Of a stretch of DNA of 44,533 nucleotides, positions 1-44,533 are shown piece after piece (within the stretch, counting starts at the first letter, position 1; every line of letters starts with the position of its first letter). The notes beneath the pieces are model-generated. The model was not told the origin of the DNA. It did no database searches and saw only the letters and a program-made list of their open reading frames with translations. The stretch is from a virus, in IMG/VR virus record IMGVR_UViG_3300034407_002014, positions 1 to 44,533 of that record. The stretch is one strand, 5' to 3'. A program made the position numbers and the translations under genes.

Positions 1-9
1 TTATGGTTG

Positions 10-537
10 ATGGGCAAACGCTCGGACTTTGAACGGAAACCCAGAGACTTCTATCCTACACCGATGGAAGCAGTAGAACCTCTGTTGCCACATTTACCAG
101 AAGGATTTAAGTTTGCAGAGCCTTGTGCTGGTAATGGTGCGTTGATTGAACATCTAGAGACAAAGGGCGTGTGTATGTGGGCTAGTGACATTGAACCACA
201 GGCTGAGGGCATACATAAGAGTCCGTATGATGCACTAGGGTTTGATGAGTTTATTGAGTCAGACTACATAGTAACAAATCCGCCGTGGGATCGAAAAATA
301 TTGCACCCCATGATAGAATTTTTTGCACCCAAGCGGCCAACTTGGTTACTGTTCGACGCTGATTGGATGCACACACAACAAAGCCGTCAGTATATGCCGT
401 GGTGCAGAAAAATCGTCAGTGTGGGCCGAGTCAAGTGGTTTGGTAATATGACAGGCAAGGATAATTGTGCTTGGTATCTGTTCAAAGAACAATGGGCATG
501 GGACGCAAAACCGCCTGAATTTATAGGGAGAATATGA
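10..537 (+). CDS. SAM-dependent DNA methyltransferase (N6-adenine type)
   Basis: Predicted class I methyltransferase of the DNA adenine type. Visible motifs are a FYPTP segment near the N-terminus, an AEPCAGNGALIEHL SAM-binding loop (motif I) and NPPW (motif IV, the catalytic motif of amino methyltransferases). At about 175 residues it is a compact single domain with no target-recognition domain I can see. ATG at 10 is used, but the frame is open to the window edge, so the true start could lie upstream. Its stop overlaps the next start (ATGATGG), suggesting translational coupling. A role in protecting phage DNA from restriction is inference; target and substrate are not readable from the sequence. 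Confidence 0.72.
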   Translation: MGKRSDFERKPRDFYPTPMEAVEPLLPHLPEGFKFAEPCAGNGALIEHLETKGVCMWASDIEPQAEGIHKSPYDALGFDEFIESDYIVTNPPWDRKILHPMIEFFAPKRPTWLLFDADWMHTQQSRQYMPWCRKIVSVGRVKWFGNMTGKDNCAWYLFKEQWAWDAKPPEFIGRI

Positions 538-1070
538 TGGTTGAAAGAATTGAAAATGCAGTGCCTCCGATGATTTTGGAGTATATTAGAACACAGGTTC
601 AAAATGAAGAGCGGTGGAGCTTCACTTATCCCAAGGGTGCGGTGTTTGAGAAAAAGCACCCTAAACTTACCATATATGATGGTAGCCAAATTCCAGAGGC
701 AAAGTTCCTTGAGGGTATTTCACATATGGTCTTATTGATGATCTACAATAAGATGCTCAAGGATGGCAACGATTTTTTCAAACCTACCATGCTTTGGTGT
801 GGTGCAGCAATCAAAGATAAATTTAGGCCGGACAATCTACATACTGATCATGAGGACGATATACCAAAGGGCATGAAGGTCATGAAACTTTTGGGATTGC
901 TCCACGCCGAGTGGCCTGAAGAGAATGGTGGTCATTTCTACCACGGCGGGAAAGAACACATCCTGACGCCTGGTACATTTTTGTGCTTTGATCCACTAGT
1001 CCAACACAAGGCAACAGATATAAATACAACTGTAAAGAGAATTGCTTTAGATTTTACAGTGGCGGCGTGA
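534..1070 (+). CDS. 2OG-Fe(II) oxygenase, prolyl-hydroxylase-like
   Basis: A 178-residue protein with the double-stranded beta-helix signature of 2-oxoglutarate/Fe(II) dioxygenases: an H-x-D pair in HTDHED, a glycine-rich strand (ENGGHFYHGG), a distal histidine in VQHKATD and a following arginine (KRIALDF) that would bind 2-oxoglutarate. Substrate unknown; in marine T4-like phages such enzymes are common and mostly uncharacterised. The start overlaps the stop of the upstream methyltransferase by 4 bases. It is one of six members of this superfamily in the window. Confidence 0.75.
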   Translation: MMVERIENAVPPMILEYIRTQVQNEERWSFTYPKGAVFEKKHPKLTIYDGSQIPEAKFLEGISHMVLLMIYNKMLKDGNDFFKPTMLWCGAAIKDKFRPDNLHTDHEDDIPKGMKVMKLLGLLHAEWPEENGGHFYHGGKEHILTPGTFLCFDPLVQHKATDINTTVKRIALDFTVAA

Positions 1071-1075
1071 TAGTA

Positions 1076-1091
1076 GTGACAAAAATGTCAC
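1076..1091. repeat. Small inverted repeat after 2OG gene
   Basis: GTGACA and TGTCAC arms enclose AAAA just after the stop of the oxygenase gene. No T-run follows, so it is not a classical terminator. It could stabilise the 3' end or be an operator for the promoter 50 bases downstream. Confidence 0.35.
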
Positions 1092-1138
1092 ACTTTGGTC
1101 TGAAATCGAAAAAAACGACATAGTATGCCATTTTTTGT

Positions 1139-1167
1139 TTGACAATATGTAGCCCATCTGGTACTAT
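1139..1167 (+). promoter_or_regulatory. Sigma70-type promoter, 71-aa ORF
   Basis: Perfect -35 TTGACA (1139-1144), 17-base spacer and -10 TACTAT (1162-1167). The start of transcription would fall near 1174, giving a short leader with GAGG before the ATG at 1199. It has the same architecture as six other promoters in the window. Confidence 0.75.
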
Positions 1168-1198
1168 GTATATAGTGATGATCAACAAAGAGGTTGCT

Positions 1199-1414
1199 AT
1201 GACTGTTCCAAATCCCCTTCTTACTTTTACCGAGTCCGAGTTTACCAAAGGTGTGTTTCGGGCTGAGACTAAATTCGGTACGATCACGTTAGTCGGTGCT
1301 GATCGGGATGACAAATTTTCCATCTTTGATCCGAATGGTATGTCGGTTGACGTTGGTGAACGCCGTCCGTTCATTGATGCCGTAAATCGTGCAACTTTTA
1401 TCTTTGGTGGGTAA
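1199..1414 (+). CDS. Hypothetical protein, 71 aa
   Basis: Small acidic protein of unknown function with no recognisable motif. ATG at 1199 is preferred over in-frame starts further upstream because GAGG lies five bases before it and the promoter (-10 at 1162-1167) would start transcripts only near 1174. The translation-start module GAGGTTGCTATGACTGT (1190-1206) recurs identically at the start of the AAA ATPase gene at 3796. It is monocistronic or cotranscribed with the following VWA gene, which has its own promoter. Confidence 0.65.
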   Translation: MTVPNPLLTFTESEFTKGVFRAETKFGTITLVGADRDDKFSIFDPNGMSVDVGERRPFIDAVNRATFIFGG

Positions 1415-1422
1415 AAAAGTTG

Positions 1423-1451
1423 TTGACAAACCCCTTTCTGTATGGTAGCAT
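1423..1451 (+). promoter_or_regulatory. Sigma70-type promoter of VWA gene
   Basis: TTGACA (1423-1428), 17-base spacer, TAGCAT (1446-1451). The ATG at 1458 begins exactly seven bases after the last base of the -10 box, i.e. at the expected transcription start, and no Shine-Dalgarno sequence fits between them, so a leaderless mRNA is predicted. Confidence 0.75.
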
Positions 1452-1457
1452 ATACTT

Positions 1458-3701
1458 ATGATGAAAAACAAATCGACAATCGCTCGACTTCTTGCTGAAG
1501 AAGATATCCATATCGTCAATAAAAAGATGGACACGGCATATTTCAATATCAAGAAGCGTGAGTTAGGACTCCCCATCTGGAAAGATGAGATTTCTAAGGT
1601 AGAGGAAGAATTGATGGTGTGCCACGAGATTGGTCACGCCCTCTGGACTTCTATGGATATGATTGAAAAATCAACTGACCGTGGTCTTAACGCTTCTTTT
1701 GTTAACATCCTTGAGGATGCTCGTATTGAGAAGCTTGTAAAGCGCAAGTATCCCGGCTCTGTTAATCTGTTCAAGAAAGGTTATGCTGCTCTCGCTGCTC
1801 GTGATTTTTTTGGGATTGCAGAAACGGGTGTTAACTCTTGCAATTTGATTGACCGCATCAATCTGTTCTTTAAGGAACAGGATGGTGTTGAGTTCTCTGA
1901 TGAAGAAAAGGTTTTCGTTGACCGTGCCGCTAAACTCGAAACGGAAGACGAGGTTCTTGACCTTGCCGAAGAACTTTACAAATACATGGAAGAAAATCCA
2001 GAAACCGACAAGCACGATGATGGTGAGTCTGATGGTAAGACAGTTGGTAATGGTGAGTCGGCACCCTCTGGCACAGGAGATAATGGTGAAAAAAGTTCTG
2101 AAGAGAGCGGCGATACTAGTAATGATTTACGTTCTGATGACGATCCTACTGTGGGTGACTCTGGAAATAATGTAGGAGAGGAAGATGATGGAGATGATGA
2201 TGGCACTGCTGCTGGTGGTTCTGCCGGTGACTCTGATGATGCCGGTGATGATACCGAAAGCAGTGCCGATACCAGTAAAGGTTCGGAAGTAGGCGGTAAC
2301 GCCACTTCTTCTTCCCCTGCTGGTATTCCAGAAGCCAAGACTGACAAGGCTCTAAGTGACGCCCTCAAGTCTTTGGTTGACGGTAATGCCAACGAAAAGG
2401 TTTATGGTCGTATTCCCAAGGTTGACTCTTCTGAGTTTATCGTGGATTACAAAACCGTTATTGATGAGTTGGGTGCTAATTATTCCTCTGAAGAAAAATG
2501 GGTTGGAACTTCTTTGGGCGAAGTCAAAGAGTTCAAGAATGACTCGAAGAAAACTGTGAACTACATGGTCAAAGAGTTTGAGATGAAGAAGTCTGCTGAC
2601 CAGTATGCACGGGCTGCCACTTCTAAGACTGGCACTCTGGACATGGGTGCGCTTCACACTTATAAGTTCAATGATGACTTGTTCAAGAAAGTGACGACTC
2701 TGCCGGGTGCGACTAATCACGGTATGGTTATGGTTGTCGATTGGTCTGGTTCAATGTGTGACAATCTGAAAGGTACGATTGAGCAGTTGCTTCAGTTGGT
2801 GATGTTTTGCCGTCGCACCAAGATTCCTTTCGAGGTGTTTGCTTTCACTAGTTGCTATAATGGTAATGCTTACTCGTCATGCGGCTATATTGATGTAAAC
2901 TATGGTGAAACGCCCATCTCTAAGGATATGCGTTTCTTAAACTTTTTCTCCAGCAAGATGAGTGCTGCCGAAGAAGAAAAGATGATGCACTATCTCTGGA
3001 TGATTGGTAAGCGATACAATCGGACATATGAAGATTGGTACACCACTGGTTATCCTGTAAACCCGCCATCAAAATATTCCTTGGGTGGAACGCCTTTGAA
3101 TGATGCGATTATTGTTCTGATGGATTTTCTGCCGAAATACAAGAAAGCCTCTGGTGTTCAGAAAATCAACACGATTTTCTTGACTGATGGTGCCAGTAAT
3201 AGTTTGCCGGGTGTCAAGGATAACAATGCTTACGGTGATTTCTACCAAGGTTTCCGTAGAGAAAATCTTTTGATTGACCCTGTTACCAACAAGCGGTATG
3301 AGTTTGGTGATTATAACAATGATGTCACTGATACTCTTCTCAAGGCTCTTAAAGGTCGGGTGCCGGGTATGAATGTGGTTGGGTTCTTCCTTGCCGGTTC
3401 TGGTCGAAATGGGAATATCAAACGTAACACTTGGAGTTATATTTTGATGGGTGGCACTACTAAAGTTGATGCTGCCATGGTCGAGATGCGTAAAAACAAG
3501 GTTGTGGTGCTGGAGTCCAAGGGTTATGACCAGTATTACATTCTGCCCGGCGGTGCGGCTCTTGCCGTCGAGAATGATGGTTTGGATGACAAGTTGGTAG
3601 GTGCTTCCAAGGGTAAACTCAAGACTGCCTTTGCGAAGTCCAACAAGGGACGCATCCAGAGTCGAGTGCTTCTCAACAAGTTTGTCGCATTGGTTGCATA
3701 A
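1458..3701 (+). CDS. CobT-like VWA protein with HExxH motif
   Basis: A 747-residue protein in three parts. The N-terminal part carries CHEIGHALW (residues 55-63), a zinc-metalloprotease-type HExxH. A long acidic low-complexity linker rich in D, E, S and G spans roughly residues 175-290. The C-terminal von Willebrand A domain has the MIDAS motif DWSGS (near residue 428), GGTPL and LTDGAS. It is followed by a MoxR/CobS-like AAA ATPase; such AAA+VWA pairs act as chelatase or chaperone-like remodelling machines, and T4-like marine phages carry similar genes annotated cobS/cobT or peptidase. The true substrate is unknown. Codon use favours GGT, GCT and CGT over AGA, unlike later genes, suggesting strong expression. 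Confidence 0.75.
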   Translation: MMKNKSTIARLLAEEDIHIVNKKMDTAYFNIKKRELGLPIWKDEISKVEEELMVCHEIGHALWTSMDMIEKSTDRGLNASFVNILEDARIEKLVKRKYPGSVNLFKKGYAALAARDFFGIAETGVNSCNLIDRINLFFKEQDGVEFSDEEKVFVDRAAKLETEDEVLDLAEELYKYMEENPETDKHDDGESDGKTVGNGESAPSGTGDNGEKSSEESGDTSNDLRSDDDPTVGDSGNNVGEEDDGDDDGTAAGGSAGDSDDAGDDTESSADTSKGSEVGGNATSSSPAGIPEAKTDKALSDALKSLVDGNANEKVYGRIPKVDSSEFIVDYKTVIDELGANYSSEEKWVGTSLGEVKEFKNDSKKTVNYMVKEFEMKKSADQYARAATSKTGTLDMGALHTYKFNDDLFKKVTTLPGATNHGMVMVVDWSGSMCDNLKGTIEQLLQLVMFCRRTKIPFEVFAFTSCYNGNAYSSCGYIDVNYGETPISKDMRFLNFFSSKMSAAEEEKMMHYLWMIGKRYNRTYEDWYTTGYPVNPPSKYSLGGTPLNDAIIVLMDFLPKYKKASGVQKINTIFLTDGASNSLPGVKDNNAYGDFYQGFRRENLLIDPVTNKRYEFGDYNNDVTDTLLKALKGRVPGMNVVGFFLAGSGRNGNIKRNTWSYILMGGTTKVDAAMVEMRKNKVVVLESKGYDQYYILPGGAALAVENDGLDDKLVGASKGKLKTAFAKSNKGRIQSRVLLNKFVALVA

Positions 3702-3730
3702 AAAAACTTTGAAAAAAGTGAAAATAAGTG

Positions 3731-3759
3731 TTGACAAACTTCCTTCAACATGCGATAAT
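3731..3759 (+). promoter_or_regulatory. Sigma70-type promoter of AAA ATPase gene
   Basis: TTGACA (3731-3736), 17-base spacer, GATAAT (3754-3759). The expected transcript starts at about 3766, giving a 30-base leader to the Shine-Dalgarno-preceded ATG at 3796. An ATG run also begins at 3766 itself, in the same frame. Confidence 0.78.
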
Positions 3760-3795
3760 AAGATAATGATGATGAAAACAGCAAATGAGGTTGCT

Positions 3796-4950
3796 ATGAC
3801 TGTGAAACTAACTCCCCGCAAAAAGTTGTTTGTCGAGGCTGCTGCCGAGATGTTCGGTAATGGTTCGGTGGTCAGCAAGGACCAGATTCGGATTGCTGCT
3901 GAGAAAGCAGGGGTTCCATATCCATCATGGATGAGCCGTACTAAGGTTGGTTATAACAAACATAAGTTGCCGGAACTTGATGTTCCTGCGTTTGTTGCTG
4001 ATGCGGTTGCCGCTGTCGAGGCTCCTGCCGTTGATACGGTCATGAACCTTGTCGCTTCTAATATGGAGAAGCAGAACTTGGTTCCGGCTCCGTTTGAGGG
4101 TTTTGTTCCTTGGGGTAACTATTCCAATCTCAAAAAGATTGTGAAGTCCGGCATGTTCTATCCTGTCTTCATCACCGGCTTGTCTGGTAACGGTAAGACT
4201 CTGATGGTCGAGCAGTTACACGCTGAACTTGGTAAAGAGTTGATCCGACTCAACATCACGATTGAGACTGATGAAGATGATCTGCTCGGCGGTTTCCGTT
4301 TGGTAAACGGTGAAACCAAGTTTGTTCCCGGCCCTGTTATCGAAGCGATGGAGCGTGGTTGCACTCTGTTGCTTGATGAGTGTGACTTGGGTTCTAACAA
4401 GTTGATGGCACTCCAGCCTGTTCTTGAGGGCAAGGGTGTATTCCTCAAGAAAGTCAACAAGTGGGTAACTCCTAAAGATGGGTTCAACGTGATTGCCACT
4501 GCCAACACCAAGGGCAAGGGTTCTGAAGATGGACGGTTCATTGGAACCAACATCCTCAACGAAGCGTTCCTTGAGCGGTTCGCCATCACTGTCGAGCAGC
4601 CTTATCCTACTGCGGCGACTGAGAAGAAGATCGTCATGGGGTCCATGAAGAAATACGGTGAAGTGGATGAAGAGTTTGCCACCAATCTCGTAACGTGGGC
4701 TGAAGTCATTCGTAAGACTTTCTATGATGGTGGCGTTGATGAGATTATCTCGACTCGTCGTCTGGATCACATCGTCAAGGCATTCACTATCTTCAAAGAC
4801 AAGATGACTGCCATTGAGATGTGTGTCGCTCGGTTTGATGAAGATACCAAAGAGTCCTTCATAGACCTCTACACCAAGGTTGATGCTGGTGTAATGACCA
4901 GCGAAGACACTGAAGAAAAAGTTATATATAGGGTTGAAAACGAGTTTTAA
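3796..4950 (+). CDS. cobS: CobS/MoxR-like AAA+ ATPase
   Basis: A 384-residue AAA+ ATPase. Walker A is GLSGNGKT (about residues 128-135), Walker B LLLDECD (about 191-197), sensor 1 ATANT (about 235), with downstream arginines including ERFAIT. The N-terminal 100 residues are a separate small domain. The best match is the CobS/MoxR group, known partner of CobT-like VWA proteins such as the preceding gene. In cobalamin synthesis CobS-CobT-CobN insert cobalt, but no CobN is present here, so a general remodelling role is equally likely. Start 3796 has GAGG five bases upstream; the in-frame ATG at 3766 sits at the predicted +1 and could give a 10-residue extension. Confidence 0.82.
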   Translation: MTVKLTPRKKLFVEAAAEMFGNGSVVSKDQIRIAAEKAGVPYPSWMSRTKVGYNKHKLPELDVPAFVADAVAAVEAPAVDTVMNLVASNMEKQNLVPAPFEGFVPWGNYSNLKKIVKSGMFYPVFITGLSGNGKTLMVEQLHAELGKELIRLNITIETDEDDLLGGFRLVNGETKFVPGPVIEAMERGCTLLLDECDLGSNKLMALQPVLEGKGVFLKKVNKWVTPKDGFNVIATANTKGKGSEDGRFIGTNILNEAFLERFAITVEQPYPTAATEKKIVMGSMKKYGEVDEEFATNLVTWAEVIRKTFYDGGVDEIISTRRLDHIVKAFTIFKDKMTAIEMCVARFDEDTKESFIDLYTKVDAGVMTSEDTEEKVIYRVENEF

Positions 4951-4964
4951 AACCCTATATATAA
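4922..4964. terminator. 14-bp perfect inverted repeat over the cobS stop
   Basis: TTATATATAGGGTT (4922-4935) pairs perfectly with AACCCTATATATAA (4951-4964). The inner bases AAAA/TTTT can extend the stem around a CGAG loop, and the hairpin includes the stop codon of the ATPase gene. There is no downstream T-run, so it may be a weak terminator or a processing/stability hairpin separating cobS from hsp20. Confidence 0.55.
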
Positions 4965-5004
4965 GAGACACAAGGCAATTCGTAAGTCCTTGGAAGGGAG
5001 TTTC

Positions 5005-5091
5005 GGTTGGTTCTCCGTAAAAACCAACCACTTTAACGTATCGCCTTATTGGGATACACAACACAATCTTGCTTAGTAAAGGAGATAAACA
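5005..5091 (+). promoter_or_regulatory. ROSE-like RNA thermometer in hsp20 leader
   Basis: Three consecutive hairpins precede the hsp20 start. The first is GGTTGGTT (5005-5012) with AACCAACC (5022-5029). The second is GTATC (5038-5042) with GATAC (5053-5057). The third is ATCTTGCT (5066-5073) with AGGAGAT (5080-5086) around a six-base loop. The last sequesters the Shine-Dalgarno AGGAG; it has one unpaired G (5071) in the TTGCT segment plus a T-G wobble, which is the hallmark of ROSE elements that control small heat-shock genes in proteobacteria. Melting at higher temperature would free the ribosome binding site. No clear promoter is visible inside the leader, so transcription probably reads in from upstream. 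Confidence 0.62.
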
Positions 5092-5532
5092 ATGGTTACA
5101 AGCAAAGCACTAAGTCTATTTGACAACTTCAATCAACTTACACCCTATGCGGTTGGATATGATCGGGTCTTCGATCAGCTCCAGAAGTACGTTCAAAATA
5201 ATGTACAGAGCTCAGGGTTTCCACCTTACAACATCCAAAAAGGGGGTGACTATAACTATACAATTGAAATCGCACTTGCTGGTTTTAGTAAGGACGATAT
5301 TGAGGTGGAAGTAGCCGAGAATACTCTATCGGTTCGATCAGACAAAAAGGCAGAGCCTGAAGATGAGTTCACATACCATCGTGGTATTTCTTATCGCCGG
5401 TTTGATCGTAAATTTACACTGGCTGACGATATCGTTGTCACTGGTGCAAATCTGGAAAATGGATTGCTTCGTATTGATCTGGAGCGAGTAATTCCAGAGG
5501 AAAAGAAGCCTCGACTTATTGAGGTGAAATAA
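5092..5532 (+). CDS. hsp20: Hsp20 small heat-shock chaperone
   Basis: A 146-residue alpha-crystallin family chaperone, similar in length to IbpA. A short N-terminal region (FDNFNQLTPYAVGYDRVF) is followed by FPPYNI, the alpha-crystallin domain with FSKDDIEVEVAENTLSV and an R-rich FDRKFTLADD strand, the conserved A-x-x-x-NGLLRIDL motif (ANLENGLLRIDL) and a C-terminal tail. It would bind unfolding proteins without ATP, possibly protecting virion assembly. Small Hsps are frequent in T4-like cyanophages and relatives. The AAAGGAG ribosome binding site lies within a ROSE-like hairpin (5066-5086). A rho-independent terminator follows directly. Confidence 0.92.
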   Translation: MVTSKALSLFDNFNQLTPYAVGYDRVFDQLQKYVQNNVQSSGFPPYNIQKGGDYNYTIEIALAGFSKDDIEVEVAENTLSVRSDKKAEPEDEFTYHRGISYRRFDRKFTLADDIVVTGANLENGLLRIDLERVIPEEKKPRLIEVK

Positions 5533-5540
5533 TTGGGAAA

Positions 5541-5570
5541 GGGGGATTGACAAAATCCCCCTCTTCCTTT
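5541..5570 (+). terminator. Rho-independent terminator after hsp20
   Basis: GGGGGATT (5541-5548), loop GACAA, AATCCCCC (5554-5561), then TCTTCCTTT. The 8-bp perfect stem contains the -35 hexamer of the next promoter. Confidence 0.75.
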
Positions 5571-5575
5571 AAAAT
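5547..5575 (+). promoter_or_regulatory. Sigma70-type promoter nested in terminator
   Basis: TTGACA (5547-5552), 17-base spacer, TAAAAT (5570-5575). The -35 hexamer spans the right end of the terminator's left arm and its loop. Transcripts would start at about 5582, ahead of GAGGAG (5588-5593) and the ATG at 5599. Confidence 0.8.
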
Positions 5576-5598
5576 GAATATATTATTGAGGAGTCGAT

Positions 5599-6630
5599 AT
5601 GGTAAGTAAACTAGTTCAAAAAGATGTGAATATTGCTGATTATGGTATTGATGCCATGACTGATGAAGGTCGAGTGCAATTAGTTCCAAATAAAAAAGGC
5701 GTCTTCTCTGTCGATAACTACAACAAAATGATTGATCCAAAAAGTGAGGAATATCAAATGGCCGAAGAAGACCAAGCAGAAATTACAAAAGATTATGAAA
5801 TTTTTTATTCAGATGATGGAGTAAAAAAGGTACGAACCGCAGGCGGTAACGTATATCCAGAGGGAACACCCGAATATACAGAGGTAACTGGCGAAGCAGC
5901 ACAGAATGGTGGATTGCAAATTGCAATGCGTCCAATCATGGCTCTTAATATTATGCGTGTTGAGTTTCCAATTGAAATTATTGATGAACTCAATGAACAC
6001 ATTGATGAAGAAATTATCTCTAAGAGCGATAGTTTCGCTCCAGGCCTAGTTGGTCAATTAAAAAATGATGAGAAATCTGCACAGTTAGATTTTCCGTTTG
6101 ATAATGAAGTAGGTAAACAAGTAGAAACTGTATTCAATCAGATTGGTACAACATATCTTCAACACTTGGGCAGAGATGCAAAGGCTGAAGTAACACAGTG
6201 TTGGACTAACCACGCATATGCTGGTGACTACAATCCGTTCCATGATCACGGTGTAAAGACTGTGGCTGGATTGTCTGGGTTTCTTTGGTTGAAAGTTCCA
6301 CAATGCATTCAAGATACACCTGATGTACCTCGTATCAATAATGCCTCCGGCGGTGTTGATGGTTGGACTCATTTGTGTTGGGGTACTAACACAATGCGTG
6401 ATCTTATGCAGTTGCGTCCTCAAACAGAGGATTATGTAAAACCTATGGAAGGCGTGATGTTAGTATTTCCACAGTGGTTGAAACATCAAGTGATGCCTTT
6501 CTTTGGTGAAGGTGAGCGGCGTTCCATTGCTATGAACTGGAATGTTCATGACAGTGATGATGAGCGTAAGAAATATATGTCAGATCGTGAGGCAAGCTTA
6601 TATGATGAGCAAAAAGCAAAAGAATCCTAG
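5599..6630 (+). CDS. 2OG-Fe(II) oxygenase family protein, 343 aa
   Basis: Long member of the 2-oxoglutarate/Fe(II) dioxygenase superfamily. About 110 N-terminal residues are unassigned, acidic and probably a separate domain. The catalytic part shows NPFHDHG (H-x-H-type iron-binding motif), a SGFLWLKVP strand, LVFPQWLKHQV with the distal histidine, and ERRSIAMNWNV with the 2OG-binding arginine. This resembles the phage family in which the motif is NP-x-H-x-H followed by FPSWL-x-H. Substrate unknown. It has its own promoter and a strong GAGGAG ribosome binding site, and heads an operon running into the DUF3310-like gene and the sliding clamp. Confidence 0.68.
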   Translation: MVSKLVQKDVNIADYGIDAMTDEGRVQLVPNKKGVFSVDNYNKMIDPKSEEYQMAEEDQAEITKDYEIFYSDDGVKKVRTAGGNVYPEGTPEYTEVTGEAAQNGGLQIAMRPIMALNIMRVEFPIEIIDELNEHIDEEIISKSDSFAPGLVGQLKNDEKSAQLDFPFDNEVGKQVETVFNQIGTTYLQHLGRDAKAEVTQCWTNHAYAGDYNPFHDHGVKTVAGLSGFLWLKVPQCIQDTPDVPRINNASGGVDGWTHLCWGTNTMRDLMQLRPQTEDYVKPMEGVMLVFPQWLKHQVMPFFGEGERRSIAMNWNVHDSDDERKKYMSDREASLYDEQKAKES

Positions 6631-6907
6631 TTACAAATACGGTGAGGATAAAATCCTCACCGAATTGAAGGAATACATCGACTCCACCTATGATGAACAC
6701 TATAGTAAGAACAAGTTTCAAGCTACAGAGTTCATCATAGACGGTGGTCATGGTGAAGGTTTCTGTATCGGTAACATAATGAAGTATGCACAGCGGTATG
6801 GAAAAAAAGATGGTAAGAACCGAAGGGACTTGCTAAAAGTGATACACTATGGTATCATTGCATTACACGTTAACGAAATGGAGAATTTAGATAATGAAAC
6901 TAAGTGA
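6602..6907 (+). CDS. DUF3310-type small protein
   Basis: A 101-residue protein whose C-terminal half (GNIMKYAQRYGKKDGKNRRDLLKVIHYG) matches the pattern of the DUF3310 family of phage proteins (G-N-x-x-K-Y...R-G-K...DLxKAxxY). The biochemical role is unknown; the family is often found near phage nucleotide-metabolism and replication genes. ATG 6602 (GAGG nine bases upstream) overlaps the preceding oxygenase; ATG 6605 is an alternative. Its end overlaps the start of the sliding clamp by 14 bases, so the three genes are translationally coupled. Confidence 0.65.
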   Translation: MMSKKQKNPSYKYGEDKILTELKEYIDSTYDEHYSKNKFQATEFIIDGGHGEGFCIGNIMKYAQRYGKKDGKNRRDLLKVIHYGIIALHVNEMENLDNETK

Positions 6908-7556
6908 TACGACTATCTCGGTGTTGAAAAATTATTCCACTATTAATCAGAATTTGATGATTAAAGTTGGGTCTAACCTTTCAACTATGAGTGCTATGAA
7001 GAATATTGTTGCAAGTGCAGATGTTCAAGAGACGTTTGAGAAAGATGTTGCCATCTATGATTTGAACGAATTTCTCGCAACTTTATCTTTGTTTAACAAT
7101 CCAGACTTAGACTTTCAAGATGATTATGTTGTCTTGAGTGAAGAAGGTTCTGGAAGAAAAGCACGGTATTGGTATTCTGATCCATCTGTGGTTACAACTC
7201 TAACAAAAGAAATCACAATGCCTGATCCAGACATTACCTTCTCTTTGTCCAGTGAAGAATTATCAGATGTTACTAAAGCTGCCGCAGTTATCGGTGCGCC
7301 TGATATGTGTCTTGACTCTAGTGGTCTTAAAGTCACTGACAAAAAGAATGATACTGCCAATGATTACTCTTTGCCTATTGTGCAGAAAGGATCGGAAGTC
7401 GTTGATTATAAGTTCTGGTTCAAAGTTGAGAATTTAAAAATTCTGCCGGGAACTTATGATGTGAGTGTATCATCAAAAAACATCAGCAACTTCAAAAATT
7501 CTAATGTAGACATTGAATACTTTATCGCCCTTGAACCAGAATCTAATTACGGTTGA
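6894..7556 (+). CDS. 45: Sliding clamp (gp45)
   Basis: A 220-residue homologue of the T4 DNA polymerase processivity clamp, a trimeric ring that tethers polymerase to DNA and also activates late transcription in T4. Recognised from the overall pattern (start MKLSDTTISVLKNYS, central YDLNEFLATLSLF, C-terminal IEYFIALEPE) and from its position directly before gp44. The length is close to the 228 residues of T4 gp45. The gp45-gp55-gp33 late-transcription link fits with the TATAAATA late promoters found downstream. Confidence 0.92.
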   Translation: MKLSDTTISVLKNYSTINQNLMIKVGSNLSTMSAMKNIVASADVQETFEKDVAIYDLNEFLATLSLFNNPDLDFQDDYVVLSEEGSGRKARYWYSDPSVVTTLTKEITMPDPDITFSLSSEELSDVTKAAAVIGAPDMCLDSSGLKVTDKKNDTANDYSLPIVQKGSEVVDYKFWFKVENLKILPGTYDVSVSSKNISNFKNSNVDIEYFIALEPESNYG

Positions 7557-7572
7557 TAGGGGATTATATATT

Positions 7573-8508
7573 ATGGAAGAATTTTTGTGGGTGGAGAAAT
7601 ACCGTCCAGCTGATGTTCAATCGTGCATTTTACCAAACCAATTAAAATCAACCTTATCAGAATTTGTGTCGTCTGGTGATATTCCAAATGTCACATTTTC
7701 TGGTAAGCCAGGTTGCGGGAAGACTACTGCTGCAAAAGCAATGCTTGATGAGTTGGGTCTAACCTATATGATGATCAACGGTTCTGAAGAGTCTGGTATT
7801 GATGTTCTCAGAACCAAGATCAAAAACTTTGCTTCCACTGTGTCATTACATGGTGGTCGCAAATATCTGATTTTGGATGAGGCAGATTATCTCAATCCTC
7901 AATCAACGCAGCCTGCATTGCGTGGGTTCATCGAAGAGTTTAGTGCAAACTGTGGATTTATTCTCACATGCAATTATGTGAATAGAATTATCCCAGCACT
8001 TATCTCACGGTGTCCAACTTATGACTTTGCAATCCCAAAAGATGAAGAGAAAACACTACAAGGTGAATTCTTTTTGAGGGCACTAAATATTCTTAAACAA
8101 GAAAATGTTGAATGTGAAAAAAGAGCTGTAGTTTCTCTTGTACAAAAACATTTTCCTGATTGGCGTAGAGTTCTAAACGAACTGCAAAGATACTCTGTGT
8201 CGGGTAAGATAGATGCTGGTGTTCTTGTAAACATCTCAACCAATAACATGAATCAATTGATTGGATTTATGAAAAACAAGGAGTTTACAAATGTTCGTGA
8301 ATGGGTTGTTCAAAATCTTGACAACGATCCTACTCGTTTGTTCCGTTCTCTTTACGACACTATGTACGATTATATGGATGGCTCTAGTCTTCCCCACGTT
8401 GTTGTTATACTCGGCGAGTATCAGTATAAGGCGGCATTTGTTGCTGATCAAGAAATCAACACTCTCGCTTGTTTGACAGAGATTATGGCTCGAGGTAAGT
8501 TTAAATGA
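7573..8508 (+). CDS. 44: Clamp loader large subunit (gp44)
   Basis: A 311-residue AAA+ ATPase that, with gp62, opens and loads the gp45 clamp. It begins MEEFLWVEKYRP, the typical RFC/gp44 N-terminus. Walker A is SGKPGCGKTT, Walker B ILDEADYL (DEAD), sensor 1 LTCNYVNRI and the SRC box LISRCP. ATG 7573 is chosen over an upstream in-frame start because it begins this signature and has AGGGGA upstream. Its stop overlaps the start of the next gene (ATGA). Confidence 0.95.
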   Translation: MEEFLWVEKYRPADVQSCILPNQLKSTLSEFVSSGDIPNVTFSGKPGCGKTTAAKAMLDELGLTYMMINGSEESGIDVLRTKIKNFASTVSLHGGRKYLILDEADYLNPQSTQPALRGFIEEFSANCGFILTCNYVNRIIPALISRCPTYDFAIPKDEEKTLQGEFFLRALNILKQENVECEKRAVVSLVQKHFPDWRRVLNELQRYSVSGKIDAGVLVNISTNNMNQLIGFMKNKEFTNVREWVVQNLDNDPTRLFRSLYDTMYDYMDGSSLPHVVVILGEYQYKAAFVADQEINTLACLTEIMARGKFK

Positions 8509-9167
8509 GTGTATATGTTATGGATAATGTGTTGACTCCAGAGTGGGCCCGGTCGATAGAAAATATTGTTATGAGTGGTAGTTATAAATGGGGTGGCAAA
8601 AGTCTCTCCATGTCCACTAATTATTATCCCTTAGAATTACCAAAAGGATTAAAGTGGGGAGATTGGGAACCGAAATCAGGTCCTAATTATCATTGGATTA
8701 AGAAGTTTGGACATAATGAAAAAGATTTGATCAAGTCAGGCAATGAATGGTGTGTTCAATTGTGGGAGCAATTATTTGTTAACTGCAAATTGAAAGAACA
8801 TTTCAATATTGAAGAGATGATAGATTGTTACATTAATGTTCACACGCATGGTCAAGCTCCACATCTTCATCCTGATAATGGTAACTTTACCTTACTATAT
8901 TATCCACAATTAAACTGGGACTATAAAAACTGGGGTGGTGGTACAACTATTTGGGAACCAGATATCGACGGTGTTGAGAATATAGAAAAACTTGAAATTT
9001 TAAATCACGTTTCATATAAGGGAAATCGGTTGGTCATGTTTGATGGATGGCACTGGCATAGACCCGAGCCTGTTGCAAGAGTTTGCAAAGAGGCAAGATA
9101 TGTTGTTGTCTATAAAACTGGTAAGGATGGTGGGAACAGTAAAAGGTTAGATTACCATGACAATTGA
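8505..9167 (+). CDS. 2OG-Fe(II) oxygenase (tandem copy 1)
   Basis: A 220-residue dioxygenase: H-x-x-x-D-type iron site in APHLHPDNG, strand FTLLYYPQLNW, the glycine-rich NWGGGTTIW, distal histidine in WHWHRPEPV and the arginine in ARYVVVY. It is paralogous to the gene that follows, sharing FTxxYYP, WGGGTTIW, GNRL and a C-terminal RLD tail. Substrate unknown. Inserted between gp44 and gp62, which are adjacent in T4, and overlapping both neighbours, so it is expressed with the replication proteins. Confidence 0.75.
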   Translation: MSVYVMDNVLTPEWARSIENIVMSGSYKWGGKSLSMSTNYYPLELPKGLKWGDWEPKSGPNYHWIKKFGHNEKDLIKSGNEWCVQLWEQLFVNCKLKEHFNIEEMIDCYINVHTHGQAPHLHPDNGNFTLLYYPQLNWDYKNWGGGTTIWEPDIDGVENIEKLEILNHVSYKGNRLVMFDGWHWHRPEPVARVCKEARYVVVYKTGKDGGNSKRLDYHDN

Positions 9168-9732
9168 TGTTTACGATAATGTTTTCTCAGATGTTGATTC
9201 TCAACTTATTGATACCATAATGTCAGACAAAGAGTTTATGTGGCAGTTTTATCATACATCAGAAAAATCTGAACCTATATATCACTGGCATCGTTTAGCT
9301 GGACATACAAAAGATGAAATAGAAAAAAATGGTTTTGAGTGGTTGTTACCATTTTGGGATCATATTGTGAATAAATATGAAATCAACAAAAAATATGGTG
9401 TCGAAAAATTTCGTAGGATTTATTTCAACGCTCACACTTACGGGATAGAACCAAGGCCGCATATTGACGATGGTGATTTTACAATGATGTATTATCCATT
9501 ATTATCTTGGCGCAAGGATTGGGGCGGTGGCACTACTATTTGGAATGAAGATACCAGTGATGTAGAAAAACATGTTGCATACACAGGGAACAGATTAATT
9601 GTTTTCCCTGCCAAAAGATTACATCAAGCTCAACCCGTTCACATAGATTGTTATAAGTTGAGAAGTGTTATCGTATTTAAGTGTTGGAAGGATGATCCAA
9701 GTGATGAAAGACTTGACTTCTACAAAAATTAA
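9157..9732 (+). CDS. 2OG-Fe(II) oxygenase (tandem copy 2)
   Basis: A 191-residue paralogue of the preceding gene: H-x-D in RPHIDDGDFTMMYYP, DWGGGTTIW, distal histidine in RLHQAQPV and RSVIVFK with the 2OG-binding arginine. The start overlaps the end of the first copy. The two copies are divergent, so this is not a recent duplication. It could hydroxylate a protein side chain or a nucleic acid; nothing in the sequence decides this. Confidence 0.75.
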   Translation: MTIDVYDNVFSDVDSQLIDTIMSDKEFMWQFYHTSEKSEPIYHWHRLAGHTKDEIEKNGFEWLLPFWDHIVNKYEINKKYGVEKFRRIYFNAHTYGIEPRPHIDDGDFTMMYYPLLSWRKDWGGGTTIWNEDTSDVEKHVAYTGNRLIVFPAKRLHQAQPVHIDCYKLRSVIVFKCWKDDPSDERLDFYKN

Positions 9733-10144
9733 ATTTCTCCAAGAGGCTGGAACTGAAAGTATGCCTCACAAGAATCAAAGTTTATTCGAGCATCTTGTCG
9801 GTGTTAGGGATAAATTAAAAAACATGGGCGCACCTGATCATGTTCAAGATGCTGGGCTTTTCCATTCTATCTATGGAACAGATTCTTATAAAAACCAAAC
9901 AACTAATGACAGGCGAAAGGTCAAAGATTTAATCGGTGAAAGAGCAGAACTTTTAGTTTACATGTTCTGCACTATGCCAAGACCTAGAGCTCAATCTTTT
10001 GGTGAAATCGTTGATTCATGTTTACGGAAAGAATTAATGATGATGCATCACGCCAATGAAGAGGATATGAGAGATACGGTTGATAGAGAAATGACTATGG
10101 AAGAAGCTTATGGCGGTATAGGTTTTGATAGTGGTAGAGCTTGA
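9704..10144 (+). CDS. DUF6817-like (HD-like) protein
   Basis: A 146-residue protein with SLFEHLVGVRDKL and AGLFHSIYGT motifs, conserved histidines spaced as in a small HD-type metal-binding fold; the pattern is what I recall for the DUF6817 family. The function is unknown; HD-like folds are usually phosphohydrolases. ATG 9704 is chosen as the first ATG after a GGAAGG; it overlaps the upstream oxygenase by 29 bases. A T4 equivalent is not known to me at this position. Confidence 0.55.
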   Translation: MKDLTSTKIKFLQEAGTESMPHKNQSLFEHLVGVRDKLKNMGAPDHVQDAGLFHSIYGTDSYKNQTTNDRRKVKDLIGERAELLVYMFCTMPRPRAQSFGEIVDSCLRKELMMMHHANEEDMRDTVDREMTMEEAYGGIGFDSGRA

Positions 10145-10147
10145 TAC

Positions 10148-10543
10148 ATGTATGAATTAAAAGATTATCTAAACGCAATCAACCAAACAAAAGAACCTTT
10201 GATGGACAGTGAGGATGAAACGTGGGAAAAGAAATATCCACCTTTCGTTGTCAACAAATGCCTCATGCCATTTCAAGATACCATATTATTTGTCAATGAG
10301 ATTAACCAACTACCACATATAGACAAGAAACTACAATTTGACTTTTTTCTAAATAGTCTACGACCAAGAAAAAGATTTAGTCCTTGGGCGAAGGCGAAGA
10401 AATTAGATGATCTAGAGTATGTGAAAGAGTATTATGGCTACAACAATGAAAAAGCAAAGGTTGCTCTTGATATACTTGATGATGAACAAATTTCTGCCAT
10501 AAAACGAAGAACAAGAAAAGGCGGAAAAAATGGAACAAGTTAG
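10148..10543 (+). CDS. 62: Clamp loader small subunit (gp62)
   Basis: A 131-residue protein matching marine T4-like gp62: start YELKDYLNAIN, central KKYPPFVVNKCL, then DKKLQFDFFLNSLRP. It forms the clamp loader with gp44. It is shorter than T4 gp62 (187 residues), as usual in cyanophage-type relatives. The end overlaps the regA start by 14 bases, the same gene order as T4. Confidence 0.85.
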   Translation: MYELKDYLNAINQTKEPLMDSEDETWEKKYPPFVVNKCLMPFQDTILFVNEINQLPHIDKKLQFDFFLNSLRPRKRFSPWAKAKKLDDLEYVKEYYGYNNEKAKVALDILDDEQISAIKRRTRKGGKNGTS

Positions 10544-10931
10544 TTGGACACAAAATGATATGTTGGAGATTAGTCTGAAAGAACCAGACGATTTTCTAAA
10601 GGTCAGAGAAACACTTTCTCGTATTGGAGTTGCTTCAAGAAAAGAAAAAAAATTATATCAGTCTTGTCATATTTTACATAAGCAAGGTAAGTATTATATT
10701 GTTCATTTCAAAGAACTGTTTGCATTGGACGGTAAGGATACGAACTTATCAAAAAATGATATCGCAAGAAGAAATACGATTGTTAATCTTTTGGATGATT
10801 GGGGATTGGTTGAGGTTTTGGGTACGGCCGAACCAGCCGCTCCTCTAAGTCAAATTAAAGTTATATCATATAAAGAAAAGTCTGATTGGACCCTTGAGAC
10901 AAAATACAACATTGGTAAAAAACGGGACTAA
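10530..10931 (+). CDS. regA: RegA translational repressor
   Basis: A 133-residue homologue of T4 RegA, which binds ribosome-binding regions of early mRNAs and represses their translation. Diagnostic segments are EPDDFLKVRETLSRIGVASR, LYQSCHILHKQGKYYIVHFKELFALDG and the IARRNTIVNLLDDWGLV region. It follows gp62 as in T4. Its presence suggests translational autoregulation of the replication cluster. Confidence 0.93.
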   Translation: MEQVSWTQNDMLEISLKEPDDFLKVRETLSRIGVASRKEKKLYQSCHILHKQGKYYIVHFKELFALDGKDTNLSKNDIARRNTIVNLLDDWGLVEVLGTAEPAAPLSQIKVISYKEKSDWTLETKYNIGKKRD

Positions 10932-10935
10932 TATC

Positions 10936-12300
10936 TTGGAAAACTTTAAGTCTTTCATAACAGAACAAAACAGCGATAGCTATCGTGTTGTGGTGGTATC
11001 CAATGAGCTTGGAGAAAAGGCAATCACTGCAAAAAGGATGCAAGAAGAAGCAGATAAATTAAAGTATCCAAACTATGTGGTTCCTATGGATGGAACTTAT
11101 ACTGTATTTAATGACGGTGTTAGAACTATACATAAACAAGATGATGATAAAGGGTTTGAGATACACACGAATGATACAGTTGTATTTGTGCGTGGCACCC
11201 CAGAAAGAGACAGTCATTTAGATTTAATAACTCAACTTCAACGAGCTGGATATTGTGTTATTAATAGTAGAGAGTGTTTAGAGGTTGCAACTGACAAATA
11301 CAGATCATATCTTAGACTGAAAGATTTTGGTCTTACTCAACCAAAAACTGTTCTTGTTCCTAATGAAGAAACTATAGAAAAATCATTTGAGGAGCTTGAT
11401 ACTAAATTTCCTATAGTGTTAAAAACTCTTAGAGGCTCTAAAGGTGTTGGTGTGTTGTTTGTCGAATCAGAGAGGTCACTAAACTCTTTGGTTCAACTTT
11501 TGTTCAAACAAGATAGTAAAACAGATATTTTGATTCAAGAGTACATCAAAACAGATTTTGATGTTAGGGTCTTAGTTCTTGGTGGTAAAGTTATTGCGAC
11601 CATGAAAAGAAAAGTCGTTGAAGGTGACTTTAGAAGTAATGCCTCTCAAGGTGCAGATGTTGAAAAATATAATTTAACAGAATTAGAATTGGAACAGTGC
11701 ATTCTTGCTGCAAAAGCAATCGGTGGTATATTCACTGGTGTTGACTTCATACCATCCTCTGATCCAGAAAATAAACCACCATATATTCTAGAAATCAATA
11801 GCTCTCCTGGCACAGAAAATATAGAAAAAGTGAACAACAAAAATATTGTAAAGGATATTTTGACATACTTCGACAATCCAGATTTAAGATATACTGTTCC
11901 AAATGAATGTGGATGGGAAGAGGTTGTAGAAATAAAGCCATTTGGTCAATTGACTGCAAAGTTTGACACGGGCAACTACAAATATCCTGTTCTTCATGCT
12001 GATGATATCTCAGTAAAAGAAAAGAAAATTTCTTTTAAAAACAATAATAAAACTATAACAACAAACCTTGTTGGTGAATACACATCTGTTACCGGCGGTG
12101 GTGAAGATGATAGGTATATTGTAGAATTAGAATTTGAGTTCGCTGGAACGAATTATGGAAAGGTAATGTTTGGCTTGGATAACAGAGATAGAATGGGAAC
12201 AGATGTTTTATTAAATCGTAAAATCATGAGAGATTTAAATATCATGGTAAACCCACAAAGAAAATATTTAATTACTACGCCAATGTCTCTTGACAAATAA
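10936..12300 (+). CDS. RimK-like ATP-grasp ligase fused to aspartyl protease
   Basis: A 454-residue fusion. Residues 110-300 form an ATP-grasp ligase of the RimK type: GSKGVGVLF (167-175), ILIQEYI (198-204), ILEINSSPG (284-292). Residues 335-450 resemble the retropepsin-like domain linked to RimK systems: FDTGNYKYPVLHA (343-355, catalytic-type D344) and DNRDRMGTDVLLNR. RimK adds glutamates to ribosomal protein S6; a protease partner could trim such tails. TTG at 10936 is chosen: it yields the N-terminus MENFKSFITE, which resembles the T4 internal-protein capsid-targeting sequence MKTYQEFIAE. It could therefore be packaged and injected. Upstream TTG codons (10894, 10912) would extend into regA. 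Confidence 0.7.
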   Translation: MENFKSFITEQNSDSYRVVVVSNELGEKAITAKRMQEEADKLKYPNYVVPMDGTYTVFNDGVRTIHKQDDDKGFEIHTNDTVVFVRGTPERDSHLDLITQLQRAGYCVINSRECLEVATDKYRSYLRLKDFGLTQPKTVLVPNEETIEKSFEELDTKFPIVLKTLRGSKGVGVLFVESERSLNSLVQLLFKQDSKTDILIQEYIKTDFDVRVLVLGGKVIATMKRKVVEGDFRSNASQGADVEKYNLTELELEQCILAAKAIGGIFTGVDFIPSSDPENKPPYILEINSSPGTENIEKVNNKNIVKDILTYFDNPDLRYTVPNECGWEEVVEIKPFGQLTAKFDTGNYKYPVLHADDISVKEKKISFKNNNKTITTNLVGEYTSVTGGGEDDRYIVELEFEFAGTNYGKVMFGLDNRDRMGTDVLLNRKIMRDLNIMVNPQRKYLITTPMSLDK

Positions 12301-12318
12301 CTACAAAGGTGTTATAGT
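12290..12318 (+). promoter_or_regulatory. Sigma70-type promoter of DNA polymerase
   Basis: TTGACA (12290-12295), 17-base spacer, TATAGT (12313-12318). The polymerase ATG at 12325 begins exactly seven bases after the -10 box, predicting a leaderless mRNA. The -35 overlaps the last codons of the RimK fusion gene. Confidence 0.8.
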
Positions 12319-12324
12319 CTGATA

Positions 12325-14814
12325 ATGGACTTCTATACAAATGTACTTCAGTGGGGCAACACTATCTTTTACAGAGGTGTTGAAAATGGTCAACGTATCA
12401 AGAAGAAAGTTCGGTATTCACCGACTCTGTTCGATCTTGTACAAACTCCTACAAATTACAAAACCTTAGATGGACGATATGTAGAGCCACATCAATTTGC
12501 TTCTATCGAAAAAGCAAAAGATTGGTATGACAGTCGTAAAAATCAAGATGTAATCTTCGGCAACAATCAGTATGCCTACTGCTATATCAGTGATGAGTAC
12601 CCTAATGATGTGCCGTGGGACAAAGATAAAATCTGTATTGTCACAATTGACATTGAGGTGGAGTGTGAAAATGGATTTCCGAATCCAAGACAAGCAGAAG
12701 AGCCTCTTCTGTCAATCACTCTTAAAAATCATCAGAACAAAAAAATTATGGTCTGGGGCTTGCATGAATTTCAAAACTATCGTGATGATGTAACCTACAT
12801 TCAATGTAGGGATGAGGCTGACTTGCTTCGTAAGTTTGTTCATGAGTGGTCGGTTATTGAGCCAGACGTTATCACTGGTTGGAACACAGAGTTCTTTGAT
12901 ATTCCTTATCTGTGTAATCGTCTTGCAAAAGTATTTGATGAGGAGTCTGTCAAGGCTCTCTCTCCTTGGGGTAGAGTTCATGATCGTGAAGTTTATCAGA
13001 TGGGCCGCAAACATCAAATATATACGATCTATGGCATTGCTGCTTTAGATTACTTTGACTTGTATCGTAAGTTCACTTATACGAACCAAGAACGTTACAC
13101 GTTGGATCATATTGCATTCGTTGAATTAGGAGAACGAAAAGACGGAAATCCGTTTGAGACATTTAAAGAATGGTATCAGAAAGATTATCAGTCGTTCATT
13201 GAATACAATATCACTGACGTTGAGCTTGTTGATAAGCTTGAAGATAAGATGCGCCTTATTGAGTTGTGTCTAACAATGGCATATGATGCAAAGGTAAACC
13301 TGACAGATGTTCTTGGCTCTGTTCGTTATTGGGATAATATTATTTACAATCACCTTCGCAAGCAAAATATAGTCATTCCACAAAAGAGAGAAAGTGAAAA
13401 GTCAGAAAAGTTTGAGGGTGCCTATGTCAAAGACCCTCAAGTGGGTATGCACAAATGGGTCATGTCTTTTGACTTGAACAGTCTTTATCCACACTTAATT
13501 ATGCAATACAATATTTCGCCAGAGACATTGGTGAATGGTAATGTTAAAATTAAAGATGGTATGGTAGATAAAATTCTTGACGGTAAAGTTAAGAACAATA
13601 CAGAACATTGCATGACTCCTAATGGTGCATTTTTCCGTAAGGACAAAAAAGGGTTTCTACCAGAGCTAATGGAGAACATGTACAATGATCGTGTCAAGTA
13701 TAAAAAACTTCTTCTCGAAGCTAAGCAAGATTATGAAAACACTGGTGACCCCGCAACACTCAAACTTATATCTCGCTACGACAACATCCAAATGGCGAAG
13801 AAGATTGCTCTTAATTCCGCTTACGGTGCAATTGGTAATAACTATTTTCGTTATTTTGATCTCATGGTCGCTACAGCAATTACGAGCAGCGGTCAGTTAT
13901 CTATACGATGGATTGAAAAGGCTCTTAACATATATCTCAACAAGATTCTTAAAACTGATAAAGTTGATTACGTCATTGCAAGCGATACAGATTCGGTGTA
14001 TATCACTTTTGACGTTCTGGTTGACAAGGTGTTTAAATCGGGAAGAACAGATGAGGAAGTTGTCAATTTCTTGGACCGTCTTGCAAAAGAGAAGTTGGAA
14101 CCTTTTATTGGGGAAAGTTATCAAGCTCTTGCTAAGAGTATGAATGCATTAGAACAGAAGATGTTCATGGCTCGAGAGGCAATCGCAGATAAAGGTATCT
14201 GGACTGCAAAGAAACGTTACATTCTAAACGTTCATGATATGGAAGGTGTGAGGTTCAAAGAACCAACACTGAAGATCATGGGTATCGAAGCGGTTAAGAG
14301 TTCAACGCCTGCACCGTGTCGAGAGAAGATTAAGGAGGCTCTCAAAATTATCATGAGTGATGATGAAAAGATGCTAAATAGTTTCATCAGAGACTTTAGA
14401 GAAGAGTTTATGAAGTTGCCGCCAGAGGATATTGCATATCCCAGAAGCTGTAATGGTGTTGAAAAGTTTAGAGGAGAGTCAAAGTTGTTTGCGAAGGGTG
14501 CGCCTATTCATGTCAAGGGGGCGATCTTGTATAATCATCTATTGAAGAAAGATAGGTTGGATAACAAGTATCCTTTCATTCAAGAGGGCGACAAGATTCG
14601 TTTTTTACATTTACGTCAACCAAATTTATATCAATCGTCTGCATTTTCTTTCATGACAGAGGTGCCAAAGGAACTTGACATTTATGATAAAATAGACTAT
14701 GATGAACAATTCGAGAAAAGTTTTGTCGAGCCACTCAAGGTTATCACTGAAAAGATAAATTGGTTGATCGACAGCAGTTATGGTGTGCAAGGAACATTAG
14801 AGGATTTCTTTTGA
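12325..14814 (+). CDS. 43: Family B DNA polymerase (gp43)
   Basis: An 829-residue replicative polymerase with 3'-5' exonuclease. Exo I is VTIDIEVECE, Exo II lies in TGWNTEFFDIPYL and Exo III around YNITDVELVDKL. Polymerase motif A is SFDLNSLYPHLI, motif B KIALNSAYGAIGN and motif C ASDTDSVY. The C-terminal GTLEDFF resembles the clamp-binding tail of T4 gp43. It is shorter than T4 gp43 (898 residues), as in marine relatives. Its promoter puts the transcription start on the ATG. The last four bases overlap the TTG start of the cytosine methyltransferase, linking the two in one operon. Confidence 0.96.
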   Translation: MDFYTNVLQWGNTIFYRGVENGQRIKKKVRYSPTLFDLVQTPTNYKTLDGRYVEPHQFASIEKAKDWYDSRKNQDVIFGNNQYAYCYISDEYPNDVPWDKDKICIVTIDIEVECENGFPNPRQAEEPLLSITLKNHQNKKIMVWGLHEFQNYRDDVTYIQCRDEADLLRKFVHEWSVIEPDVITGWNTEFFDIPYLCNRLAKVFDEESVKALSPWGRVHDREVYQMGRKHQIYTIYGIAALDYFDLYRKFTYTNQERYTLDHIAFVELGERKDGNPFETFKEWYQKDYQSFIEYNITDVELVDKLEDKMRLIELCLTMAYDAKVNLTDVLGSVRYWDNIIYNHLRKQNIVIPQKRESEKSEKFEGAYVKDPQVGMHKWVMSFDLNSLYPHLIMQYNISPETLVNGNVKIKDGMVDKILDGKVKNNTEHCMTPNGAFFRKDKKGFLPELMENMYNDRVKYKKLLLEAKQDYENTGDPATLKLISRYDNIQMAKKIALNSAYGAIGNNYFRYFDLMVATAITSSGQLSIRWIEKALNIYLNKILKTDKVDYVIASDTDSVYITFDVLVDKVFKSGRTDEEVVNFLDRLAKEKLEPFIGESYQALAKSMNALEQKMFMAREAIADKGIWTAKKRYILNVHDMEGVRFKEPTLKIMGIEAVKSSTPAPCREKIKEALKIIMSDDEKMLNSFIRDFREEFMKLPPEDIAYPRSCNGVEKFRGESKLFAKGAPIHVKGAILYNHLLKKDRLDNKYPFIQEGDKIRFLHLRQPNLYQSSAFSFMTEVPKELDIYDKIDYDEQFEKSFVEPLKVITEKINWLIDSSYGVQGTLEDFF

Positions 14815-16016
14815 GATATTTTAGATACACATTAGATGACTTGCAAAAGTCAGCAGATAGAAAACTATTCACATACATTTCATTCTTTGCGGGTGGTGGT
14901 GGATCATCATGTGGTTACAAACTTTCTGGCGGTGATTGTAAATTTGTAAATGAGTTTCAGCAAGTTGCAGTTGATACATATCTTGCGAACTGGCCAGATA
15001 CTCCACATATTTGTGGTGACATAAAAAATGTCACTGGTAAACAGATTATGGAGATGACGGGACTGAAGAAGTATGAGCTGGACATTATGGATGGTTCGCC
15101 ACCTTGCCCGCCTTTCAGTATGTCTGGAACTAAGAAAGAAGGATGGAACAAAGAGAAGACTGCCTATGGTATGAAGCAACAGAATATTGAAGACCTAACA
15201 TGGGAAATGATACGCATTGCAAAAGACCTCATGCCTAAGGTTATTATATGTGAGAATGTCAAGGGTTTGACAATGGACTATGCAAGGGATCATCTAAATC
15301 GTATGGTTAGTGATTTTGAAGCACTTGGATATAATACAACATATAAGGTTCTTAATGGTGTAAACTTTGGAGTGCCGCAGAAAAGAGAGCGTGTTTTTAT
15401 TGTATCTGTGCGTGAAGATGTAATGGATGATATTGGAATGTCTTGGATGCTCCTGTCTTCATTATATCCAGAGCCTGCTAATGAAGAACCTACGATAGAA
15501 CAAGCAATTGGTGATTTGCAACTTAATAATAAAAATCGTGTAGAAGCTGAAGAGCTTTGTGAAATTATGAAGAAAAGTGCTAAATACAAATGGTTGAAGA
15601 GATTACCTAAAAATCCAGATAAAGTTGTATCAGTGGGAGATGACGTTGTAAAGCAATTCTGGGAAAAGGTTATTACACACAGGAAAAAGTGGGGCAAGAG
15701 TATTCCAGAGGCAAAACATTCTTTCTACCAATCAAGACGAGTCCCGACAAATCAGCCTTCTCATAGCCTTACTGAACAGGGTCTTGCAAGTTTATCCGTT
15801 CATCTTCATTATGCCGAGGATCGTATTTTTACTCCGCTTGAAGCTGCAAGACTTATGACGCTTCCAGAGGATTATGCTAACCCGTCTGAAGATATCTTTG
15901 AACGAGGAAAACGTATCGGTCTGATGGTTGCGCCACTACAAATGTATTATCTTGCATCATCAATATATGAAACTATTTTGGAGCCGTGGAATGAAGTACA
16001 TAACCGCACAAATTGA
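14811..16016 (+). CDS. DNA cytosine-C5 methyltransferase
   Basis: A 401-residue C5 methyltransferase that would convert cytosine to 5-methylcytosine in DNA. Motif I is SFFAGGGGSSCGY (24-36); motif IV GSPPCPPFS carries the catalytic C99; motif VI is CENV (147-150); motif VIII is PQKRERVFIV (189-198); C-terminal motifs IX/X are around SHSLTEQG and FTPLEAARLMTLPEDY. Start TTG 14811 has AGAGGA six bases upstream and overlaps the polymerase stop. It overlaps the TET-like gene by 26 bases, so the two are translationally coupled. The recognition sequence cannot be read here; phage TET-associated methyltransferases described so far include GpC-type enzymes. Confidence 0.93.
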   Translation: MRYFRYTLDDLQKSADRKLFTYISFFAGGGGSSCGYKLSGGDCKFVNEFQQVAVDTYLANWPDTPHICGDIKNVTGKQIMEMTGLKKYELDIMDGSPPCPPFSMSGTKKEGWNKEKTAYGMKQQNIEDLTWEMIRIAKDLMPKVIICENVKGLTMDYARDHLNRMVSDFEALGYNTTYKVLNGVNFGVPQKRERVFIVSVREDVMDDIGMSWMLLSSLYPEPANEEPTIEQAIGDLQLNNKNRVEAEELCEIMKKSAKYKWLKRLPKNPDKVVSVGDDVVKQFWEKVITHRKKWGKSIPEAKHSFYQSRRVPTNQPSHSLTEQGLASLSVHLHYAEDRIFTPLEAARLMTLPEDYANPSEDIFERGKRIGLMVAPLQMYYLASSIYETILEPWNEVHNRTN

Positions 16017-16962
16017 TCTTGGTGAGAAAGAAATATTTCAGAAATACAATGGTAAATTTCTGGAAGAATCAGATGCACAAGATTTAATCACTGTGACAGA
16101 GGACACAGCAATCATGAAGCCTATTGCATCACTTGATGGTTCTGATGTGCCACTTGCTTATGTGATGTGTGATGCGTTCCCAAATGATAATGTGAGAAAT
16201 GTACTAGCAACTATTGAAGACACAAGCACCATGAGAGCAAATTGTTCTGGACCTATTGATAAGGAAGAGATGGCTGCGAAGGGATTGATAGAGGGTGAGC
16301 ATTATAAACTACGCACACCAAACTCTTATCATGTGAGAACTAAGAATGGTGGTTGGGGGATGATTGCTTATGCTTCAGAAATCCACAGCGTAATGATCGG
16401 TTATAAAAGAGGCAGATTTACTGGTGGCATCGACGCATCTGGTTGGACAAAAAGTAATCCAGAGAAATTTGAGATACTAAAAGAAATTGCAGTTTATAAC
16501 GAAAAAGCATTTGACAAAGCAAATCCTATGGTCTATAATAAACAAAGAAAGTTCGCAGAGAATTTTATTCGACCAGAACATAGGATTGGGATATTTACAA
16601 CGTTGAGTGCAAATCGTTATCATGCTGGACAATCATCGAAGATGTCTGCCCATATCGACTCGGGCGACACTGAATTTGGAATGACCAGCATGTGTGTATT
16701 TCGTCAAGGAGCTTATGAAGGGGCATATCTAGTATTTCCAAGATATGGTATAGGGATAGATGCTCCAGATAATTCAGTGATTATTGCAGATTCAAGAGAG
16801 GTGCATGGTGTGACCCCAATTAGAGGAAACGGAGAACGGTTCAGTTGTGTGGCGTACTGTGACAACCGATTGGCAACGATTGGGGTTGCAGGGAAATCAG
16901 AGAGGAAGATAGGTCGATTTGCAAAGGAAGAAAATGGAAATCTTGAAGCTTTTTTTGAATAA
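15991..16962 (+). CDS. TET/JBP-like 5mC dioxygenase
   Basis: A 323-residue protein. The C-terminal half has a TET/JBP-type 2OG-Fe(II) core: H221-x-D223 in SAHIDSGD, a YLVFPRYGIGID segment (247-257), distal H272 in REVHGVTP and R283 in ERFSCVAY. These match the pattern of phage TET-like enzymes that oxidise 5-methylcytosine to 5-hydroxymethylcytosine. ATG 15991 is supported by GGAG seven bases upstream. The N-terminal 190 residues are unassigned and may position DNA. Co-translation with a C5 methyltransferase and a downstream T4-AGT-like glucosyltransferase strongly supports the call. It could instead act on thymine as JBP does; the methyltransferase partner argues against that. Confidence 0.75.
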   Translation: MKYITAQIDLGEKEIFQKYNGKFLEESDAQDLITVTEDTAIMKPIASLDGSDVPLAYVMCDAFPNDNVRNVLATIEDTSTMRANCSGPIDKEEMAAKGLIEGEHYKLRTPNSYHVRTKNGGWGMIAYASEIHSVMIGYKRGRFTGGIDASGWTKSNPEKFEILKEIAVYNEKAFDKANPMVYNKQRKFAENFIRPEHRIGIFTTLSANRYHAGQSSKMSAHIDSGDTEFGMTSMCVFRQGAYEGAYLVFPRYGIGIDAPDNSVIIADSREVHGVTPIRGNGERFSCVAYCDNRLATIGVAGKSERKIGRFAKEENGNLEAFFE

Positions 16963-16967
16963 AGGCC

Positions 16968-16996
16968 TTGACAGATCATATATCGTGTGGTACAAT
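16968..16996 (+). promoter_or_regulatory. Sigma70-type promoter of helicase/AGT operon
   Basis: TTGACA (16968-16973), 17-base spacer, TACAAT (16991-16996). Transcripts would start at about 17003, followed by GGAGAG (17010-17015) and the ATG at 17023. It separates the methyltransferase/TET transcript from the helicase/glucosyltransferase transcript. Confidence 0.82.
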
Positions 16997-17022
16997 AAAG
17001 ATAACAAATGGAGAGTTTACGA

Positions 17023-18600
17023 ATGAAGTTGGTTGGGAAACAAAAAGCTGCAGTTAGGAAGAAGGCTTGGCAAGAGTCTTTTGCTAAGAGATGTGAAGAG
17101 ATTGAAACTCTGTATAAAGATTCTTTTGAGAAGGCTGTAAAAGCAGGAGTTCTCAACTCAAAGGAAGTTTCAAATCTCATTAAGATCATGGTTGCTCCAA
17201 TGCGGTTTGGAAAGACTAGACTTGCAATCACGCACCATATACCTTTTTTACTAAAGCACACAGACGTTAACTGTGTTGTTTTTACAAGTCCTTTAGGTTC
17301 TATACTCAAACAAAAATTAAGATTAATCGAAGAAGTCGTTAGCGATCTTGTTGGCGTTATATACTGTGATTCTCCAGTAAGAGCAATGGGTCACTTAAAG
17401 AGGGGCAGAAAGGTTGTCCTTACTATGACTAACCAAAATGCTTACGTTATGCAAAAATCAGAGGAATTATATGATTCATTAGATAAAAGCAGAACTGCAT
17501 TTATCGTTGATGAAGCACATACTTGGACTACAGATTGCCCAGAGAATATCGGTAACACTATCGGCGGGGATGGTGGTAACTTTAAGGGTGCTTTGTATGC
17601 GAGACTCAAAGAATTTGCCCCATACACACCTTTTATCTTTGGACTCACTGCCACAACAAATAATCAGCACGACGGTTATGTTCCAGCACTTGGTAACATG
17701 CAATTCATTGTTGTTAATCCAGAATTTGTTGAGGATGGAAAGGTCGTTCGTGATCTAGCTTATCGGTTGGGATGGTTTGATCCTGAGAGAGTTCGTTTTA
17801 TGGATGACTCTCCTCTTTTTGGAAAATCAATACAGGATCATTTCAATGATATGATTGATGTTCAGATGGCTAGAGAAAAACTCGCAGAACAAAAACTTAC
17901 AGTCTTTATTGAAGCAAAGAGAAAGGAGCAAAATAAAGATAATAATGAGTGTCTTGCAGAGGTAAAAAAATTCATAAGAGAGTCTAACTTTGAAGCAGAT
18001 GATGTGAATGAAAATTCACCAGTGACTTTCATGATGAACTCTAATGAAATTGCTTCGTATAACAAGAACGGTGATAAGATCGAAAACGTAACGGAAGAAG
18101 CAGTTTTTGATTATCTTGCTGATCTATCTCACCCATCAAGATTTTTAATCATTGTTGATATGGCAAAGATGGGTGTGGATTTACCAACGACTAAACTCAT
18201 GTTTTCCTTTAGGACTTGGGCGAAGAAAGCAAAGGACTTTAAGAGATTTGGATTCATTATAGAAGCAGCTTTACAAAAGTTTGGTAGACTTTTGACAGGA
18301 AATTCTGGTGTATCTGAAGACGAGTTTTTTGATGAGGAAGGCTTATATCTCGGTGATTTTAGAAACGTTTCAAATTTTCATCCAGAAATGAACATGATGG
18401 ATTATTGGGTCATGGATAATGGCATGAATAGAAACGCCATGGATGTTTTTGGACAAATGTTCGCACCCCCCATGCCGGACATGGAGTCTTATTTAGAAGA
18501 TGATTGTTGTCCCACATGTGGCCAGCCTTGGCCTGAGGGCAACGCAGAGATAGATATGGATATGTCTAAAATTGATAAAGTTCTACTAGCTGCCGAATGA
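17023..18600 (+). CDS. SF2 DEAH helicase with C-terminal zinc motif
   Basis: A 525-residue superfamily 2 helicase/translocase: Walker A-like APMRFGKTRL (first glycine replaced), motif II VDEAHTW, motif III GLTATT, a C-terminal RecA domain with VDMAKMGVDLP and motif VI-like LQKFGRLLTGN. A CCPTCGQPWP segment near the end looks like half a zinc ribbon. It is not an obvious UvsW or gp41; a role in unwinding or moving along modified DNA is inference. ATG 17023 is preferred to 17008 because GGAGAG lies at the proper distance before it. The stop overlaps the glucosyltransferase start by 4 bases. Confidence 0.72.
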   Translation: MKLVGKQKAAVRKKAWQESFAKRCEEIETLYKDSFEKAVKAGVLNSKEVSNLIKIMVAPMRFGKTRLAITHHIPFLLKHTDVNCVVFTSPLGSILKQKLRLIEEVVSDLVGVIYCDSPVRAMGHLKRGRKVVLTMTNQNAYVMQKSEELYDSLDKSRTAFIVDEAHTWTTDCPENIGNTIGGDGGNFKGALYARLKEFAPYTPFIFGLTATTNNQHDGYVPALGNMQFIVVNPEFVEDGKVVRDLAYRLGWFDPERVRFMDDSPLFGKSIQDHFNDMIDVQMAREKLAEQKLTVFIEAKRKEQNKDNNECLAEVKKFIRESNFEADDVNENSPVTFMMNSNEIASYNKNGDKIENVTEEAVFDYLADLSHPSRFLIIVDMAKMGVDLPTTKLMFSFRTWAKKAKDFKRFGFIIEAALQKFGRLLTGNSGVSEDEFFDEEGLYLGDFRNVSNFHPEMNMMDYWVMDNGMNRNAMDVFGQMFAPPMPDMESYLEDDCCPTCGQPWPEGNAEIDMDMSKIDKVLLAAE

Positions 18601-19769
18601 AAATCTCTATAGTATTAGGTAGAGGTATTGAAGGATGCGGTGTGACCAAAAATTCTGTCGAGTGGGAAACTTGGCTAGAAGATAATGGTCACACTGTAGC
18701 CGTCTATGCATCTAAAGATAAAAAATGGTCGAGAGACAGCGCTCATAATATTAAGAATCTAGTTCATGTTCGATTTGATAATGATGATTTCGATCAAGTT
18801 TATGAGGGGTGCAAGTCCTCTGACATAATTATCTTTAGCTCTCTGCCGTCCACAAACCACAGTCAGAAGTGCGTCAATAACTTCTCTAAATTATTTGATT
18901 TAGATGTTAAGAAAGTATCTTTTCAGCACGATCACAATAAGTCAAGCTTGAGGAGAAACAACCAAAAACTTCTCATGGACAGTATCGAAAAGGTTGATAT
19001 GATCTTTGCACACTCCACAATGAGTGATTTTGCAGATATGGTCAAGACTCCAAATCTATTTGATATGAGAGAAAGAGAGATACATTTACGTCAGCCTGCA
19101 ATAAACTTTGAAGAGCATAAGAAATATCGAAAGTCAGTAGACCAGCAAGACTCTAAGCATCACAAATGGGTAGGAAGAACTGCTCGGTGGAAAGGGTATG
19201 ACTTGATGTTTAGCTGGCATAATTGTCTGAAAGATATTGGCCACCTAACTACATTTGAAGGAATTGAAAAGAGTCCAGTATTCATAGAGTTTAAAAGGGA
19301 TTTTGAGTTTTACGATTGCTTAGGTCTAAATCCAGATGAAGTAGACTTGCAAGATAGATACGGTGAAAAGGCCACTGTTTTCTCTCAATATATAAATGAG
19401 GAAATGCTAGAAAGAATGTCACGATGTGGTTTTGGATATCAGCTCAGTATCTTAGATGAAAAGTTCCTAGAGAAATCTTTAGAATTCACTCATTTGGAAA
19501 TTGTTGCAGTTGGAGCAATACCCGTCTTCAGAAAGGAATACGGCGACATTTGTATTCATCGGTATTATGATAAACCTTTAACAGAGTTAGATAGTGGAAC
19601 AATATGGCTTTCTCATGACAACATGGAAGAGTGTAGAGGTTTAGTGCAAGAGCTGTCTGTGAATGAAGACCTGAGAGATGAGTATAGAAATAAATCATAT
19701 GAAGTATATTCTTATTATGATAGCAAATATATTATTCAAGAAATGTTTGATAAAATAGTGGAATTTTAA
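18597..19769 (+). CDS. agt: DNA alpha-glucosyltransferase, T4 AGT homologue
   Basis: A 390-residue GT-B glycosyltransferase close to T4 alpha-glucosyltransferase, which transfers glucose from UDP-glucose to 5-hydroxymethylcytosine in DNA. Shared segments include the N-terminal RGIEGCGVTK (T4 RGLEGCGVTK), FQHDHNKSSLRR (T4 YQHDHSVLSLRR), WVGRTARWKG (T4 WIGRTTTWKG), FGYQLS (same in T4) and SLEFTHLE...GAIPVF (T4 SLEYTHLE...GTIPVF). Length is close to T4 AGT (400). No dCMP hydroxymethylase (gp42) is in the window; 5hmC would instead come from the C5 methyltransferase and TET-like enzyme upstream. It overlaps the helicase stop (ATGA) and is followed by a 2OG oxygenase. Confidence 0.93.
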   Translation: MKISIVLGRGIEGCGVTKNSVEWETWLEDNGHTVAVYASKDKKWSRDSAHNIKNLVHVRFDNDDFDQVYEGCKSSDIIIFSSLPSTNHSQKCVNNFSKLFDLDVKKVSFQHDHNKSSLRRNNQKLLMDSIEKVDMIFAHSTMSDFADMVKTPNLFDMREREIHLRQPAINFEEHKKYRKSVDQQDSKHHKWVGRTARWKGYDLMFSWHNCLKDIGHLTTFEGIEKSPVFIEFKRDFEFYDCLGLNPDEVDLQDRYGEKATVFSQYINEEMLERMSRCGFGYQLSILDEKFLEKSLEFTHLEIVAVGAIPVFRKEYGDICIHRYYDKPLTELDSGTIWLSHDNMEECRGLVQELSVNEDLRDEYRNKSYEVYSYYDSKYIIQEMFDKIVEF

Positions 19770-19770
19770 A

Positions 19771-20316
19771 ATGGATAACTTGATTAAAATATATGATGAT
19801 GCTGTTCCATCAAATTTTTGTGATTCTCTTGTTGAAAAATTTGAGAAGAGCTCAGATCAGTGGGATGTGCAATCAAACACAAATTATGATTTTACCCAGA
19901 TAGACATGGGTAAACATATGAAAGATTGGGGCGCAGATTTTGGAGAATTATTGAATCACCTTTTTGCTTGCGTTGGAAAATACAAGGAAGATATTAAACC
20001 TTCCTGGCCAGACAAACATGGGTTTGAATCTCCCAGAATAAAACGTTATATGCCAAATGATACTGATGAGTTTAGAAACCATGTGGATGTTAACACAAAT
20101 AAAAATTGTGTTCGGTTTCTGGTGTTCTTTTTATATCTGGTGGACAATGAAGCTGGTCAAACAGTGATAAATCCAATTGGTGGTGATCAGGTAATATCTC
20201 CATGCAAAAAAGGGAGTGTATTGTGTTTCCCCCCTATGTGGACGCACCCACATGCTGGTCTAAAACCTGTGCGTGACCCAAAATATATTGTAGGGAGTTA
20301 TTTACATTATGCATGA
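19771..20316 (+). CDS. 2OG-Fe(II) oxygenase, P4H-like
   Basis: A 181-residue dioxygenase of the prolyl-4-hydroxylase type: H-x-D in FRNHVDVN, strand FLVFFLYL, a GSVLCFPPMWTHPHAG segment with the distal histidine, and a C-terminal KYIVGSYLHY strand; the 2OG-binding basic residue is likely the lysine or arginine in VRDPKYIV. It sits one base after the glucosyltransferase and overlaps the next methyltransferase. Location in the DNA-modification operon makes further oxidation of the modified base or sugar possible, but this is inference. Confidence 0.72.
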   Translation: MDNLIKIYDDAVPSNFCDSLVEKFEKSSDQWDVQSNTNYDFTQIDMGKHMKDWGADFGELLNHLFACVGKYKEDIKPSWPDKHGFESPRIKRYMPNDTDEFRNHVDVNTNKNCVRFLVFFLYLVDNEAGQTVINPIGGDQVISPCKKGSVLCFPPMWTHPHAGLKPVRDPKYIVGSYLHYA

Positions 20317-20998
20317 ACGTAACGTGAAAGTGAGCGGTGTCGAACTTCCAATTGAAGAGCTGCACATGTCATTTATAGTCAACAAACTTAGAACTGAATA
20401 TGGTTTCTTAGAGTCATCCAAAAACGGTGTCCCTATGACTGGCACTGGACAAGTCATACCGTTGTACACATACCCTTGTATGGAATGGATTAGTAGTATT
20501 GATTTCACGGGTGCGAATGTTTTTGAGTTTGGTGTAGGATTTAGTTCTATATTTTGGGCAGAGATCAAGAAGGCAAATGTTTACGGTGCTGAACCAAATG
20601 AGGAATGGTATGAAAAAGTAAACGATAATGATAACGTTACAATATACTTCGAGCCTGATCCAAAGAAATTTGTCGAGACTATTCATAGACCCAACTTGAA
20701 ATTTGACGTTGTTGTTATTGATGGTCTTGCTAGATACGATTGTGTTCCAGAGGCAATTGAGTGTGTTGCAGATGACGGTATGATCATTCTAGATAATTCA
20801 GACTGGCATCAATTTACAAAAGAGAGACTAGATGAGACTGATATGATACCAATTCATTTTCATGGGTTTAAACCTATCCATGTTGATTCAGAAACTACAT
20901 CGTGCTATCTAAAAAGAAACTTCAGTAGAACACCAAAATCAATCATTCCTATGGGTGGAACAGAAAGATCAAGATCAAAGGTTGACAAACCACTGTAG
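20309..20998 (+). CDS. SAM-dependent methyltransferase (class I)
   Basis: A 229-residue protein with a Rossmann methyltransferase core: motif I VFEFGVGFSS, an acidic loop VYGAEPNEEW, motif IV-like FDVVVIDGLARYD and MIILDNSDW. A small-molecule or sugar O-methyltransferase is more likely than a DNA base methyltransferase because NPPY or PC motifs are absent. It overlaps the upstream oxygenase by 8 bases and ends the glucosyltransferase operon. It could methylate a sugar or base decoration; function not shown. Confidence 0.62.
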   Translation: MHERNVKVSGVELPIEELHMSFIVNKLRTEYGFLESSKNGVPMTGTGQVIPLYTYPCMEWISSIDFTGANVFEFGVGFSSIFWAEIKKANVYGAEPNEEWYEKVNDNDNVTIYFEPDPKKFVETIHRPNLKFDVVVIDGLARYDCVPEAIECVADDGMIILDNSDWHQFTKERLDETDMIPIHFHGFKPIHVDSETTSCYLKRNFSRTPKSIIPMGGTERSRSKVDKPL

Positions 20999-21009
20999 AT
21001 ACTCTATCG

Positions 21010-21017
21010 TATAAATA
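21010..21017 (+). promoter_or_regulatory. T4-type late promoter (TATAAATA)
   Basis: Exact T4 late consensus TATAAATA, 30 bases before the first internal-head-protein gene. A TTGACA (20982-20987) with 17-base spacing to a poor -10 (TATCGT, 21005-21010) overlaps it, so early transcription is also conceivable. Confidence 0.8.
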
Positions 21018-21047
21018 GTTAAAATATTTGTACAGATGGAGTTATTG

Positions 21048-22271
21048 ATGAGTTTGCAACCACATGTTAGACAGTTAAAGCCGAGAAACGAATCTACTGT
21101 AAATCATGTAGAAAAAGTTCAAAAACTATATGAAGGTTCTACTGAAGCTGCAAAAGAAATGGAATATGTTCTTGTTCACGCAGCTGGCGGTAAACAAGAA
21201 TCTGAATATAAAAATCTTAAAAAATATACAGATAAACTTGGTTTTGATGAACCATTAGATGTAGGTAAAAAAATCATAGATGGTATTGGTCTAACTGGTA
21301 AAGGTGGTTATATGGCCGCATCAGGGAAAATAACTTCTAAAAAATGGTCTGATGGAACACCGCAATGGACAGGCACTAATGTAACTCCAAAAACTGATAT
21401 AGTTCTTGGTGATAAAAAAGTATCTCTCAAAAAAGGCAGTTCACAACTCATGTCAGGTGGCCCTGCTGAATCTATGTCAACTTTTAGGGCAGCAGTAGAA
21501 AATACATCTAGTTTTGATCTTACTAATCTTGCAAAAGAAGTTGAAGATGGAATTAGAAATTTATTGCCATCTACAGTTGGTGAGTTTATGGGTGGTGCAG
21601 ATTTACAAAAAACTGGTGGTACAGTTTATAAAAATACTAGACAGAAAAAAGGTAAACTTGGAGATGTTGCTCCTGGCACTTTTGATAAAGATAAAGTTCT
21701 TTCAGCAGCGGATAAACATAACCAACAATTAAAAAAGAAGTTTGCCCAGCTATTTGCAGAAAATATAGAGTTTAAGAAAAACTTTGTTTATGAGGCAATG
21801 ACAGGAGCTGTAAAGTTTGATAGGGGCCCTGCTGCAGCTGATTGGTTTTTAGTTGTAGATTTTGATGGAAGTCACGAAATGAATGTGGTGAAATCTGCTG
21901 ACGATCCATATGTTAGTAAGGTGCTTTCAAAGGTTAAACCAGATGTTAAATTCAAATCTACTGCTGTCAAAAAGAAAATAGATGGAAAAGATACTAAGAC
22001 TGGCCACTATAGATTTTGGTCTGTTGTTGGACTAGGTTATAAAGCAGCGGTCAAAAATCTAAACAACGCTTATGAAGATTACGAGAATGGAGAGTTGTTA
22101 CAAGAGGGATTTTTTGATAAAGTTAAAAAAATATACAAAAGATTTCAACAATTCTTGAGTCGAGTTTTTATGAAGATGAAAGCATTTATAACTGCTTCAG
22201 TTAATAATATGGCAGAGTTTTTAGGTGTTGAACCAGAAGTAAATTTTAATAACAACATAAGTTGGAAGTAA
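21048..22271 (+). CDS. Hypothetical virion/internal protein, 407 aa
   Basis: Protein of unknown function found at the head of a late operon. It is lysine-rich with glycine-rich stretches. The C-terminal part contains LLQEGFFDKVKK, an L-x-E followed by G as in T4 prohead protease sites, then a basic helical tail with many phenylalanines. It may be a core or ejected protein. ATG 21048 is chosen because GGAG (21038-21041) precedes it by six bases; ATG 21036 would lack a site. No enzyme motif seen. Confidence 0.6.
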   Translation: MSLQPHVRQLKPRNESTVNHVEKVQKLYEGSTEAAKEMEYVLVHAAGGKQESEYKNLKKYTDKLGFDEPLDVGKKIIDGIGLTGKGGYMAASGKITSKKWSDGTPQWTGTNVTPKTDIVLGDKKVSLKKGSSQLMSGGPAESMSTFRAAVENTSSFDLTNLAKEVEDGIRNLLPSTVGEFMGGADLQKTGGTVYKNTRQKKGKLGDVAPGTFDKDKVLSAADKHNQQLKKKFAQLFAENIEFKKNFVYEAMTGAVKFDRGPAAADWFLVVDFDGSHEMNVVKSADDPYVSKVLSKVKPDVKFKSTAVKKKIDGKDTKTGHYRFWSVVGLGYKAAVKNLNNAYEDYENGELLQEGFFDKVKKIYKRFQQFLSRVFMKMKAFITASVNNMAEFLGVEPEVNFNNNISWK

Positions 22272-22272
22272 A

Positions 22273-22659
22273 ATGAAAAACTTTATAGAACTATACGAGG
22301 GGATAAAAAAGGTTGACGTTGTGCAACGTAAGAAGATGGCTCGTCGTATGGCAAAGATGGCAAAGTCCTCTGCCTTCCAGACAAAGAAGGCAAAGGCAAT
22401 GTTGAAAATGCGTTCGCCTGAAAAACTTAAAGCAGCTGCTCGTAAAGCAGTCATCAAACAGTTTAGATATAAGATGTTCCCAAACTATGATCAAATACCA
22501 CTTGCTCAAAGACCAAAGGCAGATGAGAAGGTAAATCAAAAGTTTGGTAAGAAGATAGACAAACTAACAAATAAGATGGTCCAGCAGTTGAAGAAAAAAG
22601 AACTCGAAAGAGTCAAACAAGCGAGAGCTGCTGCATCAGGGAAGATGGACGATGCGTAG
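22273..22659 (+). CDS. Basic internal head protein candidate, 128 aa
   Basis: Very lysine- and arginine-rich protein, probably DNA-associated. Its N-terminus MKNFIELYEG has the L-x-E-G form of a T4 prohead-protease site behind a short start like the capsid-targeting sequence of T4 internal proteins. After cleavage it would be a polybasic polypeptide of about 119 residues. Similar proteins occur in marine T4-like phages without an assigned function. It overlaps the next gene by 8 bases. Confidence 0.6.
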   Translation: MKNFIELYEGIKKVDVVQRKKMARRMAKMAKSSAFQTKKAKAMLKMRSPEKLKAAARKAVIKQFRYKMFPNYDQIPLAQRPKADEKVNQKFGKKIDKLTNKMVQQLKKKELERVKQARAAASGKMDDA

Positions 22660-25600
22660 TTTTAGAGAAATATTAGAGGCTAAAGGGGATACAGCTGTCT
22701 TCACATTTGGACGCTTTAATCCCCCTACAACTGGTCACGAAAAACTTATTGATGCATTGGCAAGAGAGAGTAAGAAAGTCTCTGGTTCTAAGATGTATGT
22801 GTTTGCTTCTCATAGTCAAGACCCAAAGAAAAATCCTCTGCCGTATCCCAAAAAGATTGCGTATATGAAGAAGATGTTTCCAAAGTATAAGTCAAACATC
22901 ACTACCGCAAAACAGAGAAACGTGTTTGAAGTTGCAACATTTTTACATGACAAGGGTCATCGTTCGGTTGTGATGGTTGTTGGCTCAGATCGGGTTGATG
23001 AGTTTGATAGACTTTTAAATGAATATAACGGTGTCCAAGGACGACACGGTTACTACGGATTTGATAGCATAGAGGTTGTTTCTGCTGGAGAACGTGATCC
23101 AGATGCTGAGGGTGTAGAGGGAATGTCTGCATCCAAGATGAGAGCTGCTGCAGCAGAGGGAGAGTTTGACCAGTTTAAACAAGGTCTGCCAAGTGGTTTC
23201 AAAGAGGCCAAGAAGTTATTTAGAGATGTTCTTGCGGGTATGGGTATTCGTGAAGAGCGTGACATGGGAAAGATGACGGATTACGAAGAGTTGCGTGATG
23301 CATACTTGACAAATAAGATTTGGAGAATAGATGATTTAGTGGAGGCTAACGGTGTAGAGGGGAGAATTGTAAGGAGAGGGACAAACTATATTTCATACAT
23401 GGACGGTAGTGGTAAAGTTCATAAAGCATGGTTACAGGATATCGCATTAAATGAGCGAAATTATAGAAAAGAGTATGACAACTACCACTCTCGTCCAGAA
23501 CAAATTGAGAAACGATCCTCTCGTAATAAAGCTCGTAGAGCAATGGGTGATAATGCAGTAAAGGGTATGGATGTTGGTCATAAAGACAACAACCCACTGA
23601 ACAATGACCCTGATAATTTACGCAATGAAGACCCGTCTACAAATCGTAGAGAGCCACGATTGCGTGAGAAACGTGATGCTGGATATCCAGATGACTCTGA
23701 AAAGATTGGTAAGAAGCACTATATCATCTATAAAGATCGTAGAGATTGGTATGGGTTTGAAGTAGACAAGGATGGCAACCAGCTTGGAGATGCTATATTT
23801 GATCCCAGAAAGGGTGAATTAAAGAAAATGATTCTAAGGTTCCAAGAGGAAGTTGAACTTGATGAAATGGCTTGGTTTAAGAAACTTAGGTCAAAAATTG
23901 ATCGAATGACGCATCCTAAAGCTTACGATAAATTGATCAAACGATATGTTCAAGATGTGGGTGATAAAGCCGGTACACAAGTTAGAGATACTGGTAGCAT
24001 TAAAGTAAATAGCCCGTCCGCCATTGCGGCAGATATTGCAAATGAAGTTAATATCAACCCAAGAGAGTTTATAGAGTATATCAACAAACTGGTCAAAAAA
24101 GGTGTTCTTCCAAAAGAGTTGAAAGCACAGGTGCAAAAAGAAATGGTAACATTTAAAGAATTAGTGACTCAGATCAATGAAGTAAAACAGGACGCTGATA
24201 TAAAGAAACGTCCCGGCACACAACCCGCCAAGTATTATGCAAAGGACACTGAAGGCGATGCAATGGCAAAGTCCACTAAGCAAGCTCGGGCAAGACACTT
24301 TGCAAAGAAAAAGACAGGTCCAGCACCCGGCGATGCATCTGCAACAACCAAACCGTCGAAGCATACTAAAAAGTTTAAGCAGATGTATGGTGAAGAAAAG
24401 ATGGAGTGTCCACCAGCCACAAAAGATGTTGCGTTGAATACAAAGAATAGAAATGCCACAAGAGACAATCATATGTATGGTCCACTGAATGTGAAAGAGC
24501 CTGGTGATTACTGGGAGAAGCTTGCAGATAGATGGGACACAACGGTTGAAGCCGCTAAAAAGTCTAAGTGTGGTAACTGCGTTGCATTTGATATCTCACC
24601 AAGGATGGAAGAATGTATGCCGGGTTCTGTGAGTGATGAGTCTGGTAGGTTGGGATATTGTTGGATGCACCATTTCAAATGTCACTCTGCAAGAAGTTGT
24701 GATACTTGGGCCACAGGTGGACCAATAAGAGAAGACAAGAAGTCCTATGAATGGCAAAAGAAAGCATTTGGTAAAAGTGAAAAACTTGGTAAGAACGCAG
24801 ATATGGGTGATTATATTGACGACTTTGAAAAATCAGACGCACCACAGTTCAAGGGTAAATCTAAAGAGAAACGTAAGGACATGGCTATCGCTGCATATCT
24901 ATCCAAAAATGAATCTCTTTTGGACAAGGTAAACACAATTTTGAGTGAAGATGGCCATGCTGATGTTGTGTCAATGAAAAATAAAATAGAGATTGCTCAA
25001 AAGGCATTGGCAAAAATGCAAGTCGAATTAAGTAAATTAGGTGATGAGGATAGCCTTCCCACATGGTGGACAAATAAGGTTGCGACAGCTGTGAGTAGAA
25101 TAGATGACATGTCTGACTACCTTGATACTCAAGTAGAGGGGTATCAACTTGACGAGAAGATTGCAGCACTTGTTAAGAAGGCCGAGAAAAGTGGTATGCC
25201 ATATTCAATTCTAAAGAAAGTCTATGATCGTGGTATGGCTGCGTATAAGACAGGACACAGACCAGGCGCAACACCGCAACAGTGGGCACTTGCGAGGGTT
25301 AACTCGTTCACCACAAAGAGTTCGGGAACTTGGGGTAAAGCAGATAAAGACCTTGCGAAACAAGTTCGTGGTGAGGGTTTAGAAGAAGATGGGCCGTGTT
25401 GGGACACACACAAACAGGTTGGAATGAAGAAAAAAGGCGGCAAAATGGTTCCAAACTGTGTGCCGAAGAATGAGGACGCAGAATTGAATGAGTGGGGTGA
25501 GGTTACAGAGAAGGCTGAATATAATGGAAGACCTGTAGACCTAAATAATCCTACAAAGGGAGACGTAAAAAAATATAAGGTTTACGTCAAAAATGAAAAG

Positions 25601-25783
25601 GGAAATGTGGTAAAAGTTGAGTTTGGTGATCCTAATATGGAAATAAAACGTGACGATCCAGGCCGCCGAGCAAATTTTAGGGCAAGACATAACTGTGACA
25701 ATCCTGGCCCGAAGTATAAAGCAAGATATTGGTCATGTAAGTTTTGGAGTGCAAAATCAGTTACGGACTTAATGAAGGGATAA
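22652..25783 (+). CDS. Modular polyprotein: nucleotidyltransferase, HNH and other modules
   Basis: A 1043-residue protein built from segments divided by candidate prohead-protease sites (L/I-x-E): E9, E231, E268, E405, E510, E766, E835, E912, E947. Residues 14-200 look like an NMNAT/cytidylyltransferase-type nucleotidyltransferase (FGRFNPPTTGHEKL; SASKMR). Residues 250-340 carry an HNH-like motif (DVGHKDNNPLNNDPDNLR). Residues 580-690 are cysteine-rich (CGNC, YCWMHH, CHSARSC). Residues 840-905 hold a TGHRPGATPQQWALARVNSF module, and the C-terminal 90 residues a CDNPGPKYKARYW motif. Such modules recur in marine T4-like phages. I infer a polyprotein cut during capsid maturation into several packaged proteins. 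Confidence 0.65.
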   Translation: MRSFREILEAKGDTAVFTFGRFNPPTTGHEKLIDALARESKKVSGSKMYVFASHSQDPKKNPLPYPKKIAYMKKMFPKYKSNITTAKQRNVFEVATFLHDKGHRSVVMVVGSDRVDEFDRLLNEYNGVQGRHGYYGFDSIEVVSAGERDPDAEGVEGMSASKMRAAAAEGEFDQFKQGLPSGFKEAKKLFRDVLAGMGIREERDMGKMTDYEELRDAYLTNKIWRIDDLVEANGVEGRIVRRGTNYISYMDGSGKVHKAWLQDIALNERNYRKEYDNYHSRPEQIEKRSSRNKARRAMGDNAVKGMDVGHKDNNPLNNDPDNLRNEDPSTNRREPRLREKRDAGYPDDSEKIGKKHYIIYKDRRDWYGFEVDKDGNQLGDAIFDPRKGELKKMILRFQEEVELDEMAWFKKLRSKIDRMTHPKAYDKLIKRYVQDVGDKAGTQVRDTGSIKVNSPSAIAADIANEVNINPREFIEYINKLVKKGVLPKELKAQVQKEMVTFKELVTQINEVKQDADIKKRPGTQPAKYYAKDTEGDAMAKSTKQARARHFAKKKTGPAPGDASATTKPSKHTKKFKQMYGEEKMECPPATKDVALNTKNRNATRDNHMYGPLNVKEPGDYWEKLADRWDTTVEAAKKSKCGNCVAFDISPRMEECMPGSVSDESGRLGYCWMHHFKCHSARSCDTWATGGPIREDKKSYEWQKKAFGKSEKLGKNADMGDYIDDFEKSDAPQFKGKSKEKRKDMAIAAYLSKNESLLDKVNTILSEDGHADVVSMKNKIEIAQKALAKMQVELSKLGDEDSLPTWWTNKVATAVSRIDDMSDYLDTQVEGYQLDEKIAALVKKAEKSGMPYSILKKVYDRGMAAYKTGHRPGATPQQWALARVNSFTTKSSGTWGKADKDLAKQVRGEGLEEDGPCWDTHKQVGMKKKGGKMVPNCVPKNEDAELNEWGEVTEKAEYNGRPVDLNNPTKGDVKKYKVYVKNEKGNVVKVEFGDPNMEIKRDDPGRRANFRARHNCDNPGPKYKARYWSCKFWSAKSVTDLMKG

Positions 25784-25787
25784 GGAC

Positions 25788-27896
25788 ATGACAAGTTACA
25801 GAACAACAATGCGTGAAGCGCTGGAAATTATGAATGAGGATAATCTTGAGAAGATGCGTAAAGCCGCTGGTGGTGCAAAGCAAACACTCAAAATGAAAGA
25901 CGGCTCTATTGGTATGGATAGTTTCACCGCATCTGCTATCATGCAAATCTATGATAAGATCAATGACAAGAATAAAAAGACCTTTGAAAATATGATGAAT
26001 AATGGTAAGAAGGCAGACATTGTGAAACTGCAAAGGTTTGCCATGTCCAAAGTCAATGCATCTTATGAAGAGTTTGAGGAAGAGTTTGACCTTGATGAAG
26101 CAGAAGCAGGTATCAAAGTACACGCTGGTCCTGACCATGATAGAAAAGTAAAGCGTATACAAAGTTTAGCAAAACAGTTAGGCGCTAAAGTAACAAATGT
26201 TGGTAAAAGCACAGATGGTAAAATGTCAACTATTCATGTAAAAGGCAGCATGAAAGTTGTTAATGACTTAATGAAACTGAGAACTGAAGAAGTTGACCTT
26301 GATGAAGGCACAAAACAGGTTCTTGCTCACGGTGGTAAAGGTAAGTATAAAGTAACCAAGGATGGCGACAAAATTGAAATTAAGTTCGGTGGTAAGGTAG
26401 TTGGAACTGCTGACTTTGATCGTGGTGCCGATAGTTTCTTCGTAAGTATCAAAGGTGAGAAGGGTCAGAAGTCTTTTGACGATGCACAGGCAATCGCAGA
26501 TTATTTCGCAAAGAACAAGATTACAGAAGAAGTTGAACTTGATGAAGGATTTATTAATATTGGTGGAGCTAAAGTAAAAGATGATGAAAAATCTATACTA
26601 CAGCACATCAAGAAAACTTTTCCTAATGTAAAAAAAGTCAGAAAAGACCCACAATATGGCTGGATTCCAGTGTTTGAAGAAGTTGAACTTGATGAGGCAA
26701 AGTATGACCTATATCACAAAGACTTCTCATCTGCTATGCAACACTCATATAAGATGGCAAAGAAACTCTATGGTATCACAGTTGACCCCAAAGAGATTGA
26801 TGACAAGGTTGCATCTGGTCCAAGAAAACCATCAGAGGGCAAGACAAACAGTTATCGTCTGAAAGGTGACAAGGGTGCTATCCAAGTTCAAGTATACAAC
26901 AAGGGCGGTTCAAAACCATTTGAGTTGAATATGTATAAAGAAGAAGTTGAACTTGATGAGGGTAAGATGAGTGCAGCACAGATTGCTAAACTGAAAAAAG
27001 CATATGAGCCAATGCGTGGTAAAAAGATTAGCATGGCAAGTGGTCAAAAATTAAGTTCAATCATGGACAAAGTTGATGATGATAAAGAAGCATTAAGTCA
27101 ACTCGTCAAAGCTGACATTCCATTTGTTAGTCAATTAGCTGTTACCAGACTTATCACAAAGCATGGTATGAAAGGTGCAGAGATTAGAAAAATGCAAGAG
27201 GAAGTTGAACTTGATGAAGGCACAAAACAGGTTCTTGCTCATGGGGGCAAGGGTCAGTATAAAGCAGTTAGGGATGGTGACATTACCAAAATTATGTATA
27301 AGGGTAAGGTAGTTGGAACTGCTGACTTTGACCGTGGCGCAGATAGTTTCATGGTGAGCATGAAAGGTCAGAAGGGTCAGAAGTCTTTTGATGATGCACA
27401 GGCAATGGTAGATTATTTTGCCAAGAACAAGATTACAGAAGGAGTTGATGAAGGTGCAGCTGCTGATGCTCGCCGTGCAATGCGTAGTGATCCAGATATG
27501 AAACAGAGAGCATTTTCAAAAGATGACTCTGCGACTGACGATGAGAGAAAAGCAGCATCCAAGAATATAATGATGCAGATGAGGAAGGCAGTTTCGTTGC
27601 GTTCCTTTGATGTAGAGTTTGCAGATGGAAAGAAAATTAAAATCCCACAGAAGGTTGCTCAAGCAGTTCTTCAGAAATATAACTCTTTCCGTAAACCAGC
27701 TGACAAAGAGAAATACCAGACAAAGGTCGGTAAGTCTTACAAAGATATGCTGTCTGCACTGAAAGAAGGGTTTGCAAGTGACGCACAAAGACGAGCTGCA
27801 TTTGCTCAAGGTTATAAAGCAAAGGGTAAAAAAGATAAAAAAGAATCCACGTTAGAACGGATGAACAAAAAAATACAGGAGAAGAAAAATGGGTAA
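25788..27896 (+). CDS. Repeat polyprotein with six L-D-E sites
   Basis: A 702-residue lysine-rich protein punctuated by DLDE or VELDE sites at residues 102-104, 171-173, 251-253, 301-303, 389-391 and 475-477, each followed by A or G, as in T4 prohead-protease targets. The pieces between them are 50 to 90 residues. Residues 174-247 (GTKQVLAHGGKGKYK to NKITE) are duplicated at 478-551 with few changes. The last 150 residues are basic and helical. It most likely gives several small internal head proteins after cleavage. No enzymatic motif. It starts five bases after the preceding stop, with AAGGAC upstream. Confidence 0.62.
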   Translation: MTSYRTTMREALEIMNEDNLEKMRKAAGGAKQTLKMKDGSIGMDSFTASAIMQIYDKINDKNKKTFENMMNNGKKADIVKLQRFAMSKVNASYEEFEEEFDLDEAEAGIKVHAGPDHDRKVKRIQSLAKQLGAKVTNVGKSTDGKMSTIHVKGSMKVVNDLMKLRTEEVDLDEGTKQVLAHGGKGKYKVTKDGDKIEIKFGGKVVGTADFDRGADSFFVSIKGEKGQKSFDDAQAIADYFAKNKITEEVELDEGFINIGGAKVKDDEKSILQHIKKTFPNVKKVRKDPQYGWIPVFEEVELDEAKYDLYHKDFSSAMQHSYKMAKKLYGITVDPKEIDDKVASGPRKPSEGKTNSYRLKGDKGAIQVQVYNKGGSKPFELNMYKEEVELDEGKMSAAQIAKLKKAYEPMRGKKISMASGQKLSSIMDKVDDDKEALSQLVKADIPFVSQLAVTRLITKHGMKGAEIRKMQEEVELDEGTKQVLAHGGKGQYKAVRDGDITKIMYKGKVVGTADFDRGADSFMVSMKGQKGQKSFDDAQAMVDYFAKNKITEGVDEGAAADARRAMRSDPDMKQRAFSKDDSATDDERKAASKNIMMQMRKAVSLRSFDVEFADGKKIKIPQKVAQAVLQKYNSFRKPADKEKYQTKVGKSYKDMLSALKEGFASDAQRRAAFAQGYKAKGKKDKKESTLERMNKKIQEKKNG
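26307..26531 (+). repeat. Internal duplication, copy A
   Basis: Codes for GTKQVLAHGGKGKYK to NKITEE within the repeat polyprotein. It is near-identical in DNA over much of its length to 27219-27440. Confidence 0.85.
27219..27440 (+). repeat. Internal duplication, copy B
   Basis: Second copy of the segment at 26307-26531, again directly after a VELDE site. Differences include deletion or substitution around the KVTKDGDKIEI region and FFVS changed to FMVS. Confidence 0.85.
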
Positions 27897-28395
27897 GAGA
27901 TACCTTGACACAAAAAAAGATAGCCTTGAGTCATCCATTCTAAATGTATGGCAAGAAGCTGCAGTAAAACAAGAAAAACTTGTCGGTGGTCAAAAGAAAC
28001 TTGACAAAGACAAGGACGGTGATATTGATGGTAAAGATTTTGCCATGTTGAGAAAGACAGCAAAGAAAGACAAAAAAGAAGGTGCAATGAAACGTGGAAA
28101 AGATTTGGACACGTTTAAACCAAAACCTAAAAAAGAAGAAGTTGAAGAGTCTTATGAGATTGGTACAGATGAGTATCGTAAACATACTCAAGATGTCACG
28201 CCTGGTCAATCAGTTGAGGATTATGGTAGGATGAAAATGCAGTCCATGAAAGAGGCTCTCGCAAAAGTTTGGGGTCTTGAGGAAGAAAAAGACAAAAAAG
28301 CCTTGACAAAAGAGATGAAAGGTGGTAAAACATTAACTGGAAAGAAAGTTGATGAAGTTGATGTTGAACCAAAAATGAACGAAAAAAAGAGATAA
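27889..28395 (+). CDS. Small head-associated candidate with EF-hand-like loop
   Basis: A 168-residue charged protein. The N-terminal MGKRYLDTKKDSLE segment is one I recognise from marine T4-like phages. Residues 38-50 (DKDKDGDIDGKDF) match an EF-hand calcium loop (D-x-D-x-D-G-x-I-x-x-x-D). The rest is low-complexity lysine/glutamate. It overlaps the end of the repeat polyprotein by 8 bases and has AGGAGAAG upstream. Function unknown; probably virion-associated from its late-operon context. Confidence 0.55.
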   Translation: MGKRYLDTKKDSLESSILNVWQEAAVKQEKLVGGQKKLDKDKDGDIDGKDFAMLRKTAKKDKKEGAMKRGKDLDTFKPKPKKEEVEESYEIGTDEYRKHTQDVTPGQSVEDYGRMKMQSMKEALAKVWGLEEEKDKKALTKEMKGGKTLTGKKVDEVDVEPKMNEKKR

Positions 28396-28396
28396 G

Positions 28397-28912
28397 ATGA
28401 AATCACTACTTGAGTTAACAAAAAAAACAGAGAGAGACTTGCCGGATATCTACTGTGATATGGATCAAGTCCTTTGTAACTTTTTAAAGGGCGCAGAGGA
28501 CGCAATCGGCGGTGATTTTAGAACCACTGATAAAGAGGACCGTTGGGCTGCAATCAATCAAACAAAAGATTTCTGGGCAAATCTTGAGTGGATGCCGGGT
28601 GCAAAGAGGATGTATCAGTTCATCGAAAAGTATAATCCATACATTCTGTCTGCTGCATCTGGTCGTGATCCCACTTCAAAGACAGGTAAAATGAAATGGT
28701 TGGCAAAGAATACGAACTTTAAAAAGTCTCGCATTCACCTTGTCATGCGGTCACAAAAACAACAGTATGCTGTTACGGATGGTAAAGCAAACATTCTAAT
28801 AGATGACTACATGAAAAACATAAAAGAATGGGAGAGCAAAGGTGGTATTGGAGTTCACCACACTGACCCTCGTAAAACCATTGGTGAATTGAAGCGTCTA
28901 GGATTTAAATAA
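28397..28912 (+). CDS. HAD-family 5'-nucleotidase-like protein
   Basis: A 171-residue HAD phosphatase resembling 5'(3')-deoxyribonucleotidases. Motif I is DIYCDMDQVLCNF (D-x-D-x-V), motif II around LSAASGRD, and motif IV ILIDDYMKNIKEW. It could recycle or remove nucleoside monophosphates during infection. The N-terminus MKSLLELTKK resembles the short leaders of neighbouring head-protein genes, but no clear L-x-E follows. It starts one base after the preceding stop codon. Confidence 0.72.
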   Translation: MKSLLELTKKTERDLPDIYCDMDQVLCNFLKGAEDAIGGDFRTTDKEDRWAAINQTKDFWANLEWMPGAKRMYQFIEKYNPYILSAASGRDPTSKTGKMKWLAKNTNFKKSRIHLVMRSQKQQYAVTDGKANILIDDYMKNIKEWESKGGIGVHHTDPRKTIGELKRLGFK

Positions 28913-28920
28913 CATAAATA
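28913..28920 (+). promoter_or_regulatory. Late promoter variant (CATAAATA)
   Basis: One mismatch from the T4 late box TATAAATA, 45 bases before the ATG of the virion protein gene at 28966; the transcript would start near 28933. Confidence 0.55.
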
Positions 28921-28936
28921 AAGAAAGAAACTTATA

Positions 28937-28952
28937 TATTCTTGCAAGAATA
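28937..28952. repeat. 16-bp perfect palindrome in leader
   Basis: TATTCTTGCAAGAATA immediately before the AAAGGAG ribosome binding site of the virion gene. It could be a protein-binding site or a hairpin at the 5' end of the late mRNA. Confidence 0.55.
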
Positions 28953-28965
28953 AAGGAGAAACACA

Positions 28966-29955
28966 ATGGGTTTATGGGGAAAGAGCACAACTGCTGAAAG
29001 TCGTCCTAAGTTCCTACCAATTGATTCAAACGCACAAGGATCGGGCGGTTCAAGACAGGATGCCATTGCCGTATCTGGGGGTTGGGCCCTTTCGCCTGGC
29101 CACGCCAACTCTGGCAACGATAACAAAGATGCACAACCAGAAGTTCTAGTTTGCATTCGTAATCTGGCTGATGTTTTCGGTTCTGCTACACCAATCTCTA
29201 TCGGGTTTACCGAAGGTGAGGTTGCAGATACAGGAACATTTGATATCACAGTAACATTTGACGAAGCGGTTGATGTCACATCTGCTGCATGGTCTGCTAA
29301 CCAAACTGTTACAAACAAGGCACACATACTACTGTCTCGTTTGGGAGTATCAGACATGGTTGAAGATAGCACAGTCGCATGTCAATACTTCTCTGGTTCG
29401 GGAACTAACCAAATCACCTTTAGAGGAACAGTTCAGACTAATGCAGCTGCTGGTTTCCTTGCGTTCAACGGTGCCGGTGTTGGTGACAGTGCTGCAGAAG
29501 GCCGCACTGCAATTCTGTTTAACGGAACTGCTGATATCGCAGAAGAAGACGGCGGTTCAATACTTGGACTTATGCTCGAAGAGGGTGCAAGAGATGTACC
29601 TGGCGATAAAGTTGTTCTTGATGGAACAGATGGAACATCTGCAAATGCTGGTGATGAAATTCACATGGAAGGTGTTGACTTCACAATCGCTGGTTCCACA
29701 GGAACAGCCGATATCACAGACCTGACATTGACAGGTGGAGACAGTGAAGTTTACATTGGACTGTTGGAAGATGGTGCAAGTGATGATCAAGGTGAAGACA
29801 AAATTATCCTTGACGGCACTGATGGAACATCGGCAAATGCAAACGAAGGTGTTCTTGCTGAAGATTACACCAGTGATATTGTGGTTTACACACAGGCTGG
29901 TTCGTCAACGGGAACTGCTTCTGTACTAAATGGAGTGACAGTCGCAGCTTCGTAG
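28966..29955 (+). CDS. Virion structural protein, 329 aa
   Basis: Acidic, glycine-, threonine- and aspartate-rich beta-type protein. The N-terminal MGLWGKSTTAESRPKF and WALSPGH segments are familiar from structural proteins of marine T4-like phages. Residues 95-135 look like an Ig-like strand pattern. The C-terminal part contains two related repeats around LDGTDGTSANA (about residues 217 and 284). It has its own late promoter variant and a strong AAAGGAG site, consistent with an abundant protein. The exact location in the particle (head decoration or tail) is not decidable. Confidence 0.65.
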   Translation: MGLWGKSTTAESRPKFLPIDSNAQGSGGSRQDAIAVSGGWALSPGHANSGNDNKDAQPEVLVCIRNLADVFGSATPISIGFTEGEVADTGTFDITVTFDEAVDVTSAAWSANQTVTNKAHILLSRLGVSDMVEDSTVACQYFSGSGTNQITFRGTVQTNAAAGFLAFNGAGVGDSAAEGRTAILFNGTADIAEEDGGSILGLMLEEGARDVPGDKVVLDGTDGTSANAGDEIHMEGVDFTIAGSTGTADITDLTLTGGDSEVYIGLLEDGASDDQGEDKIILDGTDGTSANANEGVLAEDYTSDIVVYTQAGSSTGTASVLNGVTVAAS

Positions 29956-29965
29956 TAAAAACTGT

Positions 29966-29973
29966 TATAAATA
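29966..29973 (+). promoter_or_regulatory. T4-type late promoter (TATAAATA)
   Basis: Exact late consensus ten bases after the stop of the virion gene and 20 bases before the ATG at 29993. Confidence 0.75.
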
Positions 29974-29992
29974 ACTATACAATGAGGTAATT

Positions 29993-30187
29993 ATGATTAA
30001 TAAAGAAATGATTGAAGAACGGAAGATTAATCTTCTGGATGATTTGACAAAGGTTCGAGCTCAAGGAGTTGAACTGGAAAAACAAAAATTAGAAAACGTT
30101 GCACTGCAAAATGCACTTACGGGTGCGGTTCAACAGTGTGACGATTTTCTTAGTAAGATTGGTAATGAAGTAAGTGATGAAGGGTGA
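29993..30187 (+). CDS. Small coiled-coil protein, 64 aa
   Basis: Short helical protein with heptad-like leucines and many charged residues; unknown function. GAGG five bases before the ATG and a late promoter just upstream support that it is real. Lies between two virion genes, so a structural or chaperone-like role is possible. Confidence 0.6.
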   Translation: MINKEMIEERKINLLDDLTKVRAQGVELEKQKLENVALQNALTGAVQQCDDFLSKIGNEVSDEG

Positions 30188-30211
30188 TGCGTTCATACCT
30201 TCAGTAACATT

Positions 30212-30242
30212 CCCCCCCAAGTGCAATTAGGCATGGGGGTTT
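30212..30242 (+). terminator. Possible weak terminator hairpin
   Basis: A run of seven C (30212-30218) can pair with GGGGG (30235-30239), followed only by TTTA. The stem is about six pairs with an irregular interior. It lies between the coiled-coil gene and the next virion gene. Confidence 0.35.
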
Positions 30243-30257
30243 ATAAGGAGACGCCAA

Positions 30258-30737
30258 ATGGCTGATAAGAAAATTACAGCTCTGACAGACCTCTCGACAG
30301 GTATTGCCGGTGCTGATTTGCTCCATGTGGTCGATGACCCTACGGGCACACCCATTAACAAGAAGGTTTCGGTGACAAACTTCATCAACAACCTTCCTTC
30401 TTTCATCGGGTTCTCGAACTCGGTTGAAGACATTTCGGACGGCACACAGACTGCGATTTCGGTTGCGACTGCTGTTACGTTGCTCCAGACTGCTGGCACG
30501 AACGCCACCACACTTGCTGATGGTACAGTTCAGGGCCAGATCAAGATCATTGTCCATGATACGGACGGTGGTTCCACAGTCTGCACACCGGCTGACCCAA
30601 TGGGCTTCGCTGACCTCAACTTCGTTGACGATGGCGACACTGCAATGCTCTTGTGGTCGGGCACGAAGTGGGCGATTATCGGTTTTGCCGATGTTGGCGC
30701 CGACATTCCTGCCGACCTCATCGACATCGCCAACTAA
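30258..30737 (+). CDS. Virion protein, tail-fibre-type N-terminus, 159 aa
   Basis: N-terminal MADKKITALTDL and LLHVVDDPTGTPINKK are typical of the start of many marine phage structural or fibre-like proteins; the rest is beta-rich and acidic with a WSGTKWAIIGF strand. Codon use is strikingly different from neighbours: frequent C-ending codons (ATC, GAC, ACG, TCG, CTC), so base composition is much more GC-rich. That suggests recent acquisition or selection for high expression. AAGGAG precedes the ATG and a strong terminator follows, so it may be expressed alone at high level. Confidence 0.68.
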   Translation: MADKKITALTDLSTGIAGADLLHVVDDPTGTPINKKVSVTNFINNLPSFIGFSNSVEDISDGTQTAISVATAVTLLQTAGTNATTLADGTVQGQIKIIVHDTDGGSTVCTPADPMGFADLNFVDDGDTAMLLWSGTKWAIIGFADVGADIPADLIDIAN

Positions 30738-30762
30738 TAGTTGGTATTTCGGTGTTATTAGA

Positions 30763-30793
30763 GGGAGAGGGCTTTGTCCCTCTCCCTTTTTTT
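30763..30793 (+). terminator. Strong rho-independent terminator
   Basis: GGGAGAGGG (30763-30771), loop CTTTGT, CCCTCTCCC (30778-30786), then seven T. A textbook intrinsic terminator ending the virion gene at 30258. Confidence 0.95.
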
Positions 30794-30798
30794 ATTAT

Positions 30799-30806
30799 TA
30801 TAAATA
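30799..30806 (+). promoter_or_regulatory. T4-type late promoter (TATAAATA)
   Basis: Exact late consensus directly after the terminator, 19 bases before the ATG at 30825; begins the next late operon. Confidence 0.8.
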
Positions 30807-30824
30807 TAGTGAGGGAGAATAACT

Positions 30825-31001
30825 ATGAAAGTGCTTTCAGAAATTAAAGGTCATATTCATACGGATGTAATAAATGTGAAAGACCCATATTACGGTGATA
30901 TTAAAGTCACCTATGGAAAACCAAAATCGCAGTTTCTTGAGGAGCAAATTCGCACAGAATTGCCTGTAGAGAATGGAGAGGAAAATGAAAAAGTTCAGTA
31001 A
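30825..31001 (+). CDS. Small hypothetical protein, 58 aa
   Basis: ORF beginning MKVLSEIKGH and ending with the basic/acidic tail ENEKVQ. GAGGGAG lies eight bases before the ATG and a late promoter just upstream, which makes it a credible gene despite its size. It overlaps the start of the next gene by 17 bases. Function unknown; the position at the head of a late operon suggests a virion or assembly protein. Confidence 0.6.
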   Translation: MKVLSEIKGHIHTDVINVKDPYYGDIKVTYGKPKSQFLEEQIRTELPVENGEENEKVQ

Positions 31002-31413
31002 ATTCGTTGCCGAAGCTGGGCAACCAGAGATTCCAAATGAACCAACATATGGTCGCAACCCATCTAATGGATATTTAACAGCAGATGTTGTTAGAAAACT
31101 CAACTCTGTTGTAGGTAGAATTTTTGAAGAGGACCAGTTTGATCCATATAATAGACTTCAGCTGATGCGTAATTCTTTGTTGAAGCTTGGTTTGACTTTT
31201 GGAGAGTATCCATCTATGAGTGAGGAGAACGGTGAGTTTAGCATGCCCCTTACATTGTTCGGTGGTCGTTTTGGTAAAGATGAAAATACGCCATATGATG
31301 AGTTTTTACAAGATGACGGTATAAGCAACCAAGTTGAAGGTGGATTGAGTTTGAACGTTAGTTATGAAATGACAGAGACTAACCAGTTTCGGATTCGAGC
31401 CAAAATCTCATAG
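30985..31413 (+). CDS. Capsid-targeted internal protein candidate, 142 aa
   Basis: The N-terminus MKKFSKFVAEAGQPE is very like the capsid-targeting sequence of T4 internal proteins (MKTYQEFIAE, cut before A). GGAGAGG lies just upstream of ATG 30985, which is preferred to ATG 30973. The remainder is a globular acidic domain of unknown function (segments LTFGEYPSM and TLFGGRFGKD). I infer a protein packaged in the head and perhaps ejected with DNA. Confidence 0.6.
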   Translation: MKKFSKFVAEAGQPEIPNEPTYGRNPSNGYLTADVVRKLNSVVGRIFEEDQFDPYNRLQLMRNSLLKLGLTFGEYPSMSEENGEFSMPLTLFGGRFGKDENTPYDEFLQDDGISNQVEGGLSLNVSYEMTETNQFRIRAKIS

Positions 31414-31776
31414 ATGTACGAGAAGATAACTGTTGCAAATGTGAATATGTTTGCGATTAAACATTATGATAATCCACATTGTGAGAGTGAGGCAGAGTTT
31501 AATGATGATATGAAACGTTTTAAGTACATCAAAAGATTACTTAGAAAGTATCATGAAACTGGTATATTGAAAGAAAGACTTCTTTTAAACCATCTGATTG
31601 TGATTAAAAATTTATTTGGACCAGAAGCAGCAGTTACATTATTATTATTTAAAATTCAAAATGAGCATTGGAAGGCTTTAAAATCATTTCTAATTTTTCT
31701 TAACTTAATACGATCAGATGAATTGGGTGACATAGAAGAGGACAAACACATACTAGAGGTTTTGAGAGAACTATAA
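31414..31776 (+). CDS. Conserved T4-like phage protein, 120 aa
   Basis: Helical protein beginning MYEKITVANVNMFA with LLLNHLIVIKNLFG in the middle; I recognise the pattern as a conserved but unassigned family in marine T4-like myoviruses. It starts immediately after the preceding stop and shares its last base with the next start. No catalytic motif. Confidence 0.62.
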   Translation: MYEKITVANVNMFAIKHYDNPHCESEAEFNDDMKRFKYIKRLLRKYHETGILKERLLLNHLIVIKNLFGPEAAVTLLLFKIQNEHWKALKSFLIFLNLIRSDELGDIEEDKHILEVLREL

Positions 31777-32402
31777 TGGGAAGAGCGATAGACTTATTTG
31801 TAACGTACCGTTTTATCAAATTACTTGTAACGCCATTTAAAGATACAGATGCTTACAAATTAGGTATTATTGATGAAAACGGTAATCGTGTGATTCCACC
31901 CAAACCAAAAGTTGGTGTGTGGAATAGAACGCCAAAACCTCTTAGAACATCTGAAGAGAAAAATGCTTATACGGTTCTCCACAAACTCGTATTCAATATT
32001 AAAAAACTATTTGCAAAGGTGCCGGGACTTAGAACCAAGTTAGGAACCTATGCCGCAGCTCTATTTTTACTCAAGGACACTTTCAAGGAATCGGTAGATG
32101 ACCCTGATGTGTTTGAGAAGGAGTTCATGAAATACCTCAAAGAGCAAGGATATGAACTTGATGATTCTATAAATGAAGAGGTAATAGGATTTGGTGAAAT
32201 ACTACCAAAGGGCAAGTATACTTTGGCAAATGATATATTAAATAAAGAAGAAGAAGAGTTATCAGCGAAAAAGGGAGATAAGGTTATTGCCTTTGATGAT
32301 GAGGCTGCAATAGATACAGTTCTTGGAGTTGATATATTCCCTGTTGTTCATGAAAAAACACAAGAAAAGATTTACGTTAGTTTAGAGGATTTGAACCAAT
32401 GA
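31776..32402 (+). CDS. Conserved T4-like phage protein, 208 aa
   Basis: Begins MGRAIDLFVTYRFIKLLVTPF, followed by KTSEEK-type lysine-rich and LHKLVFNIKKLFAKVPG segments. A conserved protein in marine T4-like phages that I cannot name functionally. The C-terminal half is acidic, with DSINEEVIGFGE (an I-x-E site) that could be cut by a prohead protease. It overlaps both neighbours by a few bases. Confidence 0.6.
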   Translation: MGRAIDLFVTYRFIKLLVTPFKDTDAYKLGIIDENGNRVIPPKPKVGVWNRTPKPLRTSEEKNAYTVLHKLVFNIKKLFAKVPGLRTKLGTYAAALFLLKDTFKESVDDPDVFEKEFMKYLKEQGYELDDSINEEVIGFGEILPKGKYTLANDILNKEEEELSAKKGDKVIAFDDEAAIDTVLGVDIFPVVHEKTQEKIYVSLEDLNQ

Positions 32403-32731
32403 AAACATGGAAAGAGGTAAGTCCATATAGTGGACAATCAATGGAAGAAGATGCTCCTGCCAATGCAGCAGGGGGTGGAGCAATCGCCGGTCTTGGAGTT
32501 GACAAGCCTGGATATCCTGGCAGCGGTGAACCAGGCGTAAAAAAGAAGAAAAAGAAAGACACTTTGATTGATGGTCGCACGAAGGCATATCGTCAACACA
32601 GAGAAAGATTAGAGAGAGCAAGAATCAAAAGACAAGAGGGCGCACAAAAAAGAAGCAAATTTACAGAAAATGTCGTTGATGGTATGTCTAAATTTGGAAT
32701 AGAAAAGCATATAGAAGATGAAACTATTTAA
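32399..32731 (+). CDS. Basic internal head protein candidate, 110 aa
   Basis: Small protein with a glycine/alanine-rich N-terminal stretch (ANAAGGGAIAGLG), a KKKKKK cluster and an RQHRERLERARIKR helix. Polybasic composition and placement between late virion genes suggest a DNA-associated head protein. The N-terminus MKTWKEVSPYSG partly resembles the capsid-targeting leaders nearby. No enzyme motif. Confidence 0.55.
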   Translation: MKTWKEVSPYSGQSMEEDAPANAAGGGAIAGLGVDKPGYPGSGEPGVKKKKKKDTLIDGRTKAYRQHRERLERARIKRQEGAQKRSKFTENVVDGMSKFGIEKHIEDETI

Positions 32732-34589
32732 AGAATATGCCGGAACAGTTATAGGACCATCAGCGGGTCATGTTGCTCCAGTTGCAGATTTGGGAGACAT
32801 ACCGCCTCGTAATCCTATCTATCCTATGTACTCACAGAAAGAACGTGAGATTACAAAGTCAGACCTTGATCAAGTGGAGAGGTATGCTGACAAGTTGTTT
32901 GCTGCGCTGGGTATTGATGTAGAGTTCACCAAACATTTCATGGATAGAGTGAATGACGCTCGCAACGTAAAACAGATAACCACATCTGAACTTGTTCGGT
33001 TATTCAAACAGTCTTATAAAAAATACGGTAAGAAGATTGCAAAAATGTCGGATGATGCAAATGCTGTCATTCATGATATGAAAACTGATATCAACATGCC
33101 CTTTGTGTTAAATTACAAAAAGGGTGAGATTGAGTTGGTAGCAAAGACTGTGATGAGAAAGAAAAACTTCACCACATCTGCATCAAGTCCAAAGTTATCA
33201 TTTGAAAGCTTCCAAAACAAACTTAATGAGAGTGCAGACTTCGCACCCATAGCGCATCAAACATCTTTGTCAAAAATTATCTTTAATCCCGCTGGTTATG
33301 GCACAGATGCGTCTGCCACTTCAAAGATAAGGGGTGGTCCCGGCTCTGTTGCAAACTCAATGTGGTTGCCTCTTAGTGGTTCTATTTTCAAAAGAGTGTA
33401 TCCGAAACAGGTTAGAACAACAACCTTTCATGTTACAAACTTTAGATATTTTGACCAGTTATATGCAATTCAAAATTCAAAACGATCCATATCCACATTT
33501 GCGAACATGGATAGAAGGTCAATTTATCAAGGCATACAAGCTGGTAGTGGTCTTGTGATTGAGGTTGAAGGAAATGTTCTAGCGGCAGCAAGAGAAGATG
33601 TAATGTCTATTCCAGAACTCTCTGGCCGAAGAATGATGGCTTTTAATTTCTTCAGAGGACCGTGGGGCGACAAAGATGTTATGAAAATGCAGAAAGGTCT
33701 TGAAAAATTATTGAAGACCTTGGTGAACAAGTATTACACGGCATTTGGTGATGACTACGGTAATATGGTGCCGGCACCAAGAGATGACGACTTTACAAAA
33801 TGGAGACACATACGGGCGGCATATGACCAAGCAAAAAGTAGGCGTGACAGAAAAGCTGGCACAACAATGCAAAAGATTGTCAAGGAATATATGGATGGCG
33901 TAGAAAAAGTCTTTATGCAAAATGCGAAGCAAGTTCAAGATACACTGACTCGTTATATTGAACGTAAAAAGACTGATGAGCAATGGGACGAGATTGTAGT
34001 TGATGATTTTAACATCAAAAAAGTTTATGTAATCGAAGACTCTGATGAACTTATGCCGGGTCAAGCTGAAGAATTTGTAAATGAAATTTCACTGACAAAA
34101 TTACCAGTTGCCCGTGTATATTCTCATAATATGGAAGAGTATGCTAGAGACATTGCTCAAGGTAAGAATGTGACATTGAACACAACAGTCAAAGAACAAT
34201 TCAATGAAGCACCAAGAATACCTCGCAAGAAAGGCCAACCCGCAAAGAGTGACAAACATTCTGACCTATACACAGATGAGAATCCTAGAGGAACTATTCA
34301 CGGTTTAGGTTTCAAGGATGTAGAGACTGCGAGAGCAAGTGTTAAGAAGATAGAAAACTCTGGTAAGAAACACGCACACAAGATACAAGCTGCAATAGCT
34401 ATGGAGCAACGTGCAAAAGAAATGGGGAAGAAAGCTGAAGCAGCAATATATCGCACCTACATAGAAAAGATGAAAAAGATCACTAAACAAAAAAATGAAA
34501 AGTGGAGTGATAAATATAAGAAAAGCATAGATTGCAACAATCCAAAAGGATTTTCGCAACGTGCTCATTGTCAAGGTAGGGATAAATGA
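32718..34589 (+). CDS. Modular packaged protein, possible ADP-ribosyltransferase-like core
   Basis: A 623-residue modular protein. Residues 50-155 form one module (FTKHFMDRVND, MKTDINMPFVL). KLNE171-S marks a possible prohead-protease site. A middle domain (about 175-300) contains TTTFHVTN, SISTFAN and GLVIEVEG, which faintly recall the R / S-T-S / E motifs of ADP-ribosyltransferases such as T4 Alt, itself a packaged protein. QFNE-A near residue 496 is another site, followed by an LYTDENPRGTIHGLGF module and a C-terminal KSIDCNNPKGFSQRAHC motif common in marine phages. The start MKLFKEYAG resembles packaging leaders. The ART assignment is speculative. Confidence 0.55.
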   Translation: MKLFKEYAGTVIGPSAGHVAPVADLGDIPPRNPIYPMYSQKEREITKSDLDQVERYADKLFAALGIDVEFTKHFMDRVNDARNVKQITTSELVRLFKQSYKKYGKKIAKMSDDANAVIHDMKTDINMPFVLNYKKGEIELVAKTVMRKKNFTTSASSPKLSFESFQNKLNESADFAPIAHQTSLSKIIFNPAGYGTDASATSKIRGGPGSVANSMWLPLSGSIFKRVYPKQVRTTTFHVTNFRYFDQLYAIQNSKRSISTFANMDRRSIYQGIQAGSGLVIEVEGNVLAAAREDVMSIPELSGRRMMAFNFFRGPWGDKDVMKMQKGLEKLLKTLVNKYYTAFGDDYGNMVPAPRDDDFTKWRHIRAAYDQAKSRRDRKAGTTMQKIVKEYMDGVEKVFMQNAKQVQDTLTRYIERKKTDEQWDEIVVDDFNIKKVYVIEDSDELMPGQAEEFVNEISLTKLPVARVYSHNMEEYARDIAQGKNVTLNTTVKEQFNEAPRIPRKKGQPAKSDKHSDLYTDENPRGTIHGLGFKDVETARASVKKIENSGKKHAHKIQAAIAMEQRAKEMGKKAEAAIYRTYIEKMKKITKQKNEKWSDKYKKSIDCNNPKGFSQRAHCQGRDK

Positions 34590-34990
34590 TGTTTAAAATA
34601 TACATACTCATAGCAGTTGTTGGACTTGTTGGTGGTGTGGTCTATGGTGGTTATTATTACTATAAAGACACACAATCAAGAATACAAACACTAACAGAGA
34701 ATAATGCAAAACTTGAAACAGCAAAGGCTATACAAGATCAAACTATAAATACCCTAGTTGAAGACGCAAAAAAGTTTGCAGAATTGAATAATGAATTGCA
34801 AATTAAGTTAACTAAGGCAAACGAATATAGAGATACCTTGATAGATAAGTTGCGTAAACATGACCTGTCAAAACTAAGTCTCAAAAAGCCGGGTCTGGTA
34901 GAAAAGAAGATAAACAATGGAACAAAGAAACTTTTTAGGTCGTTGGAAAACCTCACTGGTGCTACTCCCCCCACTCCTGTTATTAAGTAG
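34586..34990 (+). CDS. i-spanin-like membrane protein
   Basis: A 134-residue protein with an N-terminal signal-anchor (IYILIAVVGLVGGVVYGGYYYY), a periplasmic coiled coil (residues 30-90) and a basic C-terminus. This is the topology of Rz-type inner-membrane spanins, which disrupt the outer membrane at lysis. The pairing with an overlapping lipoprotein gene in another frame (34917) supports the call. It implies a Gram-negative host. ATG 34586 or 34589. Confidence 0.65.
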   Translation: MMFKIYILIAVVGLVGGVVYGGYYYYKDTQSRIQTLTENNAKLETAKAIQDQTINTLVEDAKKFAELNNELQIKLTKANEYRDTLIDKLRKHDLSKLSLKKPGLVEKKINNGTKKLFRSLENLTGATPPTPVIK

Positions 34991-35327
34991 TGGTTGTAGT
35001 AGTTGGCGTGAGATTGTCCCAATAGAGGTTAAGACTGTAGAGGTAGAGAGAAATATACCAACACAGCAAAGACCAAGACCTGTCACTATGAGCGATGTGT
35101 ATTTTTATGTTGTTACGGAACAAAACTTTGATGGGTTTAAAGAAAGATTTCAAAAAGAACATGGCGATCTTCTTTTTTATGCGTTGAGTGTTAGAGATTA
35201 CGAAACTATTTCTTTGAATATGGCAGATTTGAAAAGATTCATAGATCAGCAGCAACAGATTATTGTTTACTATGAAAAGGCTGTAACACCTAAAAAGAAA
35301 AAGGAGAAAAAGGATGCCAAAAGGTAG
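34917..35327 (+). CDS. o-spanin-like lipoprotein
   Basis: A 136-residue protein with an N-terminal hydrophobic segment ending in LLSSGC, a lipobox whose cysteine would be lipidated, then a periplasmic domain and a lysine-rich end. It starts inside the i-spanin gene and overlaps it by 74 bases in another frame, the usual Rz/Rz1 arrangement. Together they would join inner and outer membranes for lysis. Confidence 0.65.
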   Translation: MEQRNFLGRWKTSLVLLPPLLLLSSGCSSWREIVPIEVKTVEVERNIPTQQRPRPVTMSDVYFYVVTEQNFDGFKERFQKEHGDLLFYALSVRDYETISLNMADLKRFIDQQQQIIVYYEKAVTPKKKKEKKDAKR

Positions 35328-35784
35328 TTTTAACGACAAGATAAGTGCAGAGTTCACACCACCTAAAACTTGGGAACTTGAAAGAGTTTTGTCTTTTAAA
35401 ACTCATCTATTGACTAAAGCAGACATAGACCTTTTGAAAGAGATTGGTGTAAACATTGCCGCTACTGGTCGTATATCCTGTAAGAAAGGAATGAAAACTG
35501 ATCTTGCATCAATTCCAAGAATTGTTTGGGCACTTATGGCGCCTTGGGATGTTGCCCGTTCTGCTGTTATTCATGATCATCTTTATGCATCACTAAGAAG
35601 TTATTATCATTCAAGTGGAATGAGTAAAGACAAGTGGAGAGCTGCAAGAAAACTTTCGGATGAGATTTTTTTGTTGGGAATGCAAAGTGCAGAACCCTCT
35701 GTTTGGAAAATAAAAATTTGGTCTGCGTATTGGTTAGTTAGAGTGTTTGGTCGTTGGCCAGCATCTGCTAATCCAGAGGTATGA
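35314..35784 (+). CDS. DUF1353 protein
   Basis: A 156-residue protein with the DUF1353 signature: TDLASIPRIVWALMAPWD followed by AVIHDHLY. This family is common in tailed phages, often near lysis or tail genes; its biochemical function is not known to me. AAGGAG lies seven bases before the ATG. It overlaps the o-spanin gene by 14 bases, and its stop overlaps the next start. Confidence 0.8.
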   Translation: MPKGSFNDKISAEFTPPKTWELERVLSFKTHLLTKADIDLLKEIGVNIAATGRISCKKGMKTDLASIPRIVWALMAPWDVARSAVIHDHLYASLRSYYHSSGMSKDKWRAARKLSDEIFLLGMQSAEPSVWKIKIWSAYWLVRVFGRWPASANPEV

Positions 35785-35900
35785 AAATGACAGGAATAGA
35801 TTGTGGTAATTCAGAATGTGTGAATCCATATTGTGATTGTGAGGTATGCGAATGTTCTGAAAATGACCCATGCCCCTGTTGTGTGAGTCCACCAGAATGA
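35781..35900 (+). CDS. Cysteine-rich mini-protein, 39 aa
   Basis: ATG overlaps the preceding stop (ATGA) and its own stop overlaps the next ATG, a pattern of tightly packed real genes. The 39 residues hold nine cysteines (CDCEVCEC, CPCC), suggesting zinc or other metal binding. Function unknown. Similar short cysteine-rich peptides occur in marine phages. Confidence 0.55.
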   Translation: MKMTGIDCGNSECVNPYCDCEVCECSENDPCPCCVSPPE

Positions 35901-36109
35901 CACAATGTAAAAACTGTGGTCATGAATCGCACTGTGGTAATCCATTGAGGAAAGCAGTTGATAGGTCACAACCACATGCAGCTGGATTAACAGAGATTGA
36001 AGTTTGTAAATCATGTCGTTGTGCGTTGTGTGAGGACAAGGCAAAGGTTGTTTACAAACGATACTCGGAATTGTGCTATCATGATCAGAGTAACTGGGAT
36101 TGGGAATAG
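35897..36109 (+). CDS. Small zinc-ribbon protein, 70 aa
   Basis: CKNCGHESHC near the N-terminus and CKSCRCALC in the middle would coordinate one or two zinc ions. ATG 35897 is used because it overlaps the previous stop; the longer open frame has no other support. Function unknown. Confidence 0.55.
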   Translation: MTQCKNCGHESHCGNPLRKAVDRSQPHAAGLTEIEVCKSCRCALCEDKAKVVYKRYSELCYHDQSNWDWE

Positions 36110-36315
36110 TGTTTGAACACGGTAAGATATCTCATGAACATGGTGTATCTTATGGCAGAGGAATACCATATTATGATCTTGAAGAAATGAAAAAATCTGT
36201 TCGTAGGTGTCATGTTTTATGGAAAAAGAGATTGCCCATGTATGATACACTGTATTATTTGGGGATTATGCCCTATGGCAATTTGCAAAGGAAGTATAAA
36301 TGTGGTTCTGGTTGA
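36109..36315 (+). CDS. Hypothetical protein, 68 aa
   Basis: GTG at 36109 overlaps the preceding TAG stop. Histidine- and basic-rich small protein without recognisable motif; it overlaps the following gene by 16 bases. Retained because of the tight packing and frame continuity. Confidence 0.45.
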   Translation: MFEHGKISHEHGVSYGRGIPYYDLEEMKKSVRRCHVLWKKRLPMYDTLYYLGIMPYGNLQRKYKCGSG

Positions 36316-36572
36316 TATCTGCGATAGCAGGAAGCATTCTTGGTAATGCAGCTGACAGTTGGTTTGCAGAAACTAAACTTGGTATCTGGTTTTACAGAAA
36401 GGTTGACCAGATATCCTCTTGGACTGCAAGGAAACTAAATATAAAGATGCTTGCAGAAGAAGAAGCATGGAAAAAGAAATACCCTAATGTTGCTGAAAAA
36501 ATAAGTAACTTGGACCATAGATTGAAGACATTGGAACAACTTGCTATTTTAACAAAAGATGACGGTAAATAA
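36300..36572 (+). CDS. Small membrane-anchored protein, 90 aa
   Basis: N-terminal hydrophobic helix (MWFWLISAIAGSILG) followed by an amphipathic, basic helical region and a C-terminal coiled-coil-like segment. It probably sits in the inner membrane; a role in lysis timing is possible from its position but not shown. Confidence 0.5.
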   Translation: MWFWLISAIAGSILGNAADSWFAETKLGIWFYRKVDQISSWTARKLNIKMLAEEEAWKKKYPNVAEKISNLDHRLKTLEQLAILTKDDGK

Positions 36573-36582
36573 AGGAATAAAA

Positions 36583-37245
36583 ATGTTACAGGAACACACC
36601 CATGATGAAATTTCTAAGGCGATAGTTAGAAGTCAACACGCTCAAAGAAATTTTGATTTGACTAAAAGAATACCAAAACAAGATTTTGAGCTGATGAAGA
36701 AAGCAGTGACAGAGTGTCCCAGTAAAAATAATCTTGCTTTCTATAAGGTTCACTTCATAGAGGACCGTGAATTGATTGAAGACATTCACGAACACACCAG
36801 AGGATTTGTTACAAAGCAACATGAATCTGGATATGAGACAAATACACAGGTTCTTGGAAATTTGCTGGTGTTGTTTGAAAGACATTTACCAAATGATCGT
36901 CTACATGATGACAATGTTAGAAGAAACGAACAAACTCGTTATTTTGAAGAAAATGGCAGATGGGAAGATGCAGAACTTTTAACAAAAGACATTCACACTA
37001 ATCTCGGAATTGCGGCCGGATATTTGAATTTGACGGCTTCACTTCTTGGTTATAGGACAGGTTGTTGCCAATGCATGAATGCAGATAAAGTTCAAGAGGT
37101 AGCGTTGCTCGAAGACATTCCTTTGTTACTAATGGGAATTGGTTATCATCAAGAAGGTGTTAACCGTAGAAGGCATCAAATTAGAGATGATTTCTTATTC
37201 AACTCAAAAAAGAAGATGCCAATTGAAACGAAAGTTTGGAGGTAG
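36583..37245 (+). CDS. Nitroreductase-like protein
   Basis: A 220-residue protein of the nitroreductase fold: RSQHAQRNFD matches the FMN-phosphate-binding R-x-S/T-x-R-x-F start, LGIAAGYLNLTASLLGYRTGCC matches the conserved core helix, and IPLLLMGIGYH fits the later strand. It would be an FMN-dependent oxidoreductase. Relatives occur in marine T4-like phages; substrate unknown. ATG 36583 has AAAGGAA upstream and replaces a longer unsupported frame. Confidence 0.68.
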   Translation: MLQEHTHDEISKAIVRSQHAQRNFDLTKRIPKQDFELMKKAVTECPSKNNLAFYKVHFIEDRELIEDIHEHTRGFVTKQHESGYETNTQVLGNLLVLFERHLPNDRLHDDNVRRNEQTRYFEENGRWEDAELLTKDIHTNLGIAAGYLNLTASLLGYRTGCCQCMNADKVQEVALLEDIPLLLMGIGYHQEGVNRRRHQIRDDFLFNSKKKMPIETKVWR

Positions 37246-37247
37246 TT

Positions 37248-37550
37248 ATGGCTTGGTCATTGAAAGTAAGAAGAACTAGACCTAATACAAGTGTCGCTTT
37301 TGAAAGAATAAGTGAAGAGGTTCAATCTTACAGAGAAACAAATTATGATGACACGGGTAAATTGTTAGCATTCACAATTACAGAAAGTGCTGATGGTTTA
37401 CAAGAAACTGCAACACTTGGTTTTCGTGATGAAGCAGCAAAGAATGAGTTTCTTGCTGACTCAACCTTATCGGCAGAATTTACCAGAAGGAACAATGTTA
37501 ACACTGGTAATAGTATAACGAAAGAAGTCATAGAGGACCAAGAAGTTTAG
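37248..37550 (+). CDS. Hypothetical protein, 100 aa
   Basis: GGAGG five bases before ATG 37248 fixes the start two bases after the nitroreductase stop. Acidic, alternating polar sequence (ISEEVQSYRE, LGFRDEAAK) likely forming an alpha/beta domain. Conserved-looking but no function known to me. Confidence 0.5.
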   Translation: MAWSLKVRRTRPNTSVAFERISEEVQSYRETNYDDTGKLLAFTITESADGLQETATLGFRDEAAKNEFLADSTLSAEFTRRNNVNTGNSITKEVIEDQEV

Positions 37551-37563
37551 AAAGGAGATTTAA

Positions 37564-37728
37564 ATGAGCGAATATATTGCTAATAGAATCCAAGAGGTTT
37601 CAAGTCACCAAGGGCTTATCGTTGCCGCATGTGCAGCGTTGGTTCTCTTTGGTGGATTTACCCTGACCAAAGTAGTTCTTTATGGAGCTCTTGTTTGGGG
37701 TGTATGGTCTATGTTGAAGAAAGACTAA
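37564..37728 (+). CDS. Small two-helix membrane protein, holin candidate
   Basis: 54 residues with AGGAGA five bases before the ATG. Two hydrophobic stretches (GLIVAACAALVLFGGF and VVLYGALVWGVW) and a C-terminal LKKD suggest a small two-span holin-like protein. The gene for a coiled-coil tail-anchored protein follows directly. Calling it a holin is inference from size, topology and the nearby spanins. Confidence 0.45.
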   Translation: MSEYIANRIQEVSSHQGLIVAACAALVLFGGFTLTKVVLYGALVWGVWSMLKKD

Positions 37729-37731
37729 AAA

Positions 37732-38163
37732 ATGGCTGAGTTGGAAACAGAGGTCAAACTTCTCAAAAAGGAGTTAGAAGATCAAGCAAAAATTCATGAC
37801 CGATTAGATATTGCGATTGAGAAATTGACTGATGTTTCCAATTCAATTCACCGTATGTTAGCAGTGCATGAGGAAAAGCTTACCAGACAAGAAGAAGCAA
37901 TAATTGAGGCAGAGCAACAGATTGAAGTTCGTAGAACAGAGTTGACTGCTAAAATTGATGAACTGCACTCTCGTATAACTTCAAATACAAAAGAAATTAT
38001 GACAGCTGCTGCTTCGCAACATGCAGAGCAAAACAAAGAAATACAAAAAATCAGAGATGAACTCAAGGATCGAGTTGGTGTCCTAGAAAAATGGAGACAC
38101 GTTCTTATTGGTGCATCCATTGTAGCAGGATTTATTCTAAACAAATTCTTAGAAGTATCTTGA
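37732..38163 (+). CDS. Coiled-coil protein with C-terminal membrane anchor
   Basis: A 143-residue protein: heptad-rich coiled coil over about residues 1-115, then a hydrophobic C-terminal segment (VLIGASIVAGFILNKF). The topology resembles XhlA-type lysis accessory proteins, but homology is not shown. It ends just before the primase promoter. Confidence 0.55.
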   Translation: MAELETEVKLLKKELEDQAKIHDRLDIAIEKLTDVSNSIHRMLAVHEEKLTRQEEAIIEAEQQIEVRRTELTAKIDELHSRITSNTKEIMTAAASQHAEQNKEIQKIRDELKDRVGVLEKWRHVLIGASIVAGFILNKFLEVS

Positions 38164-38188
38164 CATTTTATTACAGAGATGTTACTAT
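38160..38188 (+). promoter_or_regulatory. Sigma70-type promoter of primase
   Basis: TTGACA (38160-38165), 17-base spacer, TACTAT (38183-38188). The primase ATG at 38195 is again exactly seven bases after the -10 box, predicting a leaderless transcript. Confidence 0.8.
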
Positions 38189-38194
38189 CTGTAA

Positions 38195-39214
38195 ATGTCT
38201 TATATTGATCAAAAATATCTAAATCTAGTCAGTCCAATGCTCCCCCTCTTCAAAAAGAAGGGGGATTATCTTTGGAACTTCCGTTGTCCATACTGTGGAG
38301 ACTCACAGAAGTCTCGCACGAAAGCCAGAGGATATGTGTTTCGTAAGAAAAATGACTTGTTCTTCAAATGTCATAACTGTGGGACAGGTGCATCGTTAGG
38401 CAATCTTATCAAACATGTAGACTCAAAAACTTACGATGACTATATACTAGAACGATATCGCAAAGGTGTCAAGACAAACAATCCAGAGCCGGAGTTTAAG
38501 TTCGATGCGCCAGTTTTTAAGAAGGATGTGTTCAAATCACTTCGATCCATTTCGGAATTGGCCCCCACCCACCCGGCGAGAAGAATGGTTGAAAAGAGAA
38601 AATTATTTGAATACTCCCACGATCTATTTTTATGCCCAACATTTTTCAAATTCACGAATACACTAGTAGAAAATAAATTTCCTTCCTTGGATGGCGACCA
38701 TCCAAGATTGTTGATTCCATTTAGAAACGAGAAAGGAGAAATATTCGCATATCAAGGTAGGGCATTTGGGAAAGAAATTCCCAAGTATATCACCATCAAG
38801 TTAGACGAAGATGCTGACAAGATTTATGGTCTAGACAAAGTGACACATGACAAACCTGTGTTGGTTGTTGAAGGACCGATAGATAGTATGTTCCTTGATA
38901 ACTGTATCGCAGTTGCAGGAGCAGACTTCTCCAAACCTTTGTCAATTGATGGTCGATTGATGTTGAATGGTGAGTTGACAGTTATATTTGACAACGAGCC
39001 AAGAAACAAAGAGATTTGCAAACAGATTGAAAAGAATATAAGTCAGGGAAGAAATGTCGTAATCTGGCCTGACACAGTGAAAGAAAAAGATATTAACGAC
39101 ATGATACTCGCTGGTTACAGCAAAAAAGATATACAACAAATAATAACAGAAAATACCTTTCAGACAGCATCGGCAAGTCTAAGGTTCGCAGAATGGAGAA
39201 AAATAAATGCCTAA
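38195..39214 (+). CDS. 61: DNA primase (gp61)
   Basis: A 339-residue bacterial/phage-type primase. The N-terminal zinc ribbon uses CPYCGD and CHNCG; the TOPRIM part shows LVVEGPIDSMFL with the catalytic glutamate and VIFDNEPRNKE with the metal-binding aspartate. With the gp41 helicase (not in this window) it makes RNA primers for lagging strands. Close in length to T4 gp61 (342). It overlaps the reductase gene by 8 bases. Confidence 0.93.
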   Translation: MSYIDQKYLNLVSPMLPLFKKKGDYLWNFRCPYCGDSQKSRTKARGYVFRKKNDLFFKCHNCGTGASLGNLIKHVDSKTYDDYILERYRKGVKTNNPEPEFKFDAPVFKKDVFKSLRSISELAPTHPARRMVEKRKLFEYSHDLFLCPTFFKFTNTLVENKFPSLDGDHPRLLIPFRNEKGEIFAYQGRAFGKEIPKYITIKLDEDADKIYGLDKVTHDKPVLVVEGPIDSMFLDNCIAVAGADFSKPLSIDGRLMLNGELTVIFDNEPRNKEICKQIEKNISQGRNVVIWPDTVKEKDINDMILAGYSKKDIQQIITENTFQTASASLRFAEWRKINA

Positions 39215-41126
39215 CAATTATCTACCCACAACATACCAAGAGTTTATTCACTTATCACGATATTCACGTTGGTTACCCGAAGAAGGAAGACGAGAAACGT
39301 GGGATGAGACAGTTGCTAGATATTTCGATTTTTTCACAGAACACCTCAAAGATACAGTAAACTATACTCTCTCTAAAGAGTTACGGACAGAACTTGAGCA
39401 AGCAGTTCTTGGTTTGCGTGTCATGCCGTCTATGCGTTGTATCATGACGGCTGGTGAAGCACTCAAGAGGGAGAACATTGCAGGGTATAACTGTTCGTAT
39501 GTTGCAGTGGATCGTCCACAGGCATTTGACGAAATCCTTTATATTCTCATGAATGGCACAGGTGTTGGGTTCTCGGTGGAACGTCAGTATGTTTCACAGT
39601 TACCTACGATTGCTGATGAGTTTTTTGAAACAGACACTACTATCACGGTTGCTGATTCCAAGTTAGGTTGGGCGAAGGCACTCAAGGAATTGGTGGGTAT
39701 GTTGTATATTGGACAGATACCTCGTTGGGACTTATCAAAGGTCAGGCCTGCTGGTGCGCCTCTAAAGACGTTTGGCGGGCGTGCTAGTGGACCAGAACCA
39801 CTTGAGTCCCTCATGAACTTCACAGTCAACGTTTTCAAAAATGCTGCTGGTCGTAAACTTTCGTCTATCGAAGCGCATGATGTTGTATGTAAAATCGCAG
39901 AGGTTGTGGTCGTTGGTGGTGTTCGTAGGTCTGCCCTGATCAGTCTGTCAAACCTATCTGATGACCGCATGAGGGCAGCAAAGTCTGGTCAGTGGTGGAA
40001 TGACAATCCTCAACGTGCGTTGGCTAATAACAGTGCATGTTATTCAGAGAAGCCAGATATCGGTGTGTTCATGGACGAGTGGAAGTCTCTTTATGATTCC
40101 AAGTCAGGTGAGCGTGGCATCTTCAATCGTGAGTCTGCTGTATGGATGGCCTCAAAGAATGGTCGCCGCAATACAGAGGATTATGAGTTCGGCACAAATC
40201 CATGTTCAGAGATTATTCTACGCAATCGTGAGTTCTGTAATCTGTCAGAGGTTGTGGTTCGTGCATCTGATACACGGGAGTCTCTTTTGGAGAAGGTGAG
40301 GCTTGCAACGATTCTTGGCACATTCCAATCCACACTTGTAAACTTTAAGTATGTGTCGAAGTCATGGAGAAAGAATTGCGAAGAGGAGAGACTTTTAGGA
40401 GTCTCTCTTACTGGTATTATGGACTGTAAGTTGACGAATGGTAAAGACAAGAATATTGCGACTCTTCTAAAGGACTTGAGAGATGTTGCAGTTCTGACGA
40501 ATAAAACATATTCCAGCAAACTGGGTATCAATCAAAGTGTTGCTGTAACATGCGTTAAACCCTCTGGAACGGTCAGCCAGTTGACCGACTCTGCATCTGG
40601 TATTCATGCAAGGCATAACCCATACTATATTCGTACAGTGCGTGGTGATAAGAAAGACCCACTTACAAAAATGATGACAGACGTTGGTTTCCCTGTAGAA
40701 GATGATGCGATGAATCCAAGCCATACATCTGTTTTCTCGTTTCCAATGAAAGTTGACAATGGCGCTGTGTTTCGCACAGATATGACTGCTATCGAACAGT
40801 TGGAACTTTGGAAGACATATCAAGAAAATTGGTGTGAGCATAAACCATCTGTGACCATTTCGGTAAAAGAGAACGAATGGCTTGAGGTTGGTGCATGGGT
40901 ATACGACAATTTCAATTATATGTCAGGTGTCAGTTTCCTTCCATTCTCGGAACATACATATAAACAAGCACCATATCAAGATTGTACCAAAGAAGAATAT
41001 GAGGTGCTTCTAAATCAAATGCCGCAAACAGTAGAATGGGATAAATTGGCAGAATATGAGCAAACAGATATGACTATTGGCGCACAAGAACTTGCATGTG
41101 CAGCAGGGTTTTGTGAAATTCAATGA
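39207..41126 (+). CDS. nrdJ: Adenosylcobalamin-dependent (class II) ribonucleotide reductase
   Basis: A 639-residue monomeric class II reductase, making deoxyribonucleotides with a B12-derived radical and no oxygen requirement. Key segments are GYNCSYVAVD, NGTGVGFSVER, the active-site NPCSEIILRNREFCNLSEVV region, and KPSGTVSQLTDSASGIHARH. The C-terminal redox pair is in ACAAGFCEIQ. T4 uses a class I enzyme, so this is a metabolic difference. It depends on host or environmental B12. Transcribed from the primase promoter. Confidence 0.93.
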   Translation: MPNNYLPTTYQEFIHLSRYSRWLPEEGRRETWDETVARYFDFFTEHLKDTVNYTLSKELRTELEQAVLGLRVMPSMRCIMTAGEALKRENIAGYNCSYVAVDRPQAFDEILYILMNGTGVGFSVERQYVSQLPTIADEFFETDTTITVADSKLGWAKALKELVGMLYIGQIPRWDLSKVRPAGAPLKTFGGRASGPEPLESLMNFTVNVFKNAAGRKLSSIEAHDVVCKIAEVVVVGGVRRSALISLSNLSDDRMRAAKSGQWWNDNPQRALANNSACYSEKPDIGVFMDEWKSLYDSKSGERGIFNRESAVWMASKNGRRNTEDYEFGTNPCSEIILRNREFCNLSEVVVRASDTRESLLEKVRLATILGTFQSTLVNFKYVSKSWRKNCEEERLLGVSLTGIMDCKLTNGKDKNIATLLKDLRDVAVLTNKTYSSKLGINQSVAVTCVKPSGTVSQLTDSASGIHARHNPYYIRTVRGDKKDPLTKMMTDVGFPVEDDAMNPSHTSVFSFPMKVDNGAVFRTDMTAIEQLELWKTYQENWCEHKPSVTISVKENEWLEVGAWVYDNFNYMSGVSFLPFSEHTYKQAPYQDCTKEEYEVLLNQMPQTVEWDKLAEYEQTDMTIGAQELACAAGFCEIQ

Positions 41127-41281
41127 AGTTGATTGTTTGTGAGTCGTGTGAAGCTGAGTTTAAAATAAAGCACAGTTTGGATGAGAGGTATTATAAAATA
41201 TCCTTTTGTCCATTCTGTGGTGAAGATTTAGATAATGAACTTGAAGATGAAATTGAATGGGAAGATGAAGAAGAAATTTAA
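41123..41281 (+). CDS. Small zinc-ribbon protein, 52 aa
   Basis: Overlaps the reductase stop (ATGA). CESC and CPFC pairs 24 residues apart form a rubredoxin-like or zinc-ribbon fold, followed by a highly acidic tail. A similar short protein often follows reductase or primase genes in marine phages. Function unknown. Confidence 0.6.
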   Translation: MKLIVCESCEAEFKIKHSLDERYYKISFCPFCGEDLDNELEDEIEWEDEEEI

Positions 41282-41396
41282 AAATCTTTTATGTTCAATT
41301 GAAAGATTTTTAGGACTTCCATATAGGTATGTGAATGAAGAACCATCTAAAAAATTGGTTAGTGTGGCCAGAGAAAAACGAAAAGACGATAATTAA
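41265..41396 (+). CDS. Possible small basic protein, 43 aa
   Basis: An ORF starting MKKKFKNLLCS that overlaps the zinc-ribbon gene by 17 bases and the following PP-loop gene by 62. Supported only by its position; it may be a chance frame. Confidence 0.3.
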   Translation: MKKKFKNLLCSIERFLGLPYRYVNEEPSKKLVSVAREKRKDDN

Positions 41397-42282
41397 TATA
41401 TACCCAATGTTTGATGCCTATCCACAATCTTTGAAGGAGGCATTAAAATTACAAGCAAAATGTATATGTGATAACTATGATAATTTGACCATATTTTTTT
41501 CTGGTGGAGTCGACTCTCAACAAGCAGCTTGGGCATTTAAAGAAATCGGTGCAGACGTTAATTACGTTTTTATGTTGTATACACATGATGGTGAATTCAA
41601 CAAGGAAGAATTTTTCTTTGCAAAATCTTTCGCTGACAAATACAATATAGATTTTCAGATTGAAAGATTTGATACATCAGAAATGTTAATTGATATTATT
41701 GTTCAAGACTTCAACTACTTTGAATGTGAAACTGGATTTGGTGCTTTACTACAACAGTATGGTTTCAAAGAATATGTTCAGAAACACCCAGAGCAAAACT
41801 TAGTGATTTCATATGGAAACTTCTTATACAAAAGAGTGGGAGATACTTGTTATGGAATGGTTCCAAGCCCCTATCGTGGAACTACTCAAGGGTTTTGTCA
41901 TGATGAATATATTGCATTTTATTTTTATACACCTATTATATTTCAATACTATGAATATCTACATAGAAAAGACAAAGAGCTTCAATATCTAAAACGATAC
42001 CAACCAAAGAATTTAGCATTTACAGAGTTGGGTTGGAATTTAAGACCGAAGATGAATTCTTGGGAACATTTTTCAGAAGATGATTACGAGGATTGCACGA
42101 TGATAAACTTTGGAGACGATCATTATTTTTATGGTCATGGTCTTGTTGGTGGCACTAGAAGTTATCTAAAACATTCATCATTTTCTGAAAAAGACAAAAA
42201 AGACTTGAGAGCAAAAAAGAAAGAGAAACAATCATTCACAGATTATTACTCTCCATTATATGAGTTTAAAACGGATGTATGA
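41335..42282 (+). CDS. PP-loop ATPase, QueC/asparagine-synthase-like
   Basis: A 315-residue protein with a PP-loop SGGVDSQQ (residues 56-63), which binds ATP pyrophosphate to adenylate a substrate. The family covers QueC, GuaA, asparagine synthetase and sulfur-transfer enzymes. The zinc-binding cysteine cluster of QueC is not evident, so a 7-deazaguanine role is unproven. It overlaps a radical SAM gene by 23 bases; together they may make a modified nucleotide or other metabolite. Start ATG 41335 lacks a good ribosome site; ATG 41407 is an alternative. Confidence 0.65.
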   Translation: MKNHLKNWLVWPEKNEKTIINIYPMFDAYPQSLKEALKLQAKCICDNYDNLTIFFSGGVDSQQAAWAFKEIGADVNYVFMLYTHDGEFNKEEFFFAKSFADKYNIDFQIERFDTSEMLIDIIVQDFNYFECETGFGALLQQYGFKEYVQKHPEQNLVISYGNFLYKRVGDTCYGMVPSPYRGTTQGFCHDEYIAFYFYTPIIFQYYEYLHRKDKELQYLKRYQPKNLAFTELGWNLRPKMNSWEHFSEDDYEDCTMINFGDDHYFYGHGLVGGTRSYLKHSSFSEKDKKDLRAKKKEKQSFTDYYSPLYEFKTDV

Positions 42283-43795
42283 TAATTATGATGCTATAAT
42301 TTTTACCGAAGTTAGTAATTGGCCAATTCCTATGAAGACAATAGGTGCATATAAAATTGCACAGTCCATGAGGAATAGGGGTTACAGGGTAAAGGTTATC
42401 AATAATTTTTTGGATATATGGGATAAAAACAGAGAAGACTTTCTCTTTTGGATGAGTGAATTTCTAAAGTCAGATGCTAAATTTATAGGAATTAGTGGTA
42501 CTTTTGCATCTGGACCAAGTATGATGAAAAAAGAGTATGATTGGGGAACTCTTTTAAAAAAAGACCCTTGGGCTAGTTTCAATTCATTTTTAGATGATAT
42601 GAAACAATTTTTCCCTCATATACCAATAGTCTTGGGCGGTCATAGTAATTCAGCAAGATACATTTTTGAGTTACTTAAAGATAGTAAAATAGACTTTTGG
42701 GTGGATGGATTGGCAGAGGAATCCATACTTAAATTTTTAGATGAAAAGGCACCACCTCAAAGATTCAGATATGATATATTAGGTTTGTCACATGACTTTC
42801 ATAATACCAAACCAGTGTTCATAAAAGAAGACGGGATCATGCATGAAGAGGTTTTACCTCTTGAGTTATCTAGGGGGTGTAGGTTTAAATGTTCGTTCTG
42901 TTCATTCCCCCTACTTGGAAAGAATCCAAACGACAAAAAATACATACGTTCAGAGCAAAGTATATACGATGAGCTAAAGAGTAACTATGAGCAATTCGGT
43001 GTAACAAAATATAATATGTTATGTGACACGTTCAATGAAACAACTGAAAAAATTGAGTTGTTATGTCGAGTTCAAGAGAAGTTACAAATAAACATTAGGT
43101 TTTCAGCATATCTAAGGATTGACCTATTACACGCACACAAAGAGCAAATACCACTTCTTCATGAAGCTGGACTGAATACTTGTCACTTTGGTTTAGAGTC
43201 ATTTCATCATGAGAGTGCAAAAGCAATCGGTAAAGGTCTAAGAAAAGAAAAAGTAAAAGAAACTTTACAGTTGTGTAAAGATACATGGGGCGACAGTGTA
43301 CTAACAAATGCCGGGTTTATAACTGGACTACCATATGAAACTCCAGATACGGCTAATGTTTGGTGTCAAGAACTGCTTGACGGTGAATATCCCTTAGATA
43401 CTTGGTATCTAACAACACTAGCATTTATGAATCAAGGTCAGAATGTTGATGACTACTCTTATTCATCAGCGTTTGAAAAAGACCCAGAAAAGTATGGTTA
43501 TACATTTGATAGTGAGAATTCTAGAGAATGGAGTAACGGTAATTTTACGAGACAATCAGCCATAGAATTTGCTGAATCGTGGAAAAAGAAATGGAAAGAT
43601 AAAATTAAAATTGGCAGTTGGCATGCCATGGGTCTACAATCTTATAATATGTATGATGAGTTTCAGTGGGAAGATATCCGTAAATTAAAAAGACATGATA
43701 TGATCCGGCCTCCAGAGGAACTTAGACAAAAACTTGATCAGCTAAAAGGAAGATATATAAAAGACTATTGGAATAAAGTCCGAAATGTGATGTAA
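42260..43795 (+). CDS. Radical SAM enzyme with N-terminal Rossmann domain
   Basis: A 511-residue radical SAM protein: C207-x3-C211-x2-C214 (CRFKCSFC) for the 4Fe-4S cluster that cleaves SAM. The N-terminal 200 residues look like a B12-binding-type Rossmann domain (GYRVKVINNF, FIGISG, PIVLGGHS), though the usual D-x-H-x-x-G ligand motif is not seen. The central part has LNTCHFGLESF and GFITGLPYET, typical of the MiaB/B12-radical SAM barrel. It is probably a methylthio- or methyltransferase or maturase; substrate unknown. ATG 42275 is an alternative start. Confidence 0.7.
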   Translation: MSLKRMYDNYDAIIFTEVSNWPIPMKTIGAYKIAQSMRNRGYRVKVINNFLDIWDKNREDFLFWMSEFLKSDAKFIGISGTFASGPSMMKKEYDWGTLLKKDPWASFNSFLDDMKQFFPHIPIVLGGHSNSARYIFELLKDSKIDFWVDGLAEESILKFLDEKAPPQRFRYDILGLSHDFHNTKPVFIKEDGIMHEEVLPLELSRGCRFKCSFCSFPLLGKNPNDKKYIRSEQSIYDELKSNYEQFGVTKYNMLCDTFNETTEKIELLCRVQEKLQINIRFSAYLRIDLLHAHKEQIPLLHEAGLNTCHFGLESFHHESAKAIGKGLRKEKVKETLQLCKDTWGDSVLTNAGFITGLPYETPDTANVWCQELLDGEYPLDTWYLTTLAFMNQGQNVDDYSYSSAFEKDPEKYGYTFDSENSREWSNGNFTRQSAIEFAESWKKKWKDKIKIGSWHAMGLQSYNMYDEFQWEDIRKLKRHDMIRPPEELRQKLDQLKGRYIKDYWNKVRNVM

Positions 43796-43797
43796 TT

Positions 43798-44163
43798 ATG
43801 AAAACACAATCAGCAAAAGCAAAAGGTCGCCGACTTCAACAGTGGGTGCGTGATCTATTAATTGAAAAACTAGAGGTTCATCCAGAGGATATAGAATCTA
43901 GAAGTATGGGTGCTGGTGGGGAAGACCTCATCATGGCCCGTGCTGCGAGAGAAAAGTTTCCATATTCCATTGAGTGCAAGAACCAAGAATCGCTAAATGT
44001 ATGGAAGTCATATGAGCAAGCAGAGTCAAATGCTGGCGACTACGAACCTATTCTTTTCATCAAGAGAAACAAACAGAAACCTCTAGTGGTGGTTGATGCA
44101 GATTATTTCGTTAGTCTACATAATAGAGTGGCAAAAGAGTATGACATAGATGAATTATTATAA
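43798..44163 (+). CDS. PD-(D/E)XK-like endonuclease
   Basis: A 121-residue protein with SRSMGAGGEDLIMA and PYSIECKNQE: an acidic residue followed after about 20 residues by E-x-K is the PD-(D/E)XK nuclease core. The N-terminus KTQSAKAKGRRLQQWVR is basic and may bind DNA. Similar small nucleases in T4-like marine phages are annotated as endonucleases or resolvases; the specific substrate is unknown. Its stop codon lies inside the late promoter at 44159. Confidence 0.7.
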   Translation: MKTQSAKAKGRRLQQWVRDLLIEKLEVHPEDIESRSMGAGGEDLIMARAAREKFPYSIECKNQESLNVWKSYEQAESNAGDYEPILFIKRNKQKPLVVVDADYFVSLHNRVAKEYDIDELL

Positions 44164-44166
44164 ATA
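44159..44166 (+). promoter_or_regulatory. T4-type late promoter (TATAAATA)
   Basis: Exact late consensus overlapping the nuclease stop codon, 30 bases before the ATG of the secreted protein at 44197. Confidence 0.78.
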
Positions 44167-44196
44167 GTTCTACATAGTTATTTGGAGAAAACAATT

Positions 44197-44533
44197 ATGA
44201 AGCACATCAAAGCATTAGTAGTGCTTTTGGTGGTTCTTTTTCCAACTTTAGTATTTGCCGCAGAAACAAATACAGTATCTTCAACGGTAGTGACAGATAA
44301 AGCGCCACCAACTGCAAACGCACCGTCAGTTGTTGTGAACAACAGTGATGTGTGTAAATCAGCATTTAGTGTAGCAGGACAAGCAAGTTTTGTTGGTCTT
44401 GCGACAGGTGTTACAATAACAGATGAAAATTGTGAACGTATAAAATTATCAAGAAGTTTATTTGGTATGGGCATGAAGGTCGCCGCTGTGTCAATGTTGT
44501 GTCAAGATGTAAGAATTTTTGATGCAATGATTA
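44197..44533 (+). CDS. Secreted protein with signal peptide (truncated by window end)
   Basis: Partial gene. The N-terminal MKHIKALVVLLVVLFPTLVFA is a signal peptide with a likely cut after FA; the mature part contains cysteines (DVCKS, DENCE, MLCQD) that could form disulfides. GGAG lies nine bases before the ATG and an exact late promoter 30 bases upstream. I do not know its function; a periplasmic late role is likely. The frame remains open at the last base. Confidence 0.7.
   Translation, partial: MKHIKALVVLLVVLFPTLVFAAETNTVSSTVVTDKAPPTANAPSVVVNNSDVCKSAFSVAGQASFVGLATGVTITDENCERIKLSRSLFGMGMKVAAVSMLCQDVRIFDAMI

Follow-up and report, generated by a model that had tools for sequence, protein, structure and literature searches.

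A ROSE-like two-hairpin leader and candidate RNA thermometer upstream of hsp20 in aquatic phages

The window, by which we mean the whole stretch of DNA analysed (44,533 nucleotides), corresponds to a 44.5-kb virus record and carries genes for T4-type replication proteins (clamp, clamp loader, and DNA polymerase), an AAA ATPase, and an Hsp20 protein. BLASTN of the hsp20 locus against phage records returned no match. The gene and the elements mapped in and around its leader are listed below.

4934..4963, + strand: candidate promoter TTGAAA-N18-TATATA, proposed from the sequence; overlaps an inverted repeat
4997..5029, + strand: upstream H-type pseudoknot; S1 pairs GGAG 4997-5000 with CUCC 5013-5016, S2 pairs 5005-5012 with 5022-5029
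5037..5094, + strand: core two-hairpin ROSE-like element (hairpins II and III, spacer, start codon), as matched by covariance model R1; 93 aligned matches conserve the core
5038..5057, + strand: hairpin II in the MFE fold; GUAUC 5038-5042 with GAUAC 5053-5057, CC 5044-5045 with GG 5051-5052, bulged G5043
5066..5086, + strand: hairpin III in the MFE fold, sequestering the Shine-Dalgarno (SD) sequence; AUC-UUGCUU with AAGGA-GAU, G5071 unpaired, U5070-G5082 wobble
5069..5073, + strand: anti-SD motif UUGCU, with G5071 as the bulged G (from the sequence)
5080..5084, + strand: SD sequence AGGAG, 7 nt before the ATG (from the sequence)
5092..5532, + strand: hsp20, 146 aa, alpha-crystallin small heat-shock protein (phrog_432, E 2.4e-41), ATG at 5092-5094
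5096..5105, + strand: UUACAAGCAA in hsp20 codons 2-5, possible alternative partner of UUGCUUAGUAA (MFE fold of 5005-5110 and fold ensembles)

The MFE fold of 5005-5094 comprises three hairpins (I, 5005-5029; II, 5038-5057; III, 5066-5086) and has an energy of -21.1 kcal/mol (z -2.93), a stability reached by none of 200 shuffles. It is identical to the fold put forward in a first-pass annotation of this DNA, in which the last of three hairpins masks AGGAG and TTGCT pairs with AGGA through a U-G wobble and a single unpaired G5071. In hairpin III, U5069-A5083, U5070-G5082, C5072-G5081, and U5073-A5080 are predicted to pair with G5071 left out, and the stem is extended by U5074-A5079, C5068-G5084, U5067-A5085, and A5066-U5086. 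Hairpin II holds a second bulged G (G5043), which the first-pass annotation did not mention. By itself, hairpin III folds at only -3.0 kcal/mol and is matched in stability by 24 of 200 shuffles; because its energy is not unusual, support for it has to be comparative. Within the window, the TYGCT...AGGA pattern occurs before a gene start at the hsp20 leader only.

Hairpin I is present in the fold as first described, but it is not part of the element and most relatives do not have it. It is one stem of a lineage-specific H-type pseudoknot that lies outside the core, between the candidate promoter and the proposed thermometer. We found this pseudoknot in 17 distinct forms across 27 loci, with S1 fully paired (4/4) in all 17 forms, three compensatory types in S1 (including AGAG/CUCU and GAAG/CUUC), and S2 mostly of 8-10 bp. 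It also occurs upstream of hairpin II in six loci (L004, L007, L011, L013, L050, and L072), and it has no Rfam match. The inverted repeat at 4922-4964 is very stable (14 pairs, z -6.18); the candidate -10 lies within it, and the candidate -35 overlaps it. A strict sigma70 scan of the window leader found no promoter. By crude patterns, 40 of 91 distinct leaders have a sigma70-like or T4-late-like sequence upstream, and in several other lineages such sequences abut hairpin II, a position that suggests short transcripts starting at hairpin II. Transcription of hsp20 would start from phage-type promoters.

Relatives were gathered by Hsp20 protein similarity, blind to the leader, giving 128 leaders: the window, 80 IMG/VR loci, 22 and 2 further loci, and 23 cultured-phage records taken from 508 phage records with an Hsp20 match. 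The 22 come from a set of 32, of which L227 and L231-L239 were left out as cut off or missing most of the leader; a scan of viral contigs with the S-PM2 Hsp20 yielded two loci only. The first-pass annotation had held that the thermometer would fall if relatives failed to conserve the UUGCU/AGGAG pairing. They conserve it: UYGC[U/G]...RGGA occurs no more than 60 nt from the start in 121 of 128 hsp20 leaders (87 distinct), against 1.8% of dinucleotide shuffles, and in all 23 cultured-phage records examined, although for S-CAM3 and S-T4 the annotated start was swapped for an ATG after the motif, which makes the finding circular for those two. Cultured carriers include the pelagiphages HTVC008M, Mosig, and HTVC115P, the Methylophilales phage Melnitz-3, the Pseudomonas jumbo phage Callisto, and 18 Synechococcus or Prochlorococcus phages. 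The seven exceptions (L223-L226 and L228-L230) have CUGUCU opposite AGGAGG or UGGAGG and keep hairpin II. These seven leaders are pelagiphage-like, and by inspection the replacement of UYGCU by CUGUCU apparently shifts the bulged G by one pair while keeping the SD pairing.

Covariance models locate the element specifically. R1, a phage-only model built from 44 phage leaders, has one significant match in the window (5037-5094, 58.3 bits, E 2e-13; next best 9.6 bits, E 1.6), and in 16 of 17 whole phage records it gives one strong match, each at hsp20, with all others at E >=0.07. As the R1 training set held most of the tested leaders, we built a second model, R2, from 16 window relatives only. 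Searched against the 23 cultured-phage records, R2 gave 17 matches at E<=0.005, every one at an hsp20 start; the next best were elsewhere in S-T4 (E 0.02), elsewhere in Callisto (E 0.06), and at the HTVC008M hsp20 leader (E 0.065). Five of the 23 leaders are missed by R2 (HTVC115P, S-H38, S-CRM01, S-CAM3, and MED4-213). The weak second Callisto match runs antisense to the genes annotated at that position, and we discounted it as a chance hit.

Compensatory changes, for which the first-pass annotation had proposed comparing the same leader in related phages, are abundant in hairpin II in both alignments used and are also seen in the outer pairs of hairpin III. In A1, a MAFFT alignment of 44 leaders, 81.9% of cells pair (73.3% in shuffles), double-change cells number 72 (33.9 shuffled), and the covariation score is 0.330 (0.196 shuffled). 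A2 holds 93 model-aligned matches in 89 distinct rows, leans toward the structure by construction, and includes one spurious row (L047:2783-2833); it shows both-sided changes at 11 of 15 pairs, 183 double-change cells (60.8 shuffled), and a score of 0.411 (0.172 shuffled; at most 0.123 in slid versions). The bulk of this signal comes from hairpin II, where each of four pairs has compensatory changes in 38-47 of the 89 distinct rows of A2 and the bulged G follows a Y that pairs with G; from A2, RNAalifold predicts hairpin II unaided but not hairpin III. The inner pairs of hairpin III hardly vary and so give little covariation evidence, with the wobble position kept as Y-G throughout the distinct A2 rows (UG in 66 and CG in 23 of 89). 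Its outer pairs were tested on 86 rows aligned by anchors only: the second is paired in 69 rows (56.3 shuffled; none of 5000 shuffles as high), the first in all 86 (84.0 shuffled, p 0.015), and the third in 57 (52.1 shuffled, p 0.033), with no excess pairing beyond the third in these rows. In ACG-2014e the first outer pair is G-C instead of C-G.

The remaining possibility that any SD-bearing leader would pair in this way by chance or artefact, which the ordinary stability of isolated hairpin III might invite, we regard as negligible, since it is already refuted by the R2 hold-out, whose matches fall at hsp20 only, and by the covariation, alongside the motif frequency far above that of shuffles.

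Published descriptions of ROSE-like elements name a U(U/C)GCU anti-SD, a predicted bulged G, and a small heat-shock gene downstream (PMC3669281, PMC11182007, as far as the available passages go), in a leader of two to four hairpins of which the last holds the SD (passages of PMC4166951 and PMC11182007). The window leader has UUGCU 5069-5073 opposite AGGA 5080-5083 in its 3' hairpin, the predicted bulged G5071 and non-canonical U5070-G5082 pair, hairpins II and III in both A1 and A2 with the SD hairpin last, and a small heat-shock gene (phrog_432 Hsp20) downstream. Its anti-SD is UUGCU and not four consecutive U, so it does not belong with the fourU class. Together with a position-wise alignment to certified ROSE_3 leaders, these features bear out the original call of a ROSE-like element at hsp20.

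A covariance-model search with the ROSE families, also proposed in the first-pass annotation, went the other way: the window and its relatives score below the Rfam ROSE gathering scores, which no phage leader tested reached. At gathering score, Rfam found nothing on the window and nothing on 20 relatives, ROSE_3 matched 0/20 loci in each of two sets, and the window leader had no ROSE match even at E<=10. The best phage scores with ROSE_3 (RF02523, gathering 43 bits) were 39.6 bits for the hsp20 leader of virus contig G009 and 34.1 bits (E 0.0013) for Melnitz-3; with ROSE_2 (RF01832, gathering 65 bits), S-N03 scored 26.2 bits. Among 20 phage loci scanned, Melnitz-3 (ROSE_3) and S-N03 (ROSE_2) were the only ROSE matches. 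The sole lax Rfam match to the window was RF02980 freshwater-2 (14.5 bits, E 4.8, against a cut-off of 49.9 bits), which we rejected because its printed consensus lacks UYGCU and the score is 35 bits short.

The phage model does, in turn, recognise certified bacterial elements. A search for ROSE_3 in 194 genomes of one order (Pseudomonadales) gave three matches above cut-off and four below; R1 finds all three of the former (19.6-23.7 bits, E 1.4e-4 to 1.7e-3), aligning their AUGCC..GGGU and CUUGCU..AGGAG column by column, and two of the latter (E 0.014 and 0.36). R1 also overlaps Rfam-certified ROSE_2 leaders in Kosakonia (L297, 27.9 bits), Enterobacter (L279, 11.9), and Lelliottia (L274, 11.0). 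We describe the phage leader as ROSE-like in structure and, given scores below gathering, claim no curated Rfam membership for it.

The fold, its conservation and covariation among relatives, the association with chaperone genes, and the match in each feature to certified ROSE_3 leaders make it likely that this is a short ROSE-like thermometer of two hairpins that would gate translation, its response to temperature being inferred. Hairpin II would act as a stable folding scaffold, and in hairpin III the SD would be paired with UUGCU by weak pairs interrupted by the bulged G, such that the site would be inaccessible to ribosomes in the cold and become accessible as temperature rises; the thermometer would thereby gate translation of mRNA made from phage-type promoters. 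In addition, phage Hsp20 may recognise the leader of its own mRNA in the manner of E. coli IbpA, which would add a signal from protein aggregation.

Fold ensembles of the isolated leader at 5, 25, and 37 C predict AGGA to be 2%, 9%, and 18% unpaired, respectively; when the full leader is folded together with 30 nt of hsp20, these values rise to 21%, 68%, and 84%. The higher exposure arises because 5069-5079 (UUGCUUAGUAA) can pair with codons 2-5, and pairing with UUACAAGCAA (5096-5105) would free the SD. Across 87 leaders, the median SD unpaired at 25 C goes from 0.12 to 0.44 on adding 30 nt of coding sequence, and 34 of the 87 gain more than 0.3. This pairing may either weaken the closed state or sharpen the switch, in models that ignore the non-canonical ROSE core. 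SD occlusion as such is not unique to hsp20: among the 17 genes of the window that have an SD-like motif, two give lower values at 25 C.

Of the alternatives, an aggregation sensor holds up best, although we consider it unlikely as an account of the leader; here phage Hsp20 would repress its own leader until misfolded proteins titrate it, with temperature acting indirectly, and such a sensor may coexist with a thermometer. E. coli IbpA represses itself via the ibpA 5' UTR, with R93 essential (passages of PMC10474464). The residue aligned with IbpA Arg93 is Arg in 37 of 38 phage Hsp20s (Lys in Callisto) and in 27 of 27 bacterial ones, a retention that makes an added aggregation signal plausible; the window protein, a putative binder of its own leader, has this Arg as R102, plus the R97/K98 equivalents. 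Yet an Arg present in every bacterial sequence aligned may owe its retention to something else, many cyanophage Hsp20s have lost the R97/K98 equivalents, and at dnaK and groES leaders (below) Hsp20 would have to act in trans.

A constitutive damper or 5' mRNA stabiliser, unresponsive to physiological temperature, is improbable. It would fit the modest predicted SD opening of the isolated leader (0.02 to 0.18 from 5 to 37 C) and the stabilising role suggested for the first hairpin of Pseudomonas ROSE (passages of PMC3669281), but the kept bulged G and Y-G wobble are the source of ROSE heat-lability in tested examples (as described in parts of PMC3669281 and PMC11342760), and a plain damper has no need of the association with chaperone genes. 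Still less probable, we judge, is an operator at which a repressor protein such as phage RegA would bind the RNA to block translation, with the hairpins presenting the site. In seven cyanophage regions that we retrieved (S-PM2, ACG-2014f, ACG-2014e, S-N03, S-T4, Bellamy, and S-CRM01), the gene immediately before hsp20 is indeed regA or an annotated translation repressor; however, the element also precedes hsp20 in marine alphaproteobacteria and in phages with other neighbours, as well as dnaK and groES, its conserved letters are those of protein-free ROSE, and its variable stem pairs covary while their sequence is not fixed.

The ROSE-like element is tied to chaperone genes well beyond the window. 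We scanned viral contigs with a pattern for hairpin III only (ATCTTGCTT..AAAGGAGA), which gave at least 121 matches in at least 120 loci, counts that represent a sample. Among the matches listed, 119 of 121 precede chaperone genes or chaperone operons and 106 of 121 precede an Hsp20-HMM protein; the other 15 listed matches include eight DnaK, two GroES, and two small ORFs directly before hsp20, the rest being one Hsp20 cut by a contig end, one unknown 93-aa ORF, and one chance-like match without hairpin II. Two loci (L331:8134 and L329:11759) have a 65- or 74-aa ORF between the element and hsp20.

Five dnaK contigs (L327, L330, L332, L333, and L334), whose DnaK proteins are 70-93% identical, have one copy of the element for dnaK and another for the hsp20 that follows; in L328, groES and hsp20 each have their own copy. 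The DnaK of L327 takes its name from phrog_22485 and from records with a DnaK or HSP70 annotation, to which it is 67% identical; the other DnaK proteins were named by a shared start, and PHROGs gave the names GroES and GroEL in L328. A viral origin is supported for G007 by a virion structural protein and a tail-spike match and for G008 by a terminase, and rests on the IMG/VR classification for G002 and G003; the phage markers used were TerL and T4 portal, a Gp23 family search being empty even in controls. The islands in these six contigs consist of an S21-like ORF, dnaK or groES-groEL, hsp20, and a ClpS-like ORF; upstream, L327 and L332 also have a ClpX-like ORF (S21, ClpX, and ClpS named by reading). 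L328 also encodes a tmRNA (L328:3445-3760), with permuted tmRNA and alpha_tmRNA both above Rfam cut-offs. Neither the dnaK-encoding huge phages L344-L347 nor the groEL-encoding Vibrio phages L348 and L349 have the element; the best score among them was 9.8 bits (E 1.3).

On the bacterial side, 27 of 68 loci have an R1 match at E<=0.01, and the hsp20 leaders of 13 loci from marine alphaproteobacteria (L260-L272) reach 41.7-54.8 bits. A 65-row Hsp20 tree mixes phage and bacterial proteins and places the window clade with those alphaproteobacteria (support 95/90). The simple reading is that gene and leader moved together, putatively from proteobacteria and in one or more transfers. Two contigs filed as Parcubacteria and Flavobacteriales MAGs (L259 and L273) encode an Hsp20 close in sequence to those of leader-bearing phages and are probably mis-binned phage DNA.

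The first-pass annotation knew of no ROSE element described in a phage, and we found no report of one among CC0, CC BY, and CC BY-SA papers, where phage thermometers of other kinds do appear. A term search of the available text of two cyanophage small heat-shock protein papers (PMC3827213 and PMC5028025) found no mention of thermometers. Few phage RNA thermometers have been published, and the authors of a 2024 paper call their own earlier find only the second RNA thermometer in a phage genome (passage of PMC11182007). ROSE has been described as always tied to bacterial small heat-shock genes (passage of PMC4166951) and later also to ABC transporters (passage of PMC11342760).

More tentatively, and with confidence a little short of even, we propose that a ROSE-type thermometer is the standard translational gate of aquatic-phage chaperones, forming a regulon read by temperature and by aggregation (through Hsp20 binding) without the host heat-shock sigma factor. 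In cyanophages, pelagiphages, and Methylophilales phages the gated gene would be hsp20; in some large aquatic phages, dnaK and groES would be gated along with it. If the leader works as it appears to, the well-studied laboratory phages S-PM2, P-SSM4, and S-ShM2 carry an RNA thermometer, when and why cyanophages make Hsp20 becomes testable by a simple reporter, viral use before dnaK and groES would widen the ROSE class, and marine phage chaperone output would be directly sensitive to sea temperature.

Among known systems, freshwater-2 shares with the phage leader a hairpin followed by AAAGGAGA..AAUG. The lambda cIII mRNA is reportedly a phage RNA thermometer, in work that PMC11182007 cites as Altuvia et al. 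1989. Other phage examples are the SPbeta blyA fourU (PMC10586365) and a sigma70 thermometer in one gut Caudoviricetes phage (PMC11182007), each taken from passages of the source. All three resemble the present case in that temperature-gated translation is proposed or shown in phage mRNA, but they belong to other classes and genes with no chaperone link, and the passages concerned give no sign of conservation across phage groups. The Synechocystis hsp17 thermometer likewise hides a translation start in a small heat-shock gene leader, but as described in the available part of PMC4166951 it is a single short hairpin, whereas cyanophage leaders have two hairpins with UCGCU.

Closer still are the ROSE elements themselves. 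Enterobacterial ibpA ROSE_2 (RF01832) shares a UCGCU/AGGAG hairpin at the SD of a small heat-shock gene, and R1 overlaps its certified members; it is a larger multi-hairpin structure, and phage leaders fall far under its 65-bit cut-off. In Pseudomonas two-hairpin ROSE, only hairpin 2 melts while hairpin 1 stays closed, deletion of the bulged G locks the element, and hairpin 2 alone suffices (passages of PMC3669281). The Pseudomonas ibpA element (RF02523 ROSE_3; passages of PMC3669281) has the same architecture as the phage leader: two hairpins before a small heat-shock gene, about 57-69 nt to the start, the first with AUGCC/GGGU and a bulged G, the second with CUUGCU/AGGAG and a bulged G. Unlike it, the phage element is phage-borne and below the Rfam cut-off, has a first stem that is more AT-rich in many leaders and a longer or AU-rich spacer, apparently follows phage-type promoters instead of sigma32, and stands before dnaK and groES as well.

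Follow-up and report, generated by a model that had tools for sequence, protein, structure and literature searches.

Why should a T4-like phage keep a gene for a fused ligase and protease among its replication genes, and begin it with ten residues that read like the packaging leader of a T4 head protein? The DNA analysed here (the window, a virus record of 44,533 bases) raises this question at positions 10936-12300, where a sequence-only reading had noticed the fusion, the leader and the position, and had gone on to interpret the product as a packaged and injected enzyme that modifies ribosomal protein S6. The observation is confirmed and the interpretation is partly supported. The features concerned are these:

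6894-7556: sliding clamp, upstream of regA
7513-8508 and 10148-10543: clamp loader, upstream of regA
10530-10931, + strand: regA translational regulator, immediate upstream neighbour (PF01818, 1.1e-43)
10936-12300, + strand: fusion gene joining a RimK ligase to a RimB-type retropepsin, 454 aa from a TTG start (open reading frame and profile matches)
10936-10965, + strand: leader M-E-N-F-K-S-F-I-T-E, residues 1-10, of T4 internal-protein type; cleavage by the prohead protease is predicted to follow E10 (base 10965)
10966-10980, + strand: variable linker, residues 11-15 (entropy 1.5-2.4 bits per column)
10981-11889, + strand: RimK ATP-grasp ligase module, residues 16-318 (structure match, TIGR00768)
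11743-11799, + strand: predicted metal-binding residues D270, E286 and N288 (aligned with E. coli RimK chain 4iwx)
11887-12276, + strand: RimB-type retropepsin domain (PF05618), residues 318-447 (profile and structure matches)
11965-11973, + strand: catalytic motif D344-T-G (aligned with the DTG of 9g59)
12325-14814, + strand: DNA polymerase gp43 (family B), the next gene downstream (PF00136)

Both halves of the protein are readily recognized. The ligase module matches PF08443 (RimK) at residues 118-311 with 2.5e-41, passes the RimK family model TIGR00768 (168.8 bits against a cut-off of 143.4) and, over residues 16-318, aligns (VIA-align) with RimK crystal structures, 7qyr giving Z 31.1 (285 residues aligned, rmsd 2.8) and the RimK-RpsF complex 5zk6 Z 30.1. 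Its residues D270, E286 and N288, which we take to be the Mg ligands, are invariant in 33/33 relatives. For the retropepsin half, PF05618 scores 23.9 bits against a cut-off of 27 on the whole protein (4.2e-5, residues 326-447) and, in a six-frame search, 26.8 bits, or 28 with neighbouring matches in frame, against a gathering score of 27. When modelled alone (pLDDT 84), this C-terminal domain resembles the PF05618 crystal structure 2pma (Z 16.1, rmsd 2.2, 120 aligned) as well as 9g59 and 9g58 (Z 15.1), with retroviral proteases at Z 9-10; its DTG motif is likewise invariant (33/33). The fusion itself holds, and all 33 non-redundant relatives match both families. An AlphaFold2 model built with these 33 relatives as input has a mean pLDDT of 83, with residues 1-13 below 50 and the variable linker next, so that the leader is predicted to lie outside the fold. 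Judging from its two families, the enzyme should build and trim glutamate chains on proteins.

The combination is not new. Monier, Claverie and Ogata (2008, Genome Biol 9:R106; PMC2530865), in the parts of their paper that concern phage RimK, described over a hundred GOS contigs in which phage rimK adjoins regA, with PF05618 (DUF785, of unknown function at that time) following the ligase in several of them, and also one RimK-then-RimB fusion from Halobacteria. The window gene is of the same family, has the same regA neighbour and shows the ligase-then-PF05618 order of several of theirs. A novel fusion was therefore rejected, as fusion, order and position were all published in 2008 and RimBK hybrids are also known; the remark that the two domains are usually separate genes is only partly right, there being fusions in bacteria, archaea and marine phages. 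Our own scan for cellular fusions (one genome scan, with narrow patterns) gave 11 loci, eight of which match the ligase part only, and no cellular RimK-then-RimB fusion was seen among them; the three near-full-length loci (L155-L157) are viral, as their contigs also carry regA and gp43 in order.

That the gene lies inside a replication cluster, as had been noted, is borne out by its surroundings: only four bases separate the regA stop from its TTG and 24 bases its end from the gp43 start, with the clamp and clamp loader further upstream. The arrangement recurs, regA being directly upstream of rimK in 65/67 loci and gp43 usually downstream (44/67). Such a position, and the absence of a late-promoter box in the 150 bases upstream of the RimK-RimB gene, would suit an early or middle enzyme that is made after infection and never packaged, and that modifies S6 or some other host protein while its leader serves as a local docking peptide (for example on the ribosome or the replisome). 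An analogy with the T7 kinase, from which Monier et al. suggested S6 modification by phage RimK in that part of their work, argues in the same direction.

The start codon was the acknowledged weak point of the sequence-only reading, yet it holds. A scan of viral contigs yielded 61 loci, of which 59 could be scored for a leader (L050 and L061 have no N-terminus), and an alignment of 33 sequences was made from 50/61 loci plus the window after removal of near-duplicates at 97% identity (L002, L026, L045, L050, L051, L056-L061 and the phage Mosig are outside it). At the same place the aligned genes start with ATG (20/33) or TTG (13/33), and many relatives have an in-frame stop 3-48 nt upstream; the ATG starts in 20 homologues show that the window's TTG is right. 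The strict motif [FY]xx[FY][ILV]xE stands at the N-terminus in 54/59 loci, as FKSFITE (21), FRSYVTE (8), FKSFISE (6) or other variants (19). In the alignment, F4, F7 and E10 are each conserved in 31/33 relatives and position 8 is I in 27/33. The codons for F4 and F7 are a mixture of TTT and TTC, which indicates that selection acts on the protein. By chance the loose form of the motif, [FY]xx[FY][ILV]xE, occurs in 1/1057 sequence windows that follow an internal Met and in 5/50,025 at the exact offset.

Homologues without the leader would have told against it. With 54 of the 59 keeping the strict motif, this check came out mostly in its favour. Of the five that lack it, L043 and L044 have a degenerate leader (KIKTFLEQ and KIKTFSEQ), and L051, L056 and L060 start differently, though an L-x-E precedes their linker. 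A divergent RimK clade, made up of the last three and L156, has the N-terminus MSKSFQMVRNSRKTLVEQ or MTNSFSMVRKARGTLAEE, in which the linker is again preceded by an L-x-E site; perhaps this is a second leader type. The RimK of cyanophage S-CAM8 (one of the cyanophage matches) has no leader, and its gene is beside psbD rather than regA.

What the conserved positions might do is suggested by T4. According to the relevant passages of PMC9026906, the first ten residues of IPIII suffice for packaging, with positions 4 and 7 important in targeting and positions 8 and 10 in processing; the prohead protease gp21 cleaves after L/I-x-E. The window leader fits all four IPIII positions (F4, F7, I8 and E10). 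The earlier comparison with T4 internal-protein leaders stands, IPII and IPIII both reading MKTYQEFIAE in the T4 record, and the I-x-E site that had been pointed out at the end of the leader is indeed there. The positions under constraint are the very ones mapped in IPIII, and predicted packaging is well supported by comparison. The major head protein of T4 offers a parallel: gp23 reads FGSFLTE, ending at residue 65, and is processed at 65 with removal of the first 65 residues (PMC9958956). The phages Mosig and Melnitz also encode a gp21-type prohead protease, along with a major capsid protein containing FLSE-A.

The prohead protease provides a further likeness. Mosig gp21 has more than 595 relatives, and in each of the 80 best-scoring loci (53 distinct tails) the C-terminal tail has an [ILV]xE site followed by [FY]xx[FY][ILM]. 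The tail of Mosig itself is LAE-AKVNVFKNFLEKL, and its FKNFLEKL may be set against the FKNYLEEA of the Mosig RimK leader. The tail of T4 gp21 has no F-x-x-F motif, which limits the link between gp21 and the leader to the marine group.

The leader is also rare and portable. A motif scan that recovered IPII and IPIII in T4, as its positive control, found the RimK fusion to be the sole annotated gene with a leader in the 141 kb of Mosig; a second mechanical match starts at an internal TTG within an annotated endonuclease gene, and a spurious internal-TTG match also occurred in the Melnitz clamp loader. With just one annotated Mosig protein carrying it, the idea that the leader is a generic phage N-terminus was rejected. 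The Melnitz RimK has no protease domain but keeps the leader, which is present in the same phage on a DUF6267 protein (three cyanophage DUF6267 homologues are without it) and on one further protein. In four loci (L022, L198, L199 and L200) a PGA_cap protein of 535-536 residues is encoded between regA and rimK (in L022, PF09587 with E 4.5e-60, the C-terminal part being AstE-like at weak scores); it begins MEQFKSFLNE or MKTFKSFLNE, and the RimK that follows begins MEQFKSFITE or MEKFKSFITE. At a fifth PGA_cap locus (L201) the start is MKIFNEFEPT and the cleavage site is absent. A PAP2 phosphatase between regA and rimK (L016, L017, L019) starts with a variant leader, MKRFTSHFVE, which the 7 close relatives viewed retain; the stand-alone PAP2 relatives L222-L224 are without it.

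Two observations on neighbouring families may be recorded here. In L220 and L221 a long multi-module frame ends in a PAP2 domain related to the leader-bearing phosphatase. A 106-aa module of L013 (L226-L301; 20/80 loci viewed) mostly ends very long frames of repeated modules, which have many L/I/V-x-E sites and F-K-x-F motifs; these frames could possibly encode a polyprotein of the head that the prohead protease cleaves.

In the window, the motif scan found the leader on two proteins, the RimK-RimB fusion and one of 142 residues:

30799-30806, + strand: TATAAATA, T4 late-promoter box match, lying 186 bases ahead of the second leader-bearing gene
30985-31413, + strand: second leader-bearing gene, 142 aa, beginning M-K-K-F-S-K-F-V-A-E-A (motif scan)

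No family match was obtained for the 142-residue protein. Relatives of it occur in Melnitz, in HTVC008M and in 7 viral contigs, and the leaders of the window protein and its contig relatives read MKKFSKFVAE, MKKFSKFMAE, MKPFKKFIVE, MKQFKNFIAE, MRTFRNFILE and MKKFKQMIAE. Those of HTVC008M (MKSFKDFQNV) and Melnitz (MKNFKNHIAE) deviate, so the motif is looser in this family. Six TATAAATA boxes are present in the window, at 1019, 21010, 29966, 30799, 34744 and 44159, all on the + strand and none on the other; as presumably this is the T4 late-promoter consensus, they are candidate late promoters. The window also encodes, together, a C-5 cytosine methylase (14760-16016), a TET/JBP oxygenase (15928-16962) and a T4-type DNA alpha-glucosyltransferase (18597-19769), by their families a predicted pathway from 5mC to glucosylated hydroxymethylcytosine, as well as several 2OG-Fe(II) oxygenases (5599-6630, 8505-9167, 9157-9732 and 19771-20316), of which Mosig too has many. 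In T4, IPI inhibits GmrSD; since IPI protects such DNA, the second leader protein may be its counterpart.

As far as occurrence goes, then, the leader is a module on unrelated proteins: RimK-RimB, RimK alone, PGA_cap, the 142-residue family, DUF6267 and another Melnitz protein. Being rare, portable and similar in its core to the gp21 tails, it looks like a tag rather than a part of the enzyme, and by these comparisons it is likely a head-targeting signal. The same facts weigh against the unpackaged early enzyme, whose docking peptide would not be expected to recur on otherwise unrelated proteins, to share its core with the tails of the prohead protease, or to carry that protease's exact site; despite the gene order in its favor, we think that account unlikely. 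Very unlikely is a variant in which the enzyme is packaged and acts inside the head, RimK extending or RimB trimming the Glu ends of gp21 fragments during maturation. Cleavage after L/I-x-E (PMC9026906, in the passages on gp21) means that mature fragments end in Glu, RimK extends a C-terminal Glu according to the portions of the RimK literature that bear on this, and PGA_cap, by name a second glutamate-polymer family, has the same leader next door; nevertheless it is doubtful that a packed head offers a supply of ATP or lets an enzyme work, and RimK specificity probably needs more than a terminal Glu. Finally, it is extremely unlikely that the leader is a sliding-clamp-binding peptide tethering the enzyme to the replication complex, for although the gene is within the clamp, clamp-loader and polymerase cluster and Mosig gp55 has FTEFLQK near its C-terminus, the idea is not supported by the gp55, gp33 and gp43 ends of Mosig and Melnitz: the polymerase C-termini, which are likely to bind the clamp, differ (TLEDFF in the window, SLEAFFG in Mosig, TLEDFFG in Melnitz), the matching YVEYLQK of Melnitz gp55 is followed by a long tail and is thus not a terminal peptide, and E10 and the likeness to gp21 are left unexplained.

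We therefore prefer packaging, and put the probability of the full reading, a head-packaged and probably injected polyglutamate ligase/protease, at roughly 0.65. During assembly the ten-residue leader would bind the scaffold core through F4 and F7, in the manner of the capsid targeting sequences of T4 IPII and IPIII, and a gp21-type prohead protease would cut after E10 in the I-x-E site. The mature RimK-RimB enzyme would remain inside the capsid and enter the cell with the DNA; once there, it would extend protein C-termini with glutamates by its RimK module and trim polyglutamate by its RimB module, an action that would precede phage gene expression. Packaging, cleavage, injection and activity are all steps that we infer. 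Taken singly, the presence of the enzyme in the virion appears likely from its sequence, and the chance that, once injected, it modifies or trims a host protein seems about even.

The only virion evidence comes from Yersinia phage YerA41, whose gp066, annotated 'structural protein', is a homologue with both ligase and retropepsin, aligning over 95% of the query at 31% identity and thus full-length. By gene order it is the same as g112, a 'Ribosomal protein modification protein' detected by LC-MS/MS in purified particles (PMC7354516). YerA41 belongs to another phage group, the gene is not beside regA and the F-x-x-F-I-x-E leader is absent, so its detection is no test of the leader; moreover, the 63/201 proteins found in those particles include many replication enzymes (PMC7354516), and carry-over is therefore possible. 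By analogy the detection supports the view that enzymes of this kind can be packaged; on how the leader works it has no bearing. For the marine T4-like group, the open-access literature yielded no virion proteomics and no report of RimK in its virions.

As to the target, ribosomal S6 is the obvious candidate, and the sequence-only reading had named it, but support for it is absent here. The S6-ligase equivalog model NF007764 gives 95.7 bits against a cut-off of 331. In the relevant part of a recent study of RimB, a retropepsin cutting polyglutamate (Little et al. 2025, PMC11957791), a RimBK hybrid cut polyglutamylated S6 and its glutamylation of S6 was not seen, which further weakens the case. 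The MAGs holding the three near-full-length fusion copies, on contigs that look viral, do have S6 genes; in the family of one such MAG, which may not include the hosts, S6 is present in 25/28 genomes, and none of the 18/25 tails viewed ends in Glu. S21, considered as a sign of ribosome takeover, is encoded by Mosig and Melnitz and was not found in the window. S6 thus seems to us a doubtful target, and the neighbouring leader-bearing PGA_cap enzyme points, by its family name only, to glutamate polymers.

A wider and more tentative possibility is that the regA-gp43 interval of marine T4-like phages is a cargo locus, in which the genes that settle carry the head-targeting leader: RimK-RimB, the PGA_cap/AstE-like enzyme, the PAP2 phosphatase and a DUF5754-like protein (for relatives of the DUF5754 type, N-termini were viewed in 20/80 loci). 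The phage might then inject a glutamate-polymer write-and-erase system that changes a host protein at DNA entry; and, if the same tag is the C-terminal propeptide of the prohead protease, one motif would load both protease and cargo. T4-like phages abound in the sea, and beyond the enterobacterial phages there are few whose injected proteins have been worked out. With a loading tag that can be read, candidate injected cargo could be listed from sequence alone, and the phage RimK fusion, unexplained since 2008, would be assigned to a place where its action can be tested, namely the virion and the opening minutes of an infection.

It remains to compare the protein with the systems it resembles. 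The RimBK of Desulfotalea psychrophila and the RimB of Pseudomonas have the same two activities (PMC11957791, in the part concerned); RimBK, however, is bacterial, has RimB at its N-terminus and lacks a leader, and given the order RimK then RimB we rejected the window protein as a RimBK-type hybrid. The relevant parts of Monier et al. mention neither leader nor packaging, and no paper linking a capsid targeting sequence with these phages was found in the open-access literature; as far as our searches reach, the N-terminal leader on a phage RimK is new. With T4 IPII and IPIII the window leader shares the aromatics at 4 and 7 as well as I8 and E10, whereas IPI (MKTFKEFTST) has F4 and F7 and not I8 or E10; these are small proteins whose packaging is proven, unlike the RimK enzyme, for which it is deduced from sequence. 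A further parallel is T4 Alt, an injected enzyme. Going by its description in part of PMC9026906, this ADP-ribosyltransferase is likewise a protein-modifying enzyme that is packaged in the head and processed by gp21. Its chemistry is different from that of RimK-RimB and, if our reading is true, an injected polyglutamate ligase/protease would be a host-takeover chemistry unlike the ADP-ribosylation of T4.

Follow-up and report, generated by a model that had tools for sequence, protein, structure and literature searches.

Two adjacent genes of a T4-like marine myovirus fragment probably encode capsid-targeted polyproteins with prohead protease sites between exchangeable modules

ORF A and ORF B, two neighboring genes of a marine phage, are in our judgment likely to encode capsid-targeted polyprotein precursors of internal head proteins that are cut in trans by a gp21-type protease. 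An earlier note on this DNA had proposed such prohead protease-cut polyproteins, and the proposal is supported by leaders, LxE motifs at module edges, predicted disorder, the same linker in the gp22 scaffold of a related head operon and published cyanophage virion data. Cleavage, packaging of the ORF A and ORF B proteins and their delivery to the host are inferred, as no cleavage product has been observed; for cyanophage homologs the location in virions was shown by others, with co-purification not excluded.

Genomic Setting of ORF A and ORF B

The window, i.e., the whole stretch of DNA analyzed (44.5 kb), is part of a marine myovirus genome of the T4-like, Kyanoviridae-like kind, with recognizable genes for DNA polymerase, clamp, clamp loader, primase, a CobS-like protein and Hsp20. 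As a fragment, it has no gp21 or capsid genes of its own. Because head genes are absent from the window, a gp21-type protease for ORF A and ORF B was inferred from relatives. ORF A (22652-25783, plus strand, 1043 aa) and ORF B (25788-27896, plus strand, 702 aa) are part of a compact run of six genes (21036-28912), and both the coordinates and lengths of the two ORFs and the positions of the sites agreed with those in the earlier note. The same gene order around ORF A and ORF B was found in Pelagibacter phage HTVC008M and Methylophilales phage Melnitz. An assembly artefact was rejected as an explanation, since chains of this kind were found in many separate contigs as well as in these two isolates.

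A T4-type late-promoter box with the exact sequence TATAAATA is present upstream of the gene block (21010-21017, plus strand); this is a consensus match only. In total, the plus strand of the window has exact TATAAATA boxes at 1019, 21010, 29966, 30799, 34744, and 44159; all six are on the coding strand, none is on the opposite strand, and several are located directly upstream of genes. The first gene of the block (21036-22271, plus strand, 411 aa) has positional homologs starting with MLSFTGYSNLSE/A and MQGFKTFLSE/A, the slash marking here and below the putative cut. It is followed by a gene for a small basic protein (22273-22659, plus strand, 128 aa) with its own leader, MKNFIELYE/G, and a homolog in Melnitz. 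The gene after ORF B (27889-28395) encodes an EF-hand-like DKDKDGDIDGKDF loop, and comparable D-x-D-x-D loops are repeatedly present in relatives, for example in the virion protein gp92 of S-SCSM1; that such loops bind calcium is a guess. In relatives, a neighboring leader-bearing gene contains a KWDGAPA motif resembling the active site of RNA/DNA ligases (L086, 3712-4944; L087, 4995-6251; L088, 3374-4597). A PADLOC search gave no match.

Leader, Modules and Sites of ORF A

The ORF A protein consists of a leader, an NMNAT/cytidylyltransferase-like, an HNH-like, a cysteine-rich, a TGHRPG (DUF5824) and C-terminal AEYNGRPV modules. In a fold search, the first domain resembled NMN and phosphopantetheine adenylyltransferases. 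The leader MRSFREILE/A (E9; 22652-22678, plus strand) is of the T4 capsid-targeting type: like most relatives, ORF A starts with M[KR]xFxx[LI]xE/A, which has the form of the T4 capsid-targeting sequence. The motif [LI]xE occurs 13 times, compared to 6.5 expected from composition. Further downstream, all on the plus strand, are the linker EEVELDE/M (E405; 23846-23866), whose DNA is the same as that of the ORF B linkers, a possible site QINE/V in a disordered stretch (E510; 24161-24181), the site YQLDE/K immediately upstream of the TGHRPG module (E835; 25136-25156), and a possible site AELNE/W close to the start of the C-terminal module (E947; 25472-25492). Except for the leader and E231, the P1' residue at the ORF A sites is neither A nor G.

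In the structure model of ORF A, five of the six sites listed in the earlier note belong to the leader or fall within or next to stretches of low confidence; this test is weak, with 405 residues below a pLDDT of 50. The remaining site, E231, is located within a conserved mini-domain with a confident fold prediction (pLDDT ~91) and, judged by this model, is probably not cut. The claim that the listed sites fall between modules is thus probably wrong for E231; the six ORF B sites coincide with predicted disordered breaks. The mini-domain (23324-23455, residues ~225-268) follows the nucleotidyltransferase and may be similar to the beta domain of MscS (rmsd 2.3 A over 54 columns), with a weak E-value and the region assigned by inference.

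ORF B Is Predicted to Be a String of Small Domains

ORF B is split by LxE linkers into eight pieces of 5.8-17 kDa. The six LDE motifs announced in the earlier note were all found, followed by A, G, G, A, G, and G: EEFDLDE/A (E104; 26079-26099), EEVDLDE/G (E173; 26286-26306), EEVELDE/G (E253; 26526-26546), EEVELDE/A (E303; 26676-26696), EEVELDE/G (E391; 26940-26960), and EEVELDE/G (E477; 27198-27218), all on the plus strand. They are 50-88 residues apart (from E104 to E477: 69, 80, 50, 88, and 86). A degenerate site, KITE/G (E551; 27420-27440, plus strand), is located in a disordered break. Altogether, [LI]xE occurs 10 times in ORF B, compared to 4.7 expected from composition.

In the AlphaFold model, each of the six LDE sites coincides with a segment of pLDDT <50 (P ~2e-4) and is positioned in or beside a disordered break between predicted folded domains; the additional LxE at E551 is also at a domain break. 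The pTM of 0.31 describes independent beads. The start of ORF B differs from that of ORF A: its leader, MTSYxxTMxEAL, matches the T4 type only partly and is less certain, and the exact N-terminal LxE, present in 12 of 26 relatives, is absent.

No function could be assigned with confidence to any ORF B module by fold searches; the best PDB matches of the model were nucleic acid-binding KH-like domains with an E-value of 0.007 or worse (not significant), and the viral matches were uncharacterized proteins. The second module (26100-26306) has a beta-alpha-beta-beta-alpha layout. The GTKQVLAHGG module is present in two copies (26307-26546 and 27219-27440, plus strand) and was duplicated together with its linker, as 26286-26536 and 27198-27448 are 84% identical over 251 nt. 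The modules of ORF A and ORF B had been described as unrelated, which fits the disparate domains of the chains (NMNAT-like, HNH-like, DUF5824 and others) but not these two copies. The most shared ORF B module is AKYDLYHKDF (26697-26960, plus strand) with 36 homologs, which have an LxE directly upstream in 31 of 36 and directly downstream in 29 of 32 cases.

LDE Motifs Are Enriched in Acidic Linkers of the ORF B Family

With ORF B, 80 loci were retrieved from IMG/VR, and 56 dereplicated ORF B relatives were analyzed. They contain 146 LDE motifs compared to 11.2 ± 3.4 in shuffled sequences (13-fold) and 158 [LI]xE[AGS] motifs compared to 50 (about threefold). The reversed motif Ex[LI], used as control, showed a ratio of 1.08; for the remaining ORFs in these loci the ratio was about 1.2. 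Because the relatives are akin, z-scores overstate their independence, and the boundary and disorder tests carry more weight. Among the 415 LxE of the family, 192 are located in acidic linkers and 223 elsewhere, with 244 expected for the whole; since the number outside linkers is near expectation, the excess is restricted to the linkers. The profile over the 192 linker sites reads K-E-E-V-E-L-D-E followed by A or G and K, with A/G favored at P1'.

Modules Are Shuffled with LxE at Their Edges

To compare module order, relatives were cut at LxE and the pieces grouped as linker-trimmed communities; single-linkage clustering of the segments was not used, as the shared linker merged all of them. 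About 31 modules recur, and their order varies between relatives. TGHRPG and other modules are shared across A-type and B-type chains. Homologs of the ORF B modules, found by sequence similarity to the linker-trimmed modules, have an LxE directly upstream in 59 of 68 and directly downstream in 69 of 79 copies, while 22-24% would be expected by chance. The ends of homologous stretches coincide with LxE 2.0-2.9 times more often than random positions; this result was obtained with stricter cut-offs, a permissive BLAST version being diluted by lysine-rich chance matches. At many module edges the DNA and the surrounding residues differ and the LxE stays (GLDE, PLEE, DIDE). In phage C48C1, the TGHRPG and AEYQG modules, which are internal in ORF A, are single small genes with the leaders MITFKKYLEE/ and MKKFKQYIDE/, then an LxE.

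The linkers are also alike as DNA. Of the pairs of EEVELDE linkers within single ORFs, 71% were identical over 18 nt, whereas codon usage would predict 0.9%; 50 of 71 linkers have exactly the sequence GAAGAAGTTGAACTTGAT, and the linker leucine codon is CTT in 61 of 66 cases (background 33%). These near-identical linkers precede mostly unrelated modules. Identity beyond codon usage suggests that linker DNA has been exchanged or converted, in keeping with the shuffling, although recombination as its cause is an inference. It is probable that the cut site serves as a recombination patch as well. Such a role cannot substitute for selection at the protein level, because LxE is kept where the DNA differs.

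Links to the Phage Head

Leader-like N-termini were found in two of the six genes of the block and in none of the other 45 genes of the window (P = 0.012). For the HTVC008M cluster, the enrichment was not significant (2 of 14 compared to 11 of 166 in the rest of that genome, P = 0.27). Genes for a gp21-type protease are present in the relatives HTVC008M and L097. The gp21, gp22 and capsid proteins of HTVC008M all have LxE sites, and the capsid site FLGE/IA presumably matches the cut in T4 gp23 (no formal alignment was made). A search for the linker pattern led to a head operon in L097 with the gene order gp21-type protease, gp22 scaffold, major capsid protein. This gp22-type scaffold (L097, 2932-4116; also in L117) carries NEEVELDE/G upstream of its C-terminal segment. 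T4 gp21 cuts after L/I-x-E (PMC9026906).

Published mass spectrometry of virions identified gp89-93, gp95, and gp97 in S-SCSM1, gp154, 155, 156, and 160 in S-CREM2, T4-GC190 in S-SM1, and a cytidylyltransferase in S-SZBM1. S-SCSM1 gp91 is the ORF A homolog and gp92 carries EEVELDE/R. The authors of two of these studies regarded co-purification as possible.

Discussion

We propose that the N-terminal leader would recruit the chain to the scaffold core inside the prohead, in the manner of the capsid-targeting sequence of T4 internal proteins. As the head matures, a gp21-type protease would cut on the C-terminal side of the glutamate in [LI]xE linkers, in most cases EEVELDE followed by A or G, and thereby set free the leader and small folded, mostly basic domains (~6-17 kDa from ORF B), which could stay in the head and pass to the next host. 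As a short stretch of shared DNA, the linker might allow modules to be gained, lost or swapped by recombination with the cut site left intact.

The same motifs might serve another purpose. ORF A and ORF B could be sacrificial scaffold or propeptide chains that are chopped at LxE and whose pieces exit the head, so that the modules are not cargo. T4 core proteins and the propeptides of giant phages are indeed cut several times and mostly removed, and the gp22 of L097 has the same linker as ORF A and ORF B. This gp22 was recognized as such, whereas neither ORF A nor ORF B matched a scaffold family; moreover, the ORF B modules are predicted folded domains, single modules also exist as separate leader-bearing genes, and an NMNAT-like enzyme corresponding to the first domain of ORF A has been reported in mature cyanophage virions. 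We therefore regard a sacrificial role as unlikely. That the chains are not cut at all, with the linker being merely a DNA recombination patch or a flexible acidic spacer and its match to a protease site incidental, seems quite improbable to us. Linker DNA that is near-identical far beyond codon usage and the shuffling of modules are what a patch needs, and acidic spacers are plausible in lysine-rich proteins. A patch or spacer does not explain, however, why LxE persists at edges with differing DNA and other residues, why [LI] at P3 and E at P1 match the specificity of gp21 with A/G favored at P1', why leaders and linkers share one motif, or why the linker is found in gp22, whose T4 homolog is a gp21 substrate.

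Least of all do we expect the two proteins to act outside the head, as cytoplasmic multidomain proteins for host takeover. Neither of them has been seen in a particle, and the NMNAT-like domain could serve metabolism during infection, but the leaders, the late-promoter box and the repeated detection of syntenic proteins in cyanophage virions speak for the head. With internal head protein precursors as the preferred reading, we lean toward a broader proposal, held less firmly: cargo polyproteins cut in trans by the head protease, with a linker conserved as exchange patch, so that the injected set is reloaded cassette by cassette.

A literature search that covered few subscription journals revealed no earlier description of phage head polyproteins cut by the prohead protease, and a text search for the linker peptide yielded unrelated words only. 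The polyprotein strategy looks new for tailed phages. T4-like phages deliver their internal head proteins to the host among the first proteins; in abundant marine phages, such proteins are almost unknown. If our proposal is true, the rule of cutting after LxE would resolve a large number of hypothetical proteins from pelagiphage- and methylophage-like viruses into a catalog of small injected domains, tailed phages would gain a polyprotein strategy, and there would be a natural modular way of loading several proteins per phage head with one leader.

Comparison with Known Systems

The T4 proteins IPI, IPII, IPIII, and Alt (PMC9026906; PMC3012670) have, like ORF A, an N-terminal leader ending in LxE/A, which in T4 is removed by the prohead protease, and the internal proteins are similarly small and diverse, in a set that changes fast. 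IPI, presumed to cross the portal in folded form, is similar in size to the ~6-17 kDa domains (PMC9026906). T4 uses one gene per internal protein, whereas ORF A and ORF B have many modules per leader and repeated internal sites. Several cuts after glutamate by a gp21-type protease are also known from T4 gp22 and gp67 and from the propeptides of the giant phages phiKZ and SPN3US (PMC9026906; PMC10052503); those pieces are mainly removed, whereas in ORF A and ORF B they would be conserved modules with a predicted fold, some of which also occur as single genes.

The polyvalent proteins of phages and conjugative elements, such as DarB and DdrB of P1 and the virion RNA polymerase of N4 (PMC5512222), likewise combine several unrelated domains in one chain. 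They are believed to accompany the DNA into the host and to be separated into units there or before, and were likened to polyproteins by the authors (PMC5512222). For polyvalent proteins, embedded peptidases were proposed, which are frequent but not universal; no peptidase domain above the cut-off was found in ORF A or ORF B with Pfam or PHROGs, and their sites fit a head protease acting in trans. Close counterparts are also the virion-associated cytidylyltransferase/NMNAT proteins of cyanophages (T4-GC190, S-SCSM1 gp91, S-CREM2 gp154). They are much shorter than ORF A and lack its long module tail, but they are homologous to its first domain, syntenic, found in virions and preceded by a leader of the form MKxFxxFLxE/A.
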